From Candidatus Jettenia caeni (GTDB taxonomy: Bacteria > Planctomycetota > Brocadiia > Brocadiales > Brocadiaceae): DNA of 64,000 nucleotides. Positions 1-64,000 of this stretch are shown piece after piece (within the stretch, counting starts at the first letter, position 1; every line of letters begins with the position of its first letter). The DNA is taken from contig BAFH01000002.1 in the NCBI GenBank assembly GCA_000296795.1, positions 1 to 64,000 on the forward strand, read 5' to 3'. The notes beneath the pieces were generated by a model. The model had not been told where the DNA came from. It made no database searches and saw nothing but the letters and a program-made list of their open reading frames with translations. Made by a program: the position numbers and the translations under genes.

Positions 1-918
1 GATTTCCGGAGTGATCGCCCATCCGGTTGACCCAACATACACATATCTTCCCTGAGGATCCATCGCTAACCCATACGGATTCCCATCGTAGTTATTGAGC
101 TCATCAAGGGGCAACCGTGCTACCTTACCACCCGGTTTGGTCTCTAATACTGCTATATTGTTGGTAAATACCTGGCCATTCTCTGCCTCGCATACCGGTA
201 ACCAGTTCTTCGGTGTTTCATACGTCACTACAATATACTGACCATCAGGAGTATAGACAACATCCCTTAAATTGGAACTCTCACGGATGACCCTCTTCTC
301 GGTTACCTTCCCGCTTGCCACATCAATAAAATTCACACTCCGGTTAATGGAACCAACCGAATCATTGATTACTGCCAGTGTCTTTCCATCGGGCGATATG
401 TCTAATGTCCTTGGACCATAATCACTCGTATAGATAGACCGAATCTTCTCCATCCTTCCCGTATCGATCACGTCAACCGTGTTCCACATGTTTCCGGAAC
501 ATGCAACGTAAGCCGTCTTGCCGTCCTTCGAAATCTTTATACCGCTTGGCCAGTCGCCTACCTTAATCTCTTTGACAACCTGCTTCCTCGCTATATCGAT
601 CACCGATACGCTGTCGCTCTCTGCATTACATACATACAAAAACGAACCATCAGGAGTCGGCGCAGCGGCCTCAGGCTGTACCTGCACCGCAACCTCTCCA
701 ACAACCTTCCTGCTCTTGGTATCAACAAATGTAACACTATGCCCTGACTGGTTCACCACAAATAACGTATTCCCATCTGGTGACGTCGTGACAAAAAAAG
801 GCGATGGCAAATCTGTCTTCACATGGGTTCCCTGTATGTACCCCGCACTCGCTACCCCTCCCCCTACCACCACCGATACCCCTATCACCAACGCACCTAT
901 CAAACCTCTTCCTTTCAT
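1..918 (-). CDS. Secreted YVTN-family beta-propeller protein (partial, C-terminus outside window)
   Basis: The frame is open from an ATG at 918 to the window edge, giving 306 codons with no stop. The start is fixed by a strong AGGAGGTAG ribosome binding site 2-3 bases upstream. Residues 1 to about 26 form a signal peptide with a hydrophobic GALVIGVSVVVGGG core ending in ASAG. After it come repeated blades with phrases such as TTSPDGNTLFVVNQ, SGHSVTFVDT and GRYVYVGSTGWA, typical of YVTN/lactonase-like seven-bladed propellers that sit in the periplasm or on the cell surface. The ligand cannot be read from the sequence. The gene lies 3' of a kinase/regulator pair and about 200 bases downstream of a sigma-54 promoter, so it is probably a target of that system. 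Confidence 0.85.
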   Translation of the reverse strand, partial: MKGRGLIGALVIGVSVVVGGGVASAGYIQGTHVKTDLPSPFFVTTSPDGNTLFVVNQSGHSVTFVDTKSRKVVGEVAVQVQPEAAAPTPDGSFLYVCNAESDSVSVIDIARKQVVKEIKVGDWPSGIKISKDGKTAYVACSGNMWNTVDVIDTGRMEKIRSIYTSDYGPRTLDISPDGKTLAVINDSVGSINRSVNFIDVASGKVTEKRVIRESSNLRDVVYTPDGQYIVVTYETPKNWLPVCEAENGQVFTNNIAVLETKPGGKVARLPLDELNNYDGNPYGLAMDPQGRYVYVGSTGWAITPEI

Positions 919-1128
919 CCGCTACCTCCTCTATCTATCTTTGAACTAAACGTTGGAATAATAGACTAGAGCCAATTTCATACGGCTCTACACCTACATC
1001 ACTTTTGCTACTATTTTTAACCATCTACAACTCAAATAATCCTGACCGACCACCTCCTTTCACAAAAACAAATTGAATACCTTATTAGGACTCTGCAAGC
1101 ACGTACAATTAAAGATTGTTAGAGAGTT

Positions 1129-1144
1129 AGCAATAACAGTGCCA
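1129..1144 (-). promoter_or_regulatory. Sigma-54 (-24/-12) promoter for the YVTN gene
   Basis: Read on the minus strand the site is TGGCACTGTTATTGCT. It has the GG and GC doublets exactly 12 bases apart, as in the consensus TGGCAC-N5-TTGC. Transcription would begin near 1118 and leave a leader of about 200 bases before the ATG at 918. The adjacent regulator (1358-2746) has the GAFTGA loop that contacts sigma-54. Confidence 0.75.
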
Positions 1145-1233
1145 CACATCAATTTTCATATAATACATATCTTAAGTGTTTGTATTAATTATTATTAGGT
1201 AAATACTACAAAAATAGCCATTCTGAAACAAAA

Positions 1234-1348
1234 GACCATAAATGGTCAACACAAAACAGTTTATTTTGAGGTAATTGTTCTATATTGCTGAATACAGGGA
1301 AGATATAACATGACTATTTATGGTCACATAATTTTATATTTATAGTCA
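1234..1348. promoter_or_regulatory. Repeated dyad sites, candidate enhancer (UAS) for the NtrC-type regulator
   Basis: Three related sites lie 90-220 bases upstream of the sigma-54 promoter, the usual place for NtrC-family enhancers. Site 1 (1234-1247) is the perfect palindrome GACCATAAATGGTC. Site 2 (1311-1326) is TGACTATTTATGGTCA. Site 3 (1338-1348) is the half site ATTTATAGTCA. The shared core is ATWWATGGTCA. The rest of the 919-1357 gap is AT-rich with no gene. That the neighbouring regulator binds here is inference. Confidence 0.55.
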
Positions 1349-1357
1349 TAATTTACA

Positions 1358-2746
1358 TCATGATGTCGCATTTTCGAATAACTGCAATTTCATCAATCTG
1401 TTACGAAGTGTTGTTCGTGGAATACCTAATATCTCTGCCATTTTTACTTGATTACCGTTTGCTTTTTGGCGTGCCCATTGTATAAGTTTTTTCTCAACTT
1501 CCGTAAGTGCATCTTGTAAATTTATTGTCTCTTTATTAGATAAATTCATTGATAATAGATCTGTTCGTACATCAAGTTTTCTTAAATACTCTGGAAGTGT
1601 TTCCAATGAAATACCTTTTAACTTAGAGAATGCGATAGCATGTTCAATAACATTTTCAAGTTCCCTCACATTTCCAGGCCAGTCATAAGCCAGCAACACA
1701 TCCAATGCCTCTTTTGAAACACTTGGTAAAGCATCCTCGTATTGAGATACAAACTTCTTCAAGAAATAATTGATTAAATGCGGAATATCCTCTTTCCTTT
1801 GACGAAGTGGTGGAATATTAACGGGCACCACATTCAATCTATAAAATAAATCTTCTCTAAAGTATCCTTCTTTTATGTGTTCCAAAAGATCCTTTTTTGT
1901 TGCACAGATTACCCTTACATCAACACAAAGGGTTTCCTCTCCTCCCACTCTTTCAAACGTTCTCTCTTGGAGTACCCGCAACAGCTTAACCTGCATATCC
2001 AATGGGACATCATCAATATCATCTAAAAAAATTGAGCCACCATTTGCCAATTCAAATCTTCCTCGTCTTGTCTTAACAGCGCCGGTAAAAGCACCCTTTT
2101 CATGCCCAAAAAGTTCACTTTCCAGTATTTCTCTATTTAATGCGGCACAACTCACCCTGATAAACGGCCCCATTCTTCTATTACTATGGTAGTGGATAGC
2201 ACCTGCTATTTTTTCCTTTCCAGTTCCACTCTCTCCTTTTATAAGAACAGTGGTGTCTCTCTCTGAAACACTTTTAACCGTCTCGATTACCTTTTTCATA
2301 GCTTCACTGTTACCAATAATATTAGAAAACTCAAATTCAGCCTGTATTTCCTTTCTTAAGCGATTGACTTCAGCAGTTGTGTTCTTATAATGAAGTGCTC
2401 TTTGAAGTTTAATAATCAATTCATCTGTAGAAAATGGTTTTGCGATATAATCATATGCCCCTTCCTTAATCGCTGATACAGCGCTTTCAAGAGTACCGTA
2501 AGCTGTCATAATAACAACAATAATTTCTTGATTATATTTTTTAATATCTTTTAAAAGTTCAATTCCACCCATACCTGATAATCTTAGATCAGTCACTACC
2601 ACATCATATTCTTCAGATTTTACTATTTTTAACCCATCTAAAGCATTATCTACTGATTTTACATTATAACCTTCCTTCCTTAATTGACTTTCTAAAGATA
2701 TCCTCATCAGTTTTTCATCGTCGACTATTAATACTTTACTGCCCAT
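1358..2746 (-). CDS. Sigma-54-dependent NtrC-family response regulator
   Basis: The 462-residue protein has three parts. A receiver domain spans about 1-120, with acidic D9/D10, phosphoacceptor D53 in VVVTDL and the conserved lysine in AKPF. An AAA+ sigma-54 interaction domain spans about 140-370, with Walker A GESGTGKE and a GAFTGA loop. A Fis-type helix-turn-helix lies near 420-455 (MAEILGIPRTTLRNRL). When phosphorylated, such proteins bind enhancers and remodel the closed sigma-54 polymerase complex. It is oddly LDDID at Walker B, where LDEIG is usual. It lies 140 bases downstream of its probable kinase (2887-5214) and upstream of a sigma-54 promoter flanked by dyad sites. Confidence 0.93.
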   Translation of the reverse strand: MGSKVLIVDDEKLMRISLESQLRKEGYNVKSVDNALDGLKIVKSEEYDVVVTDLRLSGMGGIELLKDIKKYNQEIIVVIMTAYGTLESAVSAIKEGAYDYIAKPFSTDELIIKLQRALHYKNTTAEVNRLRKEIQAEFEFSNIIGNSEAMKKVIETVKSVSERDTTVLIKGESGTGKEKIAGAIHYHSNRRMGPFIRVSCAALNREILESELFGHEKGAFTGAVKTRRGRFELANGGSIFLDDIDDVPLDMQVKLLRVLQERTFERVGGEETLCVDVRVICATKKDLLEHIKEGYFREDLFYRLNVVPVNIPPLRQRKEDIPHLINYFLKKFVSQYEDALPSVSKEALDVLLAYDWPGNVRELENVIEHAIAFSKLKGISLETLPEYLRKLDVRTDLLSMNLSNKETINLQDALTEVEKKLIQWARQKANGNQVKMAEILGIPRTTLRNRLMKLQLFENATS

Positions 2747-2886
2747 AATTTACCCCTAAATTTACCTTTAATACAAAAATATCTCCTACAAAACCTACTG
2801 CAGAGAGGCTGGAAAAGAATTACCTAATTCGTATGTTATAAAAACCATAAGGTGCAGCTTCAGTTCTATGCATACTTTATCATAAG

Positions 2887-5214
2887 TCATGTTATGGTTG
2901 TTGCTTTTCTCACCGGTAAACACACATAAAACGTTGTTCCTTCGCTTACCTTACTTTTAACCATTATATTCCCGTTATGATCATCAACAATTCTCTTACT
3001 AATGGCAAGCCCCAACCCACTTCCCATCTCCTTCGTAGTAAAAAACGGATTAAATATTTTATTTATTATTTCTTCCCGAATTCCCGATCCTGTATCAGCA
3101 ATCTTGACTTGTATACTCAATGGCTGGCTATCACAATAACCAGTTTCTAGTATGAGATTGCCGCCGTCTGACATACTATCCAATGCATTCACAATAATAT
3201 TGATAATAACCTGTGAAATATTATCTGCATCTCCATAGATTTCGGGAAGACCAGGAGATAAAATCTTATCCAAACGTATATTTTGCTCTTTTATCCTATG
3301 ATCTACAAATCGTAAGGAATTTTCAACAATCTCATTTAAGCTATGATTAGACATGTGAGTAGCGTAAGGTCTGGAAAATGTCATCAGATGTTTTACAATG
3401 ACCTCGATCCGCTTAAGTCCTTCTGACATCAAATCCAGAAATTCCAGATTTTGCGATATATTTTCAGGTTCTTTCTTCATCATTTTTACAAAATTCTGTA
3501 ATCCTCCTAATGGATTATTTACCTCATGGGCAACACCGGCAGCTAATTCTCCCACAGCAGCTAAACGTTCAGCTTGAATCAATTGCAATTCCATTCTTTT
3601 CCTTTCAGTAATATCCCTGCAAATCCATTGAATAGTCTTTTTTTTACCATATTCTATAACACTGGCACTAATACTGGTAGGAACAAGTCTTCCATCGATG
3701 TGTTGACAATCAACGTTATCAAGCATACCAGAGCCTCTTTTGTTTATCATCATCCACAATTGCTTTGTCTTTTCCCGGTCATACTCAGGGATAATTTCCC
3801 ATATCTTCTTTTTGCCCAATTCATATTTTGAATATCCCAATAATTCCTCAGCCTTTTTATTTGAATCAATAATCTGGGCTGAATCAATTTCCAGGGTAAA
3901 AATAGCATCATTCGCTAAATTAATAGATTCCCGGTATTTTTCTTCAGATTCTTTCAATTGCACGGTTCTCTCCTGGATCTTTTGTTCAAGCCCCGCATAT
4001 GATTCTTCTAATTTTTCAGCCATTTTATTAAATTCCAATGCAAGCACACCTACTTCATCTTGCGAGTTAATGGAAATACGGTACCCAAGTTTTCCCTTCC
4101 CGATAGCATTAGCACCTTGAACTAACTGAAGAATGGGCTGGGTAATCCCATATGCTAGGATAAAAACGATAATCACAATAATTAATACACTGGTAACTGC
4201 AAGGGTAATTACTTGATTCTTTAATTCCATAATAGGTTTAAAGGCTTCAGAAGCATCTTGTTTTACCATTAATCCCCACTTCATATGAGGTATGTACCGA
4301 AAGGCTAAAAGGACATCCTTCCCCCGGTAATCAAAAGTATCCATAATACCTTCTTCCCTGGGGTCTAAGATAAATGATTCTGGCACAAATGATCTTACAG
4401 GAATGCTCATACTCAACGCAGTATTCTCATCAAGATGCCGCATATTGTTAAGGAAGACTAATTGATTCCCCTCACGACGAACTAATAATGTCTCACCCGT
4501 TTCTCCCATTCCAGGCCATTCTCCTATTAATGGCCCTATAGTATCGTTCGTGTTTACACGGATAACAACAATACCGTTAATAACCTCTGTTTCCTCAAGT
4601 GTAATAGGATCTGTTCTTTTCATAATCCCAAAGAAGGTCATTCCTATACGTTTTGTATATTTCGAATAATGAATATCTTTAAAAGGCATACTATGATTTT
4701 CCAATACATTAAGATAATACCGGTAATCTCCGTCTGCCAGTCCAACATTTGATTCATTAGTAGATATTACTATTTCACCGTTTTCTACATCTATGATAGA
4801 AATTTCATCGCAATAAATAAACTTTCTCTTCAGTTGATGTAGATATTCCGAAAGTCTATTACAATACACCCCACCAATTTCTGATTCCTTCATCTTATCA
4901 ATACTACGAAATGCCTTTCTTAAGTAAAGCAGATTGGAGAAAGATACTTCTAATGATTTGTTTGTTGAAAGAACACCAATATCAACAATCCTCTCTTGCA
5001 GCCAGTTACTCAATTGCGTCTTTTTTAAATCAGAAATAGTAGTAAGCTTTTCAATAACTCCCTCATTTAAAGCCTTCTTCCCGCTATTATATGCCGTACT
5101 GCTTACAATCAGGATGGGAAGTGTTGTCATGAGGATAAAGTAACAAATAAGCTTAACCTTAATACTTTTAAAAAAACTGATAAAATCTTTTAACCTGATA
5201 CCATCCTTGACCAT
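2887..5214 (-). CDS. Membrane sensor histidine kinase (dCache-HAMP-PAS-HisKA-HATPase)
   Basis: The 775-residue kinase has a transmembrane segment near 20-40, a large extracytoplasmic Cache-like sensor (about 43-325) and a second membrane helix near 330-352. Then follow a HAMP domain (contains QDEVGVLALEFNKMAEKLEE), a short coiled coil, one PAS domain (about 427-545), and HisKA with phosphoacceptor H563 in AHEVNNPLGG. The HATPase domain has the N box NIIVNALDSM and G boxes DTGSGI and GSGLGLAISKRIV. It is the obvious partner of the NtrC-type regulator encoded immediately downstream. The ligand is unknown; Cache domains usually bind small extracellular molecules. Confidence 0.93.
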   Translation of the reverse strand: MVKDGIRLKDFISFFKSIKVKLICYFILMTTLPILIVSSTAYNSGKKALNEGVIEKLTTISDLKKTQLSNWLQERIVDIGVLSTNKSLEVSFSNLLYLRKAFRSIDKMKESEIGGVYCNRLSEYLHQLKRKFIYCDEISIIDVENGEIVISTNESNVGLADGDYRYYLNVLENHSMPFKDIHYSKYTKRIGMTFFGIMKRTDPITLEETEVINGIVVIRVNTNDTIGPLIGEWPGMGETGETLLVRREGNQLVFLNNMRHLDENTALSMSIPVRSFVPESFILDPREEGIMDTFDYRGKDVLLAFRYIPHMKWGLMVKQDASEAFKPIMELKNQVITLAVTSVLIIVIIVFILAYGITQPILQLVQGANAIGKGKLGYRISINSQDEVGVLALEFNKMAEKLEESYAGLEQKIQERTVQLKESEEKYRESINLANDAIFTLEIDSAQIIDSNKKAEELLGYSKYELGKKKIWEIIPEYDREKTKQLWMMINKRGSGMLDNVDCQHIDGRLVPTSISASVIEYGKKKTIQWICRDITERKRMELQLIQAERLAAVGELAAGVAHEVNNPLGGLQNFVKMMKKEPENISQNLEFLDLMSEGLKRIEVIVKHLMTFSRPYATHMSNHSLNEIVENSLRFVDHRIKEQNIRLDKILSPGLPEIYGDADNISQVIINIIVNALDSMSDGGNLILETGYCDSQPLSIQVKIADTGSGIREEIINKIFNPFFTTKEMGSGLGLAISKRIVDDHNGNIMVKSKVSEGTTFYVCLPVRKATTIT

Positions 5215-5349
5215 GACTGTATTATGAACACCATTCCAAGTTCTATTTTCTATTCCTGCGTTAAACTCTAATCTATTTTAATCTTTAATTAAAACATATT
5301 TTCCCGTTATTATCTTCATATTAAATTTCTTTAATAAAATATTCTTTTA

Positions 5350-5378
5350 TTGACATACTGAGTTGTTTGCATTATTAT
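5350..5378 (+). promoter_or_regulatory. Sigma-70-type promoter upstream of the PQQ-propeller gene
   Basis: A consensus -35 TTGACA (5350-5355) and a -10 TATTAT (5373-5378) are separated by exactly 17 bases. The site lies about 130 bases before the start of the downstream gene and diverges from the histidine kinase gene. Confidence 0.6.
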
Positions 5379-5512
5379 CGGTTGATAATGTATTCATACT
5401 CTCCTTAAATACATAATATTTAAGAATAATGAAATCGGCAAAAGTACAAAGCTTACGGATAAGCACGATCTGCTATAAAAATGAATGGTATCATGAATGA
5501 GGGGCTGCTTTA

Positions 5513-6718
5513 GTGATAGAACATATTCTAAAATTGCAAGACAAATTAACGCATATAAAATCTTCTATGTATTTAATGGTATTTATCTGCATTATAGTTT
5601 TAGCCTTTTTTAATTTCAAATCCCTATTGGCAGAAACTCCAAAAATTCCTTGGCAGATGTTTAGGGGTGATATACAGCATACAGGACAAAGTAGTTATAA
5701 AGGAGCGCCAACGAATACCCTGAAATGGTCATTCAAGATTGATACCCGTATTACATCTTCTCCGGCAATTGGGCTTGATGGCACTGCTTATTTTGGTTCT
5801 ATTGATGGAAGATTATACGCCCTTAATAGGGATGGAGCCACAAAATGGGCTTTTCAGGTGGGCAATGAAATAACCGCATCGCCTGCAATCGGTGATGACG
5901 GAACAATCTATATTGGTTCCAGAGATAAAAAAATGTATGCAATTACCCCTGATGGAAAGCTTAAATGGACATTCACAACTAGCGGTATTATCCTTTCTTC
6001 TGCAACCGTTACATCTGATATTGTTTGTTTTGGATCAGACGATAACAACCTCTACGTCCTTACCCTTGATGGTAAACTAAAATGGAAATATACTGCAAAA
6101 AGCAATATAACAGCCTCACCTGCAATATGGACAGACGGCACTATCTATCTCTTTGAAACAAGTGGTGCATTGCATGCGCTGTCTTCAGATGGAGTAGAAA
6201 AATGGATGAAACGGATTGGCACAGGTGTATATTCATCCTATTCTTCGCCATCAATAGGAGATGATGGAACGGTGTATGCGGGAACAGATAGCGGCAGATT
6301 AGTCGCTCTCAAGCCAAATGGCACTATAAAATGGTATGTGAACACCGGAAAAGCCATCCATGGTACGCCTGCTATTGCAAACGATGGTACAATTATTTTT
6401 GGTTCTTATAACGGCTTTGTATACGCTGTCTATCCAGATTGTAAACTCAGATGGAGTTTTAAAACAAACAATTGGGTAGCATCCTCTCCTGCTATAGATG
6501 CAGAAGGAACGGTCTACATCGGATCGAGTGATGGAAAACTTTATGCAATTAATGCTGATGGAACACTTAAATGGTCGTTTCAAACAAAAGATGCCATCGA
6601 ATCGTCTCCGGCACTTGGAGCAGATGGAACTATCTATATCGGATCAAATGATAATCATCTGTATGCAATAGGAAGCAGCACTTCAGAAACCTTATCAACA
6701 CCTCTATTTGAGAAATAG
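5513..6718 (+). CDS. PQQ-like (BamB-type) beta-propeller repeat protein, membrane-anchored or secreted
   Basis: The 401-residue protein begins with a GTG codon. A hydrophobic segment at about 18-42 ends near LLAETPK, consistent with a signal peptide or N-terminal anchor. The rest is about eight repeats of roughly 38-40 residues with the pattern SSPAIGxDGTxYxGSxDGxLYAxxxDGxxKWxF. This is the signature of PQQ-like eight-bladed propellers seen in quinoprotein dehydrogenases and in the assembly factor BamB. No dehydrogenase active-site segment is visible, so an enzyme role is not supported and a scaffold or binding role is more likely. It is monocistronic, followed by a convergent gene. Confidence 0.85.
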   Translation: MIEHILKLQDKLTHIKSSMYLMVFICIIVLAFFNFKSLLAETPKIPWQMFRGDIQHTGQSSYKGAPTNTLKWSFKIDTRITSSPAIGLDGTAYFGSIDGRLYALNRDGATKWAFQVGNEITASPAIGDDGTIYIGSRDKKMYAITPDGKLKWTFTTSGIILSSATVTSDIVCFGSDDNNLYVLTLDGKLKWKYTAKSNITASPAIWTDGTIYLFETSGALHALSSDGVEKWMKRIGTGVYSSYSSPSIGDDGTVYAGTDSGRLVALKPNGTIKWYVNTGKAIHGTPAIANDGTIIFGSYNGFVYAVYPDCKLRWSFKTNNWVASSPAIDAEGTVYIGSSDGKLYAINADGTLKWSFQTKDAIESSPALGADGTIYIGSNDNHLYAIGSSTSETLSTPLFEK

Positions 6719-6769
6719 CATCTTATCTAAACAGCATCAATGTAAGCATTCAAATACATCAAATGTTTT

Positions 6770-7561
6770 TCACGTGAATTCATTTTTTAAAAAATCTCGC
6801 ACCTTCTTCATGTCATCCCAAACTTTTGCTTTATCATTCGGGTTTCTTAAGAGATAAGCCGGATGAAAGGTAACCATCATAGGAACACCCTTATAATCAT
6901 GGAATCTGCCTCTTAAAGTGCCAACAGGAGCTTTTGTATTCAGTAACGCTTGTGCTGCAAAGGCGCCGAGAGCACATAATACCTTTGGTTGAATTATCTC
7001 TATCTGCTTAATAAGGTACGGTATACAGATAATAATTTCCTCTGGAAGGGGGTTGCGGTTTCCTGGCGGACGACACTTCAGAACATTGGCAATATAAACA
7101 TCACTGCGCTTCATATCAATAGCCTCAATAATCTTCGTAAGTAATTGACCTGCCCGACCAACGAATGGCTCACCTTGAAGATCTTCATCGCGACCTGGCG
7201 CTTCACCTATAAACATAAGATCTGCCATAGAGTTGCCAACACCAAAAACAAGATTTGTCCGTGTCTTACTCAAAGGACATTTGTGGCAAACCAACATCTC
7301 ATGCCGCAACTCTTCCAGTAATTTAATCTTTGTTTCTTTTGTATTCATAAAGGCTTGTATTCCAATAGATTTTGCTACTACAGGAGTTTCGGTAGACTTA
7401 ATCTCTGTAAAAGAATTTGGTGAAATTTGATGTATTGCATCACTCACTTTTGTATTTGTAAAGGTAACTGTATCAATACCAAATCCCTTTTCAATCTCAA
7501 TCTTGACTTTCACCATGCTAATGATAGAAGCTAACTCTTTTTTTATCTCATCCGGATACAT
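6770..7561 (-). CDS. Uracil-DNA glycosylase, family 4 (4Fe-4S type)
   Basis: The 263-residue protein removes uracil from DNA as the first step of base excision repair. The catalytic motif GEAPGRDED lies near residue 118, followed by FVGRAGQLL, NVLKCRPPGNRNP and the C-terminal motif FHPAYLLRNP. Cysteines in CHKCPL and the downstream KCRPP fit the iron-sulfur cluster of family 4 enzymes. The first 80 residues are a low-similarity extension, common in this family where the enzyme is fused to a leader resembling a phage polymerase subunit. The gene runs in the same direction as, and just downstream of, the DHH phosphoesterase gene. Confidence 0.92.
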   Translation of the reverse strand: MYPDEIKKELASIISMVKVKIEIEKGFGIDTVTFTNTKVSDAIHQISPNSFTEIKSTETPVVAKSIGIQAFMNTKETKIKLLEELRHEMLVCHKCPLSKTRTNLVFGVGNSMADLMFIGEAPGRDEDLQGEPFVGRAGQLLTKIIEAIDMKRSDVYIANVLKCRPPGNRNPLPEEIIICIPYLIKQIEIIQPKVLCALGAFAAQALLNTKAPVGTLRGRFHDYKGVPMMVTFHPAYLLRNPNDKAKVWDDMKKVRDFLKNEFT

Positions 7562-7622
7562 ACAAACACTATTGTTTTTATATGCAATAAAACTATGAAA
7601 TACACTCTCTTAAGAATTCTTT

Positions 7623-8633
7623 TTATAATCTGTTTTCCGTTAACAATGCCTTCTCCAGCTCATGAAGAATGATTTGCTGTACCTCCGCGATACTTCCCGG
7701 TATCTCGCAACCTGCCGCATATTTGTGGCCACCACCTCCAAACTTTTTAGCAATAGCATTCACATCAAATCCGTTCCGACTTCTCAAACTTACCTTAACC
7801 CAATTAGGTTGCGTCATTTCACGAAACAACACACCAATAGAAACACCATCGATTGATATGGGAATATCGGCAAACTCCTGTGCATCGATAGCATTAACAT
7901 GTGTTTTTTCCAGCATATCTTTGGTCAACCAGACGGTAGCAATTCGATTCTCTGCATGAAGTCTTACCGTATTAAGTACCAGAGCATTCAATTGAATTAA
8001 ATTAAAAGGATTCGTATTGTAAACGTATTGCGAAATTTCTGTATGTCTTGCCCCATGTTCGATAAGAAAAGCAGCTATTCTTAATGCATCCGGTGTAGTA
8101 TTAGCATGGGTAAATCGTCCGGTGTCCGTCACAATCGCAATATAAAGTGCAGTTGCAATATCCTGAGTAATGTCAATAGCTATATTTTTCAGTAAGGTAA
8201 AGATAATCTCACCCGTAGAACACATATCTTCTGCTACCCAATTTACATTGCCAAAATATTCATTGGATACATGATGATCTATATTTATAATTATTGCATC
8301 TTTGGGGATAATCTCCCTTATTCTCCCAAGTCGGTCAAGAGTGGGACAATCCAAAGTAAAGACAACTTCTGCCTGTTCTGGAGGAAGTTGAGGATAGATG
8401 TACATCCCTGCATCAGGAGTAATAAATCTGAAAATTTGCGGGATAGGAGAATCATTGGCAATACTTATTGACTTTCCCATATTTTTCAACGCGTAATAAA
8501 GGGCAACTTCAGCTCCGATACCATCTCCATCTGACCGAACATGGGTAGTAAGAAGAAAGCGACCGTATCGTTTTATAATATCATGAATTTTGTCAGTATA
8601 CATCTTTATGGTAGTATCTTTAGCCTCTTTCAA
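7623..8633 (-). CDS. nrnA: DHH/DHHA1 phosphoesterase, NrnA-like (oligoribonuclease / pAp phosphatase)
   Basis: The 336-residue protein has the DHH-domain motifs HVRSDGDGIGAE, LDCP, DHHVSNEYFGN and DTGRFTHANT, which bind the two Mn ions. A C-terminal DHHA1 domain contains FGGGGHKYAAGCEI. NrnA enzymes degrade short RNA oligonucleotides to mononucleotides and dephosphorylate 3'-phosphoadenosine 5'-phosphate. The length matches the family norm of 310-340. It is transcribed with the downstream uracil-DNA glycosylase gene, 61 bases away. Substrate preference cannot be read from sequence. Confidence 0.88.
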   Translation of the reverse strand: MKEAKDTTIKMYTDKIHDIIKRYGRFLLTTHVRSDGDGIGAEVALYYALKNMGKSISIANDSPIPQIFRFITPDAGMYIYPQLPPEQAEVVFTLDCPTLDRLGRIREIIPKDAIIINIDHHVSNEYFGNVNWVAEDMCSTGEIIFTLLKNIAIDITQDIATALYIAIVTDTGRFTHANTTPDALRIAAFLIEHGARHTEISQYVYNTNPFNLIQLNALVLNTVRLHAENRIATVWLTKDMLEKTHVNAIDAQEFADIPISIDGVSIGVLFREMTQPNWVKVSLRSRNGFDVNAIAKKFGGGGHKYAAGCEIPGSIAEVQQIILHELEKALLTENRL

Positions 8634-8965
8634 CGATAAATACTCCTTAGTACCCCTGCATATTTTTCTCTACTTTGGTATCTTTTATACTTGAATACAC
8701 AAACTGCATATTTCTTAATAGTAAGAGGTGGAATAGAGAAAGGTGTAATGAACTGCAACTTGATGGCAATATCCTCTCAAAAAATTGTGTCATTGAGGAT
8801 TACCCTTACAAAAGAATTATATGCTGAATAAATCCCGTTGTCAAACCCTCTTTTCCCTTGCATTTTAATTGTAGATAAGTTACCATCAAAATTTATAATT
8901 TAATTTTTTTCCATAGTACTGTATAAAAAATCCCAAGAATAATTCCAATAGTGTGAGGGAAAAAT
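8634..8965. other. Intergenic region between divergent genes, no gene seen
   Basis: This 332-base AT-rich gap must hold the promoters of the leftward nrnA gene and the rightward oxidoreductase gene. I found no convincing sigma-54 site, terminator or conserved small ORF. A TGTGAGGGAA sequence just before 8966 is a plausible ribosome binding region. Confidence 0.4.
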
Positions 8966-11359
8966 ATGTTTAAAGTTATAGAAAAAGCAAAGATTGCAGA
9001 ATCTACTTTTTTAATGAAAATTGATGCGCCTAAAATTGCTTTTAAGAGAAAAGCAGGACAATTCGTTATGCTTCGTATAGACGAAATGGGTGAGAGAATA
9101 CCTTTAACGATAGCAGGCTCAGATACTATTCGTGGAACGATTACTATTATTTTTCAAGTTGTTGGTAATACAACACGTCATTTATCTAACTTAAATGCCG
9201 GTGATTATATTTTAGATGTTGTTGGCCCTTTAGGGCATCCCACACATATTGAAAATTATGGAACAGCTGTCTGTATTGGAGGCGGTTTAGGAATTGCCCT
9301 GGTAATGCCAATTGCTCAGGCTCTCCACGAAGCAGGTAATCGGGTAATATCGATTATTAGTGCAAGGAATAAAGACCTTTTGATTTGTGAAAAAGAGATG
9401 CAGGCATGCAGCAATGAATTTATGATTGCAACTGATGATGGTTCAAAAGGTTCAAAAGGATTTCCTACTCAAATATTACAAGAATTAATTAATAAAGGAA
9501 CAAAGATTGATATCGTATTTGCAGTAGGGCCTGTGCCTCTCATGGGTGCAGTTAGCAAACTTACAAAACCTTATAATCTCAAAACAATTGTAAGTCTTAA
9601 TCCGATTATGGTGGATGGAACAGGCATGTGCGGCGGTTGCAGGGTACTCATAGATAATAAGCCTCAGTTTGTTTGTGTAGATGGTCCGGAATTTGACGGA
9701 CATCAGGTAAACTACGATAATTTAGTGCAGCGTTTAAAAACATATATCAGCAATGACGGAGATCCGCGGGTGCAAAATGTAAGTAAAGACAGCACCTGTT
9801 GGAAGCCGCCCGAAGAGCGTTCGGGTACAGCACACAAAGTCCATGCCTCCATGCATGCTACGGAAGGACATGCTGTTATAGATCAATTGGCAGAAGGCCT
9901 TTCAGGTGCAGGAACAAGTGCTGAAAAAACCGGTGCAAAAAAAATGGGAGCTATCCCGCGACAAAAGATGCCTGAACAAGATCCGGTAAACAGGGTAAAA
10001 AATTTTGAGGAGGTACCCTATGGATATACACCAGAAATGGCACGCCAAGAGGCGTTACGATGTTTGCAGTGCAAAAAACCTCTTTGCCGTGACGGATGTC
10101 CGGTAAGCATAGATATCCCCGGATTCATCAAACTCATTGCAGAAGGAGATTTTTTAGCTGCGGCACGCAAGATTAAAGAAACAAATGCACTGCCAGCAGT
10201 TTGCGGACGGGTATGTCCCCAGGAGGATCAATGCGAAAAGGTTTGTATTATAGGCAAGAAGTTTAAACCCGTGGCAATTGGAAATCTGGAACGTTTTGTT
10301 GCCGATTACGAAAGAAATCATAATGCAGTAACTATACCAGAATTACCTGCAAAAACAGGTTATAAAGTAGCGATTGTAGGCGGAGGTCCTGCTGGGCTTG
10401 CTTGTGCAGGTGAACTCATAAAGATGGGACACGATGTAACCATATTCGAAGCATTACATAAAACCGGCGGAGTTTTAGTCTATGGTATACCTGAATTCAG
10501 ATTACCAAAGGCTATCGTAGAATCAGAGGTCGAGTACCTCAGGAAATTAGGAGTCAAAATTGAAGTGAATGCCGTTATTGGAAAGGTACAAACGGTAGAT
10601 GAATTATTAGAGAATGGCTTTGATGCTATTTTCGTCGGTACCGGTGCTGGCTTGCCTATGTTCATGGGGATCCCGGGAGAAAATATGAATGGCGTGTACT
10701 CAGCAAATGAATATCTCACCCGGGTTAATTTAATGAAGGCTTACAATTCTCAATACTCAACACCAATCGCCATGCGGAAAAATGTAGCCGTAATTGGCGC
10801 AGGAAACGTCGCCATGGATGCAGCCAGAACGGCACTTCGCCTTGGCGCTGAAAATGTATATGTCGTTTATAGAAGATCGAGAGATGAAATGCCTGCAAGG
10901 GTAGATGAAATTCATCATGGTGAAGAAGAGGGATTACAATTTAGATTCTTAACCAATCCGATAAAAATTCTCGGTGATGAAAAAGGATGGGTGAGTGGTC
11001 TTGAATGTGTGAAAATGGAACTGGGCGAACCCGATGATTCAGGCAGAAGGCGTCCCATTCCGGTAAAGGGATCGGAATTTGTATTGAACGTTGAATGTGT
11101 AATTATGGCTATTGGTAATGGTCCAAATCCATTAGTTCCATCCACTACACCTGATTTACAAGTAAATAAATGGGGCAATATTGTAGCAGACATAGAAACC
11201 TGTAAAACAAATAAAGAAGGTGTTTTTGCTGGTGGGGATATTGTAACAGGCGCTGCAACGGTTATTCTTGCTATGGGTGCGGGAAAGAAAGCTGCAAAGG
11301 CAATTGACGAATACATAAGGTCAAAAAAATCCAACACGGTAACAAGCTGTTGTAAATAA
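8966..11359 (+). CDS. Fused ferredoxin-NADP reductase-type subunit and GltD-like NAD(P)H oxidoreductase (NfnAB/SudBA-like)
   Basis: This 797-residue protein joins two normally separate subunits. Residues 1 to about 265 are an FNR/PyrK-type module: an FAD region, NAD-binding GGGLGIALVMP, and a 2Fe-2S site with C222, C225 and C237 in MCGGCRV...FVCVDG. A linker of about 70 residues follows. Residues 345-797 are a glutamate-synthase small-subunit module. It has two 4Fe-4S cysteine clusters (C366/369/374/378 and C413/417/423/427), FAD site GGGPAGLA and NADP site GAGNVAMDAAR. Homologues are NADH-dependent ferredoxin:NADP oxidoreductase (Nfn) or sulfide dehydrogenase; GltD-type glutamate synthesis is also possible. 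It is followed at 3 bases by thiS. Which electron donor it uses is not decided by sequence. Confidence 0.88.
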   Translation: MFKVIEKAKIAESTFLMKIDAPKIAFKRKAGQFVMLRIDEMGERIPLTIAGSDTIRGTITIIFQVVGNTTRHLSNLNAGDYILDVVGPLGHPTHIENYGTAVCIGGGLGIALVMPIAQALHEAGNRVISIISARNKDLLICEKEMQACSNEFMIATDDGSKGSKGFPTQILQELINKGTKIDIVFAVGPVPLMGAVSKLTKPYNLKTIVSLNPIMVDGTGMCGGCRVLIDNKPQFVCVDGPEFDGHQVNYDNLVQRLKTYISNDGDPRVQNVSKDSTCWKPPEERSGTAHKVHASMHATEGHAVIDQLAEGLSGAGTSAEKTGAKKMGAIPRQKMPEQDPVNRVKNFEEVPYGYTPEMARQEALRCLQCKKPLCRDGCPVSIDIPGFIKLIAEGDFLAAARKIKETNALPAVCGRVCPQEDQCEKVCIIGKKFKPVAIGNLERFVADYERNHNAVTIPELPAKTGYKVAIVGGGPAGLACAGELIKMGHDVTIFEALHKTGGVLVYGIPEFRLPKAIVESEVEYLRKLGVKIEVNAVIGKVQTVDELLENGFDAIFVGTGAGLPMFMGIPGENMNGVYSANEYLTRVNLMKAYNSQYSTPIAMRKNVAVIGAGNVAMDAARTALRLGAENVYVVYRRSRDEMPARVDEIHHGEEEGLQFRFLTNPIKILGDEKGWVSGLECVKMELGEPDDSGRRRPIPVKGSEFVLNVECVIMAIGNGPNPLVPSTTPDLQVNKWGNIVADIETCKTNKEGVFAGGDIVTGAATVILAMGAGKKAAKAIDEYIRSKKSNTVTSCCK

Positions 11360-11362
11360 AAA

Positions 11363-11563
11363 ATGAAAATTACTTTAAATGGTGAATTGAAGGAGTGTGG
11401 AGAAGGAATAACTATAGAAAAATTGCTCGATTTATTTAAGATCGACAAGAATCGTGTTGCTGTAGAATTAAACTTGCACGTTATTCCAAGAAAAGAATTT
11501 TCCACATTCGTTCTCAATAATGCAGACATCCTGGAAGTGGTAACTTTTGTTGGGGGTGGTTAA
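11363..11563 (+). CDS. thiS: Sulfur carrier protein ThiS
   Basis: The 66-residue ubiquitin-like protein begins MKITLNGEL and ends in a di-glycine tail (VGGG). That tail is adenylated and then thiocarboxylated to deliver sulfur for the thiazole ring of thiamine. Internal phrases IEKLLDLF and [17 protein letters not shown] are typical of ThiS. It starts 3 bases after the oxidoreductase gene and overlaps the start of thiG, so these genes are translationally coupled. Confidence 0.92.
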
Positions 11564-12341
11564 AATCGAAAAAATAACAGAGGATACAAAACTAAAGCTT
11601 GGAAGGTATGAATTTACCTCCCGACTCTTTGTTGGCACAGGAAAATACACTTCCATGGAAGAGATGGTTAACGCTTTAGAGGCTAGCGGAACAGAAGTTG
11701 TCACCGTTGCCGTTAGAAGAGCAAAAATTAATGAATCGGTATCCCTTCTGGATTATATTGATACAAAAAAATATACGATTTTACCAAATACAGCAGGTTG
11801 TTATTCATCGGATGAGGCAATAAGAGTAGCCCGCCTGGCCCGGGAAGCTGGTTTATCTGATATGATCAAGCTGGAAGTGCTTGGTAATGAAAAAACACTG
11901 CTCCCTGATCCCATTGAGACTCTGAAAGCAACAATAACTTTAGTAAAGGAAGGGTTTACCGTACTTGTCTATACATCAGATGATCCTATCATTGCGAAGA
12001 AGCTAGAGGATGCTGGCGCCACGAGTGTTATGCCTGCCGGTGCCCCCATCGGATCAGGTCAAGGTATTTTAAATAAGAATAACATAAGAATTATTCTGGA
12101 ATCAGCAAAAGTTCCTATTATTGTTGACGCCGGTGTTGGTACGGCATCGGATGTAACAATCGCTATGGAACTTGGTTGCGAAGGAGTTTTGCTTAACACA
12201 GGAATCGCTCTTGCAAGAGATCCTGTGAACATGGCAAAGGCTATGAAATTAGCCTGTGAATCGGGAAGACTTGCATTCCTCTCCGGACGCATACCTAAAA
12301 GACTTTACGCAAAAGCGAGTAGCCCTGAGAAAGATTTTTAA
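11556..12341 (+). CDS. thiG: Thiazole synthase ThiG
   Basis: ThiG condenses deoxyxylulose 5-phosphate, dehydroglycine and ThiS-thiocarboxylate into the thiazole phosphate of thiamine. Family motifs are [52 protein letters not shown] and [11 protein letters not shown]. The chosen GTG start at 11556 overlaps the thiS stop (11561-11563); a TTG at 11547 is also in frame. About 261 residues fits the family. The catalytic lysine that forms the imine is most likely the K of DMIKLEV. Confidence 0.93.
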
Positions 12342-12418
12342 TTATCTTACCTGCCTGTATATTTCTTCTTATATCAATAAATTCCTTCACATTTTTAAAA
12401 TAATTACATGAAATCAGT

Positions 12419-13195
12419 ATGCTTACGAAACGGATTATACCATGTTTAGATGTAAAAGACGGAAGAGTAGTTAAAGGAACAAATTTTTTGAATTTAAGAG
12501 ATGCAGGAGACCCTGTTGAGATAGCAGCTTTTTACGATGCAGAAGGTGCCGATGAATTGACCTTCCTGGATATTACAGCATCTCATGAAAATAGGAATAT
12601 CATTCTTGATGTTGTAAAAAAGACTGCAGAGCAAGTATTTATGCCTTTAACTGTTGGCGGCGGTATCCGTAGTATTGATGACATCCGACAGTTATTGAAT
12701 GCAGGGGCCGATAAAGTTTCTATAAATACCGCAGCTGTTAAAAATCCTGAATTTATTACCAAAGCATCCAGACGATTTGGCAGACAGTGTATAGTGCTCG
12801 CTATTGATGCGAAAAAAGTAAAAGATAATATAAATGACAGAAAATGGGAAGTTTACATACATGGCGGGCGGACACAAACAGGATTAGATGCCATTCAATG
12901 GGCAAAAGAAGCCGAGCTGAGAGGGGCCGGTGAAATACTCTTAACAAGTATGGACTACGATGGTACAAAGAGTGGATTTGATATCGAGTTAAATAAGGCC
13001 ATATCAGAATCAGTAAATATTCCGATTATTGCATCTGGCGGGGCAGGCAAAGTAGAACATTTTTATGATGTCTTTAATGAAGGGAAGGCACATGCAGCTT
13101 TAGCAGCTTCTATCTTTCATTACAGAGAAATAACCATACAAGAAGTAAAAGAATATTTGATTAAGAGAGGTATTAAGATAAGACTTAATAGATAG
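12419..13195 (+). CDS. hisF: Imidazole glycerol phosphate synthase cyclase subunit HisF
   Basis: The 258-residue TIM-barrel protein carries the HisF signature [12 protein letters not shown] with catalytic Asp, [20 protein letters not shown], the second catalytic Asp in LAIDAKK, and [11 protein letters not shown] and [12 protein letters not shown] phosphate-binding loops. With HisH it makes imidazole glycerol phosphate and AICAR in histidine synthesis. No other his gene is next to it. It begins 77 bases after thiG and may be read from the same transcript. Confidence 0.95.
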
Positions 13196-13328
13196 TTATG
13201 TATTTATAATTAAAACTTACCATGGATACTTCGCAGTTAATCACTCCTTTATGATAGATTAAGTAACAAGAATCTTATTCTGGTTGAAGTGAAAAGTTTA
13301 ATTTAGTAAATAATTATTCATCGATTAA

Positions 13329-13356
13329 TTGACATTATTCATTTAGGTGATATAAT
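13329..13356 (+). promoter_or_regulatory. Sigma-70-type promoter upstream of dnaG
   Basis: A perfect -35 TTGACA (13329-13334) and a perfect -10 TATAAT (13351-13356) are separated by 16 bases. The dnaG start lies about 46 bases downstream. It probably drives dnaG and perhaps rpoD. Confidence 0.7.
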
Positions 13357-13402
13357 TTTAAGGTTTAAAAACATTATTTTAAACAATTTATCTTCCTGAT
13401 TA

Positions 13403-15181
13403 ATGATTCCACAAGAAAAGATTACAGAAATTCAGCATGCCTCAGATATTGTTCAAATCATATCAGAGTATATACACTTAAAACAAAGCGGAAGAAATTT
13501 TATTGGTTTGTGTCCCTTTCACTCAGAAAAAACACCTTCCTTTACGGTAAATCCGGAAAAAAAATTCTTTAAGTGCTTTGGATGTGGCGAAGGCGGAACG
13601 GTATTTCACTTTGTCATGAAGCAAGAAGGTATAGACTTTATCGAATCTGTAAAATTGGTAGCCTCAAAAGCACATATCAATATTGCTCACTTAATTCCCA
13701 CAAAGGCATCCTTTTCTCCTACGGAAAAGACATTCCTGCTCAACATAACTAACTTTGCCACAAAATTTTATAATAAAATCCTATTTGATAAAGAATCTGG
13801 AAGTAGTGCAAGAGCTTATTTGCAACAACGGCACATCAATAACCAATCTATCAAGACTTTCTGTCTCGGCTATGCCCCTAACAGTTGGGATGCATTAATA
13901 AAAACATGTAAAGAACGTAATATTCCAAATAAATTGTTAGAAAAAGTCGGTCTAGTCATACAAAAAAAAGAGGGAAATGGGTATTACGACCGATTTCGCA
14001 ATAGATTAATATTTCCTATATTAGATATAAAAAAGCAAGTTATCGGTTTTGGGGGAAGGACATTAGATGATACAACTCCCAAATATCTCAATTCGCCAGA
14101 AACTGTTCTTTTCAATAAAAGTAATGTACTTTATGGCATCGATATTGCTAAAAATGCTATTTTGAAACAGCATCGAGTGATACTTATGGAAGGATACACA
14201 GATGTAATCATGGCACATCAATATGGCATTGAGTGGTCTGTTGCAGTATTGGGAACAGCTATATCAAAACAACATCTCAGACATTTAAGGCAATATTGCA
14301 ATCAGGTAATCCTCCTCTTAGATTCAGATATCGCAGGTTGGAAATCTTCTGATAGAAGTTTAGATATTTTCATAGAAGAAGAATTTGATGTGAAAATTGC
14401 CCAGTTGCCCAAAGACCACGACCCTTGTGATTTCCTTGTGTCAGAAGGTGTCGAAAAATTTCTGACATATATTAATAACGCGACGGATTTTTTTAGCTAC
14501 AAGGTTAAGATGGCTGCATCTAAGTGGGATATATCAACCATTCATGGAAAGGCAAATGCCATTAATGATGTCCTTGCCACAGCAATGAAAATGCCCGATA
14601 TTATCAAACGCAATTTACTCATTAAAAGAATTGCAGAGGAAATGTCTATAGATGAGGCTACTTTGCGAATTCAACAGAAAAAATTTAATAAAGTTACTGC
14701 TTCCATAAGGAATAAGCAAGTTGCTGAACAAAGATTAGACGCTTCTTCAAGGGCGGAACGAGAACTTTTGTATCTCATGTTATCGTGTAATGATCTTATC
14801 CCCAGAGTAGTAGAAGAAATAGGCCTGGAAGAATTTAGTAATAAAGACTTTTCAAAGATTGCTCAGAAGATGGTTGCGCTATACTATCAAAACAATGTTG
14901 TACATGATCAAGATATACTCTATGCAATTGATGATGAAACATTGAATAAGATATGTATGGATATTGTAACAACAAAAGAATTTCAGGATATTACAAATCA
15001 TAAAGAGAGGTTAGAGGCATATGTAGTTTTTTTTAAGAAACAAAACAGCAAGAAAGATATTCACCAAACAAAGAAGAAAATGTTAGAAATCGTTAAGGCT
15101 GGCAGTAACGAGAAAGATATTGTCATGTTGTTAGAAGAATTTCACAAAAAAAGTAGAAATATCCATACCTTAAAAAAATAA
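13403..15181 (+). CDS. dnaG: DNA primase DnaG
   Basis: The 592-residue primase makes RNA primers at the replication fork. The CHC2 zinc-binding domain contains LCPFHSEKTPSF and KCFGCGEGG. A catalytic core and a Toprim fold follow (phrases FPILDIKKQVIGFGGR, LMEGYTDVIMAHQYG, LLLDSDIAGWKSSDRS). The C-terminal 130 residues are the DnaB-interaction domain. Length is typical. It is the first gene of a dnaG-rpoD arrangement, the classic macromolecular-synthesis operon, here without rpsU. Confidence 0.96.
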   Translation: MIPQEKITEIQHASDIVQIISEYIHLKQSGRNFIGLCPFHSEKTPSFTVNPEKKFFKCFGCGEGGTVFHFVMKQEGIDFIESVKLVASKAHINIAHLIPTKASFSPTEKTFLLNITNFATKFYNKILFDKESGSSARAYLQQRHINNQSIKTFCLGYAPNSWDALIKTCKERNIPNKLLEKVGLVIQKKEGNGYYDRFRNRLIFPILDIKKQVIGFGGRTLDDTTPKYLNSPETVLFNKSNVLYGIDIAKNAILKQHRVILMEGYTDVIMAHQYGIEWSVAVLGTAISKQHLRHLRQYCNQVILLLDSDIAGWKSSDRSLDIFIEEEFDVKIAQLPKDHDPCDFLVSEGVEKFLTYINNATDFFSYKVKMAASKWDISTIHGKANAINDVLATAMKMPDIIKRNLLIKRIAEEMSIDEATLRIQQKKFNKVTASIRNKQVAEQRLDASSRAERELLYLMLSCNDLIPRVVEEIGLEEFSNKDFSKIAQKMVALYYQNNVVHDQDILYAIDDETLNKICMDIVTTKEFQDITNHKERLEAYVVFFKKQNSKKDIHQTKKKMLEIVKAGSNEKDIVMLLEEFHKKSRNIHTLKK

Positions 15182-15300
15182 GGTCTATATCTAAAGTTGT
15201 TTTTGTGATACTTAATGAGAGATAGATTGAGATAAAGACGATAAAGATTAATCATCTCCATTTACATAAATAATATTGTTAAGGGGGGTCTATCTTTAAT

Positions 15301-16953
15301 ATGGAAAATTTAAATCAAAAAATCAAACACCTTGTACAAAAAGGTAAAGAAAAGGGCTATTTAACCTACGAAGAATTGAACGATATGCTGCCCGACGATG
15401 CAGATATTTCTCCTGAAAAGATTGATGATATTTTGATGATGCTCGATGAGTTGGGAATTGATTTAATTGATGAAACAGATATAGAGGCTCGCGATACCGC
15501 TGACGCTGAAGAAGCAGAGGTCTTTCCAGAAGTAGATTTGGAATTTGGTGAAGTTCCGACAATTACAGAAAAGATAGACGATCCCGTCCGTATGTATCTT
15601 ACCCAAATGGGAGAGATTCCCTTACTTACGAGAGAAGAAGAGATCATGCTGGCAAAAAAGATCGAAATTACGAGAAAGAGATTCCTGAAGAAGGTACTGC
15701 ACTCCGATCTATCTTTGGCAACGTGTTTAAGAATATTGGAAGATGTAAATAATGGTGAACTCTCGTTTGATCGTACCCTAAAAGTCAACACGATGGTCGA
15801 TAATGGTAAAGATGAAATTTTAGAACAGTTTCCAAAAAACGCTAAGATTTTAAAGACTATTCTTCAAAAGAATAAAGAGGATTATTTCCTTACCAAACGA
15901 AAACAAATTTCTGAAAAAGAAAGGATAAAACTGCTTCGAACAATCCGGAATAGAAGGCGAAAGGGAATTGATCTCCTTGAGGAAATCAATATTCGCACAA
16001 AACGAATACAACCGATGATGAAAAGACTCCAAGAGATTGTTTTTGAAATGAGTGACTTAGAGATACAAATCATGGAATGTAAACCACGCCCTAAGTCTAA
16101 TGGCCGCCATAAAGAATTGGAGATCCAATACGAAAATCTGGAGAGTATGGTTTTAGAATCACCTACCAGACTAAAGCGCCGTGTGGAGTCTATTGAAAAT
16201 ATCTATAGGGAGCATGAGGCTGCCAAGAGAAAACTTTCTGGTGCAAATCTAAGGCTGGTTGTAAGTATTGCTAAAAAATACAGAAATCGTGGCTTGAGTT
16301 TTTTAGATTTAATCCAGGAAGGTAATACGGGTCTTATGCGCGCAGTAGATAAGTACGAGTATCGAAGAGGTTATAAATTCAGCACCTACGCTACATGGTG
16401 GATACGTCAGGCGATTACCCGTTCGATTGCTGACCAGGCAAGAACGATACGCATCCCCGTTCACATGATTGAAACCATGAGCAAAATTAGAAATGTTTCG
16501 AAAAAGCTTTTACAAGAAAAAGGTCGTGAACCGACAATAGAGGAAATTTCTAAAGAGGTAAAGATTACTGTAGAAGAGGCAAGGCGGGTTCTTAAGATAT
16601 CCCGACATCAAATATCTTTAGATAGACCAGTTGGTGAAAGCGAAGACAGTTCATTTGGTGATTTTATTGAAGATGAAAAGGCAGAATCTCCTGTATCTGC
16701 AGCAACTCAGGAGATGTTAAAAGATAAAATTGAAAGCGTATTGGAAACATTGACCTATCGTGAGAGAGAAATCATTAAACTGAGATACGGTATAGGGGAT
16801 GGATACACCTATACTTTAGAAGAAGTTGGCAAGATATTTAAGGTCACAAGGGAAAGGGTAAGACAAATCGAGGCAAAAGCCGTACGAAAATTGCAACATC
16901 CGATCAGAAGCCGGAAGCTCGAAGGATTCCTTGATGGAATTGGTAGTTATTAA
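15301..16953 (+). CDS. rpoD: RNA polymerase primary sigma factor RpoD (sigma-70)
   Basis: The 550-residue protein has an acidic region 1.1, region 1.2 ([20 protein letters not shown]), a variable non-conserved region, region 2 ([20 protein letters not shown] then [17 protein letters not shown]), region 3 and region 4 ([31 protein letters not shown]). It directs housekeeping transcription. An AAGGGGGGTC stretch upstream serves as ribosome binding site. It follows dnaG at 119 bases. Confidence 0.97.
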
Positions 16954-17008
16954 CCGTTAGTAGCTTATCTGATTTTGTTATAAGTGAAATTATTTTAAAG
17001 AGGAATCT

Positions 17009-17725
17009 ATGAACGAGAGGATAGCGGTACTTCGGAACTTGCAATCAATAGATACAAAGTTAAAAAGATTGGAAGGCGATAAACTCTACAGGAGCTACGA
17101 TGTTCAGAAAAAACAAAATCAAATTCAACAAGAGAGGGAAAAGTTATCAAAAATCAGTGAAGAGGTAAAAACAGCTCAAAAAGATATTAATATTAAAGAG
17201 CTTGACTTAAGAAGTATAGAAGCAGATATCAATAAATTACGAATTCAGATGAATCAGGTCAAAACAAATAAAGAATATAGCGCAATGAAGACTGAGATTG
17301 GAGGAAAGGAAGCTGACAAATCGGTTTTAGAAGATGAAATCTTGCGTATGATGGAAAAATATGAAGAAACGCAGGGAAGATACAAGTCTTCGGAAAAAGA
17401 AATTCAGCAGGAGGAATTAGAATTAAAGGATCTTCAAAAACGAGTAGAAGACGATTTACAGTTAATAGAAGATGAAATCACCAAACTCAAGAAAAAGCGG
17501 AGTGAATACACAGCCTTGGCAGATAGTGAAGCTTTACAGCATTATAGTAGACTAGTAGGTCACAAAGATGCTGTAGCTATTGTGAACGTTGTGAATAAAG
17601 TTTGTCAAGGTTGCTTCATGTCTATAACATCACAGACGCTTAATCAACTTTTATCTGGTAAAGATCTCACCTTTTGTCATAGTTGCGGCCGGATCTTATA
17701 TCTGGATAACAGCAATGAAGAATGA
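17009..17725 (+). CDS. Coiled-coil protein with C-terminal C4 zinc ribbon (CdsZ-like)
   Basis: The 238-residue protein is almost entirely a charged coiled coil over residues 1-175. It ends in a zinc ribbon with two Cys pairs, CQGC and CHSC, separated by a region containing SITSQTLNQLL. This family (often annotated as a C4-type zinc ribbon domain protein) is found next to rnpB or RNase H genes in many bacteria. CdsZ is proposed to act in translation or RNA metabolism. The stop codon is 5 bases before the RNase P RNA, so both are probably on one transcript. Exact role unknown. Confidence 0.85.
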   Translation: MNERIAVLRNLQSIDTKLKRLEGDKLYRSYDVQKKQNQIQQEREKLSKISEEVKTAQKDINIKELDLRSIEADINKLRIQMNQVKTNKEYSAMKTEIGGKEADKSVLEDEILRMMEKYEETQGRYKSSEKEIQQEELELKDLQKRVEDDLQLIEDEITKLKKKRSEYTALADSEALQHYSRLVGHKDAVAIVNVVNKVCQGCFMSITSQTLNQLLSGKDLTFCHSCGRILYLDNSNEE

Positions 17726-17730
17726 GGATG

Positions 17731-18099
17731 AAGTAGACAAGGTGGTCGCCGGTTCTCATACTTGTAAAAGAGAACGGGAGGAAAGTCCGAGCTCCATAGG
17801 ACACAGTGCTCCGTAACCCGGAGTCTTGGTAACAAGAAGGAAAGTGCAACAGAAAATATACCGTCCACGTATAGGTGGATAAGGGTGAAATGGTGGGGTC
17901 GTTTACGACTTAATGTAAGAGCCCACCGCTTCAATGGCGACATTGGAGGCATGGCAAACCCCACTGGGAGAAAGGCTAAATAGGGAGGGATGAAGTGGTC
18001 CGCTTCGTTATTACCTCTGGGTAAGCCGTTAGAACCTGCTGGCAACAGCAGGTCTAGATAAATGATCACCCACGACAAAACTCGGCTTATTGTCTACTT
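17731..18099 (+). ncRNA. rnpB: RNase P RNA, bacterial type A
   Basis: The P1 helix is formed by AAGTAGACAA (17731-17740) and TTGTCTACTT (18090-18099). Conserved core elements are present: GAGGAAAGTCCGAGCTCC near 17779, ACAGAAA.TACCG near 17849, GGATAAGGGTGAAA near 17877 and the 3' segment with TAGATAAATGATC. It is the catalytic subunit that matures tRNA 5' ends. It is followed at once by a rho-independent terminator. Confidence 0.96.
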
Positions 18100-18106
18100 A
18101 AAGCAA

Positions 18107-18145
18107 ATTCCCTCCGATAATGTGAATTACCGGAGGGAATTTTTT
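18107..18145 (+). terminator. Rho-independent terminator of rnpB
   Basis: ATTCCCTCCG (18107-18116) pairs perfectly with CGGAGGGAAT (18131-18140), followed by a run of T. The T run overlaps the 3' end of a convergent small ORF. Confidence 0.85.
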
Positions 18146-18239
18146 ATTTCTTCTTTTCTTTTTTTACCTCTTTTTCTTTTCCTGATTCTTCCGTCTTTTT
18201 CTTTACGGTCGGGTTATGTTTCGCACATGTTGTGCACAT
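18144..18239 (-). CDS. Small Cys-pair, lysine-rich protein (31 aa)
   Basis: An ATG at 18239 is preceded at a normal distance by AAAGGAGA, a strong ribosome binding site. It opens a 31-codon frame starting MCTTCAKHNP with a CxxC pair and ending in a tail made almost wholly of Lys and Glu. It is convergent with rnpB. I do not recognise a family. The CxxC could bind metal and the tail could bind nucleic acid, but that is speculation. Support is the ribosome binding site and clean start and stop. Confidence 0.5.
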   Translation of the reverse strand: MCTTCAKHNPTVKKKTEESGKEKEVKKEKKK

Positions 18240-18312
18240 AAGCGTCTCCTTTCAAAAATGCAATCGCTAAGATAAAATACGGTTAATGGCTCTTTATTGA
18301 GAAAGATCTACT

Positions 18313-18831
18313 CTATGATAGTGCGAGGATTCGGCGCTTATCATATAAAAATTTATCGTAGCTGCTCGAATTTAATTCTATACGAAAGGCTGATGAAGTT
18401 AGCGTAGGATTTGCACGTGCCGTAATAATAATAGCATCCTGATCTATGCCAAGCTGTGGATAATCCCAGAATCATCATTGTTCTTGAAGTTTACATCAAC
18501 ATTATAAATAAAGAACGCACCCTCAGGATTTTCTGGTCTGGAAACTGCAATAAATTGACGTTGTACGGTAGCTGATTCTTCAAACGCTTCAGCTATAATC
18601 ACCCAGCGATTCCATGTTTGAATGGGATTTTTATTGCCTTAGGCACTTTACCAAACGCTAAAAGAACACAGTCTCCGCTAACTGCATATCCTTTGGGGTT
18701 CTTAGGAATGCCGGCCTAACTTTAATGGTAGCCGCCGGAGTTAATCTTTCAGCTTTGACTGCCGCATGGATACCCCCTACAAGTGTTAAAGCAAACTGCA
18801 TAATCAAGAATGCTTTAAATACCTCCCGCAT
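18313..18831 (-). pseudogene. Frameshifted remnant of a secreted protein
   Basis: A good ribosome binding site (AAAGGAGAGG) and ATG at 18831 begin a signal peptide (FLIMQFALTLVGGIHAA). The frame stops after 57 codons. Coherent coding continues in other frames: first GYAVSGDCVLLAFGKVPK, then WNRWVIIAEAFEES through FIYNVDVNFKNND, then YPQLGIDQDAIIITA to the stop near 18313. At least three frameshifts are needed to join them. The last phrase resembles a recurring motif of large extracellular proteins of planctomycetes and other bacteria. The intact parent protein would be about 170 residues or longer. No function is assigned. Confidence 0.75.
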
Positions 18832-18870
18832 AAAACGCCCCTCTCCTTTCCAGATTTGTACTCCTAAAAG

Positions 18871-20265
18871 TTATGAGGAAGTTAGCGGGTTAGTTAGCTG
18901 GACTTCAATGGGTTTAATTGTCTTATGTATTATTTCCTTAGAATGGATAACATTTAATTTTTTAAACAGAAATTCAAATTTAGCCTCAAGTTCCTCACCG
19001 ATCTTATTTTTTACGTCAGAAGGCAGATTCCAAAATCTTTCCTTAAATGGGCCAAAACCCATTTTTCTTGTCTTATAGATAAATTGTTCATCGGTTTCTC
19101 CCTCTTTGCGGTCAGCAACACAATTTTTTTTCAGAAATTCATAAATATCAGTTTTAAAATCCTTCGGGAAGGAACTGTTCTCATAGATCATGTTTTGGAA
19201 TTCAGTAGCAAGGTGTACTTCGGCGGTACCGGTCTCCGGAAATTTATCAAAAGCATCGCTCGGAAGCGTAGACGCCCCATGTTGCACCGCTCCACTAAGA
19301 CCGTATCGATCCCTGGCTACTCTTGATAAATCTCTTAGGGTATCAAAGTCTAGTTTCACTTTAGCAATCGTCCCATCTGGCAGAGGAACTCCTCCGTGAG
19401 AAGTGCCTGTCTGCACACTGATCTTACTAATACCTGTTAATCCTTTTCCCTTTGCAATTAAGGTGCTATTATAACCGTCCATGAATGCAGTCAACTCTTC
19501 AATAGTACTATTCTTCTTACCCACTTCCCCTATTTCACCGCCGATAGATATGGTAATTTCTTTTGGTTCTAATGTCCTGATATAAGCGGTAAATTCAGCA
19601 GCAAACTCGAAATTAAGTCTTTGTTGCTCGGTAATGTTTGGTTTACTGAGATCTACCAATGTTGAGGTGTCGATATCAATATTATAAAAGCCCGCTTCGA
19701 TGGCTTCTTTAATAAGTCCCTTTACCGTTTTAATCTCCACATCTCGATCTTTCTCATATTTCTTTGCATTAATCTGGAAATGGTCTCCTTGGATAAACAC
19801 CGGACCTTCATGTCCTTCTTTGATAGCAGCAGCAAGAATGACCGATGCATATTCCGAAGGCCTTTGATCTGTATAACCAATTTCAGATCTTGCAATTTCG
19901 AAGATAAAGGCACCTACATGATTCTTTTTTGCAGCTCTAAAAATGGAACGTGCCACATCATATGTTAGGCCTCTTATATTAATGGCTGGCACGGTAAATC
20001 CCTTGTATTGTTTCTTACCCATAGCTTCATAAAGTGATTGAATAGACGAAGAAACAACAGAAAGTTTATTTCCTGTAGTACGGATCAACCATCGGCATAT
20101 ATCTCTCATAGTATTGTCTTTATTAAAGACGGCATTGTAAACAATCGTATCTATTTTTTTATTCCTTAATGCATTACTATCAAGTATTTTTATAGCACCT
20201 GCTTTTTGCATGTCAATAATACCTTTAAGATCGTTTAACAAATCTTCTTTGATACGATAAAGCAT
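18871..20265 (-). CDS. fba: Fructose-bisphosphate aldolase, class II
   Basis: The 464-residue protein matches the longer class II (metal-dependent) aldolase group. It has FIQGDHFQ with a zinc His, an INIDTSTLVDL region, SVQTGTSHGGV with the second His, and VQHGASTLPSDAFDKFPE with the third. It cleaves or forms fructose 1,6-bisphosphate in glycolysis and gluconeogenesis. Its start lies 22 bases after fructose-1,6-bisphosphatase, so the two form a gluconeogenic operon, fitting an autotroph that makes sugars from acetyl-CoA. Confidence 0.9.
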   Translation of the reverse strand: MLYRIKEDLLNDLKGIIDMQKAGAIKILDSNALRNKKIDTIVYNAVFNKDNTMRDICRWLIRTTGNKLSVVSSSIQSLYEAMGKKQYKGFTVPAINIRGLTYDVARSIFRAAKKNHVGAFIFEIARSEIGYTDQRPSEYASVILAAAIKEGHEGPVFIQGDHFQINAKKYEKDRDVEIKTVKGLIKEAIEAGFYNIDIDTSTLVDLSKPNITEQQRLNFEFAAEFTAYIRTLEPKEITISIGGEIGEVGKKNSTIEELTAFMDGYNSTLIAKGKGLTGISKISVQTGTSHGGVPLPDGTIAKVKLDFDTLRDLSRVARDRYGLSGAVQHGASTLPSDAFDKFPETGTAEVHLATEFQNMIYENSSFPKDFKTDIYEFLKKNCVADRKEGETDEQFIYKTRKMGFGPFKERFWNLPSDVKNKIGEELEAKFEFLFKKLNVIHSKEIIHKTIKPIEVQLTNPLTSS

Positions 20266-20287
20266 GAGTTGTTAACTCCTTCTCTTT

Positions 20288-21301
20288 TTACTTTTGGCTA
20301 AAAAACTTCTCATAAGTTAATACATCTTCTTTACTTCCGATAACGAGAGGTACCTTTTGATGCAATTCGGTTGCCTGAATATTCAGAATGCGTTCTTTTC
20401 CTGTTGACGCCTTACCACCAGCCTGCTCAACAATAAAAGCAAGTGGAGCAGCCTCGTAAAGTAATCGTAATTTTGCCTTTGGTTTCTTTGGATCTTTATA
20501 ATCAACAGGATACAGGAATATGCCTCCGTAAAGCAAGTTCCTGTGAAAATCTGATACCAGCGACCCTATATATCTTAGGGAATAAGGTCTTTCTGTTGAA
20601 GGATCATTTTCTTTGAGATAAGCAATGTATTTTTTTGTTCCCTCATCCCATGTATTTGCGTTTCCCTCGTTAATGCTATATATCTTGCCCTTAGATGGAA
20701 TGCGAATATTTTCGTGCGAGAGTAAAAATTCTCCAATGCTAGGGTCTAATGTAAAACCATGGACTCCCTGCCCTGTGGTGTATACCATCATGGTACTTGA
20801 CCCATAAATTATATATCCTGCTGCAACTTGATCTGTTCCTTTTCTAAGACAATCCTCAATGGTTGATTCCTTCCCCGTTGTCTTTCTTCGATAGATCGAG
20901 AATATAGTCCCAACACACACATTGGCATCGATATTCGATGAGCCGTCCAGGGGGTCAAAAAGGAGGACGTACTTACCCTTTGGAAATTCATCTGGTATTG
21001 GAATAATATCTTCATTTTCTTCTGATGCCATGATACAAAGGTGGCCACCATGGTTCATCGATTTATATATCTTTTCATTAGCATAGACATCTAATTTCTT
21101 TACTACATCACCGTGGATATTATTTTCGCCTGTGATGCCCAAAATATCTGCAAGGCCTGCCTTATTTACCTCACGGGAAATAGTCTTTGCGGCAATAGTT
21201 AAATCCCATAGGAGACAGGTAAAGTCCCCTGTAGCATTTGGATGTAATCTCTCTTGCTCAACAATGTGCCTTTGGATGGTAACAACCTTACTCTTCTGCA
21301 T
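20288..21301 (-). CDS. fbp: Fructose-1,6-bisphosphatase, class I
   Basis: The 337-residue enzyme hydrolyses fructose 1,6-bisphosphate to fructose 6-phosphate, an irreversible step of gluconeogenesis. The metal-binding signature [20 protein letters not shown] is intact, as is MASEENEDI with an acidic metal ligand. The C-terminal [20 protein letters not shown] is also typical. It precedes the aldolase gene in the same transcript. Confidence 0.95.
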
Positions 21302-21476
21302 ATAGCTTTAGTTTCCTCCATCAATACCACAAGGAAAGATACATAGAAGTACCCATTTTACAATCTTAATACTTAAAGTCAAACATTATCCAAGTACAAA
21401 AAATGTTATCAAAATCAGAATAAATAAAATTAACAGACTAAGGCAAATGGTAGTATTGGTTTTGTTTAATTACATA

Positions 21477-21980
21477 CTAAATCTTAAGATCCGATAAAAT
21501 AAAATTAACAATCGAAGAGGCTTTGTCATCGATGTGGAAAAAAGGTATACCAAGTTTAGGATTTTTGTCTCCAATAACGGCAATTAAGTTCTTATCTCCC
21601 TGGCATACTAACTCAGTGCTAACCTCAGTACGAAACACTTCTATCTTTGGTATTGATTCGGCCTTATAACCCTCAACAAGAACAATATCCATATCTTGTA
21701 AATAGGTGCTCACAATATCTGATAGGAGAAATTCCCCGGGTGTCCAGCGAATAATACCCATCATCGATTGAGAAGATACCACAACCGCATCAGCTCCCGC
21801 CTGTGAATACAACCAACTATCCTTACCTTTTGTATCTAATTCAATGTGATGATGACTATGTTTAATTGTAGCGAGTTTATAACCCCTCAATTTCAGTTCT
21901 TTAACGAGTCTTACCATAAGGGTAGTTTTCCCACTGTTAGACCTGCCTACAATAGACATTACTAGAGTTTTTGGTTTCAT
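21477..21980 (-). CDS. mobB: Molybdopterin-guanine dinucleotide biosynthesis adaptor MobB
   Basis: The GTPase domain has P-loop VGRSNSGKTT near its N-terminus, IKHSHHHIELDTKGKDSW and DIVLVEGYK. MobB assists attachment of GMP to molybdopterin. The frame is open back to 22070, but the first 30 residues do not look like the family, so I place the start at the ATG at 21980, giving 167 residues. No strong ribosome binding site settles this. Cofactor genes moaA and moaC lie 7 kb away. Confidence 0.88.
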   Translation of the reverse strand: MKPKTLVMSIVGRSNSGKTTLMVRLVKELKLRGYKLATIKHSHHHIELDTKGKDSWLYSQAGADAVVVSSQSMMGIIRWTPGEFLLSDIVSTYLQDMDIVLVEGYKAESIPKIEVFRTEVSTELVCQGDKNLIAVIGDKNPKLGIPFFHIDDKASSIVNFILSDLKI

Positions 21981-22160
21981 AATCCATAAATTATAAAAAA
22001 TACATTTCAAAAACAAACTAAATTCTGCTAATTCTTCATTAATAGTTGCATTACGTGGATCAGATTTCACCTTGACAACCTGTTTTTGTTTAAGTACACT
22101 TTATTACACTTTTAACTATATTTCAGTTTTTACCATTAATTTCTTTATGTTCGCTGTGTT

Positions 22161-22748
22161 ATGGATAATGCGGAAAAAACAGTAGATAGGCGACAGCTTT
22201 TTAAAGACTTATTTGCCTTCATGGGTAATACAGTCGCAGACTATGCTCAGAAAAAAGTCAATCGCATAATGCCAAAAGGAGAGTATTTGCGGCCTCCTGG
22301 TGCGGTCGAAGAAGCAGAATTTCTCTCCTTATGTACCCGATGTGATGAGTGTATTAAAGTATGTCCTGCAAAGGCTATCAAGAGATCTACTGGGCTGGCA
22401 GATGTAGCCATAGGCACGCCTGTTATTATACCGAAGGAAAGTCCGTGTGTTTTATGCAATGGGTTACTCTGTAGTGCGGCTTGTAAGGAAGGCGCCCTAA
22501 AACCTATCGAACGGGTGGACAATGTCAGGATAGGTATCGCAAAGATTAACCGGTCACAATGCTTGGCATGGGGAGATCAGGATTGTCAGCTATGCTTTAT
22601 AAAATGCCCTCTCCGTGGAGATGCAATATATCAGGAAGATGGCAAGCCGGTGATTAACCCTGATAAATGTGTCGGTTGCGGGGTTTGTGAGCATGCCTGC
22701 CATACAATAAATACTATTTGTGCTATTAAGATTACCACAAAAAGATGA
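22161..22748 (+). CDS. Ferredoxin-type iron-sulfur protein (MauM/NapG-like)
   Basis: The 195-residue protein has four cysteine groups for 4Fe-4S clusters: CTRCDECIKVCP, CVLCNGLLCSAAC, CLAWGDQDCQLCFIKCP and CVGCGVCEHAC. This spacing is that of the MauM/NapG group of electron-transfer proteins. NapG and relatives pass electrons from the quinol pool to periplasmic reductases. No Tat signal is evident at the N-terminus (DRRQLFKDLFAFMGN has a partial resemblance but only one RR). It precedes the Mrp ATPase by 52 bases and may share its transcript. Confidence 0.85.
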   Translation: MDNAEKTVDRRQLFKDLFAFMGNTVADYAQKKVNRIMPKGEYLRPPGAVEEAEFLSLCTRCDECIKVCPAKAIKRSTGLADVAIGTPVIIPKESPCVLCNGLLCSAACKEGALKPIERVDNVRIGIAKINRSQCLAWGDQDCQLCFIKCPLRGDAIYQEDGKPVINPDKCVGCGVCEHACHTINTICAIKITTKR

Positions 22749-22800
22749 CTTTCCGCCTTTACTACGGACATAGTTGAATATGCATTAAAGGGAGAATTCA

Positions 22801-23775
22801 ATGCAAGATTGTAAAATTCCTTTTACCTGTGAGCTTTGCGAGAAACAATTATCTTGCCAATTAGATCAAATAGAACACAACAAATGGGTAATTGTTCAAC
22901 GGATGAAAGAGATTACCTATAAAATTGTTGTGATGAGCAATAAAGGCGGGGTAGGTAAAAGTACGGTAACAACAAACCTTGGTGTTGCCCTGGCTCAGAA
23001 GGGTTATAAGGTTGGAATAGCTGATGCAGATATCCACGGTCCTAATATCCCGATAATGTTAGGCGTAGAAGGGAAAAGGCTTAAGGGGAGTAGCGGTGGC
23101 GTGCTGCCTTTGGAAGTATTGCCAAATTTAAAAGTCGCTTCCCTCTCCTTTTTGATTGAAGACCCATCAATGCCAGTTATTTGGAGAGATTCTGCAAAAT
23201 GGGATTTTCTTTGTGAATTAATGGGAAGCGTATGTTGGGGAAATCTAGATTATCTCTTGGTAGATTTACCACCGGGAACCGGAAACGAGGCCATTTCTAT
23301 TATAGAACTTATTGGAAAAGTAGACGGTTCCGTAATAGTTACAACTCCACAAGATGTGGTTTTATTAGATGTAAAGAAAGCGGTACTCTTTTCCCGAGAC
23401 AGTAATGTCCCTATTATCGGAGTTGTTGAGAACATGAGTAGCCTTGTATGCCCTCATTGTAGCCAGCATATCAACGTATTTAAAACAGGCGGAGGGGAAA
23501 AAATTTGTACGGAACTAGGCGTAGCATTTCTTGGTAAGATACCTTTAGATCCGGGAATTACAGAAAAATGCGATAATGGCGAAGCCTTTGTGGCAGCCTA
23601 TCCCAATTCTGATGCAGCAAAATCATTTGAGAAAATCGTTAAAAAGTGTGAAGAATTTGTTAAAACCCGTAAGGATGAAGCAGATAAAGTTACTGAATTT
23701 CGGGAGATCCCTCTTTTAGGTAAGATACCAGTAGATCCGGATTTTATTGAGGGATCCAATAAGTCATTAATTTAG
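22801..23775 (+). CDS. Mrp/NBP35-family P-loop ATPase (iron-sulfur cluster carrier)
   Basis: The 324-residue protein has a deviant Walker A motif SNKGGVGKSTV, switch DADIHGPN, and DLPPGTGNEA, all typical of ApbC/Mrp carriers that bring iron-sulfur clusters to apoproteins. Cysteines CPHC near residue 217 are the cluster-binding pair. The N-terminus adds CELCEKQLSC, another Cys-rich stretch. The C-terminal 25 residues (LGKIPVDPDF) repeat an internal segment (LGKIPLDPGI). It lies next to a four-cluster ferredoxin. Confidence 0.9.
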   Translation: MQDCKIPFTCELCEKQLSCQLDQIEHNKWVIVQRMKEITYKIVVMSNKGGVGKSTVTTNLGVALAQKGYKVGIADADIHGPNIPIMLGVEGKRLKGSSGGVLPLEVLPNLKVASLSFLIEDPSMPVIWRDSAKWDFLCELMGSVCWGNLDYLLVDLPPGTGNEAISIIELIGKVDGSVIVTTPQDVVLLDVKKAVLFSRDSNVPIIGVVENMSSLVCPHCSQHINVFKTGGGEKICTELGVAFLGKIPLDPGITEKCDNGEAFVAAYPNSDAAKSFEKIVKKCEEFVKTRKDEADKVTEFREIPLLGKIPVDPDFIEGSNKSLI

Positions 23776-23956
23776 CGACTCTACCGATATCGAATAAATT
23801 ATAATTTAAAGGAACAAGCATGCTTTAGTGTTTTTAAGTAGAAATACATAAGAGTATTCAATCTTGAATCATCTCTTCTGCCGCATTTCGAAGCATCCCC
23901 TTCCCAAAACCATTTTTATAAATGGATAATTCAACGGTAATGGTAAAGGTAGCGAT

Positions 23957-26900
23957 ATGTTTCGCTCAATAAAAAATAAATTAATCTTTCTCTTCTTAAT
24001 CGCTGTCCTTACACCGTTATTGGTAATGCGACTTATCGCGTATCCTACAGCACGAAAATCCTTTCAAGAAACAACCATTAGTAATCTACAATTAGTCGGC
24101 TCTAAAAGAGTATCACAGATACATGATTGGTTAAAAACACTGCGAAATACCACTGAACATCTTACATATAATTTACCCCTACTATCTGCAACCGATTTAA
24201 CAAAAGTAACGGCTGATACTATTTTACAATTCATTGCTCACATTTCTCCCGAAGTAAATTTTCACGAATTTATCTTGAGCGATACATCTGGCGTCATCAC
24301 AGCATCAACAAATGAGAAGCTTATAAAATTAGACATATCTCACAGCAAAGGCTTTCAACATGCCATAAAGGGTATATCGTATATTTCAGATACTCATTCT
24401 TCGCTTTTTCATGGTCAGGGTAAACTGACAAATCAGCCATCAGGGTTACTTCCAGTCTGTATCTCTCTGCCTATAAGAGGAAATGGTAAAAATGTATCAG
24501 GGGTAATGATGATCCAAACTGATTTATCCTTCCTTAAGAAGGAATGGAAAGAAATACCTTACGGATATAATTATGATGTATATATCATTAATCAACATGG
24601 CGTGATGATCTCTGAATTAAATTATGAGAAGCAATCGAAGGATATAAAGGATGCGAAGAAAAATACCATGTTGGAACTTGCAGTTGTTGAGCCGCAAACT
24701 AAAAAATTTACAAAGAGTATAATCTCCTGTCTGAAAGGAAATGATGGGTTTGATGTAGACGGCTATATAAGCTACACAGGAGAAAAAGTGCTGGGGGTAT
24801 GGTTTTGGATCCCTGAACTTAAATGGGGTATTATTACAGAAATTAGTGTTGATAAAATATCCTTGGCAATGAATAGCTTAAAAAATCCCTTTTTAAAGAT
24901 ACTTTCTTATTTAACCATTGCCGGAGTAATTTTGGCAGTTGCTGGAATTGTATTTGCCTTTTTCATTGGAGAAAAGATAGCCAATCCCATTATGGAATTA
25001 ATAATTGCAACCCGTAAAATGTCGGCAGGAGATTTATCGCAACGAGTAGTGGTAAAAACACAAGATGAAGTACGGGAATTAGGGGATGCATTCAATGTGA
25101 TGGCAGAATCGGTACAGGAAAAGACATCAAAGTTGCAAGAGACAACGAACTTTTTAAATAGTATTCTGGTTGGCTCTACCGAGCATTCAATTATTGCAAG
25201 TGACCTTGATGGAAACATTCTGGCGTTCAATGAGGGTGCAAAAAGAATGTATGGGTATGAGCCGGAGGAATTAATTCGTAAGTCGGGCATTCAAATATTG
25301 TATACAAAAGAAGACGTTGCATCAGGTAAGGTTAGAAAGATACTGGAAACAACATTATTGACAGGCAGATACAAAAACGAAGTGCAATTAATTCGGAAGA
25401 ACGGGGAAATATTTACCGGATACACAACCTTTACAACTCGACAATCCACGGATGGAAAACCAATTGGTTTTGTAATGATTGCAAGGGATATAACAGAGCA
25501 AAAATTATTAGAACAAATACTCCATAATTATACAATGCAACTCGAGAAGATTGTTGAAGAAAGAACACAAAAACTAAGGATATCAGAAGAAAAGTATAGG
25601 CGCCTTTTTGAAACGAGTAAGGATGTTGTATTTTTCTGCGATACTGAATGTCAATTTATAGATATTAATCAAGCCGGCGTGGATCTATTTGAGTATGAAT
25701 CGAAAAATGAGATTTTAAAATTGAACTTAATCCTGCACCTGTTCTTCAGCCCAATTGAAGGAAAAGCAATGAAGGAAATAGTATGTAAGAACGGTTTTGT
25801 TAAGGATTATGAGGTAGAACTAAAAAAGAAAGATGGGACCAAAGTGCCCTGTATGATGACAAGTAATCTAAGACGGGATGAGCGAAATAATATCATTGGT
25901 TACGAGGGAATTATTATTGATCTGACAGAAAGAAAGAGGATTGAACAAGAGAAGGATATTATGAACAACATAAACAAGATCCTTGCCTCGAAACTCGATA
26001 TTCGGGAAGTATACAAATCTTTCAGTGAAGAGCTTAATAAAGTTATTAATTTCGATCGAATGAGCATTACCCTTCTTGATGAGAAGAGAGATGAGCTTTT
26101 AATTTTTGCCGTATCGAAAGAGTATAGCGCCTCCAAATTAGAAGAAGGTTTGCATTATTCTAAATATGGAACACTGGCGGGAAAAGTGGTAGACAACGGC
26201 GAGGTTTATATGGTTAGAGATACATCTCAAGGCCCTTTTTCCACAGACCCAATTCTCTTTAAAGAGGGAATTAAATCGCGTTTATCCTTTCCCCTAATAT
26301 GCAAGGGAGAAATCATTGGAAGCCTCAACTTCGGGAGCAAAAATATTCATAATTACTCTGAAAACCACGTTGACATTATTAACAAGATTGCCCCTCAGCT
26401 AGCTATTGCAATTGACAATACACGTCTTTTTGATAAAATTAAAGAATCCGAAGAAAAATACAGAAATCTTGTAGAAGATATTGAGGATGTAATATTCAGA
26501 CTCGATAAAACAGGGCGATATTTATTCCTCAATAGCGCATTAAAGAATGTAACGGGATATGACCCTCAAGAGTTTTACGATAATCCTTCCATCGCCAAGG
26601 AGATTATCCATAAATATGATATAGAATCAGTTAAAGAAACAATACAAAATGTTCTTAACGGTGATTTAAAAGTTTCAAAAGATTTAGAATACCGGATTTA
26701 CTGCAAAAACAAAGAAGAACTCTGGGTTTCTCAGAATACATATCCAATCAAAAATAAAAAAGGGAGCATTATTGGTATTGAGGGAATTATCAGAGATATC
26801 ACGGACAAGAAAAAAATAGAAGAGCAAATAAGGCGTTCTGAGAGATTAGCCTCTATCGGAGAATTAGCAGCTTCGATCGCCCATGAGATACGTAATCCTC

Positions 26901-27541
26901 TTGGTGCAATATCAAATTCAGTATGTATGTTAAAGAGGGATTTAGCCTTAAAAGACGACGATCAGAAATTATTTGAAATGGTAGTCGAAGAAACAGATCG
27001 TCTCAATAGTATCATAACAAATTTTCTTACCTTCGCACATCCAGCTGAATACCTTTTCGTAAAGAGCGATATTATTGAAATTATCGACGAAACGCTTTTC
27101 CTGCTCCAGCAAGATGCAAAATTTAATAATGAAATTAAGATTACGAAGGCGTATGAAAGTAACATTCCAAAGATTTATATGGATCAAAATTGGATTAGAA
27201 AGGTCTTTTGGAACTTATTAGCAAACTCAATTGATGCTATGCCGAAAGGTGGACAAATTTTTATCCGTGTGAGAAGGCCAAAGATACCCAATGATGACGA
27301 AATAGAAATTGTAGTTGCTGATAATGGCAAGGGGATCGCGCCTGAAAATATAAAAAAGATATTCGAGCCTTTTTTTACCACAAAAAAATCAAAAGGAACA
27401 GGATTGGGGCTTTCTATTGTACATCGTATTGTAGATAATCATAGTGGTGTAATAGATGTAAAGAGTAAGCGAAATAAAGGAACTGTATTCACCATTCGCT
27501 TACCTATAAAAAACAAACAGGTCAAAACCGTCTCAGCATAA
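23957..27541 (+). CDS. Multi-sensor membrane histidine kinase (Cache-HAMP-PAS-PAS-GAF-PAS-HisKA-HATPase)
   Basis: The 1194-residue kinase has membrane helices near 8-27 and 315-340 around an extracytoplasmic Cache-like sensor. Then follow a HAMP domain, PAS at about 400-515, PAS at about 545-655, GAF at about 670-825 and PAS at about 832-950. HisKA has H976 in IAHEIRNPLGA, and the HATPase has NLLANSIDAM, DNGKGI and GTGLGLSIVHRIV. Three PAS and one GAF domain suggest sensing of several intracellular signals, such as redox, haem or small molecules. It is 14 bases upstream of its NtrC-type partner. Confidence 0.94.
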   Translation: MFRSIKNKLIFLFLIAVLTPLLVMRLIAYPTARKSFQETTISNLQLVGSKRVSQIHDWLKTLRNTTEHLTYNLPLLSATDLTKVTADTILQFIAHISPEVNFHEFILSDTSGVITASTNEKLIKLDISHSKGFQHAIKGISYISDTHSSLFHGQGKLTNQPSGLLPVCISLPIRGNGKNVSGVMMIQTDLSFLKKEWKEIPYGYNYDVYIINQHGVMISELNYEKQSKDIKDAKKNTMLELAVVEPQTKKFTKSIISCLKGNDGFDVDGYISYTGEKVLGVWFWIPELKWGIITEISVDKISLAMNSLKNPFLKILSYLTIAGVILAVAGIVFAFFIGEKIANPIMELIIATRKMSAGDLSQRVVVKTQDEVRELGDAFNVMAESVQEKTSKLQETTNFLNSILVGSTEHSIIASDLDGNILAFNEGAKRMYGYEPEELIRKSGIQILYTKEDVASGKVRKILETTLLTGRYKNEVQLIRKNGEIFTGYTTFTTRQSTDGKPIGFVMIARDITEQKLLEQILHNYTMQLEKIVEERTQKLRISEEKYRRLFETSKDVVFFCDTECQFIDINQAGVDLFEYESKNEILKLNLILHLFFSPIEGKAMKEIVCKNGFVKDYEVELKKKDGTKVPCMMTSNLRRDERNNIIGYEGIIIDLTERKRIEQEKDIMNNINKILASKLDIREVYKSFSEELNKVINFDRMSITLLDEKRDELLIFAVSKEYSASKLEEGLHYSKYGTLAGKVVDNGEVYMVRDTSQGPFSTDPILFKEGIKSRLSFPLICKGEIIGSLNFGSKNIHNYSENHVDIINKIAPQLAIAIDNTRLFDKIKESEEKYRNLVEDIEDVIFRLDKTGRYLFLNSALKNVTGYDPQEFYDNPSIAKEIIHKYDIESVKETIQNVLNGDLKVSKDLEYRIYCKNKEELWVSQNTYPIKNKKGSIIGIEGIIRDITDKKKIEEQIRRSERLASIGELAASIAHEIRNPLGAISNSVCMLKRDLALKDDDQKLFEMVVEETDRLNSIITNFLTFAHPAEYLFVKSDIIEIIDETLFLLQQDAKFNNEIKITKAYESNIPKIYMDQNWIRKVFWNLLANSIDAMPKGGQIFIRVRRPKIPNDDEIEIVVADNGKGIAPENIKKIFEPFFTTKKSKGTGLGLSIVHRIVDNHSGVIDVKSKRNKGTVFTIRLPIKNKQVKTVSA

Positions 27542-27555
27542 ACTTTTTAAAAATT

Positions 27556-28941
27556 ATGTTTAATATTCTGGTTGTTGAAGATCAAAAAAATATGCGGGAA
27601 TCTCTCGTAATCGCTTTTAAAAGAGCTGGTTATTACGTGGATAGTGTCGATAATGGAGAGAAGGCTGTTGAGCTACAGAAAGACCACCTTTACGATTTAA
27701 TTATCGTTGATCTGAAGATGGAAGCAATGGATGGACTGGAAGTGCTATCGCATATTAAGCACATTAATCCATCGACAGAAATTATCGTTATGACTGCATT
27801 TGGTACGATTGATAGCGCAATTCAAGCAATGAGAAAAGGCGCCTATGATTATGTTACCAAACCCTTTCAACTCTCGGATATACTTTCTGTAATAGAACGG
27901 GCATTGGAAAAAAAGCGTTTATTAGAGAAAGTCAATAATCTTCAAAAAGAAACCAAAGAAAAATATAAGTTTGAGGGTATTATTGGAAATTCTCCCATGA
28001 TGATGCGGATTCTTAATATACTTATGGAACTGACAAACAGTGAAAGTACCGTTTTAATTACGGGAGAAAGCGGAACAGGAAAAGAATTGGTTGCGCGCGC
28101 AATTCACAATAATAGCCGTAGAAGTGAAAAGCCATTCGTTGTAGTAAATTGTGGAGCATTGCCAGAAAATTTACAGGAAAGCGAATTATTCGGACATGTC
28201 ATGGGCTCTTTCACAGGCGCGGTGAAAGATAAAAAAGGGATTTTTTTAGAAGCTCAGGGAGGAACCTTATTTTTAGATGAAATTGGCGAGACATCACTCT
28301 CAAGTCAAGTCAAACTTCTTCGCTTTTTACAGAATGGAGAAATACGAAAAGTCGGAGATAATAAACCTCTCTATCTTGATGTTCGGATTATTGTTGCAAC
28401 GAATAAAGATCTTGAAGAAGCTACCAAAAATGGATCTTTTAGAAAAGATTTATTTTATCGGCTTAATGTAATCAGAATCCATTTACCACCTCTCAGAGAG
28501 AGAAAAGAGGATATTCCTGTTTTAATTAACTATTTTATCAACATATACTCGAATAAACTGAAAAGAAAACCTCCGGAAATATCCGGAGATGCAATGGCGC
28601 TCCTCTTAACCTACCCCTGGCCTGGAAATATCAGAGAGTTAGAAAATGTTATTGAAAGGTCTGTTACTCTGGCAAAAAGAGACCACATTACGGTAACTGA
28701 CCTGGCGCTGCAAAATACACCTTCGGCAGATACCCCTGTTGATAGTATGACAGAAAGAGGAGGTATCCGAGCCGCTTTGGCACAACAAGAGAGAAAGACT
28801 ATTATAGAATCGCTACGGAAACACGCCGGAAACCGTAAACAGGCTGCAAGCAATCTCGGGATATCCACAACAACTCTGTGGCGGAAGATGAAAGAATATC
28901 AAATCATACCCAAAACGAGTTATAATACGGAAAGTACCTGA
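27556..28941 (+). CDS. Sigma-54-dependent NtrC-family response regulator
   Basis: The 461-residue protein has a receiver domain with phosphoacceptor D52, and an AAA+ domain with GESGTGKE and canonical Walker B LDEIG. The sigma-54 contact loop is GSFTGA, a Ser variant of GAFTGA. A C-terminal Fis-type helix-turn-helix contains ASNLGISTTTLWRKM. It partners the kinase directly upstream. moaA begins 12 bases downstream, so this regulator is probably cotranscribed with molybdenum cofactor genes. Confidence 0.94.
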   Translation: MFNILVVEDQKNMRESLVIAFKRAGYYVDSVDNGEKAVELQKDHLYDLIIVDLKMEAMDGLEVLSHIKHINPSTEIIVMTAFGTIDSAIQAMRKGAYDYVTKPFQLSDILSVIERALEKKRLLEKVNNLQKETKEKYKFEGIIGNSPMMMRILNILMELTNSESTVLITGESGTGKELVARAIHNNSRRSEKPFVVVNCGALPENLQESELFGHVMGSFTGAVKDKKGIFLEAQGGTLFLDEIGETSLSSQVKLLRFLQNGEIRKVGDNKPLYLDVRIIVATNKDLEEATKNGSFRKDLFYRLNVIRIHLPPLRERKEDIPVLINYFINIYSNKLKRKPPEISGDAMALLLTYPWPGNIRELENVIERSVTLAKRDHITVTDLALQNTPSADTPVDSMTERGGIRAALAQQERKTIIESLRKHAGNRKQAASNLGISTTTLWRKMKEYQIIPKTSYNTEST

Positions 28942-30413
<1,472 letters not shown>

Positions 30414-30484
30414 ATGGACAACATCAAACCAGGAAGTATCATCAGAAGTTCAAAGTGGTCTGAACCTGTCGAGTTACGAGTAGG

Positions 30485-30519
30485 GTGGATTAAGGCGTTG
30501 ATTTTTACGCCAAATCCAC
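30485..30519. repeat. Imperfect palindromic repeat relic
   Basis: GTGGATTAAGGCG faces CGCCAAATCCAC across a short loop. The flanking TAGGGTGGATTAAGGCG resembles a palindrome family scattered between genes in many bacterial genomes. It lies between convergent moaC and the phosphoesterase gene and may also act as a bidirectional terminator. No other gene is seen in 30414-30701. Confidence 0.45.
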
Positions 30520-30701
30520 TAATACTATTTCCAGTGCTGTCTGTTTTGTCGGAATAATAGGGGAGTATTGTAGAGAAGTCTTTTTTATACGTTTAGGAAT
30601 GCGTTTTATACTTTTTCGTTGTTTCATATATTTTTCTACCATTGAGAGTAACTCTTCCATCCGAATTATGAGAATAAAATCAATGAAACATTTAGGCGCC
30701 C

Positions 30702-31625
30702 TTAAACCCCTTTTAACACCCTCTGCGCCAATTCATTCGGCAATTTTGCTTCCAGGATTTTTTTTGATGCCACTTCCGTATTGTAGGATACCCGCTTAAA
30801 GCAGAGATGTTTTGAAGAGGAATCAAATACTACATAACAGCCACAAGCGTTTCCATCCCGCGGTTGCCCTACGGAACCTACGTTGATATAATATTTCCAT
30901 CCTTTGCTCAAATCGATATGAAAAGATTCTACTTTATTTGTTGATTCCTTTTCAATAAGCATGAGTCTCATATCATAATTGTCTGCTGGAATCAGGACTG
31001 AGGCGTTTACTGTTCTTATCTCTTTTGTATAAATATAGGCTGCTGGACGATGAGTGTGCCCACCAAAGGTTACCTTTGACCATAAATTCGTATATTTCAG
31101 TACACCTGCATTCTTCGCATATTCGTATCCTTTCGGATAGGCGGGTGTGCTATGTACGATTTCGAATTCTTCCTTACCCAATTTCATCCTTAGTGAAAGG
31201 CGTCTTAAAAATTTAAGATTCTTTTTCGTTAAGAGATCTTTAGTCCAGTCTATAGCAATCTTTGCTACCGGATTCATTTCTGTGGTAAGAGACGGCTCAC
31301 CAACTGCCTCTCTGTCGTGATTTCCACCAATAGCAATCCCTTTTTTCTCTAATAACTGAAAGGCATTCAGTAAATTGTCTCTTTCTAATGGACTCAAATA
31401 TGGTTGAGATGATATTTTATATATATTTTCTAAAGAGACTTCCCTCCTACCGTAAACTAAATACCGTATAATATCGCAGCACTCATTTGGCGATGCACCA
31501 TAGCCAACAATATCACCAACAATTAATAACCTATCGATATCATGTTCCTTATCGGCGATTTCTTTAATTACTGCTAGTAAAGCATCCACATTGCTATGGA
31601 TATCCGATATAATAACGTTTTTCAT
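30702..31625 (-). CDS. Calcineurin-like metallophosphoesterase
   Basis: The 307-residue protein carries the full metal-binding set SDIHSN, VGDIVGYG, GGNHDREAV, VHSTP and FGGHTHRPA. The order and spacing match YfcE/MJ0936-like phosphodiesterases. The substrate is unknown. It lies 28 bases downstream of a kinase-like gene in the same direction, so the two may be cotranscribed. Confidence 0.87.
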   Translation of the reverse strand: MKNVIISDIHSNVDALLAVIKEIADKEHDIDRLLIVGDIVGYGASPNECCDIIRYLVYGRREVSLENIYKISSQPYLSPLERDNLLNAFQLLEKKGIAIGGNHDREAVGEPSLTTEMNPVAKIAIDWTKDLLTKKNLKFLRRLSLRMKLGKEEFEIVHSTPAYPKGYEYAKNAGVLKYTNLWSKVTFGGHTHRPAAYIYTKEIRTVNASVLIPADNYDMRLMLIEKESTNKVESFHIDLSKGWKYYINVGSVGQPRDGNACGCYVVFDSSSKHLCFKRVSYNTEVASKKILEAKLPNELAQRVLKGV

Positions 31626-31653
31626 CCAAAAACATTTTTCCTAGAGAAAAGGT

Positions 31654-32463
31654 CTAAATGATACTACTTAACAATTTTTTTAATTCTTCGGCTGATGAAA
31701 TCCTGGAAGAAACATGTACCTCTAATAATCCCTGAATAACCTCTTCTAATTTTTGGGACACCTGATCGTTTATCTGATGGGGTAAGGTCTTTTCTGCTTG
31801 CCATAATTTCTTTGTTAGTATTTGATACAATATAAGTCCTATAGAGTACAAGTCTGTCCTGCCGTCGAGCCGAATAGCTGAGGAAATATCTTCATAATGA
31901 AATTTTCTTGGTCTGTCTTTTAAATAAGCAAGCATTTGCAATTGTTCCGGTGATGCATATTCTTTACTGATCCCTTTAATGATCCCTCCCTTTTTGATAG
32001 CTAATTCAAAATCAACAAGGTGCACTAACTTTGTTTTATGGTTAAGGATCAAGTGTCCGGGTTTTAAATCACAATGAATATAGTTCTTACTATGAAGATA
32101 TTGCAGAGGATCGCAGACGGTAATAAATAATTTAATAATTTCCTCAATAGTTCTGATGTCTTCAACATCCTTTTCGTTAAAGTAATCAAGAAGGTCATAT
32201 CCATGAATGTGCTGCAATACAATAAAATTTTGCTTAATTAAAAATTTCCCATCTTTGAATAACTCAGCGTGTCCAAAATCGTAAGCTACCGGTATTTGAA
32301 TATGATTCAGTTCCTTCAATATATAATACTCTTCTGAAAATTCAAAGTCTGGAGAGTATTTTATTCCTTTTTCCGGCATATCAATCAAAACGGCATAATT
32401 AGACTTATGCAAACTCGCCTGACATTTAAAATCACTAAAATGATATTTATTAATTCTATACAT
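31654..32463 (-). CDS. Ser/Thr protein kinase-like protein, active site altered
   Basis: The 269-residue protein has the catalytic loop HCDLKPGHLILN (HRD reduced to HCD, Asp, Lys and Asn kept), a metal-binding DFE in place of DFG, and YASPEQL for the APE region. The N-lobe lacks a recognisable glycine loop. The beta-3 segment reads YAVLID where the ATP-anchoring lysine is expected, with an EEYYIL helix C. It has no membrane helix or sensor domain. It may be a pseudokinase or a divergent active kinase. It is followed by a phosphoesterase gene. Confidence 0.8.
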   Translation of the reverse strand: MYRINKYHFSDFKCQASLHKSNYAVLIDMPEKGIKYSPDFEFSEEYYILKELNHIQIPVAYDFGHAELFKDGKFLIKQNFIVLQHIHGYDLLDYFNEKDVEDIRTIEEIIKLFITVCDPLQYLHSKNYIHCDLKPGHLILNHKTKLVHLVDFELAIKKGGIIKGISKEYASPEQLQMLAYLKDRPRKFHYEDISSAIRLDGRTDLYSIGLILYQILTKKLWQAEKTLPHQINDQVSQKLEEVIQGLLEVHVSSRISSAEELKKLLSSII

Positions 32464-33061
32464 GATACATTATTAAAATTAAATAAATATTGTATCTTTA
32501 TTAAAGACGGGAAATTTTCGAGATTATAACGGAATATAGTGATAAAACAAGAATTTTAAAATTTCTAGAAAAAATAAGAAAGAAGAATCATCATACAGAA
32601 TTCTAGACTAATTATGGCTGAAATAAACCAATACAATATTTTCAATTTATAATCCAAATAGTGTATAACTCTAATTTAGCTAATATATTAAGTAAAAATA
32701 CAAACTCATATAAGAAAAACTATCAATGGCGCCGATATTAAAAATCTATAACAGAAATCATAAAATTATAATCGTAGAAATAAGTCATATCTCTCAATAT
32801 AAAAGGACTTATAAATTCTATCCACAATATTGAACATTATACGATATTTTTTTGACTTAAGAGAGGAATAATAATTGCGTCTTATTGATAAGTTTAGTTG
32901 TGGTCTTATCACAGAATTTACTTGTTTATTTCATGATATTTTAATAAAAATTTTTCACAAGGAGGTGTAAAGGATAAAAAATAAAAACATCATTACGTAT
33001 TTTTTTGCTATTGTATTTAATTTGTATAAGAGGTAGTATTTTGCTAGGAGAGGACAGGTTT
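32464..33061. other. Long AT-rich leader region of the first amt gene
   Basis: No gene is supported in these 598 bases. An AAGGAGGTG near 32958-32968 is a strong ribosome-binding-like sequence about 100 bases before the amt start, with no clear ORF behind it. No sigma-54 site was found; TGGCGCC near 32738 lacks the -12 partner. It probably contains the amt promoter. Confidence 0.35.
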
Positions 33062-34615
33062 ATGAAATGCATTTCTAACAAAATAATTGGCATGTGGTTA
33101 TTGTTAATAACATTAGGGATATTTACTTTAAATTCCGGAGTTGCTCAAGCTGGAGACCCAAATGGAGCTGAAACATATTCAGACAGCATTGGAGGTTTGA
33201 AATATGCTGTTAACTTTACATGGACGTTACTAGGAGCTTTTTTAGTATTTAGCATGCAGGCGGGATTCACCTTTTTAGGTGGATTTTTAAGACAGAAGAA
33301 CATGCTTGGTTATATGGCTCACTGCTTCATTGATTCTACTCTTGGGGCAGTTATTTTTTATCTTTTCGGATTTGCCTTAATGTTTGGCGGCTCGAAGCTG
33401 GTACCCGGGCTTGATTATGGCAATTCTTTTATTGGATGGGATGGATTTTTCCTGAGTGGAAGGTCGTACGATGTTCAAACAATTATGTTCTGGCTCTTCC
33501 AGATGGTATTTGCAACAAAAACTGTTTCAATTATTGCAGGTGCTGTAGCGGAGAGAATGAAATTTGTGCCTTATCTTATCTATAGTTGTCTTATGTGCGG
33601 CTTAATTTATCCTATTTACGGGCATTGGGTTTGGGGTGGAGGCTGGTTAGGCTCGCTTCCGATTGGAGCCGGAGTAAAAGATTTTGCGGGTTGTGCTACG
33701 GTACATACCGTGGGAGGTATTATGGCGCTGATCGGAGCATGGGCATTGGGTCCAAGGAAAGGAAAATATAATCCTGATGGTTCGCCGAATGCCATTCCAG
33801 GTCATAATCTTGTATACGTTGTTATAGGTACCCTTATTCTTGCCTTTGGTTGGTTTGGTTTTAATGCGGGCAGCACCTTGGCAGCGACAGATTTGCGTAT
33901 GTCTGTGATTGCAAGCAATACCTTTATAGCTGCTGCAACAGGCGCCTCTATTATGATATTTTTCACTTGGGCCAAGATGGGTGTTGTGGACTTACCATTT
34001 GTTTGTAATGGCGCCTTAGCAGGATTAGTGGCTATTACAGCACCTTGCGCCTATGTGGCGCCATGGGCAGCCGCAGTAATCGGACTTCTCGCTGGCTTAG
34101 CGATGAGATGTGCCTTTTGGTTTGTAGAAGCTAAGATGAAAATCGATGATCCACTTGGCGCAGTAGCTGTACATGCAGCCAACGGTATCTGGGGTATGAT
34201 AGCTGTGGGTATTTTTGCAGATGGCACCTATGGTGGTGTGAGTGGTTTGATTACCGGTTCGGGTTCACAATTGTTGGCACAATTCATTGGAACATTAGTC
34301 GCTATAGGATGGTCATTGGCATGGGGTTGCGCCGTATTCTTCTCATTAAAATATACGATAGGTATACGGGTATCCGATCTTGTAGAATCTGATGGAGTAG
34401 ATACCCACATCCATGGTTCTCCTTGTTATCCTGTTGAGCCAGAATTCATTGCTCCTATGGTAGGAGAGGAAGAAGTTGATATACAACAGGAAAAGAGACA
34501 AGCATCTTTACTTGAGGAAGCATTAAGCAGAGACGCTGACAGGGAAAAGATATACTCAGATAAACTCGGCCGATGGGTATATGCCAGACTTAAAACGGAT
34601 ACGAAAAGGCGATAA
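33062..34615 (+). CDS. amt: Ammonium transporter (Amt), extended C-terminus
   Basis: The ATG at 33062 is preceded by AGGAGAGG and opens a signal peptide ending QAGDPNG. The frame is open to 33005, but that extension is unlikely. The 517-residue protein has 11 membrane helices. The pore histidines are present in DFAGCATVHTVGG and GAVAVHAANGIWG, and the gate Phe in WFGFNAGS. The first helix (TWTLLGAFLVFSMQAG) is of a different type from classical AmtB. The cytoplasmic tail is about 70 residues longer than the next Amt. It is followed at 53 bases by a P-II gene, the usual partner that blocks Amt in nitrogen excess. Confidence 0.94.
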   Translation: MKCISNKIIGMWLLLITLGIFTLNSGVAQAGDPNGAETYSDSIGGLKYAVNFTWTLLGAFLVFSMQAGFTFLGGFLRQKNMLGYMAHCFIDSTLGAVIFYLFGFALMFGGSKLVPGLDYGNSFIGWDGFFLSGRSYDVQTIMFWLFQMVFATKTVSIIAGAVAERMKFVPYLIYSCLMCGLIYPIYGHWVWGGGWLGSLPIGAGVKDFAGCATVHTVGGIMALIGAWALGPRKGKYNPDGSPNAIPGHNLVYVVIGTLILAFGWFGFNAGSTLAATDLRMSVIASNTFIAAATGASIMIFFTWAKMGVVDLPFVCNGALAGLVAITAPCAYVAPWAAAVIGLLAGLAMRCAFWFVEAKMKIDDPLGAVAVHAANGIWGMIAVGIFADGTYGGVSGLITGSGSQLLAQFIGTLVAIGWSLAWGCAVFFSLKYTIGIRVSDLVESDGVDTHIHGSPCYPVEPEFIAPMVGEEEVDIQQEKRQASLLEEALSRDADREKIYSDKLGRWVYARLKTDTKRR

Positions 34616-34641
34616 TTCTCACCGTGATTTAATGTAATTAG

Positions 34642-35007
<366 letters not shown>

Positions 35008-35034
35008 ACTACATGATATAAATTAAATTTTTCT

Positions 35035-35078
35035 GCTGATGTTGTCTCTATTCACGTGAGGCAACATCAGCTATTTTT
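35035..35078 (+). terminator. Rho-independent terminator after the first amt/P-II pair
   Basis: GCTGATGTTGTCTC (35035-35048) pairs with GAGGCAACATCAGC (35058-35071, one mismatch), followed by TATTTTT. It separates the first amt-P-II unit from the second amt, so read-through or a new promoter is needed. Confidence 0.7.
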
Positions 35079-35093
35079 CATGAAGGACTAAAA

Positions 35094-36458
35094 TTGAGAA
35101 AATACTTTTTTGTATTCACATTATTCATCGGATTACTAATTTTCCTAATTAAGGGTACCTTCGCCGGAGACCCGGGAGGCACCCGAACCTATTCTGATAG
35201 CATATTAGGATTAAAATTTTCTGTAAATTTTGCATGGACATTGCTCTGCGCTTTTTTAGTTTTTAATATGCAGGCAGGCTTCACTTTTCTCGGTGCTGGT
35301 TTTCTTCAAAAGAAAAATACACTCAATTATCTGGCAATGAGCTTTGCAGATTTTTGTATTGGATCAATTGTATTTTGGTTATTTGGTTTTGCATTGATGT
35401 TTGGTGGCTCAAAGCTGGCACCTGGACTCTCCTGGGGAAATCAATTTATTGGTTATAGTGGATTTTTACTTATCGGAGATTCCTATGACGTATCTGCATC
35501 TGTACTTTGGATATTCCAGATGATGTTTGCCGCCTCTGCTTGCACAATTGTAACAGGCGCTGTTGCAGAGAGAATTAAGTTTCATATACACATTATTTAT
35601 AGCGCATTCTTATGCGGCGTGATCTATCCTTTGTTTGGACATTGGATGTGGGGTAAAGGATGGTTAGAATTGCTGCCCTTTGGAGCAGGCGCAAGAGATT
35701 TCGCCGGTTCAGGTATCGTACACGGAATGGGTGGTTTGATTGCTTTTGTCGCAGCATGGATGATAGGTCCCAGATTTGGAAAATATAATCCGGATGGTAG
35801 TCCGAATGTAATACAAGGCCATAATATGGTATATATTGTGATTGGAACCCTTATTTTAATTTTTGGGTGGTTTGGTTTCAATGCAGGCAGCGCACTTGCT
35901 ATCACAGAATTAAGGATAGCTGTTGTTAGTGTAAACACCTTCTTATCTGCTGTTGCTGGCGCTATTACCCTTCTCTATTTTTCCTATTTCAAAACAACAA
36001 AATCCGACGTTATAATGACTTGTAACGGGGCATTAGCAGGTTGTGTAGCAATTACAGCATCAGGAGCTTATGTACCTCATTGGGCAGCAATTATAATTGG
36101 GGTTATTGCAAGTTTAATCACAAGAACCTCGCTCTATTTTATCGAAAGTAAACTAAAGATCGATGATCCTGTTGGCGCCATATCTGTACACGGAGCAAAT
36201 GGAATTTGGGGTTTACTTTCTGTTGGAATTTTCTCTGATGGAACGTATGGTGGTGTAAGAGGTTTAATCACCGGTTCAGGTTGGCAATTGTTAGCTCAAT
36301 TTATTGCTTGTGTAACATTAATAACTTGGTGTCTTGTGGTTGGTTTTTTGTTTTTCTTTGCACTTAAACGTTCTTTTGGGTTAAGGGTGCCAGTAAATAT
36401 AGAACGTTCTGGTATTGATATTTATGAACATGGGGCAAGTTGTTATCCTGGATTATAA
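35094..36458 (+). CDS. amt: Ammonium transporter (Amt)
   Basis: The 454-residue paralogue of the preceding Amt begins with a TTG codon after GAAGGAC, with a signal peptide ending FAGDPGG. Pore histidines lie in DFAGSGIVHGMGG and GAISVHGANGIWG, and WFGFNAGS is present. It is the same subtype as the upstream Amt but without the long tail. Its start is only 16 bases after the terminator of the upstream unit. No P-II gene follows directly. Confidence 0.93.
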   Translation: MRKYFFVFTLFIGLLIFLIKGTFAGDPGGTRTYSDSILGLKFSVNFAWTLLCAFLVFNMQAGFTFLGAGFLQKKNTLNYLAMSFADFCIGSIVFWLFGFALMFGGSKLAPGLSWGNQFIGYSGFLLIGDSYDVSASVLWIFQMMFAASACTIVTGAVAERIKFHIHIIYSAFLCGVIYPLFGHWMWGKGWLELLPFGAGARDFAGSGIVHGMGGLIAFVAAWMIGPRFGKYNPDGSPNVIQGHNMVYIVIGTLILIFGWFGFNAGSALAITELRIAVVSVNTFLSAVAGAITLLYFSYFKTTKSDVIMTCNGALAGCVAITASGAYVPHWAAIIIGVIASLITRTSLYFIESKLKIDDPVGAISVHGANGIWGLLSVGIFSDGTYGGVRGLITGSGWQLLAQFIACVTLITWCLVVGFLFFFALKRSFGLRVPVNIERSGIDIYEHGASCYPGL

Positions 36459-36941
36459 TTTAAAAATCTAAATAAGACACATCTTCACAACAGATACTTT
36501 TAAAAATGCTATGAGGATTAACCGTTTTGTAACCTAACTTCTATAATAGGTTATGTTAAAGTATATGGTTAAATTTTTAGAGCTTTTCATAAGTAAATCC
36601 TGTTACTCTTCTCTTCTTCCTTTCCATTGTTTTAATCCCTTGTATCTCATCTTTATTATAATTATTTTGGTTTTAATCAACCATTTAGAGATTTAGCAAA
36701 TATTATGCAACACAACAACTATTAACTGCAAATAAGTATTATGTTGTTTGATTATAATTGTATATAACATTATTTTTTAAAATATAATCTTTAGGTATAA
36801 AATTTGTTAGTTATATCCATAAAACTTAATTTTTTAAAATAATTATTACATTATTCAACATACTATAAATTTTAGCCTAATCAACTCAGGTATTAGTTAA
36901 TGGTTTTTGCCTCATATAATTACAGAACTGGAGGCTTATAT
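36459..36941. other. AT-rich intergenic region with a small stem-loop
   Basis: TAACCTA (36530-36536) can pair with TAGGTTA (36547-36553), but no T run follows, so it is not a convincing terminator. The rest is extremely AT-rich with no supported ORF. A GGAGG near 36931 is the ribosome binding site of the next gene. Confidence 0.35.
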
Positions 36942-37886
36942 ATGCTTAACCATAAATTTCTCTTCTGCTTTTTGATACTACCTCTTATTCATGTACTCGT
37001 AGCTTTTTCTGCATTCTCGCAGAATTATGTAATCAATGGAGTTCTGGAAAAAAGTGATCTTGAAATGGAAATTAAAGATAGTATTGTTCGCAAAGAATCT
37101 TTAACCATTAAAGATCATCGGGTTTATATTCAGGTAGTACTCGACGAGGGTGCAAGGAATATTGCAAATCATAAAAGATATAAAGAGATGTTTTATCTGC
37201 TTCCGAAGGAAGTAGTTTATGACGACGGAAGTAAATATATTTTTTATTATAAAGATAATACAGAAATCGAGATAGGAAAAGTAAAAAGTTTTTTAGGTTT
37301 TATGCCCTATATCACTTTAGCTGAAGGTGTAATGATAGTAAGCTCCCCTACCGATGCTAAGTTATCGATTTCACGAGCTAATAACTATCAGGATATTCCA
37401 AAATCAATAATACACTCTGAACAGTGTATGGAAGCAACTTTACGTAAGAAGTGTGGCCAATGCCATATATTGGAATATATATTTTCACACAAAAAGTGGA
37501 TTGAGGAAGATATCCTACATGCATTTAATAGGCTGCAAATGGAAAAAGAAGAAAGGCTTACTGAAGATGAACAGAAGATAATTGATTTGTTCAAAAAATA
37601 CCAAAAAGGCGAAGTCGATAAAGAAAAGCTTGCTGAATTTACAACACTAAAACAAATCGGAAAAACTGACATAGTTAATTTTACAAAAGACATTTATATG
37701 AATAATTGCGTGCCTTGCCATAATCCATCAAAGATAACAGACGTTTCTCTGCTCTACTCAAAACGGAGATGTAAAAGTATCGTTGAACGAATAAAGGAAA
37801 AAGAACCATCTCTCTTTTTACAAAAAGATATGGATAGTTTAGCCAGCTATTTATGGGAAATAAAGCTCAGGCCATATAAGAATTAA
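36942..37886 (+). CDS. Secreted diheme c-type cytochrome-like protein in the amt cluster
   Basis: The ATG at 36942 follows GGAGGCTTATAT and begins a signal peptide (FLFCFLILPLIHVLVAFSAFS). The 314-residue protein has two haem attachment motifs, CGQCH at 171-175 and CVPCH at 256-260. The first 150 residues are a haem-free domain of mostly beta character that I do not recognise. A charged helical stretch lies between the haem sites. Position between two ammonium transporter genes suggests a link between ammonium status and periplasmic electron transfer, but no partner is known from the sequence. Confidence 0.75.
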   Translation: MLNHKFLFCFLILPLIHVLVAFSAFSQNYVINGVLEKSDLEMEIKDSIVRKESLTIKDHRVYIQVVLDEGARNIANHKRYKEMFYLLPKEVVYDDGSKYIFYYKDNTEIEIGKVKSFLGFMPYITLAEGVMIVSSPTDAKLSISRANNYQDIPKSIIHSEQCMEATLRKKCGQCHILEYIFSHKKWIEEDILHAFNRLQMEKEERLTEDEQKIIDLFKKYQKGEVDKEKLAEFTTLKQIGKTDIVNFTKDIYMNNCVPCHNPSKITDVSLLYSKRRCKSIVERIKEKEPSLFLQKDMDSLASYLWEIKLRPYKN

Positions 37887-37901
37887 ATTCATATTTTCAT
37901 G

Positions 37902-37945
37902 AAAGGAGGTGATGAAACGGTATGCCTTACATGATGGTCTTTTAA
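37902..37945 (+). promoter_or_regulatory. Perfect anti-16S Shine-Dalgarno sequence with micro-ORF in the third amt leader
   Basis: AAAGGAGGTGAT (37902-37913) is fully complementary to the canonical 16S rRNA 3' end, yet lies 140 bases before the amt start. An 8-codon ORF (MPYMMVF, 37922-37945) follows at 11 bases. A 26-residue ORF starting at 37912 is an alternative. It may be a leader peptide or ribosome standby site. Function is inference. Confidence 0.35.
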
Positions 37946-38055
37946 TGAGAATTGTTTCGTTCCATGGTATTGATGGTATCATAGCTCTTTAGTAGCGGTA
38001 AAGTAGCAGCAGTAGTAAGAGGGTATTAACTTAATAACTTTAAAAGGAGACGACA

Positions 38056-39396
38056 ATGAGAAAAGAAGCTATTCTAGGCATTTCGTCGATTTTTGCATTA
38101 TCGATGATAGCACTTTTTGCATCAGACGCGATAGCACAAGATGCACCGAAAATTGACACAGGGGATAATGCATGGCTGCTTGCATCCGCAGCGCTCGTTT
38201 TAATCATGACACCAGGTCTAGCATTATTTTATGGAGGTATGGTAAGGGCCAAGAATATGGCGAACACCCTTTGGTTAAGTTTTATTGTTATTTGTATTAT
38301 AAGTATACAATGGATACTCTGGGGCTATAGCTTGTCTTTTGCGCCAGCAAACTGGTTTATCGGTGGCCTTCAATGGTGTGGACTTGGGGCAGGTATCGTT
38401 GGACAAGCACCGAGCGATGTTTACGCTACAACAGTGCCACACCTCTCATTCATGATGTTTCAATGTATGTTTGCTATTATTACCCCTGCACTTATGACAG
38501 GTGCTTTCGTAGAACGATTTAAATTTAATGCATGGTTATTATTCATACCCTTATGGGCAACTGCAGTATATGCGCCAATAGCACATTGGGTATGGGCCAT
38601 AGACGGCTGGCTGCTAAAAATAGGTTCATTAGACTTTGCTGGCGGAACAGTTGTCCATATCTGTTCAGGTGCCTCAGCGCTGTCCCTGATTTTATTTGTC
38701 GGAAAACGGAAAGGATATCCAAAAGAGGTAAAGCCTCCCCATAATCTTCCCTTTATGATGTTAGGTACCGGTTTACTATGGTTTGGCTGGTTTGGTTTCA
38801 ACGCTGGGAGCGCAGTTGCTGCCAATGGTTTAGCTGCAAGTGCTTTCGTTGTCACCAATACAGCTGCAGGTGCTGCAGGATTTACCTGGTCTGTTATGGA
38901 ATGGATCTACCATAAGAAACCCACCTTACTTGGTGTTTGTTCAGGTGCAGTTGCTGGTTTGGTTGCTATTACACCAGCCTCAGGCTTTGTAGGTCCTATG
39001 GCATCAATTGCAATAGGAGTTGGTGCCGGGGTAATATGTTTCTATTGTGTAACAAAGATGAAAAAAGCTTTAGGTTATGATGACGCCCTTGATGTTATTG
39101 GCATCCATGCAATGGGCGGAACATGGGGCGCCTTTGCAACAGGCATCTTTTGTAGTACTTCTGTAAATCCTGCTGGCTTTGACGGGGCAATCTATGGTAA
39201 TATTGCTCAACTGGGAAAACAATGGGCAGGTATTCTGGCTGCATGGGGATGGGCTTTTGGAATTACTTCACTTTTAGCTTGGTTTGTAAATGCGGTAATT
39301 GGTTTAAGGCCGACGGAGGCAGAAGAAACCACTGGCATGGATATTACCCAACACAAAGAAATCGCTTACCATTTTTATGAAACAGAACAGGCTTAA
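38056..39396 (+). CDS. amtB: Ammonium transporter, classical AmtB type
   Basis: The 446-residue protein differs from the other two Amts and matches the AmtB type: signal peptide to AIAQDAPK, then DNAWLLASAALVLIMTPGLALFYGGMVRAKN-like helix 1 region. Pore histidines lie in DFAGGTVVHICSG and DVIGIHAMGGTWG, and WFGFNAGS is intact. The ribosome binding site AAAGGAGA lies 7 bases upstream. It is followed at 94 bases by its own P-II gene. Confidence 0.95.
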   Translation: MRKEAILGISSIFALSMIALFASDAIAQDAPKIDTGDNAWLLASAALVLIMTPGLALFYGGMVRAKNMANTLWLSFIVICIISIQWILWGYSLSFAPANWFIGGLQWCGLGAGIVGQAPSDVYATTVPHLSFMMFQCMFAIITPALMTGAFVERFKFNAWLLFIPLWATAVYAPIAHWVWAIDGWLLKIGSLDFAGGTVVHICSGASALSLILFVGKRKGYPKEVKPPHNLPFMMLGTGLLWFGWFGFNAGSAVAANGLAASAFVVTNTAAGAAGFTWSVMEWIYHKKPTLLGVCSGAVAGLVAITPASGFVGPMASIAIGVGAGVICFYCVTKMKKALGYDDALDVIGIHAMGGTWGAFATGIFCSTSVNPAGFDGAIYGNIAQLGKQWAGILAAWGWAFGITSLLAWFVNAVIGLRPTEAEETTGMDITQHKEIAYHFYETEQA

Positions 39397-39490
39397 TTAT
39401 TTATTGTAAAGTAACCGTAGAATATAAAATGCCTAATCCAGTAATTCAATGAAATGAGCAGGATATTTTAATTATGAAGGAGGTTCATAA

Positions 39491-39829
<339 letters not shown>

Positions 39830-39868
39830 AAATTTTTAATAATTCATATCTTTCATTCATTATTAAAA

Positions 39869-39907
39869 GGGCGTTGGTTTTCTCATAACTCCAACGCCCC
39901 TATTTTT
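39869..39907 (+). terminator. Rho-independent terminator of the amt/P-II cluster
   Basis: GGGCGTTGG (39869-39877) and CCAACGCCC (39891-39899) form a perfect stem followed by TATTTTT. It closes the ammonium gene cluster. Confidence 0.85.
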
Positions 39908-40067
39908 GATCCATAGCTATCAATAAACATAGAATACATACATGTTAACACATGCTATAGCCATTCAAGAGATGAAACTGAACAGAGTTGGCAAAAGTTG
40001 AGTCCTGGGTTGTATGCTGATGTATAGAACGCTTGAAATATCAATTCACCTCAAGGAAATTTCTCTC

Positions 40068-40886
40068 ATGATTGAAAAACGTATACATTCATTACCCTTA
40101 TGGTTTTTTCAAAACCTGATAAAATATAAGGAGATTCATCATTTTGTGTCCAGTAGAATTGGGGGATTTAGCAATCCACCGTATAATTCTCTCAATCTTG
40201 GGTTTCATGTTGGGGATAATCCAAAAGTAATACTAAAAAACCGGGAGAAACTTGCCTTAGTACTTGGAATCCCTCTGAGTAATTTCACTACTGCAAAGCA
40301 AACTCACGATTGTAATGTAGAAATTATAACAGAAGGCTTGAGAGGTAGCGGTACACTCAATTATGATACAGCAATAAATGCAACGGATGCAATGGTAACA
40401 AATATACCAAATATCTGCCTTATGGTTCTTCAGGCTGATTGTGTCCCTATTCTATTCTTCGATTTGAAGAAAAAGGTGATCGGAATTGCCCATGCGGGAT
40501 GGCGAGGAACAGTCCGTATGGTAGCTAAAAAAACCGTGAGTATATTAAAGAAAAAATTTCAATGTTCATTGAATGATATTTTCGTAGGAATTGGACCTTC
40601 TATCGGTCCGTGTTGTTACGAGGTTAATTTAAAAACCCTTACTCCAGACGGTAAAACCTTTGATATCAAAAGTGAATATATCGATAATTATCGCTCAGGA
40701 AATAAAGGTTATTTCAATTTATGGAGGGCAAATAAAATACAGCTAATACAAACAGGTATCCCAGAAAAAAATATAGAAGCTGCTGAAATTTGTACCCATT
40801 GTAATCATGATACATTTTTCTCATACCGCTATGAGAAAAGAGAAACAGGAAGATTTGGAGCTGGAATAATGCTTAGTAATTTATAA
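40068..40886 (+). CDS. pgeF: Peptidoglycan editing factor / multicopper-laccase-domain protein (PgeF, YfiH)
   Basis: The protein of about 272 residues (start at the ATG at 40068 after TCAAGGAAAT; the frame opens from 40014) has HFVSSRIGGFSNPPYNSLNLG, VLQADCVPILFFD, HAGWRGTVRMVAKK and GPSIGPCCYEV. These are the zinc-binding His/Cys motifs of the YfiH/LACC1 family. Members act on purine nucleosides or remove wrong amino acids from peptidoglycan precursors. Which activity applies here is not visible. Confidence 0.88.
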   Translation: MIEKRIHSLPLWFFQNLIKYKEIHHFVSSRIGGFSNPPYNSLNLGFHVGDNPKVILKNREKLALVLGIPLSNFTTAKQTHDCNVEIITEGLRGSGTLNYDTAINATDAMVTNIPNICLMVLQADCVPILFFDLKKKVIGIAHAGWRGTVRMVAKKTVSILKKKFQCSLNDIFVGIGPSIGPCCYEVNLKTLTPDGKTFDIKSEYIDNYRSGNKGYFNLWRANKIQLIQTGIPEKNIEAAEICTHCNHDTFFSYRYEKRETGRFGAGIMLSNL

Positions 40887-41175
40887 TATCTTACAACTTG
40901 AATCTCTAAGATAAATACTCGAAATATTGAACATACTCTTAGTATAGCGGTTAGATCCTATTCAGAACCTTTTATAAACTTTTCGTGATATAAACACTTC
41001 CAGCTCATAGCTCTTCCGTAATGGGGATATAGTCCTATTTACTTGCAAAAAATAGAAAATCTAAGGGTCAGTAACATCATCCTTTACGATTTCAAATCCT
41101 ATTACAAAACTTAAGAAATTTTACAGGAAATAATCTATAAACCTTTATTGTAAGAAAATTTGAGGAAAAATACAT

Positions 41176-42849
41176 TTATTTCTTCATCTTCCCTTTTACT
41201 TTGCCTTTTACCTTAAGTTTCGGACTTATTTTTGACTTTGGTTTTGTTGTCCCTTTACTTTTGATTTTCTCTTTTCCCATAAGAATCTGTTCAGCTTCTT
41301 CAGCATCGATATCCATAATATATTTTATGCCCGTTACTTCTGCTGCATCACGAGTAAGACAGGCTATATCATTTCTTGTTAGATACTCTAGTGAGAACTT
41401 TCTTGCACCACACATCAATTGTCTTAGCCCCTGGGATAAACGCTGGTAATATGAATATACACCAACTGCCCCAGGAGGTACTGTCCTGCCGTTAGAACCA
41501 AATAATCTCTTTACTTTAGGCGCTAAAACGAATATCTCATCCATAGTCTTACCATAAATTTCGACACTCCTGTCAATTTCCTTTTTCTCTATTTGTTCAC
41601 CAAGGAGCTTTCCGACATGTGCAGCAAGGAGTGGTGGGCGCGCCATTCCTACAGCCTTGACATAAGGTGCGCCAAGCGCAAGCACCTTGAAGATATCATC
41701 CTCAAACGCAAATCCACCAGCAAGTATAACATCTGGAACATACATACCCTTAGATGCTAGTTTATGTACATAGTTATAGGTAAGAGCAGATATATATAAG
41801 GATGGCACCCCCCATTCATTCATCATATGCCAGGGACTCATACCAGTTCCACCACCAGCGCCATCAACTGTCAATACGTCAACTCCTGCAACAGAACAAT
41901 AGCGAACTGCCCTGGCAAGATCGGCAGGCCTGTAAGCGCCTGTTTTCAAGAAAACATATTTAGCGCCCGCTTTCCTTAATTCTTCAACTCTTCTCACAAA
42001 TCCTTCTTCTGTAACCATTCCAACCCTGGAATGTCTTTCAAATTCTTTAAATGATTTCCCAAAGACAGAAGCTGCAGCATTATCATAAGGATCGGGTAGC
42101 ACAATGTAACCACGGTCTCTTAGCATTCTCGCCTTTTCCAGATTATCAATCTTAACCTCTCCCCCAATATCCTTAGCGCCTTGTCCCCATTTCAATTCCA
42201 CAGCCTGGACACCTAGTTTTGTGATACCGTATTCCAGCACACCTAATCGGCTATCTTCAACATTTTCCTGCATTACAATCGCTCCATAACCTTCCTGCTG
42301 CCAATCCTGAAAGGCCTTTACACGATATTCAATATCAGGACAATAGGTAATTCTCCCTTTTTCAATCGTAGAATTGGAATCCATACCACCGACATTTTCA
42401 CCGATAGTTAATGCTGTACCTGAAATCGCAGAGCCAATAGCTATTCCATCCCAATGTGTTTTAGCAACTTTTGTTGAGCCTAGACCGGGAATCATGATCG
42501 GTAACTTTAATTTAATCCCTTTATCTTTTCCTAGCCTCGTTTCTGTATTTACATTCTCAAAAATTGCCTTATCGCTATTTGTCTCTATTCCTTCAGCTCC
42601 AACAGTTGTTCCCATGATATTCAAATGGGAAAAGTCGACAGGATAACCCTTGTCTGCGCCTGCAGTAATGCTTCCAAATGGCTGTGGATATAAATTCTCA
42701 GTTGCCCGAAAGGAAGATTTTCCGATTTCACATAAACCAGGACACTCATCCACACAGACAGAACACATACCATTAGATTGCGTTCTATCATTAGGTGTTC
42801 TGTTTTTTGTACGTGTTGCTATCGAAGCATTTGGTTTTGAAAACGACAT
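41176..42849 (-). CDS. GltB-domain FMN-binding glutamate synthase-family protein
   Basis: The 557-residue protein begins with a Cys cluster (CSVCVDECPGLCEIG) and continues into the FMN/TIM-barrel domain of glutamate synthase, with KLPIMIPGLGST, AVELKWGQGAKDIGG, TVDGAGGGTGMSP and ILAGGFAFEDDIFKVLALGA. It lacks the glutaminase domain of large GltB. Archaeal-type or stand-alone GltB-domain enzymes receive ammonia or electrons from partner subunits. The last 30 residues are Lys-rich low complexity. Ammonium transport genes lie just upstream, so ammonia assimilation is plausible, but substrate is not proven. Confidence 0.87.
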   Translation of the reverse strand: MSFSKPNASIATRTKNRTPNDRTQSNGMCSVCVDECPGLCEIGKSSFRATENLYPQPFGSITAGADKGYPVDFSHLNIMGTTVGAEGIETNSDKAIFENVNTETRLGKDKGIKLKLPIMIPGLGSTKVAKTHWDGIAIGSAISGTALTIGENVGGMDSNSTIEKGRITYCPDIEYRVKAFQDWQQEGYGAIVMQENVEDSRLGVLEYGITKLGVQAVELKWGQGAKDIGGEVKIDNLEKARMLRDRGYIVLPDPYDNAAASVFGKSFKEFERHSRVGMVTEEGFVRRVEELRKAGAKYVFLKTGAYRPADLARAVRYCSVAGVDVLTVDGAGGGTGMSPWHMMNEWGVPSLYISALTYNYVHKLASKGMYVPDVILAGGFAFEDDIFKVLALGAPYVKAVGMARPPLLAAHVGKLLGEQIEKKEIDRSVEIYGKTMDEIFVLAPKVKRLFGSNGRTVPPGAVGVYSYYQRLSQGLRQLMCGARKFSLEYLTRNDIACLTRDAAEVTGIKYIMDIDAEEAEQILMGKEKIKSKGTTKPKSKISPKLKVKGKVKGKMKK

Positions 42850-43328
42850 TTACGAACCCCTTTCTATAATATAAATTTATCAAGCTCTTATGCTTTGTTA
42901 GTGATGATTTCAAATTTTGAATATATACACATTTCCAAATTTACTGTCAATATAATTTTAATAAGAAGTGAAATAATTTACAAATATATAAAATAGCATA
43001 ATACATACCAAGAGTACTTTTAGAATACACTCTACCTGTACTGAAATATGTATAGCATTAAATATACGCTGGATTTGCAACTGATTAAAGAAATATAATT
43101 TATTTGTAAATACAAAAGGGAGAATATATAATAGCTATTAAACATCTTATTTGTAGCATACTTTCCGCCACTTTCTTTCCTTCCGGGAATATAAAACAGG
43201 GTTGATAGTGGTTTATTAATATAGATAAAATTCATATATACTTACTCTTCTTTAAAGATTTTTAACTTACTTTATTCTAAAATAATATACAAACCTCTAC
43301 AGGCTTATTCACTATGAGGGGATTAGAT
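42850..43328. other. Divergent intergenic region, no gene seen
   Basis: These bases separate the leftward GltB-domain gene from the rightward MoxR operon. The sequence is AT-rich and must contain both promoters. Short ORFs present do not carry a ribosome binding site or recognisable sequence. GAGGGG just before 43329 is the moxR ribosome binding site. Confidence 0.4.
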
Positions 43329-44318
43329 ATGAAATTACGCGCAAAGACATTAAGTAACAGGGATTCTATCAGAGAGAAGATAGAAAAGATCAAAAAGGAA
43401 GTAGGAAAAGTTATTGTCGGCCAGGAAGAAATGGTTGAAGGTATCATAATTGCGCTTTTATCAGACGGGCACATCCTCTTAGAAGGATACCCGGGGCTTG
43501 GAAAGACCATTACCGTTAAAACAGTTGCTCGTGTGCTCGATGCAAAGTTTCAAAGGGTACAATTTACCCCTGACCTCATCCCTGGCGATATAACAGGATT
43601 TGAGATACTAGATCCGGAAACAAGGAAAAGCAGGATACAGAAAGGACCTGTATTTACCAATTTATTACTTGCAGATGAAATTAACCGGTCACCCGCAAAG
43701 GTTCAAAGCGCTCTTCTTGAGGCAATGCAGGAAAAACAAGTAACCATTGGCCGGGAAACCTACCCTTTAGAAAAACTTTTTCTTGTACTGGCAACCCAAA
43801 ATCCTATTGAAATATCAGGCACATATCTCTTGCCAGAGGCTGAAATAGACCGATTTATGTTTAAATTAAAAGTGTGTTATCCATCATATGCAAGTGAAAG
43901 AGAAATTACTCAAAGGCAGGTTCTGGACACAGAGTCTACCTTAGATGTTATTTTAACGCCAAAAGAAGTGCTCTCCTTAAGACATACCATTGCAGAATGG
44001 CTGCCTTTGCAAGAAACATCAGCCATTGTAAAATACATTACGCGACTCGTCAGAGCAACAAGACCAGAAGACAACAGTGAATTAAGAGAACTCGTAATGT
44101 ACGGGGCTTCTCCCCGGGCAACTATTGCTTTAGCAAAGGCATCCCGTGTATATGCCTTTATTTATGGAGATGATGTTGTATTACCCGAACATGTTCATAA
44201 AATGGCTTATCCTGTCCTTCGTCATAGAATCATCCTCTCTCACGAGGCTGAATCCCAGGATATCGATTCTGATGATATTATTGAAAAAATACTTCATCGG
44301 GTTGCAAGGTTGGAATAA
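43329..44318 (+). CDS. MoxR-family AAA+ ATPase
   Basis: The protein of about 329 residues has Walker A EGYPGLGKTI, Walker B LLADEINRSP, sensor 1 LATQNPIE and arginine-finger region LPEAEIDRF, all typical of MoxR. MoxR chaperones act with VWA-domain proteins encoded beside them. It heads an operon with a DUF58 protein, a BatD-like protein, two VWA proteins and a TPR protein. The ATG at 43329, spaced from GAGGGG, is preferred over 43314. Confidence 0.92.
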   Translation: MKLRAKTLSNRDSIREKIEKIKKEVGKVIVGQEEMVEGIIIALLSDGHILLEGYPGLGKTITVKTVARVLDAKFQRVQFTPDLIPGDITGFEILDPETRKSRIQKGPVFTNLLLADEINRSPAKVQSALLEAMQEKQVTIGRETYPLEKLFLVLATQNPIEISGTYLLPEAEIDRFMFKLKVCYPSYASEREITQRQVLDTESTLDVILTPKEVLSLRHTIAEWLPLQETSAIVKYITRLVRATRPEDNSELRELVMYGASPRATIALAKASRVYAFIYGDDVVLPEHVHKMAYPVLRHRIILSHEAESQDIDSDDIIEKILHRVARLE

Positions 44319-44323
44319 GCAAG

Positions 44324-45178
44324 ATGAGGAAAAGGATAAGGCTCTCCTTGCAGCGATTAATTGGGAACTTTTTTGATGGAATATTCTCCAGCTATCTCCA
44401 TGCCCCTCACGGGTTAGAGCTTGATGAACTTCGGAGATATCAGCCTGGCGATGATTTTAGGTCTATCGATTGGAAAACAACTGCAAGGACAGGAAAATTA
44501 CATGTGCGTATAAAACTTGTAGACAAACGCGTAACCATCTTCTTCCTTGTTGACAGAAGTAGATCAGAAAAGTTTGGATCTCTTGTAAATACAAAGGAAG
44601 ATATTCAATCATCTGTCCTTTCACTTCTTGTTTATGCAGCCTCAGAAACTGGTAATGAGATAGGCTTCGTTACCTTTACGGATAAGGTAGAAAGTTATAT
44701 CCAACCGAAAGCCGGCGCAAAAGAGGCATTAAAAAATATAAAAATTATTTTACTGAAAACCCCATCCAGTAATTATACTGATTTAAATACCGCATTCAGA
44801 TTTTTAAACGAACAATCGCATTTTCCATCTCTCGTATTTATACTATCAGACTTTTTAGCACCTTATAATTATAAGCAATCTCTTAAAACACTCTCATATT
44901 ACCACGAGGTAATCCCTATCATTATTTCAGACAGAATGGAAACCAACTTACCTGACGCAAAAGGATTTTTATCTGTTCAGGATATAGAAACCGGTATAAT
45001 AAAATCCCTGGACATTTCAACAGCATTAGAAAAATCAGCGCCTTATCTGGCCTTGTTCAGAAAATTGAACATAGATTATCTTACATTATCTACCGGGGAA
45101 GATGAGGAAATATGGATAAAAAAAATCTCGGAGTTTTTTGACAAACGCATCAGAAGAGGAGGGAGAAGGAGACGATGA
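44324..45178 (+). CDS. DUF58 domain protein
   Basis: The 284-residue protein shows the DUF58 hallmark LDELRRYQPGDDFRSIDWKT and a degenerate VWA fold downstream (FFLVDRSRSEKFGS). DUF58 proteins are constant partners of MoxR ATPases. It follows moxR by 5 bases and overlaps the next gene (ATGA), so it is translationally coupled. The molecular role is unknown. Confidence 0.9.
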   Translation: MRKRIRLSLQRLIGNFFDGIFSSYLHAPHGLELDELRRYQPGDDFRSIDWKTTARTGKLHVRIKLVDKRVTIFFLVDRSRSEKFGSLVNTKEDIQSSVLSLLVYAASETGNEIGFVTFTDKVESYIQPKAGAKEALKNIKIILLKTPSSNYTDLNTAFRFLNEQSHFPSLVFILSDFLAPYNYKQSLKTLSYYHEVIPIIISDRMETNLPDAKGFLSVQDIETGIIKSLDISTALEKSAPYLALFRKLNIDYLTLSTGEDEEIWIKKISEFFDKRIRRGGRRRR

Positions 45179-46572
45179 TCTACACTCTTATTATTTTATT
45201 TATTAGTGCATTTCTTTTTGGAACGGGTTCTATTCCTGTCTATACGCAAACATATGCACAAGAACAACTACAAACCCAGGAACCGGCAGAAACAGAACAA
45301 GCCCCTGTCCTTACAGATAAACCAGTTGAAATCTGGACATTTATCGATGACTACAGAATAATTACTGGTAAAATATTGCATGTAACAGTTCAGATTGTAT
45401 GGAAACTAGGAATAACGGTTAACCTTGAAGATTTAGACAAAATCGATCTCCATCCGTTTAAAATTGAAGGTGTAACAACAGGAGAACGCCAGATCTTTGA
45501 TAATGATCATGATTATATCGTAATTACCTATACCCTTTCTTTACCCTCAGATGCCAAAGATGGTATTTATTCTATACCTTCTTTTTCTCTCTCTTACAAA
45601 AATGAAGTTGATAAGACTGAGGGCATGTCATCATCGTCACCTATCGCAATACAAAAAACACCCATCCTCGTTGGAGGAAAGATAGATAAAGATGTCATTA
45701 CCCTGGGCGATAGAATTAACTATACCCTTACCATACGGCATGAGAAGAATATAAAATTATTATGGGAAAATATTGAAAAACTAAATTTCTCACCCTTTGA
45801 AATTCTCAAAAGGGATATCGAAAAACAAACTGAAGGAAACATTGAAAAGATACTCATTAACTATACCCTTTCTCTCTATGAACTAGGCGGGAAAAAAAAG
45901 ACCCCTGAAATTCCCAATGTATCGATCTTATATTACACAGAGAATACTTCTCAAAACAAAATAGCTGATACTGCAACTATTGAAACGAAAGAAGTTCAAA
46001 CTATTCCTATACCCATTATTATCAATAGCCTTCTTAAAGCGGTAGATGTGCCTCTGGAGGGAATAAAGGGTCCCGTATACCTATCAAAAGAACATGTCTT
46101 TTGGTACGGATATTTACCGATAAGTTTTGGAGCCGTTTTGTTATTATTTTTATGCGGAATAATTATTCGGTCTACCACAAAAAAACTTTCCTATAATATA
46201 CCAAAGCCTGTATTTGAGACACCACAAGCTACCTTGCAAAGGCTAAAGAATAGTATAGCATCATTTCAGTTTGCCCATGAAGATGCAGTAAACCGAAAGA
46301 ATATACACGATATTGATAAGGCATTAAGAGCATATTTGGGAATCCTTATCGGTATTCCAAATGAACTGGCGCAGTCCATCACAACATCAGATTTCCTGAG
46401 CTATGATACGCAAAAACAAATATCAGAAGAGACTTCGGCTGTTATCCAAACAGTGCTAAGACAATTAGACACCCTTATATTTGGAAACCATATTGAGAAA
46501 GAAGCGGTAGATAAAATAACGCAAGGAGTGGAGGAGATAATAAGACTCACTGGTTCAAAATCATTAGGATAA
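45175..46572 (+). CDS. BatD-like membrane protein
   Basis: The 465-residue protein has a signal peptide (LIILFISAFLFGTGSIPV) and two Ig-like beta domains. The second begins near TPILVGGKIDKDVITLGDRI. A membrane helix at about 305-325 (LPISFGAVLLLFLCGIIIR) precedes a cytoplasmic helical tail. Layout and operon position match BatD of the Bat (Bacteroides aerotolerance) operon, although sequence identity cannot be measured here. It overlaps the DUF58 gene by four bases. Confidence 0.75.
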   Translation: MIYTLIILFISAFLFGTGSIPVYTQTYAQEQLQTQEPAETEQAPVLTDKPVEIWTFIDDYRIITGKILHVTVQIVWKLGITVNLEDLDKIDLHPFKIEGVTTGERQIFDNDHDYIVITYTLSLPSDAKDGIYSIPSFSLSYKNEVDKTEGMSSSSPIAIQKTPILVGGKIDKDVITLGDRINYTLTIRHEKNIKLLWENIEKLNFSPFEILKRDIEKQTEGNIEKILINYTLSLYELGGKKKTPEIPNVSILYYTENTSQNKIADTATIETKEVQTIPIPIIINSLLKAVDVPLEGIKGPVYLSKEHVFWYGYLPISFGAVLLLFLCGIIIRSTTKKLSYNIPKPVFETPQATLQRLKNSIASFQFAHEDAVNRKNIHDIDKALRAYLGILIGIPNELAQSITTSDFLSYDTQKQISEETSAVIQTVLRQLDTLIFGNHIEKEAVDKITQGVEEIIRLTGSKSLG

Positions 46573-46602
46573 ATATATTCGGATAAAAATGGATATGAGA
46601 TA

Positions 46603-47622
46603 ATGACAATCGCAAATCCCTGGTTCTTTCTACTTCTTATTCCTTTTGGTCTCTTATATCTCTTTTGGAGAGAGAGAAAGTTTATTGGGTACTCAAGCCT
46701 TTATCTTGCAAGAGAATCAAAAGGTTTTAAAAAGATTATAGGATATGTATTAAAACCTGTATTTTTTGGAGCTGTGTTTTTTTTAATAGTAGCCATTACC
46801 CATCCGCAAACAAGATATTATGAGGAAGAGACCATTCTGCATGGGCGGGAAATAATCCTTTCTGTAGATACCTCTTTTAGCATGACAGGAACAGCAATCG
46901 AAACTATTAAAAAAATTGTTGGTGATTTTATAAAAAAACGACCACACGATCTTCTTGGTGTTACCATCTTTGGTACTGATGCGGCCCTTATTGTTATGCC
47001 TACCATGGAAACTCAATTACTCGAAAAATCCTTAGAACGTGTACAAGCTTCTCAGGTCGGTTATCAGACAGCTATAGGAGAAGGGCTCTTTACCTCCATC
47101 TCGGCTTTGTTTGAAGAAGAAATGGGAAAAATGTTTACTATTAAAGACCTCAGAAACAGCATCAATAAAGAGTACCTTGCAGAGTACGCCATCTCTTTTA
47201 TCAAAGAAATGGAAAAGCGGAATGTGTTGAAAAACAAACTTATTATTCTCTTCACTGATGGAATATACAATATTGGCATTTCACCAACAAGACCGTTACG
47301 ATTGTTGAAAAGAATGGGAATAAAAGCATATGTAGTGGCAGTCAAGGCATCTGACGTTACTGGTGTTGATCCTGAAATTGCCGCCCAGCATATTGAGGAG
47401 CTAAAGGAGGCCGTTGAATCAACGGGGGGCAAGTATTTCCATGCAGAGAACTTTGATGAGGTCGCCAAATTTTATCGTGAAATTGACAGGATCGAAAAAG
47501 ATAAAATTGTCGTAGAAAGTATTACGAAGAAAAAAGACCTTTTTATTTACCCCACATTTGTTAGTCTATTTTTTCTTTTCATCTCTATTTTTATTGAAAA
47601 TTTTTGGATACGAATTCCCTGA
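46603..47622 (+). CDS. VWA-domain membrane protein, BatA-like
   Basis: The 339-residue protein has an N-terminal membrane helix (WFFLLLIPFGLLYLFW), a second near 55-70, a von Willebrand A domain with metal-site DTSFSMTG, and a C-terminal membrane helix (PTFVSLFFLFISIFI). BatA-type proteins are inner-membrane VWA proteins of the MoxR operon. An insertion around residues 165-200 is longer than usual. Confidence 0.87.
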   Translation: MTIANPWFFLLLIPFGLLYLFWRERKFIGYSSLYLARESKGFKKIIGYVLKPVFFGAVFFLIVAITHPQTRYYEEETILHGREIILSVDTSFSMTGTAIETIKKIVGDFIKKRPHDLLGVTIFGTDAALIVMPTMETQLLEKSLERVQASQVGYQTAIGEGLFTSISALFEEEMGKMFTIKDLRNSINKEYLAEYAISFIKEMEKRNVLKNKLIILFTDGIYNIGISPTRPLRLLKRMGIKAYVVAVKASDVTGVDPEIAAQHIEELKEAVESTGGKYFHAENFDEVAKFYREIDRIEKDKIVVESITKKKDLFIYPTFVSLFFLFISIFIENFWIRIP

Positions 47623-47666
47623 TGTATTTTAAGGCCAATTCTATCATTCTTTAAGAGGAGAAGATT

Positions 47667-48248
47667 ATGTCTGGAAAAAATCTTATAAAATTGTTTCTTC
47701 TCATCGCTGCCTGCTTCTTACTATTCTATGGCTATGCATATTATAAGGAATACCACACCTTAGCCCAGTTAGATGAAAAGATTAAAATGGGAAGATATCA
47801 GGACGCTTTAATCGCAATTCAACAGCTAGAGGACTCTCTCACATTCGGAACTTTAGAAAAGGTAAAGGAAGATCCCCTTATCTCATACAATAAAGGGGTG
47901 ATATATACCCTTATGGAAAACAAAAAAAAGGCGAGTGCAGAATATCGAAAGGCTATGGAGACAAAGGACCCTGTATTAAGGGCAAGAGCAATTTATAATA
48001 ATGCGAATCTGATTGCAACCGATATGGACTTTTCTACTGCCGCAATGCAATATGCCGAAGTATTAAAGATTGATGCCAATGATTTTCAGGCAAAGAAAAA
48101 TCTTGAAAGGATGCGATTGGGTGAACAGCAATTCAACACCATGTTTAGCCCGGAACAACAGGAGCGGGAAGACAGGATCGAGGCATTAAAACTCATTCCA
48201 TGGGGTACGAAATACAAGTATAGCGGGGAGCAAAAGATTCGGTGGTAA
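47667..48248 (+). CDS. TPR-repeat membrane-anchored protein, BatC-like
   Basis: The 193-residue protein has an N-terminal membrane anchor (FLLIAACFLLFYGYAYY) and about three tetratricopeptide repeats, one reading ARAIYNNANLIATDMDFSTA. It lies between the two VWA genes and has a good AAGAGGAG ribosome binding site. In Bat operons the TPR protein BatC occupies a similar place. It lacks the long C-terminus seen in some BatC proteins. Confidence 0.72.
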   Translation: MSGKNLIKLFLLIAACFLLFYGYAYYKEYHTLAQLDEKIKMGRYQDALIAIQQLEDSLTFGTLEKVKEDPLISYNKGVIYTLMENKKKASAEYRKAMETKDPVLRARAIYNNANLIATDMDFSTAAMQYAEVLKIDANDFQAKKNLERMRLGEQQFNTMFSPEQQEREDRIEALKLIPWGTKYKYSGEQKIRW

Positions 48249-48455
48249 TCTTCCTGCTTTGTCAGGCCAGAACAAAGAAGATTTACAATTGGCGATTTGC
48301 AATGTATAAATCACCAACCAACTTGTGAAAACATCAACTTTAGATACAGCCAATTATAGAGCAGTATGCAGAGCTAAGTCAAAAGTTGATTTTATTAATA
48401 AATTAAAAATTGTAATTTTGTTATACATAGTAAAATTTAACATAAAGAATACTGT

Positions 48456-49466
48456 ATGTTATTTTTCAATTACGAAGAATACAAAATTCTTGTTTATACC
48501 CTTTCCGGTCTTATCTTTCTTCTCTACCTATTTCTTTACAGAAGAAAGCATGCATGGCTAAAGGCCTTTGGACAAAGGGCTTTAATAGACAGATTTAGTA
48601 AAATTCCTAACATTTACCGAAATCTCTTAAAAGGCCTCAGCATCAGCGCCGCCTTTTGTGCCATGAGCCTTGCAATCCTACAGCCTAAATGGCAAACGAC
48701 GCAAGACTATTATGAAAAAGAAGGGCTGGAAATCGTATTTGTACTCGATGTATCGATTAGTATGCTTGCTGAAGATGTAAAACCAAACCGATTACAGCGT
48801 GCAAAGATGGAAATATCGAATCTCGTCCGGGAATTAGAAGATGACCGTGTCGGTTTGGTGGTATTTGCAGCCAGGGCATTTTCACTGTTACCGTATCCCA
48901 CAAATGATTACGAAAAAGTTTTCTTACGCATACTCAATATGATTAACGAAAACTATGTACGATTTGTACCTTACGGAACAAATATTGGCAACGCATTCAT
49001 TCTGGCTATGAATTCATTTAGTAAAGAAAATGCAAAGAAGATTATGATTTTTCTTACGGATGGCGAAGAACAAATTATTACCAGAAGTCAGATTGCAGAA
49101 GCCGTAAAGTTGTTATTAGAGAAAAAGGATATCGCTATTTACGTAGTTGGCATTGGAGATTCCAAGAAAGCATCTCCAATACCCAAAAGAGATAAAGAAG
49201 GAAACGTAATAGGTTACGAGGCAACAGAAGAGGGAGAAACGATCTACACGAAACCTAATCCAAAATTTTTAGGAGAAATCGCAGAAATAGTCGGCGGAAC
49301 ATATCAGCATGATGCCACAGGTGATGAGCTCAAACACATATTCACGCAGGTTATTGAACAAAATAAAAATATTATTGGTATTAAAAAGAAAAATATCATT
49401 AGAGATGTTTCACAATATTTTTTAGGTGGCGCACTAGCGCTCCTCGCACTGTATTTTATCCTCTAA
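48456..49466 (+). CDS. VWA-domain membrane protein, BatB-like
   Basis: The 336-residue protein has membrane helices near 10-27, 55-75 and at the C-terminus (YFLGGALALLALYFIL). Its VWA domain has metal-site DVSISMLAEDV and the phrases DRVGLVVFAARAF and FLTDGEEQ. It ends the MoxR operon. The gap to the TPR gene (207 bases) is longer than other gaps in the operon. Confidence 0.87.
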   Translation: MLFFNYEEYKILVYTLSGLIFLLYLFLYRRKHAWLKAFGQRALIDRFSKIPNIYRNLLKGLSISAAFCAMSLAILQPKWQTTQDYYEKEGLEIVFVLDVSISMLAEDVKPNRLQRAKMEISNLVRELEDDRVGLVVFAARAFSLLPYPTNDYEKVFLRILNMINENYVRFVPYGTNIGNAFILAMNSFSKENAKKIMIFLTDGEEQIITRSQIAEAVKLLLEKKDIAIYVVGIGDSKKASPIPKRDKEGNVIGYEATEEGETIYTKPNPKFLGEIAEIVGGTYQHDATGDELKHIFTQVIEQNKNIIGIKKKNIIRDVSQYFLGGALALLALYFIL

Positions 49467-49563
49467 CAAAATAGTAATTAACTTACCCAACACATCATTC
49501 CCCCATTCCTTGAAGAAGTGACAAACATAGAGAAAGTAAATAAACTTGTCAAAAAAGAGATTT

Positions 49564-49579
49564 ATTATATAGTATAATA
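49564..49579 (+). repeat. Left 16-base direct repeat, candidate att core
   Basis: ATTATATAGTATAATA is identical to 57429-57444. Each copy is preceded by a similar GTCAAAAAxG. It is AT-only, so chance identity is possible, but position 67 bases downstream of int fits an attachment site. Confidence 0.45.
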
Positions 49580-49634
49580 TTCAATATTTCCACAAGCCTT
49601 ATCGTAACAACAACATACACAATACACTACTTTC

Positions 49635-49657
49635 TCATGCCGTACTTACGCAGTACC
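49635..49657 (+). repeat. Left imperfect 23-base repeat overlapping the int 3' end
   Basis: It matches 57281-57303 at 20 of 23 positions, sharing TCATG, CGTACTTACG and GTACC. The repeat includes the int stop codon. It could be an integrase arm-binding site or the true att core. Confidence 0.45.
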
Positions 49658-50815
49658 TTTTTTAGCGGCTAACGGTAAAACCTTCTCTTTGCTCATATCC
49701 ATGATATGATCTGTTATCCTCTCTATAGTATTTCTCTTTGCATCTAATTGGCTATGACTATACCGCATGGTCATACCCACGTCTGAATGGCCTAATAGCT
49801 CTTTGGTGGTAACAATGTCTGAACCTGTATTGCTGGATATTGAGGCAAAGCAATGTCTCAGGCTATGGAATGAGAAGTTATTAATCCCGATACTCTTAAA
49901 TAGTTTATTGAAATGCTGGCTATGTGAGGCCGCAACTACCCTTGTTATATCCCTATCCTCAAAGACATTCTCGCCGCATTGGGATTGCTTGTAGGCTTGC
50001 AGCTCTGTTGCCAGAAAGCTTGATAGTGGAATAGTAACAAGCTTACCCGTTTTGCTCTGTACGAATGTTGTTAGGCCTTTAGGGAAGTCAATATCAGACC
50101 ACTTAAGACGTAAAACTTCACCTAGACGCATACCAGTAAACAGACTAGCCAATACCATTAGGCGATCTTTACCCGTTAGCCGATCAAAGATTAAGCCAAC
50201 TTCAACACCTGACAGTATACGATCTCTTTGCTGTGTGACCTTAAACCGTTTTACCTCTTTGCATGGGTTTCGATCTATCAAGCCTGCTTTGATTGCGGTA
50301 TTAAGGATATGAGTAAGGATAATAACATCTAGATTAATGCTGGATTCCTTAACACCATCTAGCTTTTTACGGTCAATCCTGTACTTTTCAATGATAAATG
50401 GTGTGATCTTATCAAGCCTGTGTTCTCCTATATGCCGAACAATGGCATTTACTGACGTTCTCTTTGATACAAGGGTATTCTCTTTAGCTGTCTTGTGTAA
50501 CTCCAGGTAAATCTTGCAATAGTCTGCTAGTGTAGGTATGGCTTTCTTCTTGGGTAAGTTCAATTGACCTCTTTCCCGATCTTAGATAAACAAGGTAAGC
50601 CGCTTTTCTGCATCTGTTTTATTCCGTATATCCTTGAAGGTAAGAGATTGCCATTCCTTATTATCATCAAAGAATTCAATACACCAAGTCCCGCATGTCT
50701 TATATTGACCATTTGACCTCTTTGGCCGATCACCTGGACAATAGCTCTTGCCTGGTCTACCATTGCATGGGATAGCCTTACATTGCTGGAAATACTTCCG
50801 ATACCTAACCGCCAT
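49646..50815 (-). pseudogene. int: Tyrosine integrase interrupted by one in-frame stop codon
   Basis: The C-terminal 305 codons (49646-50563) encode a tyrosine recombinase catalytic domain with Arg in GMRLGEVLRLKWSD, HSLRHCFAS, and GHSDVGMTMRYSH with the nucleophile Tyr. The N-terminal arm-binding and core-binding part lies directly upstream in the same frame (50582-50815; phrases TWCIEFFDDNKEWQSLTF and DAEKRLTLFI). A TAA at 50584-50582 is the only break between them. The joined length of about 390 residues is normal for the family. A TTG near 50563 could restart translation, but that product would lack the arm-binding domain. Confidence 0.8.
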
Positions 50816-50848
50816 AGACTTATTCACCATCCTTTTCTAAACACAAAA

Positions 50849-50887
50849 GGCAACTGACTAACATAGGATAGTATGCTAGCCGTTGCC
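50849..50887 (-). terminator. Terminator-like hairpin before the integrase start
   Basis: GGCAAC (50849-50854) and GTTGCC (50882-50887) form the base of a longer imperfect stem. On the minus strand it is followed by CCTTTTGTGTTTAG and then the int ribosome binding site. A 15-base sequence, CTAAACACAAAAGGC on the plus strand, recurs at 56583-56597 before another start codon. Confidence 0.5.
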
Positions 50888-51146
50888 CTTTGTCGCCCGA
50901 TTGCTCAGGCATATCGCACAAGCGTCTATCCACGCTGTTTATTTCTAACATCGTACTACCGTACCTTTTCAGATATTGCAAGGATATTTCGATTTTGTTT
51001 TATCTGTTTTGACCTCTTCTCTTGGAGTATGGGGGGGGGACAGGGTAGCCACCTCAAAACATAGAATCATTATTGTTTATATATCCTCATACCCGCTATA
51101 TCTAATTTTAAAAGAGTTTGCATATATTCTTATCTCTTTTTACCTT

Positions 51147-51175
51147 TTGCTATCTGTTTGTATCTGGTGTATAAT
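51147..51175 (+). promoter_or_regulatory. Sigma-70-type promoter for the small membrane-protein pair
   Basis: TTGCTA (51147-51152) and TATAAT (51170-51175) are separated by 17 bases. The first ATG follows 13 bases after the -10 element, so the transcript would be nearly leaderless. Confidence 0.55.
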
Positions 51176-51187
51176 ACCCTTACCAAT

Positions 51188-51379
51188 ATGACTAAGAAAC
51201 AAAGAGAAAGTACAGCCAAATATCTGTATGACATAAGTAAGGGAATAGCCCTTTTAGCCATTATAGGCAATTTACTAAAAGATAAATGGGACATTCCTAC
51301 CCTTATCTTTGGTAGTCTTGCTGCATTATTTACTTTCATTGTCGCTTTTATTTTAGAAGGGAGTATTAACCATGAGTGA
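51188..51379 (+). CDS. Small two-helix membrane protein
   Basis: The 63-residue protein begins MTKKQRESTAKYLYDISKG and has two hydrophobic helices (IALLAIIGNLL and IFGSLAALFTFIVAFIL). It resembles short two-helix families seen in mobile elements; a DUF6722-like assignment is possible from memory only. It is one of only two rightward genes in the element and overlaps the next gene by 8 bases. Rightward orientation opposite to the rest suggests separate expression, perhaps as cargo. Confidence 0.6.
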   Translation: MTKKQRESTAKYLYDISKGIALLAIIGNLLKDKWDIPTLIFGSLAALFTFIVAFILEGSINHE

Positions 51380-51473
51380 TATGGCTATATTTTTTATGAT
51401 ACTTTCTATTATCGCTTTCATAGGTCTTATTTATACCTATTACACCCAGAAGCATTCAAAGAAACCGTCTTGA
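51372..51473 (+). CDS. Small single-helix membrane protein (33 aa)
   Basis: The ORF begins at an ATG inside the end of the upstream gene (8-base overlap). It encodes one membrane helix (IFFMILSIIAFIGLIY) with a short Lys-rich tail (HSKKPS). The coupling by overlap supports translation. Its 3' end overlaps the 3' end of the convergent Dam gene by about 34 bases. No family is recognised. Confidence 0.5.
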   Translation: MSDMAIFFMILSIIAFIGLIYTYYTQKHSKKPS

Positions 51474-52322
51474 TTACATTGACCATCAAATAAACTCTTT
51501 GGTTTATGTTCAGGTGGAAAGTTACAATACAAAACCTCTATAGTCTTTGGCTTTTCCTCATGGCCTTCCGATTTATGCGAACCCTTGAAGGATTGAAACT
51601 CATACCGATACCAGCCTTTGTATAGCTCGTCATATAAGCCATTCTGATAGTGTGTGACCATTACATGACCTTTTGATATTATGGAGCAATTCCGAAAGCC
51701 TGTAATGGTCATCCTGGGTAAAATTTTCCTTGCCGTAATAGCTTCCTGCACCCAAATAGGGGGGATCAATGAAGAAAAGCGTATCTTCGCTATCATACCT
51801 CTGGATACATTCGGCAAATGGTAAATTCTCGATACAGACATTGCGTAACCTGCCTGCTACCATCTCAAGACTATCAATAACATTCCGGAAGCTCTGCACT
51901 GGATTTCTACCGGTAACAGAAGGGACAGCAAAGCCGCCTCTCAACATATCACCGGAAAAGCATGTCCGATTAAGATAGAACCATTGGCAGGCCTGCTCTA
52001 TCGGATCACCTGAAATATTACCCTCTTTCCACCTGGAGCGTATCTCCTGCCACAACTGCCGTGAGTATGGCATGTATTGAAGTGTTTCGATAAGCCGTTG
52101 TCTCTTCTCCTGGTTTTTGATCACCTGGAAGAAGTTAATCAGGCAATTATCGATATCATTTAAGACTTCTACCTTGCTAGGTGGCTTGCCAAACAGGACA
52201 TGTCCAGCACCGGCAAAGACCTCACAGTAAAGGGTATGCTGTGGTATGTGCAGGACTAGCCAGTCCTTTAAGAAATACTTGCCGCCAATGCGATTAATTG
52301 GACTCTTAAAACCTATGCTCAT
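51440..52322 (-). pseudogene. Dam-type DNA adenine methylase with one-base frameshift
   Basis: The N-terminal 230 residues encode a D12-class adenine methylase: SPINRIGGKYFLKDWL, EVFAGAGHVLFGKP, VLNDIDNCLINFF and the catalytic FIDPPYLGAG. The frame stops near 51630, but the next frame continues with family sequence (GHVMVTHYQNGLYDELYKGW, PKTIEVLYCNF) to 51440. One base too many in the TTTT run at 51671-51674 explains it. The frame opens at 52340, inside a palindrome; the internal ATG at 52322 is the better start. Either the gene is dead or the assembly has a homopolymer error. Confidence 0.8.
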
Positions 52323-52331
52323 AGTATTATA

Positions 52332-52455
52332 GGGTATCATTAGTAATGATACCCTTGTATCTCCTGTCTTTTCAAAAGGATACGAATCCGATTCGTACCC
52401 TTACAAGGATAGTAAACGGATTACTACCCTTCATGGTGTCGGTTAAAGCTACACC
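52332..52455 (-). repeat. Array of three (perhaps four) hairpins with invariant outer and covarying inner stems
   Basis: Three 23-base units lie at 52332-52354, 52378-52400 and 52407-52429. On the plus strand each is GGRTA-N13-TACCC. Outer bases are constant; inner arms are TCAT/ATGA, CGAA/TTCG and GTAA/TTAC, all self-complementary. Read on the minus strand, the direction of the operon, the third outer pair is G-U or G-C. A degenerate fourth unit (GGTGT...ACACC) is at 52435-52455. All four end in ACCCTT. They lie between xis and the methylase. Confidence 0.7.
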
Positions 52456-52460
52456 CTTTG

Positions 52461-52655
52461 TTATCCTTGAGCATTCTTATCAATCCAAACATCCAAGTCT
52501 TGTTTGCGAAATCGATTTAATTTTCCGATTTTTACAAAGGGGATTTCCTTCCGCATTGTAATGGCGTAAAGTGTTGCAAGCTTTATGTTTATATAAGCCG
52601 CAGTTTGATTCATGTCCATTAGTCCGTTGGTAATCTCAATTGTTTTTAATTCCAT
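52461..52655 (-). CDS. xis: Excisionase-family helix-turn-helix protein
   Basis: The 64-residue protein matches the short MerR-like excisionase fold: MNQTAAYINIKLATLYAI (helix-turn-helix), then the wing IPFVKIGKLNRFRKQDLDVW. Such proteins bend att DNA and steer the integrase toward excision; AlpA-type members also activate transcription. AGGAGAAT precedes the ATG. It is between the replication genes and the methylase/integrase. Confidence 0.85.
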   Translation of the reverse strand: MELKTIEITNGLMDMNQTAAYINIKLATLYAITMRKEIPFVKIGKLNRFRKQDLDVWIDKNAQG

Positions 52656-52771
52656 TCCGTTTATTCTCCTAAAAGTCTAAGTTCCTGCATAGGGGTGGGG
52701 GGGATACCCAAGTTTAATATGTATAACATCCCTGTCCGCACCGTATGTTAAAATAAAAAGACTCCTAATGG

Positions 52772-53134
52772 TCAATTAACATAATCAGGATGTGTATACT
52801 TTTCGATCAAATCGCACCTGCCTAATTCCTTCAATGTGTCGCATACAGATTGCCCGCCAGTTTTCCAGTAATGATATTTAGTAGGACTGTTATACGGGAT
52901 CACCAGGACGCCAAAATCAGTAATATAAGGTTTCACCTGGTCAGGCTCGCAATTCTCGCCCATAATGGCCATTCTTTCGGCTAGTTCGTATGGTATGGTC
53001 TGAGGCTTGATCTTGCCTGCATCGATTAATTTTTGTGCTATTTTCTCTGGAAGCTTAACTGTTTGATCTTTTTTCAATTCCAGATCACCGTTTGCCGTTT
53101 TTATCACTACATTGTTAATTACTTTATAGGTCAT
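52772..53134 (-). CDS. Hypothetical protein of the element
   Basis: The 120-residue protein begins MTYKVINNVVIKTANGDLELKKDQ and is soluble with mixed alpha/beta character. No family is recognised. It starts one base after the preceding gene ends, so it belongs to the replication operon. The downstream gap of 116 bases to xis contains a G-run (GGGGTGGGGGGG) of unknown role. Confidence 0.6.
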   Translation of the reverse strand: MTYKVINNVVIKTANGDLELKKDQTVKLPEKIAQKLIDAGKIKPQTIPYELAERMAIMGENCEPDQVKPYITDFGVLVIPYNSPTKYHYWKTGGQSVCDTLKELGRCDLIEKYTHPDYVN

Positions 53135-53135
53135 T

Positions 53136-53558
53136 TTATTGAATCTCCAAAATTTCCAAATCGGCCATGTTTGTTAAATCAATAATATCGGTTTCCTGAA
53201 CTGGGTTTTGACTTGGGTTAGCGGTAGTAAGATTTTGAGTTTTCGCATCATCCTTATGGGTGTCTTTGGCAGCTATTTTTTCTTGTTCCTGAGGTAAAGA
53301 TTCTGGTACAAAATTTTTTCCATCTTTTTGGAGGTTTGTAAAATCGTCTGTACCAGAATACGCCCTAGAGACATGCGGGTTTGTGGTCATTTTTGGATTC
53401 TGGTACACTGGTACAGGATATATACTCTGTACCAGAATACTAGAATATAGAAATGGTTTTCCTTTAGCGCCCTGACCATCTCTTTTGACCTTATTTGTTT
53501 TTACCAACTCCCGAAGCGTTTTCTTTTTTAAACTGTTTCCACCTTCAACCTCGTTCAT
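53136..53558 (-). CDS. Hypothetical protein, RepA-operon accessory
   Basis: The 140-residue protein has a Lys-rich N-terminus (LKKKTLRELVKTNKVKRDGQG) that may form a winged helix, then a polar, probably disordered C-terminal part. It overlaps the end of the AAA ATPase gene by 14 bases. It may be a displaced C-terminal domain of a RepA-like helicase, as such ATPases often carry a C-terminal winged helix, but this is inference. Confidence 0.55.
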   Translation of the reverse strand: MNEVEGGNSLKKKTLRELVKTNKVKRDGQGAKGKPFLYSSILVQSIYPVPVYQNPKMTTNPHVSRAYSGTDDFTNLQKDGKNFVPESLPQEQEKIAAKDTHKDDAKTQNLTTANPSQNPVQETDIIDLTNMADLEILEIQ

Positions 53559-54240
53559 TATTATTTGCTCTGTTACTGGCTCGTTTTGTTAAGATTGTCT
53601 CTGGCAGGTCATCCCCATACCGTTGGATAGTTTGCAGTGTCCTGTAATGCTCATGGCGTTTCATAATCATTAGGGTGTCGACAGATCCAAAGATAGCCTG
53701 GCTACCTAAGAAGCTATCTTCTGCACTTGATTCCCCTTTACGTGAATGATGTACACACAAGACGTGTGTTCCTGTATCCCGTGCAAGTCTTAATATCGGC
53801 TCCAAAGCATTCGTAACTTGGTGATAATCGTTCCCATCTTTGACTTTTGTAAATCTGAATAGTGGATCAATTACCAACAATGCAGGCTTTAGTTTCTCAA
53901 CGACACCTTTAATCTGGCTAATGGCATCCGCAGGAGCACCGCCAACATAGATATGAATTTCTTCGTTTCCTGTCGCTCCCATATCCTGGAAGTGCTTTTT
54001 TATCTCAGACCTTTTTTCCTCTAAAGCCAGATAGATAACCACCCCTTTCAGAATCTCTTTATCAAGAAATAATTCACCCGTAGCAACACTTAACGCCAAT
54101 CCTCTGGCAAGGGTAGACTTGCCCACCTTTGGCTTAGCCACAACAATAGAAAATCCACCTGTTGGCAGCAGACCATCAACAAGCCATTGTGTTTGTTCCT
54201 CTGGCTCCTGGAATAGGTCGCTAAGCTTTGTAAATGCCAT
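53545..54240 (-). CDS. RecA/RepA-like AAA ATPase (AAA_25 type), replication helicase
   Basis: The 231-residue protein has Walker A VAKPKVGKSTLARGLA, Walker B LLVIDPLFRF and a sensor motif LCVHHSRKGESS, the hallmarks of plasmid RepA-type hexameric helicases. It overlaps the primase gene by 20 bases, so helicase and primase are made together. This pairing is a typical autonomous replication module of plasmids, phages and satellites. Confidence 0.85.
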   Translation of the reverse strand: MAFTKLSDLFQEPEEQTQWLVDGLLPTGGFSIVVAKPKVGKSTLARGLALSVATGELFLDKEILKGVVIYLALEEKRSEIKKHFQDMGATGNEEIHIYVGGAPADAISQIKGVVEKLKPALLVIDPLFRFTKVKDGNDYHQVTNALEPILRLARDTGTHVLCVHHSRKGESSAEDSFLGSQAIFGSVDTLMIMKRHEHYRTLQTIQRYGDDLPETILTKRASNRANNNERG

Positions 54241-55105
54241 TGAGTTTTTTTCTTTCGAGACCAGCTTCTGTAGTTATCTCTGGTGTCCACGCAGGAGTGC
54301 CCCTAATAAGTTCTATAAGCCTTTCCTTGTTGCTTCCTGGTATCCTCGCCCAATTAATAACGTCCTCAGCCTTTTGGAGATTTGGTAGCTCGACAATCCT
54401 CAACTCTCCCGCCTTACCGTGCAAGGCATTGGCTATCTTGATAGCATATGCTTTGCCTGGTTTATCATTGTCGGGCAAGATAATTATTTTTTTCATCCCT
54501 GATAGTATTTGAACGTGCTCATCCCTGATAGGCGAACTGGCACCTGAGTCAAGACAGGTAGCAGGTAATCCCCAGCTAGTGAGCAAATCGGCTTTGGCCT
54601 CGCCTTCAACGACAATACAAGCCTTCGATCCAACAAGCTCGGGTAATCGGTATAAAACGGGATCACAGCCACGCCAAAACACCCACTTACCATTCTCTAA
54701 GTGTTTGAATATGAACTCTTTAGAATGGCCTTCCCTGCCTGGCTCTATCCTTTCTTTGGTGTAAAGCACCTGGCCGTTAACGTCTTTATACTCAAACTTA
54801 GCTACAACTTTCGGCTTAACGTCTGTATTGGTCATACCTGCCATTTCTCCGATCTCCTTTAAAGCCGTTGGAAAGTCCACGCCTTTCAACTCTTGGAAGA
54901 AGGTGAACACATCGCCCTTAGCGTCACAGGCAAAACACCTGTAAAGCCCTGACTCCACATTAACGCTTAAGCTGGCATTGTGGTCATCATGGAATGGGCA
55001 TAGCCCTAATACCTCTGGCTTGCCGTTGACCTTCAAAGAAGGGATATGGGATTGATAGAAGCTTGCAAAATCAAGACTTTTAAGAATGCGGTCTTTATTA
55101 TTCAT
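54221..55105 (-). CDS. CHC2 zinc finger and Toprim primase of the element
   Basis: The 294-residue primase has a CHC2 zinc site (LCPFHDDHNASLS and RCFACDAKGDVF) and a Toprim domain (CIVVEGEAKADLL, IIILPDNDKPG). It lacks the central RNA-polymerase domain and DnaB-binding domain of chromosomal DnaG (592 residues at 13403-15181). The start is placed at the ATG at 55105, after AAGGGGTGG; the frame opens from 55138. It overlaps the 54-residue upstream gene by 8 bases and the helicase gene by 20 bases. Confidence 0.87.
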   Translation of the reverse strand: MNNKDRILKSLDFASFYQSHIPSLKVNGKPEVLGLCPFHDDHNASLSVNVESGLYRCFACDAKGDVFTFFQELKGVDFPTALKEIGEMAGMTNTDVKPKVVAKFEYKDVNGQVLYTKERIEPGREGHSKEFIFKHLENGKWVFWRGCDPVLYRLPELVGSKACIVVEGEAKADLLTSWGLPATCLDSGASSPIRDEHVQILSGMKKIIILPDNDKPGKAYAIKIANALHGKAGELRIVELPNLQKAEDVINWARIPGSNKERLIELIRGTPAWTPEITTEAGLERKKLNGIYKA

Positions 55106-55262
55106 CGCACCACCCCTTATGTTTGTCTGTAGTCTCAATGATGTAATCTATAGCGTCTACGACAAAAGACCGTTCCTCAGTAAATCCCGCCCGAAGTATT
55201 TTATCCTTAAAACATAAAAGGCACTCTTTGAGCCTTAGCGGTAAGGCTGCTTCATCTATCAT
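55098..55262 (-). CDS. Small hypothetical protein (54 aa) upstream of the primase
   Basis: The ORF starts at the ATG at 55262 after GGAGTGGCA and ends at a TAA that overlaps the primase start by 8 bases. The product is MIDEAALPLRLKECLLCF then a helical segment FTEERSFVVDAIDYII. It is acidic and probably helical. No family recognised. The overlap supports translational coupling with the primase, so it may be a replication accessory. Confidence 0.55.
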   Translation of the reverse strand: MIDEAALPLRLKECLLCFKDKILRAGFTEERSFVVDAIDYIIETTDKHKGWCDE

Positions 55263-55310
55263 GCTTGCCACTCCTATAAAAGTTCTGTGAAATAAACTCT
55301 ATAGATGTAG

Positions 55311-55438
55311 TGCTACTTTTCTGGTAGCATCCGCTATTTTTGAGGTAGTAAATTAAATAAATTTTAAGTGCTTTGTGTGTAGGTGTTTGTGACTTGTCTT
55401 GTGGTATGGAAATAAAAAATGCTACTTTTCAGGTAGTA
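55311..55438. repeat. Three iteron-like 19-base repeats, candidate replication origin or operator
   Basis: TGCTACTTTTCTGGTAGCA (55311-55329), CGCTATTTTTGAGGTAGTA (55332-55350) and TGCTACTTTTCAGGTAGTA (55420-55438) share a GCTAY-N7-GGTAG pattern with internal dyad. The first two are 21 bases apart, two helical turns. An inverted partial copy lies at 55451-55460 in the end of the next gene. AT-rich sequence lies between. They sit just upstream of the primase-helicase operon. Confidence 0.6.
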
Positions 55439-55445
55439 AATATCA

Positions 55446-56219
55446 CTAAGAAAGTAGCATCTTCAATGAATCGTTCTGCCTTTTTGATTCTATTTTTGAT
55501 TTGAAATCGTTCTGAATCCTCTGGAATTGATCTTTATTTACTTCCCGTATTACCTCATGAACATAGAAATCTTTGTCTTTATTCTCTAAGAGATATGCGA
55601 TATACCTAAGTCCAAAACAATCATTAATCTTCGTAAGCTTGCCGTTATATTGAATTGTCCAGTACTCGCCTTCTTTGCGGAATATGTTAATTTCTGGTTC
55701 CTTTATTCCTCGATCTTGTCCGTTGGCTTGTCCCTGCATCTCTGGTTCAAGACTCATTCCGCAATATTCTTCTATGCCTTTTACTAATGCCCTTGCATAG
55801 TCAATTTCTTCTTGCGCATTAATTCCTAGTGTGTTAGTAATAACGGTGTCACTATTAGCCTGCAATGCTATAAATGCATGTCGTATAGCCAGAATTCCTA
55901 GTATATGATAATCTTTAATAGGCTTATCAATTCTCTTCTGGTTTTTCTTTGGTATTAAGTGTATTAGTGTTTTGTTTATCAAAGCCACTTCTAGCAATCG
56001 TAAGCCTTCTGGTGAAAGCGGCTTTGATTCTGCAAAAACATATCTTGTGTTTAACAGTTTCTTGAATAATCGATGTGCTATTCTGTGGAGTTCTGGATTG
56101 AATAAAGTTCTTGCTTTGTGGATTATATCTAAACTTGTCTTTGTTACTTCATTGGTTTGATCTAATAATGCTGGTAATTTGCCATATAACGGACACCACT
56201 TAATATTTACTCGTTCCAT
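55446..56219 (-). CDS. Hypothetical protein with C-terminal KGLRYLA-like wing domain
   Basis: The 257-residue protein has an N-terminal helical part of about 170 residues that I do not recognise. Its C-terminal part contains YWTIQYNGKLTKINDCFGLRYIAYLL. This resembles a short domain (Y.G....l.d..GLRYLA.LL) found at the end of several bacterial regulators. It could be an initiator or regulator that binds the adjacent repeats, as its gene ends 8 bases from the third repeat. That role is inference. AAGGAGTAAT precedes the ATG. Confidence 0.6.
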   Translation of the reverse strand: MERVNIKWCPLYGKLPALLDQTNEVTKTSLDIIHKARTLFNPELHRIAHRLFKKLLNTRYVFAESKPLSPEGLRLLEVALINKTLIHLIPKKNQKRIDKPIKDYHILGILAIRHAFIALQANSDTVITNTLGINAQEEIDYARALVKGIEEYCGMSLEPEMQGQANGQDRGIKEPEINIFRKEGEYWTIQYNGKLTKINDCFGLRYIAYLLENKDKDFYVHEVIREVNKDQFQRIQNDFKSKIESKRQNDSLKMLLS

Positions 56220-56253
56220 ATATTACTCCTTAAGGTAATCCTTAGTAATAAAG

Positions 56254-56312
56254 AATTAAGGACAGGTCATCTAAGGAAATGACTTTTCGCTTCGTCAAGC
56301 TAGTCCTTAATT
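56254..56312 (-). terminator. Stem-loop with nested inner stem, terminator or attenuator
   Basis: AATTAAGGAC (56254-56263) and GTCCTTAATT (56303-56312) form a perfect 10-base stem. An inner GTCAT/ATGAC pair lies inside (56266-56283). On the minus strand a T-rich TTCTTTATT follows. It lies between the 83-residue gene and the 257-residue gene. Confidence 0.55.
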
Positions 56313-56322
56313 ATGAATTGTC

Positions 56323-56574
56323 TTATTTCTGATCTTGTCTTGAAGTCATCAGTATTTGAATAACGGTATCCAATCTCTGATTGATAGCTGCTGTAGTGGT
56401 ATCAATTTTCTGGCTGAGGTATCTAAAGTCTTCTTCTTGTTTCTTCTTAATTTCTTTTAATTCTGCCTTAATGTCTCTTATCTCCGTCTTAATCTCTGTA
56501 GTCCTCTCGTCTACTACCTGGTAAATTAGCTCTAATGTCACTTTCTTGATAGTCTGTGATATGATTTTCTTCAT
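56323..56574 (-). CDS. Small coiled-coil protein (83 aa)
   Basis: The product has a long charged coiled coil (TEIKTEIRDIKAELKEIKKK) after a short N-terminal helix and ends in a helix with INQRLDTVIQIL. It resembles the DUF-type coiled-coil partners found beside toxin and phage genes but is not assigned. AGGGTGAG is its ribosome binding site. A hairpin ending in a shared 15-base sequence precedes it. Confidence 0.55.
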   Translation of the reverse strand: MKKIISQTIKKVTLELIYQVVDERTTEIKTEIRDIKAELKEIKKKQEEDFRYLSQKIDTTTAAINQRLDTVIQILMTSRQDQK

Positions 56575-56590
56575 GACTCACCCTAAACAC

Positions 56591-56635
56591 AAAAGGCCAA
56601 TTGCAGAAGGTCATGGCTTCCACAATCAGCCTTTT
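56591..56635 (-). terminator. Terminator-like hairpin before the 83-residue gene
   Basis: AAAAGGC (56591-56597) pairs with GCCTTTT (56629-56635), with further imperfect pairs inside. On the minus strand it is followed by TTTTGTGTTTAG, the same tail as the hairpin before the integrase. Confidence 0.5.
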
Positions 56636-56771
56636 TATTATGGACGTTGCCATCCATAGTATAATGTCTTTCCGCAATGACCATGACTCATTACAGAACG
56701 GTTATCTTTGCACTATGCTATCATGTACATAGTATTTATTCAAGTTTCATATATACCTGCGGCCTTACAAG

Positions 56772-57215
56772 TTATTGCTCTGTAGTATCACATACTTTGA
56801 CGTCTACCTTCTGCACCAGTTTTGCCATGCTCTCTTGTACAACACGGGAGAATATCGATACGTTGTGTGTGCTTGCCCCTTCTAGCAGTCGCCTTTGCTG
56901 GAACGATCTATCCATTAAGGCTACTGTTTCAATTACCTTTGTATTGCCTTCGTCTAGCAGTTCATGCAATCTTTTTCTAGCCTTTACCCCTAAAAGATAA
57001 AGGTCATTAGTCTCTGTTCTCTTGATAACATCAATCATTGCCTGCACCTCAGCATCAGCAAAAAGAGTGGGGTTCGCTAAATAGTCGCCTATTGTTCGGT
57101 TATCAAGTCCTATATATTTGGCAATTTTATTTTCTGATATTCCCTGATCCTGCATTGACTTAATTTGTGCTAATTGTGTTTTTGTAGCTTTGGTATAACC
57201 CTTCCTTCTCGCCAT
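56772..57215 (-). CDS. Terminase-small-subunit-like helix-turn-helix protein
   Basis: The 147-residue protein starts MARRKGYTKATKTQLAQI with a Hin/TerS-type helix-turn-helix (DQGISENKIAKYIGLDNRTIGDYL). An alpha-helical central part follows (KARKRLHELLDEGNTKVIE, MDRSFQQRRLLEGAST). This layout recalls phage small terminase or TerS-like regulators of satellites. CAGGAG is its ribosome binding site. It is the first gene of the leftward operon. Assignment as TerS is tentative; a plain regulator is equally possible. Confidence 0.55.
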   Translation of the reverse strand: MARRKGYTKATKTQLAQIKSMQDQGISENKIAKYIGLDNRTIGDYLANPTLFADAEVQAMIDVIKRTETNDLYLLGVKARKRLHELLDEGNTKVIETVALMDRSFQQRRLLEGASTHNVSIFSRVVQESMAKLVQKVDVKVCDTTEQ

Positions 57216-57280
57216 TGTTGATAACTCCTGAATAAATTTGACTAAGTTTCCTTATACTTAAAAAGACATATCCCTTAATT

Positions 57281-57303
57281 TCATGTCGTACTTACGTCGT
57301 ACC
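57281..57303 (+). repeat. Right imperfect 23-base repeat
   Basis: It matches 49635-49657 at 20 of 23 positions. It lies 66 bases upstream of the first gene of the element operon. Confidence 0.45.
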
Positions 57304-57428
57304 TAATCATAAAAACATATCAAGATAGATAAAATTACACAAGAATTAAATTCCCTTGAAAGCCTTGTGAATGCTGATAGAATAAAACATCGTAAGGATA
57401 TATCAAAAGAGGTCAAAAAGGCTATAAT

Positions 57429-57444
57429 ATTATATAGTATAATA
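57429..57444 (+). repeat. Right 16-base direct repeat, candidate att core
   Basis: ATTATATAGTATAATA is identical to 49564-49579. GTCAAAAAGG precedes it at a similar distance. The sequence from 57216 to 57515 holds no supported gene. Confidence 0.45.
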
Positions 57445-57515
57445 CTATCGTCTTTAATCAGACCTCCATTTATCAAGAAATGAGAACTTCGGCAACTTTT
57501 ATCTCTTATTAAAGA

Positions 57516-57598
57516 TGTAGGGCGAGGCTTTAGCCTTGCTTCCCCGCCGGAATGCATGTACTATGACCAAGAGAGTAAATCGAAAGGGTCGCCCTACA
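57516..57598. mobile_element. 83-base MITE-like element with 10-base terminal inverted repeats
   Basis: TGTAGGGCGA (57516-57525) and TCGCCCTACA (57589-57598) are perfect inverted repeats. The interior holds the palindrome-like GGCTTTAGCCTTGC. A degraded copy of the interior lies at 59813-59853. There is no coding capacity for a transposase. Confidence 0.6.
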
Positions 57599-57731
57599 GA
57601 ATTGAAATTCCTATGCGTTAAATTAGGCCTTTAGCAAATTTTTGGATACTATATTTCAACGTAGGAATTGAAAATCCTCAACTTCTATCAGGACTGTAAT
57701 TTCTAAACATAAATATCAAGCCAGAGGAATT

Positions 57732-58202
57732 ATGAAATCTCTATCAAGTCTGAATCTTGTAGCTATTCTCCTTTATTGTTCTGCGGGCATATTCATCGGT
57801 CTAAGCGTCTACACGTTTTATTATGCACAAGGTGCATCTTATCTCTCAAACGAACCTAAGGCTTGCGTCAATTGCCATATCATGCGTGAGCAATACGATG
57901 GCTGGCAAAAGGCAAGTCATCATGCAGTTGCAACATGCAACGACTGTCATATACCACACAGGTTTATACCAAAATATTTAGCAAAATTAAAAAATGGATT
58001 CTGGCACTCGAAAGGTTTTACCTTTCAGGATTTTCACGAACCAATTCGGATTCATCCGGAAAATCGTCTCACATTACAAAAGAATTGCCTGTATTGTCAT
58101 GGGGAATTAGTAAGTGAAATCGCTACTTACCCGGGGGACAATCGGCGAATGTTGGATTGTATCCCTTGCCATAGAAACGTCGGTCATGGTCCAACACAAT
58201 AG
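57732..58202 (+). CDS. nrfH: NrfH-like tetraheme cytochrome c (NapC/NirT family)
   Basis: The 156-residue protein has an N-terminal membrane anchor (residues about 8-30). Four haem motifs follow: CVNCH (45-49), CNDCH (69-73), CLYCH (119-123) and CIPCH (143-147). The HIMREQYDGW stretch after haem 1 carries the Met ligand typical of NrfH. It takes electrons from menaquinol and passes them to NrfA in the periplasmic reduction of nitrite to ammonium. nrfA follows at 146 bases. Confidence 0.9.
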   Translation: MKSLSSLNLVAILLYCSAGIFIGLSVYTFYYAQGASYLSNEPKACVNCHIMREQYDGWQKASHHAVATCNDCHIPHRFIPKYLAKLKNGFWHSKGFTFQDFHEPIRIHPENRLTLQKNCLYCHGELVSEIATYPGDNRRMLDCIPCHRNVGHGPTQ

Positions 58203-58348
58203 TATTTGATAGGTTACATTTATATGATTATGGGTTGGATAATAGAAAGGATCAGATTTTTATACAATATCATTTCGCATCCCGTTTAGAGTAATTACCA
58301 ACATTTAATGCGTAACTAACTGAGGATAAATTGAGAAGGAGTAAGAAT

Positions 58349-59767
58349 ATGAATTGGGAAAATACAAAGATTACTTATCTGCTACTAGTCATTGTAATTG
58401 CGGTAGCAACGGTAAGTGTTATCCTGCTATTAGAGAACGTTTCACAGCGTAAGAAAGAAGCGAGACAACATGTATTTCGCGTTGTGGAAATAACGGAGGA
58501 TACCATTGATCCCGTTATCTGGGGAAAAAATTATCCACGTCAATACGATGGATATCGGCGCACCGTAGATGAAGAACGGACCCGACATGGCGGGAGTGAA
58601 GCTTTTAACAGATTAGATGAAGACCCCTACTGGCGTGTGATTTTTAATGGTTATGCCTTTGGTATAGACTATCGAGAAGACCGGGGCCACGCTTATATGC
58701 TATCTGATCAGGATATGACGGAGCGACTCAAAGTCGTTGCACAGCCGGGGGCATGTTTACATTGTCACTCATCCGTTATCCCTGCTTACCGCGAGGCAGC
58801 TATTAAGGCTGGTGTATCTGCAGACGACTCCCACCGGCAAGAACAAATCATGAAAGGTTTTGAAATTGTTTGTGCTATGCCATATCAGGATGCCCGTAAC
58901 ATGGTTTCTCATCCTGTGTCTTGTATAGATTGTCATGATTCAGAAACCATGCAACTTCGTGTCACCCGGCCAGGCTTTCTCAATGCTATCCAGACATTAG
59001 CCAAAGTAGATTATCCATTACCGCATTTACCGAGTATCGAGCGTTGGCGTAAAGATGGGCGTAAAGATGAGTATGATGTGAATACCATGGCAACACGGCA
59101 AGAAATGCGCTCATTCGTTTGTGGTCAATGCCACGTCGAATATTATTTCAAGGGTGAAGGTAAGCTTTTGGTCTATCCATGGCAAAAAGGACTAAGAGTA
59201 GAACAGATCGAGAGCTATTATAATGAAACAGGTTTTAAAGATTGGATACATAAAATCAGTGGCACACCCGTGCTAAAGGCACAACATCCGGAATTTGAGA
59301 TGTGGAGCCAGGGAATCCATGCCCGTAGCGGTGTTGCATGCGCAGATTGCCATATGCCTTATAAACGTGAAGGTGCAATCAAAATCAGCGATCACCACGT
59401 ACGAAGCCCATTACTCAATATTGATAATGCATGCCAAACCTGTCATCATTTTAGCGAAGCAGAACTCAAAGCTCGTGTTGAATTGATTCAGGATCGTACA
59501 AAAGCCCTCATGATCCGGGCAGAAGAGGCAGTCGTTGCTCTCATTCAGTATCTACAAAAGGCAAAAGAGTTTGGAATACCTGGCGAACAACTAAAGTTGG
59601 CACAGGATTTACAACGCAAAGCACAATGGCGTTTGGATTTTGTTGCAGCAGAAAACTCAATGGGCTTCCATGCCCCGCAAGAGGCAGCACGTATCCTTGC
59701 AGAGGCAATTGATTATGCCCGACAGGGCCAACTTGAGGTAGTGAAATTGCAACCTATAACACAATAA
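58349..59767 (+). CDS. nrfA: Cytochrome c nitrite reductase NrfA, pentaheme, CxxCH at haem 1
   Basis: The ATG at 58349 is preceded by AAGGAG; an upstream TTG at 58331 is also in frame. Residues counted from 58331 give CxxCH motifs at 142-146 (CLHCH), 198-202 (CIDCH), 264-268 (CGQCH), 337-341 (CADCH) and 368-372 (CQTCH). The NrfA core is clear: CGQCHVEYYF, then HPEFEMWSQGIHA with the catalytic His. The first, catalytic haem site is CxxCH, not the CxxCK of classical NrfA. An uncleaved N-terminal helix (YLLLVIVIAVATVSVILLL) anchors it. It reduces nitrite to ammonium with six electrons. Confidence 0.92.
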   Translation: MNWENTKITYLLLVIVIAVATVSVILLLENVSQRKKEARQHVFRVVEITEDTIDPVIWGKNYPRQYDGYRRTVDEERTRHGGSEAFNRLDEDPYWRVIFNGYAFGIDYREDRGHAYMLSDQDMTERLKVVAQPGACLHCHSSVIPAYREAAIKAGVSADDSHRQEQIMKGFEIVCAMPYQDARNMVSHPVSCIDCHDSETMQLRVTRPGFLNAIQTLAKVDYPLPHLPSIERWRKDGRKDEYDVNTMATRQEMRSFVCGQCHVEYYFKGEGKLLVYPWQKGLRVEQIESYYNETGFKDWIHKISGTPVLKAQHPEFEMWSQGIHARSGVACADCHMPYKREGAIKISDHHVRSPLLNIDNACQTCHHFSEAELKARVELIQDRTKALMIRAEEAVVALIQYLQKAKEFGIPGEQLKLAQDLQRKAQWRLDFVAAENSMGFHAPQEAARILAEAIDYARQGQLEVVKLQPITQ

Positions 59768-59812
59768 ATCAAGTTACTTCCGGCAGTAACTCATAAAAAA
59801 CAAGGACCGATA

Positions 59813-59853
59813 TAGGGTAATACTTTAGCCTTGCTTCTCCGCCAGCACATACA
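59813..59853. repeat. Degraded copy of the MITE-like interior
   Basis: CTTTAGCCTTGCTTC and CCGCC match the element at 57516-57598 with few changes, but the terminal repeats are lost. It lies downstream of nrfA. Confidence 0.5.
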
Positions 59854-59929
59854 CGGGGATAACAATCCTAAAGAGTCTGTGCAAAAAATCTCATTATTTT
59901 TTACCACGATACATTAAAATAAACGTTAA

Positions 59930-60595
59930 TTATCTGCTACTATATGTCTTATCAGATGAATTACATAATTTTTCCACTACGCACATCTTACAAACTGGCT
60001 TCCGGGCAATACAGGTACGCCGACCATGGGTTCCCAGAATGTGACATGATCTTGTCCATTTTTCCTGAGGTATAATTTTACATAATTCCATTTCAACCTT
60101 ATCAGGATTATGAGATTGGGCTAATTCCAGGCGATGGGCAATACGAAAGACATGGGTGTCCACAATAATGGCTTGTTTTCCAAAAACATTACCTAAGAGT
60201 ACATTAGCCGTCTTCCTGCCAACGCCAGCCAGGGTTAAAAGCTCTTCCATAGTATCAGGAACTTGCCCATTAAACCGCTCCACTAACTCCTTGCAACAGG
60301 CAATAATATTCTTTGCCTTATTTCTATGAAAGTTTATAGAACGGATTTCTTCCTCAAATGCCTCATGGCTCACATTGGCATAATCCTGGACTGTTTTATA
60401 TTTCTTAAATAGTGTTTCCGTTACCATATTAACCCGATCATCTGTACACTGTGCAGACAGGATAGTGGCAACGAGTAATTCTAAAGGATTCTTGTAGTTG
60501 AGATAAATCCTTGCGTCAGGATATGCCTTCTCAAGGAGAGATAGTATCTTTTTTACACGTTCTAAGGAACTACATGTTTTTCTTCTTAGCTTCAT
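59930..60595 (-). CDS. nth: Endonuclease III
   Basis: The 221-residue DNA glycosylase/AP lyase has the helix-hairpin-helix LAGVGRKTANVLLGNVF with catalytic Lys, the catalytic Asp in IVDTHVFRIAHRL, and the 4Fe-4S loop CIARKPVCKMCVVEKLC (C-x6-C-x2-C-x5-C). It removes oxidised pyrimidines. Its ATG overlaps the stop codon of the restriction endonuclease gene (AAATGAAG), so it is coupled to an R-M pair, which is unusual. Confidence 0.94.
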   Translation of the reverse strand: MKLRRKTCSSLERVKKILSLLEKAYPDARIYLNYKNPLELLVATILSAQCTDDRVNMVTETLFKKYKTVQDYANVSHEAFEEEIRSINFHRNKAKNIIACCKELVERFNGQVPDTMEELLTLAGVGRKTANVLLGNVFGKQAIIVDTHVFRIAHRLELAQSHNPDKVEMELCKIIPQEKWTRSCHILGTHGRRTCIARKPVCKMCVVEKLCNSSDKTYSSR

Positions 60596-61503
60596 TTCTC
60601 ATCAGCCTTAATATCGGTTACTTCTGGAACTGGCACTAGCCCAACTCCCACAGTAAGTAAGGTACTCTGCGGCAACTTCGCCTCAATCTGATCTAACATG
60701 AGCTGCAATTCCACCTTTGTATCCACCTGTAAGCCAAGGCACAAGGCAATCCCGGCAGCATCAGTACTGATGCGTTCTCTAAGTTTCAGCCTGTAAGCGG
60801 CAGACTCTTTGCGAAGTTCGTAGGCGTGGAATTGCATCGGATCACCATCGCGAATACCCTTGATATGATCGAAGGCAAATTCCCGCCGCATGTAATCGAG
60901 CAAGCAGTCCTGCAAGACCAAGACAAGCCGTTTGTGAAGGTGCTCGAATGTGGTGATCTTATGGTTAAGTTGGACGAGGATTGTCTTTGCCGTCATCTTC
61001 CAGTTCATACCGAAGGGCTTGTCCGAAGTGGCGTGTTCACGATTCACATAGACCTTGTGCTGCCGGAGAAATCGCTGTCGCTCCGGCCAAACAGTCCCTG
61101 TGGTATCGAGCGTCTGCAACTCGATGCCGATAAAGTCGCGCGGTTTTCCGTCGCGAACTGATACAAGGCAGTAGCCAATGCTGCCGCCGGGAACTGCAAG
61201 TTCGGCAACGATTCGCAATTCGTTTCCAGGTTCGTGCAGCTTGCGTAGGTGAACGCAGTCGGTGAAAACCTGTCTCCGATCTAGAAGTCGGAACGGGCAA
61301 ATTATCACTGGCTGCGGCTGCCGCCCATAAACTACCGTACAGGTGCCAATGGTAATCTCCGGATCGCTCTTGCGGTTCTTCAGGCATTTCCGATTTAGAA
61401 ATGGGCACTGCTGCGCGGCAGCCAAAGCCTTCCAATCTGCAGGCTGAAAGGCCGACAGTCCGTAGAGTCCGGCCACTTTCGTTACTAGGACAGATTTAGT
61501 CAT
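60592..61503 (-). CDS. NotI-like type II restriction endonuclease
   Basis: The 303-residue protein (start at the ATG at 61503, overlapping the methyltransferase stop) has four cysteines in CPFLNRKC, GTCTV and IICPF that fit the iron-binding site of the NotI family. A nuclease core follows, with IGIELQTLDTTG carrying an E-x-Q where E-x-K is commoner. Cys residues are C33, C40, C55 and C69 by this start. It would cut the site protected by the adjacent methyltransferase, which cannot be predicted. Composition looks more GC-rich than flanking genes. Family call is from memory of the motif pattern. Confidence 0.65.
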   Translation of the reverse strand: MTKSVLVTKVAGLYGLSAFQPADWKALAAAQQCPFLNRKCLKNRKSDPEITIGTCTVVYGRQPQPVIICPFRLLDRRQVFTDCVHLRKLHEPGNELRIVAELAVPGGSIGYCLVSVRDGKPRDFIGIELQTLDTTGTVWPERQRFLRQHKVYVNREHATSDKPFGMNWKMTAKTILVQLNHKITTFEHLHKRLVLVLQDCLLDYMRREFAFDHIKGIRDGDPMQFHAYELRKESAAYRLKLRERISTDAAGIALCLGLQVDTKVELQLMLDQIEAKLPQSTLLTVGVGLVPVPEVTDIKADEK

Positions 61504-62567
61504 AGAAGCAGTCTGCACCTCTCCTCAGCGAACCGCAGGTACTCGTGGGACACCTCAATTCCGACCGACTTACGGTCCAGCCAGAAGGCCACCAAGTTCG
61601 TTGTGCCAGTGCCGGCAAACGGGTCCAACACTATTCCCTTTTCCGGACACGTTGCAAGAATAGGTATTCGGCATAAATCCTCGGGATATGGTGCAAAGTG
61701 GAGTTTCCTCTTCTGGGTATCCTCGGAGAGAATATCCCACACATCACTCGGCTTCGCACCGTTCGGGTGGTATCTAAGGAAGTAGAACCCACGCTCGGCT
61801 AATTCTCGGGCCCGTCCTGACACTTGCTCGGAATCGGAGTGAGTTGCGCGCTGCTGTCCGCGGATGATCATGCGAAAATCAGATAGTTTGCCTAGTCGCA
61901 CCTCGTTTAGGATGGCATCGAGAGACTTGTAGGCAGCTTGCTTTTCTTCCTGGTTAAGTGCCGTGGAAAGCTCAATCTGCCGGCGATACCTAACACCAGA
62001 AACCCCTGTCGCTGACACTACAGCACCATTAATCACCTTTGCTTGGCCAGGTTTGCACCGAATGGCATCAGCGTCATAAAAGTAGTGGTCAGACTTGACG
62101 AAATGAAAGATGTTTTCGTAGACGTTGCGCAATTTGTCCTTGGCATTATCCGGCCCGCCTTTAACTTTGTTCCAGATGACGCTGTTACGCAAAAGCCATC
62201 CTTGACAGTCGGTCATGGCAAGCGCGACTCGCCAGGGAATACCAACGAGGCTCTTGCGATGATATGCATCGCCGACATTCAGCCAGAAAGAGCCGGTTGG
62301 CTTGAGGACCCTCTTCACTTCAGCAATAATGGCGAAAAGCTTTTTGACGTACTCTTCGTATGTCTCCTCAAGCCCAATGCCTCCATTCAAATACTCACGC
62401 TGACCCCAGTAGGGCGGCGAAGTCATACAACAGTCGATGCAATCAGGAGAGAAGGACACAAGCATCTCCAGACAGTCTCCGAGAATGAATAGCGGTTGGC
62501 GATTTCCAGACCGGAGATACTCGCCGAGTACCTCATTGGTCTGTACAAACTTACTGGAATCGCTCAT
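61500..62567 (-). CDS. Type II DNA methyltransferase (N4-cytosine or N6-adenine, beta class)
   Basis: The protein of about 355 residues starts at the ATG at 62567 after GGGGAGG; the frame opens at 62594. Motif IV is TSPPYWGQREYLNGG near the N-terminus, and motif I is DPFAGTGTTNLV near the C-terminus. This is the beta-class order of amino-methyltransferases. TSPPY favours N4-cytosine but does not exclude N6-adenine. A central insertion of about 70 residues may hold the target-recognition domain. It overlaps the endonuclease start by four bases (ATGA). Confidence 0.88.
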   Translation of the reverse strand: MSDSSKFVQTNEVLGEYLRSGNRQPLFILGDCLEMLVSFSPDCIDCCMTSPPYWGQREYLNGGIGLEETYEEYVKKLFAIIAEVKRVLKPTGSFWLNVGDAYHRKSLVGIPWRVALAMTDCQGWLLRNSVIWNKVKGGPDNAKDKLRNVYENIFHFVKSDHYFYDADAIRCKPGQAKVINGAVVSATGVSGVRYRRQIELSTALNQEEKQAAYKSLDAILNEVRLGKLSDFRMIIRGQQRATHSDSEQVSGRARELAERGFYFLRYHPNGAKPSDVWDILSEDTQKRKLHFAPYPEDLCRIPILATCPEKGIVLDPFAGTGTTNLVAFWLDRKSVGIEVSHEYLRFAEERCRLLL

Positions 62568-62594
62568 TGCTCGACATCCTCCCCGCATTTCCAC

Positions 62595-63321
62595 TACCGA
62601 CCGGCAGAGTTAGGCATAATCTATGATCAACCAAGCCTTTTACCTCTTATCTTTTCACCCTCGATTAATCTTACTTTGCTTATTTTTCCTTGCTCTGAGT
62701 CTTACGTTTGTCCGCAGTTCTTACGGATGAACCCTCTTTTTTTCTATGTTGTTTCGGACAAATATAAATATCAACCATCTCCTCTTTGTAAAATACAATG
62801 GCGTGTCCGCAGGATCCGAATCAACGAAATTTACCTCTCTCCTCCGGCTCAGAGCCTTCATCTCTCTAACCGTATTCTCAAAGAAATGAGATTGATGACC
62901 ATGTCACATTCGTATGAGGGTGGGAATATTTCTTCCGGCATTACAGCGCCAGCCTTACCTTAGCCTTCAACTCTGGTGCCTAACATTAATTACATTGATC
63001 CGTATACTATGCGGAGTTACAGGTTTTTTCCCTATAACATGCCTTTGATATGGTAAATACTATCATGATAATCCTTCAGACACTGCCACTTGTCTCTCTT
63101 TGCACTTGTTATCATGCCGTCTTATATGGATCAGTATAAAATACTCTTATTCCATTTCAAAGTCTATCTAATTGTCAGGCTTATTTTCAATGGATGATAG
63201 GAATTCTTTAAAAAGGATGATAATACAAAAACGAAGAAGAGTGCAAGCTTTTTTCGTTTTTTATGCGGAAAGAACGTAACAGGCCTGAGGCAACTCTGTC
63301 AAACCTGGATGCTCATCAGGT
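62595..63321. other. Intergenic region with possible gene remnant
   Basis: No intact gene is supported in these 727 bases. A short frame at 62623-62730 begins MINQAFYLLSF with a hydrophobic stretch and stops after about 35 codons. A second frame continues to 62963 but has no recognisable family. On the minus strand MPEEIFPPSYECD and MKALSRRREV are further short frames. This could be a decayed gene on either strand. Confidence 0.3.
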
Positions 63322-64000
63322 TTAACGGTCGATTACCCGATCAAAATACCATTTTTTTGTCAGCATGTTATAGGATATCTGGCAAGTAAGATTATCGCTG
63401 ATAACTACACAGTATCGTTTCTTTGATACACCTTGAATGGTTTGATCTACCCATTCATTGACAACTTCTCTTATACGAAAAATTCTTCCACGTAATTTGA
63501 AGCTATACGGAACTGCATAATTAATCGTCAGGTCGTTAACAGGTACCCATATCGAAGATTTCACCAAATGAATCAGGGTAAATACAGATGAAAAACACCA
63601 GAGTGCAATACAAGCAACGGAAAAACATATCGAGATTATAATAAGATATTGTCCTCCAAATAAGTTAGATAGTTGAATGGTACTATAGGCATATAACCCC
63701 AGAGCAAAAGCAACCTCCCAATATCCTACAGTAAACACAAGACCATCATCGCAGAAAGCTTGTTTTCTTATAGCCAAGATAACCAGAAACGGTAACCACC
63801 ATAAACCTACAGACCAAAAAAACAGGGAAAATCCCTTTAAAAAAGGAAGGAAATCTGTGAATGGCCCATGCATGATATGTATGTGCTGATAGAGTGCGAT
63901 ACCAGTAAGCGCTGTTAATGCTGCTGCTCCCATATTCATCCAATAAGGTGACAACGCTGCATCGCTACTCAATTGATAAAATACCAGTCTTAACATAATG
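63322..64000 (-). CDS. TDT-family (tellurite resistance/dicarboxylate) transporter, partial, with C-terminal DUF6504-like domain
   Basis: The frame is open to the window edge; the internal ATG at 63996 is probably not the true start. It has membrane helices including SPYWMNMGAAALTALTGIAL, then LFFWSVGLWWLPFLVILAI and VFTVGYWEVAFALGLYAY, matching the second half of TehA/SLAC1-like TDT channels. The C-terminal 65 residues are soluble (FRIREVVNEWVDQ, YCVVISDNLTCQISYN, WYFDRVID) and resemble a small domain often seen alone in bacteria. The fusion is unusual. The transported solute is unknown. Confidence 0.7.
   Translation of the reverse strand, partial: IMLRLVFYQLSSDAALSPYWMNMGAAALTALTGIALYQHIHIMHGPFTDFLPFLKGFSLFFWSVGLWWLPFLVILAIRKQAFCDDGLVFTVGYWEVAFALGLYAYSTIQLSNLFGGQYLIIISICFSVACIALWCFSSVFTLIHLVKSSIWVPVNDLTINYAVPYSFKLRGRIFRIREVVNEWVDQTIQGVSKKRYCVVISDNLTCQISYNMLTKKWYFDRVIDR

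Follow-up and report, generated by a model that had tools for sequence, protein, structure and literature searches.

The Rickettsia palindromic elements are short palindromes that lie between genes and also in frame within protein genes, and for these elements, as for the REP, BIME and MITE-like repeats, family membership is read from a sequence that is conserved within a single lineage. A different role for a short DNA element is known from prophage BstA, which is switched off by aba DNA inside its own locus; experimental tests established that aba acts as DNA and in an allele-specific manner (PMC8585504). The aba element is 63 bp long, carries terminal direct CCCGCC repeats and overlaps the start of the bstA gene, and the text of that study reports no dyad of the kind described below (PMC8585504). 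In the mitochondria of Nematomorpha, perfect inverted repeats lie within protein genes, and, according to the abstract, the protein and the palindrome are kept together (PMC6649704). Template switching has been reported both to create and to maintain hairpin stems (PMC8794818).

The palindromes analysed here lie in the window (the whole 64-kb stretch of DNA that was analysed, part of a 4.09-Mb Brocadiaceae genome), the host of which is very probably an anammox bacterium. They form an array in an integrated element, flanked by an HTH_17 gene on one side and a dam gene on the other, and the array contains no Bro-N gene. The element genes, encoding a tyrosine integrase, a D12 adenine methyltransferase (dam), an HTH_17 protein, a helicase-like protein and a primase, are all on the minus strand (Table 1).

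Table 1. Palindromes of the array and surrounding genes of the integrated element, with their positions in the window
Feature	Position	Strand	Description
h1	52330-52356	-	27-mer AAGGGTATCATTACTAATGATACCCTA in dam sense; would read KGIITNDTL
h2	52376-52402	+	27-mer AAGGATACGAATCCGATTCGTACCCTT; would read KDTNPIRTL
h3	52405-52431	+	27-mer AAGGATAGTAAACGGATTACTACCCTT; would read KDSKRITTL; build as in the other units
h4	52432-52458	-	27-mer AAAGGGTGTAGCTTTAACCGACACCAT in dam sense; begins right after the HTH stop codon
HTH_17 gene (excisionase or AlpA-like)	52461-52655	-	Pfam PF12728, E 4e-10; directly upstream of the array
dam, D12-class adenine methyltransferase	51633-52322	-	Pfam PF02086, E 2e-27; directly downstream of the array
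Tyrosine integrase	49646-50563	-	Pfam PF00589, E 2e-26
Helicase-like gene	53545-54240	-	Replication module; Pfam for module PF13481, PF01807, PF13155
CHC2/Toprim primase gene	54221-55138	-	Replication module; Pfam for module PF13481, PF01807, PF13155

The frame of the window dam gene is broken: in the list of open reading frames, the C-terminal third (HYQNGLYDELYKGW...) goes on in another frame at 51440-51841 on the minus strand, and most dam relatives are a single longer open frame. The break (51440-52340, minus strand) may reflect decay, an assembly error or recoding. The integrase also seems to be split, with the part encoding its N-terminal arm (50582-50830) and the remainder lying in different frames of the minus strand; a relative in L024 appears to run in one frame throughout. 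Elsewhere in the element, direct and inverted copies of TGTACCAGAAT and ATTCTGGTACA occupy positions 53299-53455, in the region of the ORF at 53136-53558. Related elements have other repeats in the equivalent place (GTACGCTTTT in L063 and ACGTACTA in L023), and the window repeats are possibly element-specific iterons of an origin. An int-alpA RNA (Rfam RF02996, 55.6 bits) is found inside the element at 56240-56310 on the minus strand, ~20 nt upstream of the ORF at 55446-56219.

The array comprises three 23-bp palindromes with GGRTA/TACCC ends and different, compensated inner arms, followed by a weaker fourth, with start-to-start spacings of 46, 29 and ~28 bp. Palindrome h1 (52332-52354, GGGTATCATTAGTAATGATACCC) is perfect. 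In both h2 (52378-52400, GGATACGAATCCGATTCGTACCC) and h3 (52407-52429, GGATAGTAAACGGATTACTACCC), the third pair is A·C on the plus strand or G·U on the minus strand, and the innermost pair of h3 is an A/A mismatch; h4 (52435-52455, GGTGTCGGTTAAAGCTACACC) is the weaker palindrome. The original prediction of a real set, with a constant outer stem, a covarying inner stem and all four units ending in ACCCTT, is borne out at these positions. The motif GGRTA-N13-TACCC has five matches in the window versus 0.16 expected from shuffled sequence, with no shuffle reaching five, and four of the five matches (three sites) fall in the array. Among the motif matches listed elsewhere in the 4.09-Mb genome, none has a palindromic inner part like those of the array. 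On this ground the array was rejected as a genome-wide host repeat, and the same result speaks against such palindromes being scattered at random across the genome.

The minus strand of the array folds with -47.1 kcal/mol (z = -4.6; none of 200 shuffles folded equally well) and the plus strand with z = -3.6. An Rfam scan of the array returned no family at gathering score, none of the four palindromes (0/4) scored as a terminator, and no long T-run follows any of them on either strand, in agreement with the earlier view that no described feature type explains the array. A role of the array as a tandem set of terminators or attenuators in the hth-dam spacer seems to us highly improbable: the outer stems are GC-rich, and AAGGG..CCCTT palindromes behind pilin-like genes in relatives do look like ordinary terminators, but the array lacks both terminator scores and T-runs, and exact alleles of its units lie inside open Bro-N frames.

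This link to Bro-N antirepressors, which is not visible from the window alone, is provided by a distant BLASTN search in which the array matched antirepressor genes of Paenibacillus phages. Palindrome h4 matches the antirepressor of Paenibacillus phage Tripp (E = 3e-5), which bears a 30-mer of this type, and the h4 27-mer is 26/27 identical to Bro-N segments in L153 and L154. The h4 core occurs in five viral contigs and is identical in two of them inside Bro-N genes, where AAG GGT GTA GCT TTA ACC GAC ACC CTT encodes the KGVALTDTL of '(D)EDEKGVxxxDTLGG'. In 2.9 million viral contigs, the 21-bp core of h1 has a single exact match, in frame in a Bro-N gene at the right site; the arms of h2 likewise have one, in an in-frame Bro-N reading KDTNIIRTL, again at the right site.

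The relation was also assessed with a covariance model, R1, built solely from Bro-N coding 27-mers. Its best hits in the window are h1 (27.8 bits, E = 2e-5), h2 (E = 2e-5) and h4 (E = 0.0055), with h3 borderline (E = 0.11); h2 and h3 score better in the orientation opposite to h1 and h4. Most of the hairpins from a second genome of the same genus (G001) score better than the window units, with E values from 1e-7 to 4e-6. Two extra model hits (G000:C4:306598 and G012:C1:2425197) fall in what appears to be one and the same coding gene, which its residues suggest is a prolyl-tRNA synthetase; they look like chance and were set aside. In a comparison with 60 inner-shuffled palindromes, h1, h4 and most units from G001 and from a genome of another genus (G005) each have a Bro-N allele nearer to them than any shuffled palindrome has. 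The corresponding count for h2 is 3 of 60, and for h3 and some other units the nearest Bro-N allele is no closer than for shuffled palindromes, h3 having no close allele. In a related element, G005:C45, dam is followed by a Bro-N gene containing the palindrome GATGACGTCGGTTTAACCGACACCATC, which agrees with a non-coding G001 unit, GATGACGTAGCTTTAACCGACACCATC, at 25 of 27 positions.

Measured against the Bro-N palindrome class, a 27-bp dyad AAGGRTR..YACCCTT with covarying inner arms, h1, h2 and h4 belong and h3 is borderline; these window copies are non-coding rather than in-gene, with only 18 aa of weak Bro-N similarity, around h4. We consider the relation of the array to the Bro-N palindromes strong and very likely to be correct. 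That the palindromes arose by chance and bear no relation to Bro-N is scarcely credible: such a reading could appeal to h3, which lacks a close Bro-N allele, but it is at odds with the motif excess and the fold relative to shuffles, the R1 hits, the 25/27 match in G005:C45 and the nearest-allele test, and exact in-frame matches of h1, h2 and h4 contradict it.

In Bro-N genes, which come from phages across phyla, the palindrome occupies one set codon position, after '(D)EDEK' and before 'NESGLY', with constant outer arms and covarying inner arms. A scan of viral contigs with the outer arms alone (AAGGGTGT-N11-ACACCCTT) recovered mostly Bro-N genes, with many different complementary inner arms. 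The GGRTA/TACCC ends alone were rejected as the mark of a family: AAGGATA-N13-TACCCTT in viral contigs falls mostly in unrelated coding DNA without inner symmetry, the few exceptions including the Bro-N genes L421 and L442. The counts given below for Bro-N genes refer to the matches listed, which are partly biased, and because the genes are related, they are neither independent nor to be read as probabilities. In two sets of genes chosen for protein similarity, with no regard to palindromes, the domain's best palindrome is centred 12 aa before the NESGLY anchor in 41/71 and 33/72 genes, and the palindrome score exceeds the mean of synonymous shuffles in 69/71 and 70/72. In a set partly chosen by palindrome, 127 of 153 Bro-N regions have a palindrome score of at least 7, versus 7 of 158 later stretches of the same genes. 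When right halves are shuffled among genes, pairing drops (pair 10 is 100% observed versus 45% expected), and for 37 distinct Bro-N 27-mers the covariation score is 0.290, versus 0.105 when shuffled and ~0.10 at most when slid.

Codon usage and amino-acid content follow the dyad. The lysine of the motif is encoded by AAG in 49/49 cases, versus 54% elsewhere in the same domains, and the threonine by ACC in 49/49, versus 44%. Amino-acid changes track pairing, as in V..D (GTC..GAC), V..Y (GTA..TAC), V..H (GTG..CAC), I..D (ATC..GAT) and R-N..I-P (CGGAAT..ATTCCG), and other Bro-N groups have different outer classes (CTGA..TCAG, GATG..CATC and AAAC..GTTT) with the build unchanged. Genes with flanks that are 75-95% alike can differ wholesale in their palindrome allele. 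Few Planctomycetota Bro-N genes were recognised by the anchor, and, with the exception of that in G005:C45, the strong palindrome was not seen in them. A like palindrome also occurs in frame in another phage protein family (GKHYVKGVDIFDTL..., in L158 and L203), in which a 60-residue stretch has no Pfam match. A limited literature search, with thin coverage of subscription journals, found no description of the Bro-N palindrome.

Many Brocadiales elements have HTH_17 next to dam, often with a gap of 2-40 bp or another gene in between, and lack such palindromes. Among the Brocadiales loci compared, palindromes at the hth-dam spacer are confined to the genus of the window, where related spacers have two to five units, versus zero in more than 20 other loci, and no general link of palindromes to the 3' end of HTH_17 genes was seen in those other loci. 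In G001, the HTH_17 orthologue of which is 87% identical, there are two units at 3152 kb, three at 500 kb and five at 932 kb. In two elements of the other genus (G005), the palindromes, two or three in number, are found instead upstream of the integrase. The earlier expectation that arms would stay complementary in homologous elements fails in part: of the three related elements, that at 932 kb in G001 has h2 and h3 in recognisable but decayed form. A search of three genomes of the window's genus (G000-G002) found no Bro-N gene, and a scan of viral contigs with the dam protein gave no match. As side observations, a G001 dam gene (L023 2130-2330) carries an in-frame insert of ~60 residues in mid-methyltransferase with a helix-turn-helix look (SDRQIARELGVSNKTVS), and several Brocadiales elements (L113, L123, L124 and L137) have, ahead of dam, a small cysteine-rich ORF (HCLGCVETRKEVKDCTGKL...) that recalls the Com-type regulators of phage DNA modification.

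These comparisons bear on the proposal that hairpins in the hth-dam mRNA control the translation or stability of dam. In the window, h1 lies between a Shine-Dalgarno-like AGGAG (52361-52365) and the dam ATG (52320-52322), where it would fold between the Shine-Dalgarno sequence and the start codon; the G001 orthologue at 3152 kb (GGATGTCATTTCAAATGACACCC) occupies the same place between AGGAG and AUG and keeps its symmetry through two compensated pairs, and the minus-strand RNA folds well. However, this orthologue has A·C, and not G·U, in the sense strand, two other G001 elements have no hairpin between the Shine-Dalgarno sequence and the AUG of dam, and most relatives have none before dam. The opposite best orientations of h2/h3 and h1/h4 and the interrupted dam frame of the window also speak against RNA control. 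Imperfect pairs in 114 unique Bro-N palindromes include 31 G·T and 29 A·C, a lack of strand bias such that nothing points to structure in the sense-strand RNA. We consider control of dam by RNA hairpins improbable, and the hint of selection for RNA structure in the original prediction is not sustained.

The main rival reading is that the palindromes are putative double-stranded DNA sites for a dimeric phage regulator, either the Bro-N protein or the repressor that it antagonises, with a specificity for each allele. The site would be embedded in the Bro-N gene itself, and satellites would carry alleles as operators, decoys or marks of self-recognition. The dyad covaries up to the pair beside the centre base (pair 13: AT 24, TA 10), where no hairpin can form, and symmetry of this extent also fits a dimer-binding site, as does the absence of strand bias among mismatches. 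The arrays adjoin regulator, int or dam genes, and there are precedents in the pairing of a KilA-N-like DNA-binding domain with a cognate DNA element in its own locus, as for BstA and aba (PMC8585504), and in antirepressors, which are reported to be able to work in trans between prophages (PMC3121763). On the other hand, alleles within one array are unlike, the complementarity is fuller than an operator requires, the h2 and h3 copies in G001 are decayed, and the genus, as represented by the three genomes searched, has no Bro-N gene. Nor does a phage's own in-gene allele recur in its contig in excess of other alleles, although the contigs are partial, so that a distant second site could be missed. 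Taken together, these points lead us to regard a regulator-binding site as possible but rather unlikely.

Non-coding arrays of unlike alleles are not restricted to the window. They occur in L152, L204, L216, L326, L486 and two G005 elements, and their settings vary: the array follows a Bro-N gene in L326, lies near a Bro-N fragment in L152 and surrounds an HTH gene in L486. In L204, the last part of an HTH_17-like ORF beside an integrase contains palindromes in frame, and in L275 two stand in tandem, in frame, within one Bro-N gene. A non-coding fragment in L407 (Bacillus phage Bp8p-C) reads LDVDEKGVVSTDTL and has a near-identical direct repeat (GGAACCCTTAAAGAAATAGARTAGGA) on its flanks, as an insertion or duplication would leave. 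A prophage of Ca. Liberibacter has a reported 'CRISPR' of four 22-bp dyad repeats near a Bro-N gene (PMC4711790), which may deserve comparison with the palindrome arrays.

The arrays of unlike alleles near the Bro-N gene of L326 and the Bro-N fragment of L152, together with whole-block allele differences between genes with similar flanks, could indicate a silent cassette bank, in which non-coding palindromes donate to the in-frame Bro-N palindrome and thereby diversify the encoded loop. No direct donor-recipient pair is seen in one genome, however, and the window genome has no Bro-N gene, and we hold this reading to be very improbable. A further, speculative reading, which we think unlikely, is that phages and satellites share a code of short allele-specific palindromes. 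Each Bro-N gene would carry its own, with loop and site swapped together, and satellites such as the window element would hold a few foreign alleles in an array. Such arrays would serve to detect or counteract antirepressors from several phages, or would supply Bro-N genes with new alleles in the manner of a cassette bank.

The array is a set of non-coding alleles of a ~27-bp palindromic DNA module with constant outer arms (AAGGRTR/YACCCTT) and inner arms that vary and are complementary to each other, and the main home of this module is a fixed codon position in phage Bro-N antirepressor genes. The analysis shows that the array belongs to the Bro-N palindrome class, that units are gained and lost, that the arms covary and that there is no strand bias. 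For the mechanism behind them, our preferred explanation is a mobile or recombining palindrome that is kept symmetric by template switching and is under added selection in Bro-N genes, to which we give an even chance. The module would be transferred whole from one Bro-N gene to another and to intergenic sites in phages and satellites, with gains and losses within a few species. Complementarity of the arms would be enforced at the DNA level, one arm being copied from the other by template switching, and in Bro-N genes selection for the palindrome probably adds to the symmetry. In this locus, the module may have accumulated between hth and dam, a spacer that in relatives is often only 2-40 bp, and any effect on dam expression would be secondary.

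Mobility is suggested by the allele blocks that differ between genes with similar flanks, by the tandem in-frame pair in L275 and by the variation in unit number between related spacers. No transposase or other mover of the module was identified, the window shows no target-site duplication, and the lack of a near Bro-N allele for h3 counts against the preferred explanation. The constancy of the AAG and ACC codons across distant phages suggests selection in Bro-N genes, since pure mobility does not explain it.

If a mobile module under such selection is the correct explanation, the genes of a common phage regulator family have a hypervariable palindrome at a fixed coding point, and codon choice, and even amino acids, follow base pairing rather than the needs of the protein. 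The variability of that Bro-N loop would be explained, the palindrome would provide a marker for exchange between unrelated phages, and recognition of its own gene by an antirepressor would become directly testable. The array also illustrates that perfect covariation is here no proof of RNA structure.

Several known systems share single traits with the array. Like a CRISPR, it is a repeat array, but its inner arms vary between units, with no near-identical repeats and no identical repeats at regular spacers; like integron attC sites, it is built of palindromic units with a constant outer part, but it lacks attC core sequences. In contrast to aba, the array has no CCCGCC, and no bstA-like gene was recognised among the ORFs of the element. 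The Nematomorpha palindromes, at up to 284 bp, exceed those described here in length and occur in conserved genes of the mitochondrion, and the abstract of that study mentions no non-coding arrays of alleles (PMC6649704). Template switching accounts for changes that alter both arms as a block and compensate each other, with no need for selection on pairing (PMC8794818), but it is a mutational mechanism and not an element, and alone it leaves the fixed position and the AAG/ACC constancy unexplained. The Rickettsia palindromic elements are alike in that the Bro-N class also has in-frame and intergenic copies (tandem and in frame in L275 and L204, non-coding elsewhere). Compared with these elements and with the REP, BIME and MITE-like repeats, the Bro-N class is set apart by its hypervariable arms, its fixed in-gene position and its distribution in hosts across phyla.
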